From Candidatus Zixiibacteriota bacterium (GTDB lineage: Bacteria > Zixibacteria > MSB-5A5 > GN15 > PGXB01), in assembly GCA_900498245.1 (NCBI GenBank), contig LS998015.1:3234101-3246666 (forward strand): 12,566 bases of DNA, given 5' to 3'. Shown one piece after another: positions 1 through 12,566 of this stretch (position 1 is its first letter; each line of letters opens with the position of its first letter). The notes beneath the pieces were generated by a model. It searched no databases and was not told the origin of the DNA. It saw nothing but the letters and a program-made list of their open reading frames with translations. The position numbers and the translations under genes were made by a program.

Positions 1-2
1 TA

Positions 3-239
3 ATCGCCCGGAAAGACAACACCATCTGCTTTATCGAGGTTAAAGGGGGAAAATCAAATCGCTTCGGTCACCCGGCCGAAAAAGTCACCGGGCGAAAAAG
101 ATCCAATTTGACTGCGGCCGCCGAACAATTTATTATGGAAAACAACCTTGAAGGACTAGATTTCCGCTTCGATTTAATCACTATCTGGAACGGAAAACTG
201 GAGCATTTCCCGGCCGCTTTCGAGGCCGAAAAAATTTAG
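3..239 (+). CDS. UPF0102 (YraN-like) nuclease-fold protein, 3' part
   Basis: The reading frame is open from the window edge and ends at TAG 237-239, giving the last 78 residues of a protein whose start lies outside. The fragment carries CFIEVKGG, then RFGHPAEKV with a following basic KRSN segment, then FRFDLITI. In that order these match the conserved core of the UPF0102/YraN family, a PD-(D/E)xK nuclease-like fold where E-x-K is the end of the metal-binding motif. UPF0102 proteins are about 120 residues, so roughly two thirds is visible. In many bacteria the gene follows rnhB; that neighbour cannot be seen here. The family's biochemical role is poorly defined, so I claim only the fold. The stop overlaps by a few bases the stop of the convergent gene on the other strand, a very tight tail-to-tail arrangement. 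Confidence 0.85.
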   Translation: MARKDNTICFIEVKGGKSNRFGHPAEKVTGRKRSNLTAAAEQFIMENNLEGLDFRFDLITIWNGKLEHFPAAFEAEKI

Positions 240-673
240 AGACTGTCTTTCCCCACCGAGTCGGCCGCCAAACTGGCTTTCTCTTTCAACAGGGAATCTT
301 CGATAGTGGCCACCGAATCGGTCATCTCGGAAACCATTTTCCACAAATCGGCCGTTTTTTCGATACTGCCTTTGTACTTTTCCGCCAGGTTTCTCATCTC
401 TTCCAGCGTGACATTATTTTTGCGCAGAATCGAATCCCGCACAATCAAAAAGGAATCCGGGCTGTGACGGTAAAGTTCCGCCGCCAGCGAGGTTTCGGTA
501 ATGACTGTGGCATAATGACGGTATTCGGCCTCTTTTTCGGCTTCCCGGTAGTTCTTGATATAATAATACCCGAAAACCAGAAGCGCCGCCAGCGCCAGGG
601 TGCCGATTATTCTCCAGACCAACTTCAGCCAACTTTCGGTTGATATTGCTCGTAAAACTGGTAAATTATGCAA
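236..673 (-). CDS. Small membrane-anchored protein of unknown function
   Basis: This is a 145-residue ORF from a TTG start to TAA. One hydrophobic helix lies at about residues 19-39 ([21 protein letters not shown]), after a short N-terminus. The rest (41-145) is hydrophilic, strongly charged and probably alpha-helical, ending in a serine- and lysine-rich tail, so a single-pass protein with a soluble C-terminal region is expected. No ATG is available before residue 94. The TTG is preceded at 4 nt by GGA in the strand's own sense, so the start is acceptable but not certain. The pattern of an 'NNVTLEEM' turn followed by a long helix loosely resembles small lipoprotein-like families such as DUF4296, but I cannot assign it. 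It is divergent from ispG with only 26 bp between starts, so the two promoters must overlap each other's coding region. Confidence 0.6.
640..668 (+). promoter_or_regulatory. Candidate promoter for ispG
   Basis: TTGATA (640-645) and TAAATT (662-667) are separated by 16 bp, matching the sigma70 consensus at 5 of 6 and 4 of 6 positions. Initiation would fall near 674, about 26 nt before the ispG start. It lies inside the first codons of the divergent gene. This is by eye only; the -10 is weak. Confidence 0.3.
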
Positions 674-699
674 TAATTCCGACAGGTCAACATATATAT

Positions 700-1779
700 A
701 TGGAACTTAAATATCCCCCCACTCGGCGCAAAACCCGGGCGGTCAAAATCGGGTCGGTGATAATCGGCGGCGGTTTCCCGATTGCGGTGCAGTCGATGAC
801 CACCACCGACACCCGCGATGTCGAGACCACCGTGGCGCAAATCGAGCGCTTGATGGCCGAGGGGTGCGAAATTGTCCGGGTGGCGGTGCTCGATGACGAG
901 GCGGCCTCCAAACTGGGAGAAATAAAAGCGAAAATCACTATCCCCTTGGTGGCCGATATCCATTTCAAGTACAAACTGGCCCTCGAAGCGATCAAGCAGG
1001 GGGTCGATAAAATCCGCATCAATCCCGGCAATATCGGCGCCGACTGGAAAGTGCAGGAAGTAACTTCGGCGGCCAAAGACGCCGGACTGCCGATCCGAAT
1101 CGGGGTCAACTCCGGGTCTCTCCCGAAAGACCTTCTGGAAAAATACGGTCACGATGACCCGCAGGGATTTGTCGAGGCGGCTCTGCGGGAAATCGAAATT
1201 CTGGAAAATAAAGATTTTCACGACATCGTCATTTCCCTCAAATCATCGAATGTCAACACCGCCTATTGGGCGTACATGATGCTCGCCGACAAAGTCGATT
1301 ACCCGTTTCATCTCGGTATCACCGAAGCGGGAACCCTTCAGACTGGCACCATCAAATCCTCGGTGGGACTCGGCGCCATGCTGATTAACGGCATTGGCGA
1401 TACCATCCGGGTGTCGCTTTCAGCCGACCCGGTCGAAGAGGTCAAAGTCGGCAAAGCAATCTTGAAATCGCTGGAACTGAAAAAAGAAGGCGTCGAGATA
1501 ATCGCCTGCCCCACCTGCGGGCGGTGCCAGATCGATTTGATTCCGCTGGCCGAGAAAATCGAGCAGAAAACCCGTCATTTCAAAACCCCGCTAAAAGTCG
1601 CCGTGATGGGTTGTATCGTGAATGGCCCCGGTGAAGCCGCCGCCGCCGATGTCGGCATCGCGGGAGGCGATGGGTTAGGGATTCTGTTCAAGAAGGGGAA
1701 GATTGTCGGCAAGGTGAGCGAAGCCGAGATCGAATCAACTCTTCTCAAAGAAATCGATCACATGACCGGCGGAAAGTGA
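700..1779 (+). CDS. ispG: 4-hydroxy-3-methylbut-2-enyl-diphosphate synthase
   Basis: IspG (GcpE) carries out the penultimate step of the MEP isoprenoid pathway, reductively opening the ring of methylerythritol cyclodiphosphate to give HMBPP in the cytoplasm with a [4Fe-4S] cluster. From the ATG at 700 the protein has 359 residues, the usual bacterial size. The N-terminal TIM-barrel signature is clear: [10 protein letters not shown], then [19 protein letters not shown] and RINPGNIG. The C-terminal Fe-S domain has [11 protein letters not shown] and [10 protein letters not shown], so the three cluster cysteines fall at C270, C273 and C305 and the fourth ligand glutamate at E312, which is the same numbering as in E. 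coli. An upstream TTG at 640 would add 20 residues not expected for the family and would overlap the divergent gene, so I reject it. The Shine-Dalgarno before 700 is weak. The gene has no same-strand partner in view. Confidence 0.97.
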
Positions 1780-1808
1780 ACTATGGACGGGAGTCGAAAC
1801 CGGTCATG
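1761..1808 (+). other. Inverted repeat across the ispG stop codon
   Basis: CATGACCGG (1761-1769) and CCGGTCATG (1800-1808) are perfect 9-bp arms separated by 30 nt that include the ispG stop (1777-1779). No T-run follows, so it is not a canonical intrinsic terminator. It could stabilise the mRNA 3' end or help terminate transcription before the convergent gene. Confidence 0.4.
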
Positions 1809-1818
1809 ACGATGGCAA

Positions 1819-2721
1819 TTATTTAATTATAATCGGCAAATAAAAATACCTGTTGCTCCAATATACATTCAAACCTTCGGGCTTTTCCCATAGTGTAATC
1901 TTGTAATCACTATCTCTTTTAAAATCGATGCTGGTACTATCATCCCGAATCAGGGCAATATTTTTTAATTCTTCGGAAATTCGAATGATATTTGTCCTTG
2001 ATTTGAAGTATGTAATCGGCAATTCCTTCAATATGGCATTTGAATCAAGGAAAATATAATTGACCCGTTGAATCCGGCAGGGATCTTCAGGCAAATCAAG
2101 AACCGGGGTGTCTTTGTTGATCTCGATCTTCCCCGGTACTTGATGACGGGGGAGCATTTTTAGAGAAGAGTCAGTAATTTCAATTTGCGCGGCGGTAATG
2201 GAACCGTCGCGGTTGACTGTAATCAATGGCATGGTCGGAACCTTTTTAATAGACCAATCAATTGTCGGTCCGGACAACCCCGCCCTGGCGGGCACTCCGG
2301 TGTCAGGCTGCCCATTCGGCGGCATTCCAATACCCCTGACTTGATTTGCCGCAATATCACCTCTGGGGGTGAATGATATTCCGGTGTCCGCGATATAACT
2401 TGCCTCCATTTTGTACAAATCCCCTGTCTCAAAATAACCGACTAGAATAGTATCCCCGGATATAAATTTGAGACTGCCTCCCAATTTTAAGTAAGCGGTA
2501 TCGGGGATATTTCTACTGTGGCATAGATCATCAACGGGAGTAAAGGTAAAGACAACCTCAAATGGTTTATTGGGAACCGGTTGCTCTTTGAATCTTATCG
2601 ATCCTTCGGCGCAAAATTGCATGTAGGGTGACAAGGACGCCGCAATTTCCAATGTGAAAAGCAAAGAAAAAATAAAAACGAAAAATCCGATAATAAGCGG
2701 TTTTAAAGAATAATTTTTCAC
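1819..2721 (-). CDS. Membrane-anchored extracytoplasmic protein, unknown
   Basis: I do not recognise this 300-residue protein. From the GTG at 2719-2721 it begins with a short basic N-terminus and one long hydrophobic stretch (about residues 7-29), fitting a signal anchor or uncleaved signal peptide. The remainder is hydrophilic and beta-strand-like, with a glycine/proline-rich segment near residues 135-150 (GIGMPPNGQPDTGVP). A longer frame opens at a TTG at 2736, but that TTG lies upstream of a perfect GGAGGT (2725-2730 on this strand), which would then be inside the gene. The GTG directly after it is therefore the likelier start, although the spacing of 3-4 nt is short. The gene is convergent with ispG, 39 bp away. 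The next same-strand gene upstream is separated by repeat DNA, so this looks like a single-gene unit. Confidence 0.75.
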   Translation of the reverse strand: MKNYSLKPLIIGFFVFIFSLLFTLEIAASLSPYMQFCAEGSIRFKEQPVPNKPFEVVFTFTPVDDLCHSRNIPDTAYLKLGGSLKFISGDTILVGYFETGDLYKMEASYIADTGISFTPRGDIAANQVRGIGMPPNGQPDTGVPARAGLSGPTIDWSIKKVPTMPLITVNRDGSITAAQIEITDSSLKMLPRHQVPGKIEINKDTPVLDLPEDPCRIQRVNYIFLDSNAILKELPITYFKSRTNIIRISEELKNIALIRDDSTSIDFKRDSDYKITLWEKPEGLNVYWSNRYFYLPIIIK

Positions 2722-2756
2722 AATACCTCCCTGCAAAATTTCTAATATAGAATATC

Positions 2757-2865
2757 GTAGGGCAGAATCCTAAACGAAATCTTGCTGTTCTGCCCGGTTA
2801 TTGTGCGCGGCAGACTTTAGCCTGTCCATCCATCCATTTTGTCACTTCAGGCTCACCCCGGTATC
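2757..2865. repeat. Intergenic repeat, copy A (decayed)
   Basis: The 37 bases at 2757-2793 align without gaps to 3457-3493 at 29 identities, exactly 700 bp apart. A second block starting at TTGTGCGCGG (2801-2810) aligns with 3590-3599 and continues to a degenerate version of the REP palindrome at 2841-2865 (18 of 25 identical to 3632-3656). Copy A lacks the two hairpins found between these blocks in copy B. An internal inverted repeat pairs GGGCAGAA (2760-2767) with TTCTGCCC (2788-2795). Confidence 0.7.
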
Positions 2866-2925
2866 TGTCGGCGTGACGACGGTCTGACATTTTCCTCTTT
2901 ATTACCTTCCGCCTGTCGTTACTTT

Positions 2926-3441
2926 TCACATTTCGAGGGTTGACCCCGACGTTTTCACCTGCAGTTTTAGTCGTTTGTATTCGACCCAGGTCAAAATAAT
3001 AATAAAAATGTCCGCCACCGTTAGAACGACTAATTCGATCGCATGCCCGACCGCATACTGGTATATCTGGTAGATCGCAAAAAGGCCGAACACGATGATC
3101 GCTACGGGGTAGGCCCATAGTCTGCGTTTCCATAATGACACAACCAAAAAGATTTTGATCAGGCCATGAGAAAGCAGGAAAATTGTCCCAAAGATCTTGG
3201 CGTGGATTGAAAAATTGCCGGCTACACGCATAAGATAATTGGCAACAAGGTCGTTCGGGTCCTCGCTAAGTTCGTGAAATGTCATCATCCTTATAATGCG
3301 CCGCATTGTTTCCGGCTGCACAAAGAGAAGAAACAATCCGCCTATTATTTCCAATAACCCGTTAAGGAATTTGATGAAGATGCCGGCCTGAAACCAGAAA
3401 TGCGTCTTCGCATAAAATCGCCGAAATAATCGTGAAAACAT
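2926..3441 (-). CDS. DUF2127-family membrane protein
   Basis: This is a 171-residue integral membrane protein with four predicted helices at roughly residues 17-40, 82-103, 108-127 and 134-153. The opening WFQAGIFIKFLNGLLEIIGGLFLLF, the SHGLIKIFLVVSLW segment and a final helix ending in EYKRLK are the hallmarks of the DUF2127 family, small inner-membrane proteins without an established function. Length and helix number fit the family. The ATG at 3439-3441 is preceded by GAGG about 10 nt away. The gene stands alone between two direct copies of a diverged intergenic repeat (2757-2865 and 3457-3659), so it could have been carried or duplicated as a cassette; that is inference. The tail after the last helix (about 20 residues) is polar and near the edge of the repeat. 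Confidence 0.85.
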   Translation of the reverse strand: MFSRLFRRFYAKTHFWFQAGIFIKFLNGLLEIIGGLFLLFVQPETMRRIIRMMTFHELSEDPNDLVANYLMRVAGNFSIHAKIFGTIFLLSHGLIKIFLVVSLWKRRLWAYPVAIIVFGLFAIYQIYQYAVGHAIELVVLTVADIFIIILTWVEYKRLKLQVKTSGSTLEM

Positions 3442-3514
3442 AAATCGTCAGCCTCTGTAGGAGAGAACCCCAGATGAAGTCTTGCGGTTCTGCAACGCAC
3501 TAATTGTTTGTGTC

Positions 3515-3545
3515 CGGCAGACGTCCCCGTCTGCCGTCTTTTTTT
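3515..3545 (+). terminator. Terminator-shaped hairpin inside repeat copy B
   Basis: A perfect 9-bp GC-rich stem (CGGCAGACG / CGTCTGCCG) is followed by TCTTTTTTT in the plus sense. This has the form of an intrinsic terminator, but no plus-strand gene lies immediately upstream, so it is more probably part of the repeat element than a dedicated gene terminator. Confidence 0.4.
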
Positions 3546-3631
3546 GCGCCGTCAGGAGTCTCTCCTGACGGAATCTTCCCTCCCTTTATTTGTGCGCGGC
3601 GGGTCTTCCGTCGGACCCGCCCATCAATTTT

Positions 3632-3659
3632 GTCATTCCGGGCTTGACCCGGAATCCAC
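3632..3659 (-). repeat. REP-like palindrome, copy 1
   Basis: Read on the minus strand these 28 bases match 6466-6493 at 27 positions. The core is an 8-bp stem (ATTCCGGG) around a 5-nt loop. It supplies codons 580-587 and the TGA stop of the adjacent propeller gene. Palindromes of this 'GGATTCCGGGTCAAGCC' type are common in many bacterial genomes as interspersed repeats. Confidence 0.85.
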
Positions 3660-5396
3660 ATAATCTCGAAATTTATAACCGGCTATATGCTTCTTTTTGG
3701 TCACCACATAGAGCATCACACCCCGCTCATCTATCTTATATAAATCTGGTTCGTCGTCCAGGGCAATAGCACATTCAACCAGACCAGACAATTTATTTAA
3801 TTTAACGATACCGTAGTGTGAATCCAGGTAGGAAACGCCATTATTGGCGGTATCCCTTACTTTGACATTTGTAAACATGAATGCATGATCCCCCCCTTTT
3901 CTGACAAATGGGCTGTCATTCGGCATTTCCGGACCTCCAAGGGGCATATAGAGATGTGTCAATTCCCCATTAATTGCCATGTCACATGCATAAAGAGATA
4001 TCAACACCAGAATTAATGCCAGACCGTTATCTCCCGGAAGGGCATGATATGAATGATAGATTTTATCGCCGTTGTCGCTTAAAAGCATCAACTCAGATGA
4101 AGTTTCAAGAAGTAAATTACCATTGAATCTCTGCAACAGTCGCGGATCTTCAGGCCCTTTGAATTTAACTGCTCTGGTGAGATCGCGGTAGGAGCCATCA
4201 TTAATATTAATATCCAGAAGAGCACTATCGCAAAGGATCAAAGCCCTGTCCTGCAGTAAAATGAAATTTGTGAGCTCCTTACCTCTTCTCAGCTCCTTTT
4301 TCCATAAGGGGACGCCATCGTCTACATTCAACCTTGCCATGAAATATCTGCGATAACTTATTTTTGAATCCGGCCCGCCTGATACCACCAATCCACCTTT
4401 GAAAAAGGCAATCTGACGCACCTTGTCATTGAATTTGGGTGGTTTCTTCCAAATCGGCAATCCGGTTTCAGTCGATAGAGCGATTAATTTATGATCAAAG
4501 GGTACGACGATGATGGAACTGTCTTCGTTTAGAGTCATAGCGGCATACCCCTCCAAAGGGGCGGGGTCATCGCCGGCATTTAATTTATATTCCCAGATAA
4601 TTTGACCGGAGCGAATGATGAATTTGCGCACATATTCTCCGTCAAGGCAGGTAATCATCGTTTCCCGCGAATCAAAGACCGGCGGCTGTTTACCGATATA
4701 AATCTTTACTTTTTCATTGGATCTGTATAAATCCAATTTCTTCTTATTTATTAGTCCCCTCCCGCCCCACAGTTTTGACCCCGATCTCATGTCTGCGACA
4801 ATTAATAAATCAGATCCGGCTGAATCCTGCCCGTACATCATGATGGCTTCTATGGACGGCAAGAAATGAAATCCGAACACGGTGTTGAAACCGAATCGGC
4901 GGCCGTTCCAAAGTTCGGAGCCGTCGCGGCAATTGAGCATATGAAAATGAATCAGTCTATAATGCTTCACATAATGATTCGGCTTGCCGGCGTTGCGCAG
5001 TTCACTAGAATCATAGACATTGGAGATATATATCAGGGAATCTCCGCGAATGGCCCCGGAATTCAAAAAGACCGAATTTTTCAAAGAGGGATTTTTCCAC
5101 AGGAGTCTTCCTCCGGGAGTCTCAAAGCAGGCCAGGGAAGTGTCGGAATTGACCAATAAAAACTGGCTGTCAATTGGAAGGATCCATTTTATGGGCCGTT
5201 CCACACTGTCCTGCCACAGCGGGGTATAATTTCCGGCATCCAGAGAATCCCAATTGATTTTTTCTTTGGCATGGGCGGGCGATATGACGGTCAATAATGT
5301 CATGATAGCAGACAGAATATAACAGGCGTAAATTAAACCGCGTGAATTGTTGCCCGGATTGAAAATTGAAGCATTTATTGATGTTTTGACAATCAT
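3633..5396 (-). CDS. Exported PQQ-type beta-propeller protein
   Basis: From the ATG at 5396 this is a 587-residue protein with a long signal peptide: a basic N-terminus, a hydrophobic core at about 20-40, and a likely cleavage after PAHA (residue 43). The body has recurring 'G-x-x-x-W' propeller motifs: GGRLLW (95-100), GSELW (159-163), GSKLW (206-210), GQIIW (264-268), GLPIW (312-316) and GVPLW (361-365). This is the pattern of PQQ/BamB-like beta-propeller repeats, so a periplasmic or secreted binding or scaffold role is likely; no enzyme motif is visible. The reading frame extends to 5522, but a promoter-like pair at 5432-5460 and a GGGA before 5396 favour the later start, which also exposes the signal peptide. 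The final eight residues (VDSGSSPE) and the stop come from a REP-like repeat, so the native C-terminus has been replaced or extended. A hydrophobic segment at 459-473 is unusual for a propeller. Confidence 0.8.
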   Translation of the reverse strand: MIVKTSINASIFNPGNNSRGLIYACYILSAIMTLLTVISPAHAKEKINWDSLDAGNYTPLWQDSVERPIKWILPIDSQFLLVNSDTSLACFETPGGRLLWKNPSLKNSVFLNSGAIRGDSLIYISNVYDSSELRNAGKPNHYVKHYRLIHFHMLNCRDGSELWNGRRFGFNTVFGFHFLPSIEAIMMYGQDSAGSDLLIVADMRSGSKLWGGRGLINKKKLDLYRSNEKVKIYIGKQPPVFDSRETMITCLDGEYVRKFIIRSGQIIWEYKLNAGDDPAPLEGYAAMTLNEDSSIIVVPFDHKLIALSTETGLPIWKKPPKFNDKVRQIAFFKGGLVVSGGPDSKISYRRYFMARLNVDDGVPLWKKELRRGKELTNFILLQDRALILCDSALLDININDGSYRDLTRAVKFKGPEDPRLLQRFNGNLLLETSSELMLLSDNGDKIYHSYHALPGDNGLALILVLISLYACDMAINGELTHLYMPLGGPEMPNDSPFVRKGGDHAFMFTNVKVRDTANNGVSYLDSHYGIVKLNKLSGLVECAIALDDEPDLYKIDERGVMLYVVTKKKHIAGYKFRDYVDSGSSPE

Positions 5397-5431
5397 CCCT
5401 ATTCCCGTCGAATCCAAATGCCTTCCACCAC

Positions 5432-5460
5432 AATTTAAAGCACAGAGCGCTAATAGGCAA
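5432..5460 (-). promoter_or_regulatory. Candidate promoter for the PQQ-propeller gene
   Basis: In the minus sense TTGCCT (5455-5460) is followed after 17 bp by TAAATT (5432-5437). Initiation near 5425 would leave a leader of about 30 nt before the ATG at 5396, which supports that start over the upstream one at 5522. Confidence 0.4.
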
Positions 5461-5757
5461 CGATAAAAAGCGGCCGGAGGTTTGGTTCCAAGCCCAGCAA
5501 TTGCCGGAAAAAAATCCGACATCCTCTCTTTGGTAGGTCAACGACCCCTTGGGGGCCGGGTGATGCGCGGACGGGGGGTCTTGACATTTTCTTCCGACAC
5601 CAAAACGAATACCTGTCTGTTTGCATGACGTGCCACGTTAATGTTGCGCGGGGTCTTGGCCCGGCCTTTGGTCGGGATGTGACCCCTCGCCTGCATGATT
5701 AAACTTAATTAACATCCTCCCACCACAGGGCCACGCGCCCCTGAGACAGAAGAGTAG

Positions 5758-5780
5758 GTCGAAACCCTTGCGGTTTCGAC
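5758..5780. repeat. GTCGAAACC hairpin repeat with 15-bp direct repeat
   Basis: The 9-bp arms GTCGAAACC and GGTTTCGAC surround a 5-nt loop. The right arm runs into GTTTCGACATCTTCT (5773-5787), which recurs exactly at 5893-5907, and less exactly at about 5977-5990. This indicates several decayed copies of one repeat family. Confidence 0.65.
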
Positions 5781-5853
5781 ATCTTCTTTGCGCTATCTCC
5801 TCGCACCATACAATATTGACATCAATTTGATGTGAACCGGTGAGTTCGGCAGC

Positions 5854-5899
5854 TCGAAATTCCCCGAGATCCGGCTCTTGCCGGAACGAGGGGTTTCGA
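5854..5899. repeat. Long imperfect inverted repeat, second family copy
   Basis: TCGAAA (5854-5859) pairs with TTTCGA (5894-5899), CCCC (5862-5865) with GGGG (5890-5893), and an inner 6-bp stem TCCGGC/GCCGGA (5870-5885) closes a 4-nt loop. The outer arms match those of the hairpin at 5758-5780, so it is a longer variant of the same element. Confidence 0.55.
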
Positions 5900-5942
5900 C
5901 ATCTTCTGGCATAATGCTCCACCCGATGTTCGCCGTCGTAGT

Positions 5943-5960
5943 GGCACGGCGTGCCGTGCC
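5943..5960. repeat. GGCACGGC hairpin
   Basis: The perfect 8-bp arms GGCACGGC and GCCGTGCC are separated by only 2 nt. It lies amid other decayed palindromes and has no T-run, so it reads as a repeat rather than a terminator. Confidence 0.55.
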
Positions 5961-6066
5961 CTCGTCCGCCCGTGCAATTTCGATATCTTTTCGATGTGCC
6001 TCGCCCCGCCGGGCCAATAGGTAGAGAGAGGTTATAATTATGTCCAATTATTATCTAGCCGGGTAA

Positions 6067-6084
6067 CCCACCCCTTGGGGTGGG
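6067..6084. repeat. CCCACCCC-TT-GGGGTGGG hairpin
   Basis: A perfect 8-bp palindrome with a 2-nt centre. A T-run occurs only 10 nt further on, so terminator activity is doubtful. The similar CCCC-TT-GGGG at 5545-5554 suggests a shared repeat origin. Confidence 0.55.
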
Positions 6085-6283
6085 CCACAATAATTTTTCG
6101 GCAAAAGCAATTTTGCCATCATTATGTTGTGGACTGTTCTAAAAGGCTAATGGGTACAGAGAGATCTATAATTATGATTATAAATTGCCTGCATCCAATC
6201 GATCCTTGTCCCCATGAATTGCGGTTCAATTATGTACTAAAATATTGCTGTAATCTACACCTGTTCAATCGGATGAGAGAAAA

Positions 6284-6313
6284 GATACAAAAAATGGGGC
6301 CCCCTTTTGTATC
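6284..6313 (-). terminator. 30-bp palindrome, possible terminator
   Basis: GATACAAAA (6284-6292) and TTTTGTATC (6305-6313) are perfect 9-bp arms enclosing GGGGCCCC (6296-6303). In the minus sense the stem is followed by TTTTCTC, so it could end transcripts running on from the exporter gene, whose stop is about 220 nt upstream on that strand. It could equally be a repeat or a protein-binding site. Confidence 0.4.
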
Positions 6314-6385
6314 AGAAAGCGAACCCAAATTTCTCCTTTTGCTATACCAATCACGCACTTGCATGGAATTTGGCCCGGCTTCGTT

Positions 6386-6493
6386 TTGTTCCGCGTGTTG
6401 CGGGACAAGAAGTTGCAGGGGCGCAACTGGATTCCCGCTTGCGCGGGAACGACATTATGAGGGTTGTGGATTCCCGGTCAAGCCCGGAATGAC
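6386..6493. repeat. Four-hairpin cluster ending in REP-like copy 2
   Basis: Successive hairpins are at 6386-6408 (TTGTTCCGC / GCGGGACAA, one wobble), 6411-6428 (AGTTGC / GCAACT), 6432-6449 (TTCCCGC / GCGGGAA) and 6470-6490 (REP-like core, one mismatch). The last unit, 6466-6493, matches the minus-strand sequence of 3632-3659 at 27 of 28 positions. The architecture of several unrelated hairpins followed by the same terminal palindrome mirrors 3515-3655, but with the terminal unit in the opposite orientation. Confidence 0.75.
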
Positions 6494-6531
6494 AGTACAG
6501 GCAGGGGTTCGGCAATATGAGGTCTGCAATC

Positions 6532-7245
6532 TTAAAGTCCCAAAAATTGGATGGCGAGACCGCAGAGAAAGATTGAGCCGCCGGCCAGGGCGTGGCTCAA
6601 CCGCTCCAGTTTGCCCGACGGCAGGAAGTTTAGGCCCTTGACACTGGCCAGAACGATAGTCAGCATGGTCAATATCGTGATAGTGCCGAAAATCGCCGTC
6701 ACTGTCACCAGCCCGATCGTACTATGTTTCGCGGCGGGATACATCACGATCGGAATCAACGGCTCGCACGGCCCGAAAACAAAAATCGTGAACAGTATCC
6801 AGGGCGTGAGATTGACTTTCTCGCCTTTTTCATGCACGTGGGTGTGCTCTTCATGATGAGTATGATGATGCTCGTGACTGCTTCCGTCCTTGTGGAAATG
6901 GATATGCGTGTGCGGCTTGTTGCGAATGGCGCGCCGGATACCCCAGATCATATAAATCAGTCCGAACGCGATCAGGGCCCATCCGGCGACATTCCCCCGG
7001 AACGATTCGAGGCCTTCCAGCCGGGAGACCGCGAGCCCCAGCGCCACCCCGATAAGCCCCAGGACGACCGAACTCCCGATATGACCGAGACCGCAAAGAA
7101 ATGTTATCCAGGCGGTTTTGGCGGTCGACCACTGGCGGGCCTTGGCCATGACGATAAAAGGCAGGTAATGATCCGGCCCGGTGATGGTATGGATGAATCC
7201 CAGCGATGCGGCCGTCGCCGCCAGAAGATAGAGGTCCTGCTCCAC
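6532..7245 (-). CDS. Histidine-rich cation exporter-like membrane protein
   Basis: This 237-residue protein has about six hydrophobic helices and a cytosolic-type loop at residues 112-138 holding 13 histidines. The first helix ends in HTITGPDHYLPF (H19, D25, H26), a histidine-aspartate arrangement like the metal-site helix of NicO/RcnA- and UreH-like transporters. A second half carries FGPCEPLIPIVMYPAA (about 158-172), also typical of that broad TauE/SafE-UreH-NicO group. Efflux of nickel, cobalt or a similar divalent metal is therefore plausible, but the substrate is inferred, and databases often call such proteins 'sulfite exporter TauE/SafE'. The frame is open back to 7428. I choose the GTG at 7243-7245 because AAAGGAG precedes it by 8 nt and the helix-1 family motif follows at once; the upstream 61 residues are not membrane-like. 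It is divergent from the outer-membrane protein gene. Confidence 0.8.
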   Translation of the reverse strand: MEQDLYLLAATAASLGFIHTITGPDHYLPFIVMAKARQWSTAKTAWITFLCGLGHIGSSVVLGLIGVALGLAVSRLEGLESFRGNVAGWALIAFGLIYMIWGIRRAIRNKPHTHIHFHKDGSSHEHHHTHHEEHTHVHEKGEKVNLTPWILFTIFVFGPCEPLIPIVMYPAAKHSTIGLVTVTAIFGTITILTMLTIVLASVKGLNFLPSGKLERLSHALAGGSIFLCGLAIQFLGL

Positions 7246-7443
7246 GCGCCACGCTCCTTTCCCCGATCCGTGCGAAAAGCAAATCCGAACGCCAATATAA
7301 GCGGGATTTGCGGGAAATCCAAGCCGGAAAATACCCGTCATATATTTATGACAAATCGGTCTTGTCAGATTGCGAAAAAAGATATAGATTATTTCGACGG
7401 GGAGATCAAAAATTTCGAAAAAACTCAATTTGCGGAGGTTGGT
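7246..7443. promoter_or_regulatory. Divergent promoter region with operator-like palindrome
   Basis: This 198-bp intergenic region separates the exporter and barrel genes. It contains GTCATA-TATT-TATGAC (7337-7352), a perfect 6-bp inverted repeat with a 4-nt spacer, and a small hairpin GGATTT/AAATCC (7304-7320). A plus-strand promoter candidate is TTGTCA (7362-7367), 17 bp, TAGATT (7385-7390). The palindrome lies just upstream of it, as expected for a site of a dimeric regulator. The promoter assignment is weak; the palindrome itself is plainly visible. Confidence 0.45.
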
Positions 7444-8292
7444 ATGCGGATAGTCCGAATTTCAATCTGCGTTCCGATATTATATCTATTGTTAACTTCA
7501 GCGGGATTTTCGCAGGGGCTGGTGACTCAGCCGTTCCCCGAAAGCGGCCCTCTGTTTTCGCTGCATGCCCAGCACGGGAATTTTGTCAAATCGGAAGGAT
7601 ACGATTTCCCCAGCGGGGCGTTCGAGTTTTCAGCCCTTGTACCGGTTGCGGACCGGTGGCTTGTTTATACGTATATTCCGATCGGCGTCACGACCTCCAA
7701 ACAAATCAACGGGACAATTTTCGGCAATGTGACCCTCGGACTCGGGAGTGGTTTCCGGTTGGGGGAAAAGAGTCTTTTTATCGGCTCGATGCAATTTACT
7801 CTGAACACGGCACCGGGGCTGGAGGGGGACTGCCATTGCACTTCAAAATACTGGGCAATGTACGCCGGATGGTATTCGAATTTTTATCACGGAGAACGAT
7901 TTGCCGTTAATTATTGGACGCTCGGACCAAATCTCCAGTTTCGCTTCAAATCCTCGCCCTCTTTAACACTCTATGCCGAAGTCTGGCCGTCCTGGTATAT
8001 CCCCGATGGATCCTGGGGACACAGCGAATTATGGATGCAAAACGGTATCGGTCTGAACGCCGGATTCCGGCAGGTCCGGGGCATTGTCGAATATGTCAAC
8101 TCATACTGGATGGCCGGCAAAAAACCGGCGGCGGACGATAGTTATCAGGACGCCGTCGGCGTTGGAGTTCAAGGCATATTGGATCAATTCCGGGCGACTC
8201 TGTATTATCAGGCGATGCTCGACAATTTATTGAAACAGGTAACGGACGGGACCTTCGGGCTGAAACTCGAATATATATTGGCGCTGGAGTGA
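7444..8292 (+). CDS. Predicted outer-membrane beta-barrel protein
   Basis: This is a 282-residue protein starting at an ATG with GGAGG 5 nt before it. A signal peptide is clear (basic start, hydrophobic core to about residue 20, cleavage near GFSQ 21-24). The mature part alternates short amphipathic strands rich in aromatic residues and glycine (for example WLVYTYIPIGV, NVTLGLGSGFRLG, ATLYYQAML), as expected for a transmembrane barrel of about 12 strands; it has no other hydrophobic helix. A Cys-His-Cys triplet at residues 130-132 sits in a probable loop and could bind metal or form a disulfide. No specific family is recognised. The open frame begins far upstream at 6724, but that extension overlaps the exporter gene antisense and has no signal for translation. 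It is divergent from the His-rich exporter, so a joint role in metal traffic is possible, though only by proximity. It ends 18 bp from the convergent propeller gene. Confidence 0.8.
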   Translation: MRIVRISICVPILYLLLTSAGFSQGLVTQPFPESGPLFSLHAQHGNFVKSEGYDFPSGAFEFSALVPVADRWLVYTYIPIGVTTSKQINGTIFGNVTLGLGSGFRLGEKSLFIGSMQFTLNTAPGLEGDCHCTSKYWAMYAGWYSNFYHGERFAVNYWTLGPNLQFRFKSSPSLTLYAEVWPSWYIPDGSWGHSELWMQNGIGLNAGFRQVRGIVEYVNSYWMAGKKPAADDSYQDAVGVGVQGILDQFRATLYYQAMLDNLLKQVTDGTFGLKLEYILALE

Positions 8293-8310
8293 CGACACCG
8301 CAATATCGGA

Positions 8311-9771
8311 CTATTTCAACAATATCATCTTCTTCGAAGCGGTATAGTCGCCGGCTTGAAGGCGGTAGAAATATACGCCGGTGGCAACCGCTTTGCCGGC
8401 ATCATCGCGGCCATCCCATTCGATACGGTACTCCCCGGCCGGTCTGGTTTCGTTCACCAATGTCCGTATTTTCTGTCCCAGCATGTTGAAAAGATCGATG
8501 GTCACATGGGATCGTTTCGGGACACTGAATTCTATCACCGTGACGGGATTGAACGGATTGGGGTAGTTCTGACTTAGGGCAAACTCGCCGGGCAGATTAT
8601 TTTCCCGATCGGATGCAACAGCGGTTGTCGATTTCCTGGTCCATTGGGCCAGATAGGAACATTCTTTACCGCCGGCGGAGGTGAAAACCCCGCCGACAAG
8701 CAGATTTTCGTTATATACCGCCATGGCATAAACATCGTCATTGACACCGGAGCCCAGCGGGGACCAGGAGGCGCCATCCCACGAAGCTATCCGATTGGCG
8801 CTACCGTCAGGAGTATTAGTGAAAGTGCCGCCCGCATACAATTTATTATCAAATCCCTGCAGAGCGTGGACGCCCGCCGTCATGCCCGAATCGGGGAGCG
8901 ACCATTGAATTCCGTCCCATACCGCCACCCCGGCCGCATTTATAGAATTATTCAGGGTGAACCAGCCGCCGACTCTGAGGTAATTATCGAAGACATAAAG
9001 TGAATAAACCATGGCATCCAGACCGAAGCCAATCGTTGACCATGCTGTTCCATTCCACGAGGCTATCCCCATGGCGTCGACATTGCCGGCCTTTACAAAC
9101 CAGCCCCCGGCTATGAGTTTATGATCAAAGATAGTGAAAGCATAGACATCCCCGATAACACTCTCACTCACGGCGGACCATGAAGTGCCGTTCCATGATG
9201 CAATTCCGGTGGCGTCGATATTTCCGGCCCTGGTGAATACGCCTCCGGCTATCAATTTGCCATTATAGGTTGCCAGTGCGGATACGACGCTATAGGAATA
9301 AGGGCCATCCCCGATACCTGTCCCGAGCGGTGACCAGTCATTACCGTCCCACACGGCAATTCAACTGGCGCTGGAAGCGCCCGCTGTAGTGAACACTCCC
9401 CCCGCAACCAACTTGTTGTTATAGACGGTGAGGGCGGTGACATAAGCGTTTGTCCCTGATCCGAGTGGCGACCAGTTGGCGCCGTCCCAGGATGCGATAT
9501 GGTTGGCCGCTATTTCACCAACGGCGGTAAAATCGCCCCCGACAATCAGTTTGCCGTCAAAGACTATCATCGCCAAAACCTGGCCGTTCAGCCCCTGGCT
9601 TCCGGGTGAAATGGTGGAATCCCAATAGATATCATCCGGGCTCTCGGCGAAGACTTTCGCATTATTATTTCCAGGTATTCTTTTAGCTTGACTGGGAAAG
9701 CCGGCCACGGCTGACACACATATTAGTATCAGAAATATCCCTTTCAGGGTGAGGATTAATAATTTTGACAT
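8311..9771 (-). pseudogene. Secreted seven-repeat propeller with sorting domain, interrupted by TGA
   Basis: One frame runs from ATG 9769-9771 (AGGAGG 5 nt upstream) to TAG 8311-8313, broken only by TGA at 9361-9363, codon 137. The frame is unchanged across it, and the repeat phase continues. The N-terminus is a signal peptide (KGIFLILICVSAVAG). Seven blades of about 45-55 residues follow, each with 'L-x-x-GG-x-F' (for example LIVGGDF, LIAGGVF, LYAGGTF), and six with an IASWDG-like strand and W(S)PLGSG. The last about 90 residues begin SQNYPNPFNPVTVIEFSVP and end in YTASKKMILLK, the FlgD-like C-terminal domain found on secreted, often type-IX-sorted, proteins of FCB bacteria. The TGA stands where other repeats have Gly, Arg or His before IA-x-W, so a single base change from GGA or CGA explains it. 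If read literally, the cell makes a 136-residue stub and perhaps a separate piece from GTG 9354. Sequencing error remains possible. Confidence 0.8.
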
Positions 9772-9780
9772 TGTCTCCTC

Positions 9781-9864
9781 CTAAAATCTCAACTTTACGT
9801 CCGGAGCGAGAGGACCGCGATGAGGCGCAATAACAAAACAGGAATAGTATTTTCGCGACATCAT
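9781..9864 (-). CDS. Possible 26-27 residue leader peptide
   Basis: Upstream of the propeller gene a short frame starts at tandem ATGs (9862-9864 and 9859-9861) after GGGGAGGGG (9867-9875), and reads MMSRKYYSCFVIAPHRGPL, continuing for 8 more residues to TAG. The TAG overlaps the AGGAGG that serves the propeller gene, so translation of the two could be coupled. No family is recognised and such short ORFs arise by chance. Confidence 0.35.
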   Translation of the reverse strand: MMSRKYYSCFVIAPHRGPLAPDVKLRF

Positions 9865-9896
9865 ATCCCCTCCCCATAAAATTTCCCCATTCTTTT

Positions 9897-9926
9897 ATAA
9901 TATAAGGGAGACCCGGAATCCGTCAA
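9897..9926 (-). promoter_or_regulatory. Candidate promoter for the secreted propeller
   Basis: In the minus sense TTGACG (9921-9926) and TATTAT (9897-9902) are 18 bp apart, each one mismatch from consensus. Initiation near 9890 gives a leader of about 118 nt that contains the short ORF at 9781-9864. Confidence 0.5.
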
Positions 9927-9963
9927 GGGCGAAAGCGCCACAATCCTGACGGCGGCGGGCGGA

Positions 9964-9992
9964 TTGAATTTTTCGGGCCGATTTCTTATATT
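9964..9992 (+). promoter_or_regulatory. Candidate promoter for the exonuclease gene
   Basis: TTGAAT (9964-9969), 17 bp, TATATT (9987-9992). Initiation near 9999 would give a leader of about 27 nt before the ATG at 10026. The ribosome-binding site is weak: the nearest purine run is GGAAAAAAA, about 10 nt from the start. Confidence 0.45.
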
Positions 9993-10025
9993 TCCGAAAA
10001 TTGGTGTGGAAAAAAATATCCGATT

Positions 10026-10550
10026 ATGGGGAAACCGGTAAATTTCTCGGCGCCCTTTGTGGCGCTTGATTTCGAGACGGCCAATTATTATCCCAACTCC
10101 GCCTGCGCCCTGGCGCTGGTCCGGGTCGAGAACGGGCTAATTATCGATCGCAAGGTGGAATTAATCCGCCCGCCGGATCGCCAGTTTGCCTTTACCTGGT
10201 TGCACGGTATCGCCTGGGATGATGTTGTCGACAAGCCGTCATTCGCCGATTTGTGGCCTCAATTCAGGGATTTTATTAAAGGGGCCAAATTTCTGGCGGC
10301 GCATAACGCCTCGTTTGACCGCGGGGTGCTCCGCACCTGTTGTTTCGAAGCCGGTATCACCCAGCCGCGGATAAGATTTGTCTGCACCATGAAACTGGCG
10401 CGGGAAAAGTGGAATATCTATCCTACCCGTCTGCCCGATGTTTGCGGACGATTCGGCATCCCGCTCAATCATCACGACCCGCTCTCGGATGCCGAAGCGT
10501 GCGCGCGGATAATCATGCAGGCACGGGAAGAAAGCGGGGTGCTTATTTGA
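10026..10550 (+). CDS. DnaQ-like 3'-5' exonuclease (DEDDh)
   Basis: This 174-residue protein is a single exonuclease domain of the DnaQ (RNase T / DNA polymerase III epsilon) superfamily, which removes nucleotides from the 3' end of DNA or RNA with two metal ions. All catalytic positions are present: D15 and E17 in FVALDFETAN, D98 in HNASFD, and H150 with D155 in HHDPLSDAEACA, giving the DEDDh order. No polymerase, GIY-YIG or BRCT domain is attached, so it is a free-standing enzyme rather than the proofreading subunit itself. The 'LHGIAWDDV' segment at 59-67 corresponds to the usual 'HGI' element of the family. The ATG at 10026 gives the standard short N-terminus before the first motif. Its TGA overlaps the TTG start of the next gene, suggesting a two-gene operon. 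Confidence 0.9.
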   Translation: MGKPVNFSAPFVALDFETANYYPNSACALALVRVENGLIIDRKVELIRPPDRQFAFTWLHGIAWDDVVDKPSFADLWPQFRDFIKGAKFLAAHNASFDRGVLRTCCFEAGITQPRIRFVCTMKLAREKWNIYPTRLPDVCGRFGIPLNHHDPLSDAEACARIIMQAREESGVLI

Positions 10551-11005
10551 AATCGACCATCGAATTGGCGGCGCTGGTGGGGCTGGCGCTGGGGCTGTTT
10601 CTGGTTGGATATTATTGGTCAATATTGCCGGATCGGATTCCCAGCCATTACAGTCTGGCCGGGAATGTCGATCAGTGGAGTTCCAAGGCGTCCCTGCTTC
10701 TACTTCCCGCCATCAGTCTGGTGATATATATCGCGTTGAACGTGGTCATCCGCTATCCCAAAATCTACAATTATCCCTGGAAGTTCGCACCGCAGAATCT
10801 TCACCGGCAACAGGAACTCGCGACCCTTTTTCTGTCTTCGCTGAAAATGGAAATAGTCTGGCTGTTCAGTCTGCTCGAATATCAGACTATCCGGATTGCC
10901 CTGGGGAAGGAAAAGGCTCTCGGTCCCGAATTTATCATCATCTTCATCGTGATAATATTCGGATCCGCGGCGTTTTATTTTGTCAAAAGCTATCGGGCCC
11001 GATAG
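10547..11005 (+). CDS. DUF1648-domain membrane protein
   Basis: This 152-residue membrane protein has about four hydrophobic helices (near 6-24, 52-72, 100-118 and 128-147). After the first helix comes LPDRIPSHYSLAGNVDQW (about 28-45), the conserved extracytoplasmic motif of DUF1648, a domain also found at the N-terminus of SdpI-type immunity proteins. No further SdpI domain is visible, so an immunity or signalling role should not be assumed. I choose TTG 10547-10549 as start because it overlaps the preceding stop as TTGA, GGGGTG lies 7 nt upstream, and residues start directly with the first helix. The open frame extends back to 10340 inside the exonuclease, but that part is a shadow. Expression is likely coupled to the exonuclease. 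It converges on the AsnRS-like gene, 23 bp away. Confidence 0.8.
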   Translation: MKSTIELAALVGLALGLFLVGYYWSILPDRIPSHYSLAGNVDQWSSKASLLLLPAISLVIYIALNVVIRYPKIYNYPWKFAPQNLHRQQELATLFLSSLKMEIVWLFSLLEYQTIRIALGKEKALGPEFIIIFIVIIFGSAAFYFVKSYRAR

Positions 11006-11028
11006 CGAAAATATTCAAATCGTGCTTT

Positions 11029-12024
11029 TTACGGCACGAGGTAATCGGGTGAACGAGGCAGTTCCACCGCCGCCTTGATCGATGACACATTCCGTACCAA
11101 CGCCAGGATCGATTGCACCACCCGTTCGAAGCCGATGCCGCATCCCGACGATTGACCCTGCCCGTGCTTGAGAACCTCGAAATACCATCCGAACTGCGCC
11201 GGATCGACATTTCGTTCCACCAGATGGTCATACATGTAAGATTCTTCGAATTGTTTCCGACAAACCTCGACTTTCCCTTCCCGGACCGCACCGCCGACCG
11301 ACTCGCCGACGTGCGGCAGGAGCAGGTCGCAACAGAGAGTTTCGCCGTTGTCGCGTTTCATCGAGAAGAACTTGATGACACCCCCCTGTTTCGGTTTGGG
11401 ATCGGAGGGATAATGGGTGACAAAGGTCGGCAGGGAACCGAGAATAGCGCAGATTGCGAGTTCCTCGGCGCTTCCGAGATCATCATTCATCTCGATCTCG
11501 AATTTGTTTCTTTTGAGCAGCGTAACGGCATCGGCATATTTAATCCGATTGAAGGGCATCTCGGTGTAGCGCTCCAATTCCCGGGATTTGCTGATGTCGG
11601 CCGCCGCCCGATACATTTTCTGAATCAGCGACTCAATCAGGTTCATGAGGCCGTCCAGTTCGAAATCGCGTCCCTCGAATTCGATCAGGGTGAATTCGCA
11701 GAGATGCCGGTTGGAAACCTTCCGCTCCTGGCGGAACGAAGGGCCGATGGTGTATACACGGTTGTGAGTCTGTGTAAAGGCCTCGAGATAAAGTTGCCCG
11801 GTCTGGCGCAGGAACATGTTCAGTTCGCCGCCGTTTTCATTGAACATCGTGACCGGCATGGCGTTGGGGAACCACTCGCATGAGCCGGTGGCTCCCGTGA
11901 TACAGGGAACGGAAATTTCCATGAAGGAGTTCTCTTCAAACCAGTCCCGGGCCGCCGCCAGGAGTTTGGAGCGAAGATAAGTAGTATCCTTGAACGCTCC
12001 TTGAATGACATCCAAATGACGCAT
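11029..12024 (-). CDS. AsnRS-like catalytic-domain protein, possible asparagine synthetase
   Basis: This 331-residue class II synthetase core resembles asparaginyl-tRNA synthetase but lacks its roughly 100-residue N-terminal OB-fold anticodon-binding domain. Visible elements are the motif 1 region FMEISVPCIT (34-43), the AsnRS-like TGQLYLEAFTQTHNRVYTIGP (75-95), motif 2 FRQERKVSNRHLCEFTLIEF (97-116), ESVGGAVRE (241-249), motif 3 GCGIGFERV (294-302) and a terminal LPRSPDYL. Family knowledge: archaeal proteins of this build (for example in Pyrococcus abyssi) make asparagine from aspartate and ammonia via aspartyl-AMP, and full-length AsnRS is around 430-470 residues. A metabolic asparagine synthetase is therefore the better guess than a tRNA ligase, but substrate cannot be read from sequence. 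The ATG at 12022-12024 has GGAGG 8 nt upstream, so the short N-terminus is real and not a mis-called start. It is preceded by an attenuator-like leader. Confidence 0.85.
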   Translation of the reverse strand: MRHLDVIQGAFKDTTYLRSKLLAAARDWFEENSFMEISVPCITGATGSCEWFPNAMPVTMFNENGGELNMFLRQTGQLYLEAFTQTHNRVYTIGPSFRQERKVSNRHLCEFTLIEFEGRDFELDGLMNLIESLIQKMYRAAADISKSRELERYTEMPFNRIKYADAVTLLKRNKFEIEMNDDLGSAEELAICAILGSLPTFVTHYPSDPKPKQGGVIKFFSMKRDNGETLCCDLLLPHVGESVGGAVREGKVEVCRKQFEESYMYDHLVERNVDPAQFGWYFEVLKHGQGQSSGCGIGFERVVQSILALVRNVSSIKAAVELPRSPDYLVP

Positions 12025-12027
12025 CGG

Positions 12028-12180
12028 TTAAACCTCCACCAATAACAGATTTAAAAAACGGCCACCCCTTTCGGGATGGCCGTTAATGCCAAAAAAGGAT
12101 GGCCCGGACGGAAAACCGTCACGGACCGGTAATTTTATGAAGTCCCGGTATTGTGCTTTCCTTGTTAATCTTTCGCCCAT
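12028..12180 (-). CDS. Possible 50-residue leader ORF before the AsnRS-like gene
   Basis: An ATG at 12178-12180 opens a 50-codon frame starting MGERLTRKAQYRDF and ending TAA 3 nt before the downstream ATG. It crosses the terminator hairpin, and its Asn codon 33 (AAC) lies in the base of the 5' arm. The best Shine-Dalgarno, AAGGAG, is 14 nt from the ATG, too far for efficient initiation, so translation is uncertain. Confidence 0.25.
   Translation of the reverse strand: MGERLTRKAQYRDFIKLPVRDGFPSGPSFFGINGHPERGGRFLNLLLVEV
12053..12084 (-). terminator. Strong intrinsic terminator just before the AsnRS-like gene
   Basis: The minus-strand transcript forms AACGGCCAUCCC, a GAAA tetraloop and GGGGUGGCCGUU: a 12-bp stem with one U-G pair. 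Counting the two Us that close the stem, it ends in six consecutive Us. The terminator lies about 28 nt upstream of the start codon and about 200 nt downstream of the promoter, which is the position of an attenuator or of the end of a small RNA. Confidence 0.85.
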
Positions 12181-12288
12181 AGGCGATTTATTCGCTCCTT
12201 TATTCTTTCAGGTACAAGATTATCGTCAAGCGCGGGCGCAAATCGGCCCGGTTTTTCTGCCCCTGATAACAATGCACCTTAAAGGTCT

Positions 12289-12317
12289 ATTATATCCTGT
12301 CAAAACAACCCCGTCAA
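12289..12317 (-). promoter_or_regulatory. Near-consensus sigma70 promoter
   Basis: In the minus sense TTGACG (12312-12317), a 17-bp spacer and TATAAT (12289-12294) make an almost perfect promoter. The bases upstream of the -35 (about 12318-12350) are AT-rich with T-tracts, like an UP element. Transcription should start near 12283 towards the AsnRS-like gene. Confidence 0.85.
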
Positions 12318-12528
12318 TAAAAAAATAAGCGAAAAACGAGGAATTTTAAAAATAATCGACTAAACCGGTATATTTTAGAAACGGGGTGACGGTCAATCCC
12401 TTGCCGTTCAGAGAGTTCCTGATTTTCGAAGATCCGAGAGATTTTTTCTATCCCGGAAACTTTATCGGCGTGCAAGGTATAATACTATATCACATCGGGA
12501 GAATGCCAAATATATCGACAAGGAGGTG
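12318..12528. other. Intergenic region between divergent units
   Basis: No gene is seen here. The left part is AT-rich and may serve the promoter at 12289-12317. On the plus strand a TATAAT at 12478-12483 is a possible -10 without a good -35, and AAGGAGG at 12520-12526 is a strong ribosome-binding sequence close to the window end. Confidence 0.4.
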
Positions 12529-12566
12529 GTGACAAAAAAGAGAATTTCTCCGGCCGTATGTGATAG
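12529..12566 (+). CDS. Possible 5' end of a plus-strand gene
   Basis: After AAGGAGG (12520-12526) a GTG at 12529-12531 opens a frame reading MTKKRISPAVCD to the window edge. The Shine-Dalgarno is excellent, but only 2 nt from this GTG, and no ATG follows in frame, so the true start may differ. Too little is visible to assign a product. Confidence 0.35.
   Translation, partial: MTKKRISPAVCD

Follow-up and report, generated by a model that had tools for sequence, protein, structure and literature searches.

A predicted transcription attenuator conserved upstream of a stand-alone AsnRS-like gene in Candidatus Zixibacteria and its probable coupling to leader translation

The window, by which the whole analysed stretch of 12,566 nucleotides is meant, belongs to a genome that consists of a single contig of 3.5 Mb and whose close relatives in a named collection are Candidatus Zixibacteria. 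On its minus strand it carries a gene for an AsnRS-like protein, and this gene is preceded by a promoter, a leader and an intrinsic terminator:

11029 to 12024, minus strand: gene for a stand-alone AsnRS-like catalytic domain (331 aa, PF00152) without the N-terminal anticodon-binding domain
12026 to 12040, minus strand: the gene's own Shine-Dalgarno region (GGTGGAGGTTTAACC), read from the sequence
12057 to 12084, minus strand: intrinsic terminator stem-loop AACGGCCATCCC-GAAA-GGGGTGGCCGTT with 12 pairs, its U-run extending to 12053
12097 to 12104, minus strand: upstream copy of GGCCATCC, absent as such in leader L003
12025 to 12288, minus strand: leader RNA, its start placed from the -10 box within a few nucleotides around 12283
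12289 to 12317, minus strand: promoter with -35 TTGACG (12317-12312), a spacer of 17 nt and -10 TATAAT (12294-12289), 11 of 12 positions matching the consensus

The gene product matches PF00152, the class II tRNA synthetase core, and its best solved relative is the AsnRS 1x54; the alignment begins at residue 134, and the N-terminal anticodon-binding domain is therefore missing. The class II motifs are intact, and the protein is very likely an active enzyme judging from the 93 residues that are invariant among 28 orthologues, including F97, R98 and E100 of motif 2. It scores below the cut-off of every NCBIfam equivalog, reaching 81 bits with the best asparagine synthetase A model (cut-off 368) and 181 of 414 with the AsnRS model. 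Enzymes of the AS-AR type are stand-alone, related to AsnRS and make asparagine (PMC9437257). The protein shares their hallmarks, an AsnRS-like catalytic domain with intact class II motifs and no anticodon-binding domain, and is probably an asparagine synthetase of this archaeal, AsnRS-related type. That it may form asparagine from aspartate and ammonia is suggested, only indirectly, by the absence of matches to the asnB (TIGR01536) and asnA (TIGR00669) models from the window's genome at the thresholds used. Within the order asnB is present in 48 of 79 genomes and asnA in none of the 79. In family f1 most genomes other than that of the window (G000) contain neither asnB nor the AsnRS-like gene.

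An earlier note on this DNA had proposed a near-consensus promoter, a leader of about 260 nt and a GAAA-capped 12-bp terminator ahead of the start codon, and all three are borne out. The promoter has the TTGACG-17-TATAAT form on the minus strand, and the stem at 12084-12057 is followed by the U-run and has the highest number of pairs among the terminator-like sites of the scanned region. The leader, folded over 266 nt, is more stable than all of 200 dinucleotide shuffles (z -4.2).

Orthologues of the AsnRS-like gene (E below 1e-60) are found in 28 of 132 Zixibacteria genomes, and in 21 of 80 within the order. When their upstream regions are compared, the succession of promoter, leader and terminator recurs in 18 of the 28, in several families, and once more as a displaced copy. 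In these 18 genomes the unit has a promoter-like site, with a TTGAC -35 element at the same position in nearly all leaders, and a start region resembling UUUUAGARACA; the leader measures about 200-360 nt, and its terminator precedes the ATG by 20-40 nt. Judging from this recurrence the predicted attenuator is real, conserved across several families of the phylum, and not a product of chance. Conservation in close relatives was the test to which the earlier note had submitted its own proposal, and the terminator passes it. Families f3 and f16 carry leaders of different sequence, L009 and L010 retain the unit in a decayed form, and the contig of L007 is too short to judge whether a leader is present. 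Of the loci in genus g27, L014 has an intact leader that inserted repeats have moved 440 nt farther from the gene, and L043 retains the terminator.

The leader terminators take the form GCC[AG][CT]C..loop..G[GA][TC]GGC followed by a U-run. The G[GA][TC]GG sequence is present in 17 of 17 leader terminators versus 5 of 50 other terminators at the same loci, two of these five being the displaced leader terminators of genus g27; a generic terminator of the phylum is thus ruled out. Matches to the terminator pattern occur in 43 of 129 scanned genomes, many of them away from the AsnRS-like gene. Nor are the arms conserved on account of an encoded peptide, because the frame that crosses the terminator differs between species. 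The arms GCC[AG][CT]C and G[GA][TC]GG[CT] (L002-L048) are kept across families far beyond the needs of a hairpin, and none of the explanations tested for this gave a positive result.

A T-box riboswitch of the asnA/asnS type controls asparagine genes through a leader terminator, an arrangement that the Zixibacteria leader shares. It is conceivable that the leader is a metabolite- or tRNA-binding RNA, either a riboswitch or a divergent T-box, in which asparagine, ammonia or uncharged tRNA-Asn selects between a terminator and an antiterminator fold. The asparagine metabolism of the gene, the stability of the leader fold and the conservation of both the RNA 5' start and the terminator arms would suit such a sensor, as would the UGGY in the terminator 3' arm, which could pair with the 3' end of tRNA-Asn (GCCA). 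However, Rfam returns no match in the window at the gathering score and no T-box there even at E up to 10, and the leaders of the relatives give none at the gathering score (20 loci) or at E up to 3 (16 loci). The stem I and T-box bulge of the T-box covariance model are recovered neither in the window nor in those leaders, in agreement with the absence of the T-box consensus stated in the earlier note. No tRNA gene lies in or near the leader in the window, and the single one in L013 is an unrelated tRNA-Leu. Unlike known aptamers, the pre-terminator leaders can hardly be aligned (median pairwise z 1.0), and RNAalifold on two MAFFT alignments gave the terminator as the only common structure of the whole leader, which is why no covariance model was built.

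The earlier note had further proposed that GGCCATCC is duplicated, and that both copies can pair with GGGTGGCC of the 3' arm in mutually exclusive folds. The duplication is present, at 12104-12097 and inside the terminator, but the exclusive folds are not conserved: over 18 leaders neither arm of the terminator finds better partners in the upstream leader than in shuffled leaders (mean z 0.0), and the closest relative, L003 (89% protein identity), has GGCCAATT in place of GGCCATCC, the second half of the duplicated element being absent. Likewise, the pairing between the Shine-Dalgarno sequence described below and the terminator 5' arm is good in about 7 leaders and not general (the ranks are bimodal). 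In contrast to T-box leaders, those of the Zixibacteria hence show neither a covariance-model match nor a conserved antiterminator pairing exclusive with the terminator; the feature that is conserved instead is a ribosome start site with an open frame. A sensor RNA of this sort is unlikely. What stands of the earlier proposal is a conserved attenuator of an asparagine-family gene that Rfam does not recognise as a T-box; there is no support for the view that the RNA itself specifically senses asparagine, ammonia or tRNA.

The conserved start site belongs to a short reading frame, ORF2, that runs through the terminator and that the earlier note had not noticed. In the window the translation-related features of the leader are the following:

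12028 to 12180, minus strand: ORF2, 50 codons from ATG to TAA in the frame scan, which crosses the terminator without a stop and leaves 3 nt to the gene's ATG
12101 to 12127, minus strand: strong predicted hairpin GGTCCGTGACGG-TTTT-CCGTCCGGGCC within ORF2, followed by ATCC and a T6 run
12165 to 12272, minus strand: ORF1, a weak candidate upstream frame with a TTG start, no good Shine-Dalgarno sequence and a TAA 13 nt after the ORF2 start
12174 to 12195, minus strand: region of a small predicted hairpin that presents the ORF2 start codon (CGCC-UAUG-GGCG)
12195 to 12201, minus strand: Shine-Dalgarno-like AAAGGAG for ORF2, about 14 nt from the start codon with the small hairpin between them

An alignment made from sequence alone shows NTGNNNNNTRR 40-60 nt before the terminator in most leaders, a pattern in which a start codon is followed 8 nt on by a stop of a different frame. 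To be scored as ORF2, a frame had to begin at an ATG or GTG with a Shine-Dalgarno pairing of -5 kcal/mol or better, and to stay free of stops up to the end of the U-run; dinucleotide shuffles of the pre-terminator leader served as control. Such a frame is found in 17 of 18 leaders versus 3.5 expected; with one leader per similarity cluster, 13 of 13 clusters are positive (P ~2e-10). The complements of the anti-Shine-Dalgarno sequence, used as controls, give 6 versus 4.9 and 5 versus 5.1 expected. Other codons put in place of ATG and GTG yield little or no excess (CTG 5 versus 2.0, ACG 0 versus 2.1, AAG 2 versus 2.8), clear enrichment being absent from six of the seven non-start codon sets. One scrambled control, UCACUCGAUCUCA, also scores high (15 of 18), probably by pairing with purine-rich stretches. 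Single shuffled leaders keep a frame of such length open with P 0.2-0.9 each, and the argument therefore rests on the whole set. Of the 18 automatically chosen starts, 11 are followed by an out-of-frame stop at exactly +8, every other offset occurring at most four times, and the spacing from start to terminator arm is 43-58 nt in 15 of 18 leaders. An ORF1 with a Shine-Dalgarno pairing of -4 or better is found in 10 of 18 leaders versus 3.4 expected; as a candidate frame it is less well supported on its own than ORF2, and better in the relatives than in the window.

The leader in the window is a weaker example, its Shine-Dalgarno sequence lying 14 nt from the ATG (-5.6 kcal/mol), with no stop at +8 and a start 100 nt from the terminator. 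Taken alone, its ORF2 is one of the weaker cases, with P 0.29 for an open frame, and the frame is identified as a candidate through its relatives. The hairpin at 12101 to 12127 and the T6 run (at 12096) behind it form a possible pause site; T-runs of four or more between ORF start and terminator are seen in 5 of the 15 listed leaders.

The surroundings of the ORF2 start also fold better than shuffles (Stouffer z -7.6), the Shine-Dalgarno sequence being mostly paired and the start codon often placed in a loop, and for part of the structure this hairpin could constrain the same bases as the ORF2 signal. A protein that binds the leader, for instance the AsnRS-like enzyme itself, and controls termination or the start of ORF2 would fit such a hairpin and has precedents of the thrS type. 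It is the presence of the hairpin that is conserved, however, not its sequence, and the AsnRS-like protein lacks the anticodon-binding domain; control by a bound protein is accordingly very improbable.

Reading frames with ribosome sites in a leader also bring to mind classical amino-acid attenuation of the trp/his type, where stalling at Asn codons of a leader peptide would favour an antiterminator. A few leaders do have Asn codons near the terminator (AAC at the arm in the window, INNNI in L041). Yet asparagine makes up 3.2% of ORF2 codons, the same as in other frames, and simple stalling at Asn codons is therefore unlikely. The 18 leaders contain neither an Asn-rich leader peptide nor a conserved alternative antiterminator stem, and ORF2 enters the terminator; amino-acid attenuators, by contrast, have more than 20 bp between the end of the leader peptide and the terminator (PMC4824070). 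An attenuator of this class has at best a slim chance.

Four leaders, L014, L049, L050 and L051, owe their place outside the discovery set to terminators that are distant or different in sequence. In L014 ORF1, whose stop is at +8, has 28 codons, as it does in L008, L011, L013 and L015; ORF2, with a Shine-Dalgarno pairing of -7.9, crosses the terminator and the inserted repeats in 175 open codons and ends in ATGA on the gene start (P 0.0135). In L049 an ATG preceded by GGAGG opens a frame of 208 codons that spans two terminators and stops 9 nt short of the gene (P 0.0005). The frame of L051 has 94 codons and likewise spans two terminators (P 0.04). L050 is weaker, with 42 codons and a poor Shine-Dalgarno sequence. 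As far as these predicted frames go, the leaders outside the discovery set show that the frame is kept and not the sequence.

The encoded peptide does not appear to be under selection. Between L049 and L051 the ORF2 codons differ by 17 non-synonymous versus 3 synonymous changes, and the differences between L002 and L003 fall on codon positions as 4, 7 and 8, with no clear selection at the protein level; a functional leader peptide is unsupported by these changes. Given an unconserved peptide and a frame across the terminator that varies among species, the product of ORF2 is unlikely to matter, and it would be the passage of ribosomes that does. The same data bear on the view that the unit yields an independent small RNA, or a small protein, ending at the terminator, with the AsnRS-like gene served by leakage or another promoter. 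Promoter and terminator are strong, no in silico result shows readthrough and ORF2 could be a small protein gene, but the peptide is not conserved, the unit stands directly before the AsnRS-like gene in 18 genomes and ORF2 reaches the gene start even where insertions widen the gap. An independent transcript of this kind is quite improbable.

The reading that we favour, at a probability of about 0.6, is translation-coupled attenuation in the manner of pyrBI, in which termination would be averted by ribosomes that translate the leader ORF. Comparison of sequences shows that promoter, terminator, initiation site and a frame open through the terminator are conserved. We infer that ORF2 is translated, that the terminator works and that ribosomes suppress it, the balance presumably being set by a signal such as charged tRNA, ribosome supply or polymerase pausing. 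Polymerase would start at about 12283 and produce a leader with ORF2, which in many relatives is preceded and overlapped by ORF1. Where no ribosome is close, the hairpin of the terminator inside ORF2 would form and transcription would stop before the AsnRS-like gene. A ribosome on ORF2 close behind the polymerase would keep the 5' arm open, transcription would go on, and the ribosome would finish at or near the start codon of the gene. The control point would be the ORF2 start, with Shine-Dalgarno sequence and start codon held in a hairpin. In most relatives the ORF1 stop lies 8 nt inside ORF2, and arriving ORF1 ribosomes could open the site and pass translation on. OFF would be the default state and coupling the switch, through pausing or through ribosomes coming from ORF1. 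If the ribosome itself is the antiterminator, the absence of a conserved alternative RNA pairing is to be expected, and if the act of translation matters rather than its product, so are the varied terminator frames and the unconserved peptide. Translation-coupled attenuation does not account for how strongly the sequence of the terminator arms is conserved.

Ribosomes close behind the polymerase are known to suppress intrinsic terminators, but E. coli terminators usually escape suppression when they lie less than 100 nt into a gene, where coupling has yet to be set up (PMC4824070; PMC7858274). The proposed mechanism therefore needs pausing or coupling from ORF1. A precedent is E. coli pyrBI, where ribosomes suppress a terminator contained in the 135-bp gene of the leader peptide (PMC4824070). 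The Zixibacteria leaders resemble pyrBI (PMC4824070; PMC3641672) in having an intrinsic terminator between the promoter and the first gene, spanned by a short leader frame with a ribosome site, and by inference in its suppression by a close ribosome. They differ in gene and phylum, and no U-rich pause tract was found to be conserved among them, T-runs being present in some. Nor is pyrBI known to have a second overlapping frame with a stop at +8 or a start codon in a hairpin. With the Salmonella mgtCBR leader (PMC3641672) they share two short leader ORFs, the translation of which decides on operon transcription, as is proposed here; the mgt ORFs, however, are separate, and mgtP has signal codons and acts via alternative stem-loops, whereas the Zixibacteria ORFs overlap and have no conserved alternative stems. 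The uORF attenuator of a Sinorhizobium meliloti DUF1127 gene (PMC12218461) differs in that it has no intrinsic terminator, probably depends on Rho and is turned on by poor translation.

Possibly, though we say so with some doubt, the leaders represent a new type of attenuator that controls an unusual asparagine enzyme phylum-wide: two overlapping frames, of which the first ends exactly 8 nt into the second, at the hairpin, would hand over ribosomes, and the terminator in the second frame would report translation capacity. Attenuators have, as far as we know, been studied almost only in cultured bacteria. The Zixibacteria leader would be a conserved and novel variation on a familiar style of control; it is absent from Rfam and occurs in several families of a phylum for which metagenomes are the main source. 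Searches for RNA structure are blind to a frame that stays open across a terminator; the test for a ribosome site and a frame open through a pre-gene terminator can be applied to any genome and may uncover more translation-sensing leaders. The leader also offers a route to ask which signal governs the AsnRS-derived asparagine enzymes of bacteria.

Several minor observations concern the surroundings of the unit. The UUUUAGARACA-like stretch at the presumed transcription start (12288-12270 in the window) is common to nearly all leaders; it may serve initiation, form the beginning of ORF1 in one group of leaders, or act as a binding site. In L009 and L010 the usual terminator has lost its U-run, and the upstream hairpin is followed by CTATTTTTTT in a terminator-like arrangement; judging from this arrangement, the attenuator seems to have been rebuilt there. 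The inserted repeats of genus g27 (CCCCTCGACTCCGCTCGGGG-like) lie between terminator and gene both in L014, about 440 nt before the gene, and in L043. About 400 nt upstream of the gene, L006, L009 and L010 share an element that starts with GGTTCCTCCAC and has a terminator (GTGCCG...CGGCA-TTTTTTT); no tRNA or tmRNA was found in it, and it is positioned upstream of the promoter in two different genera. Elsewhere in the window, at 8311-9354 on the minus strand, the C-terminal segment of the protein resembles by eye a type IX secretion sorting domain (PNPFNPVT...GVYFYRL).
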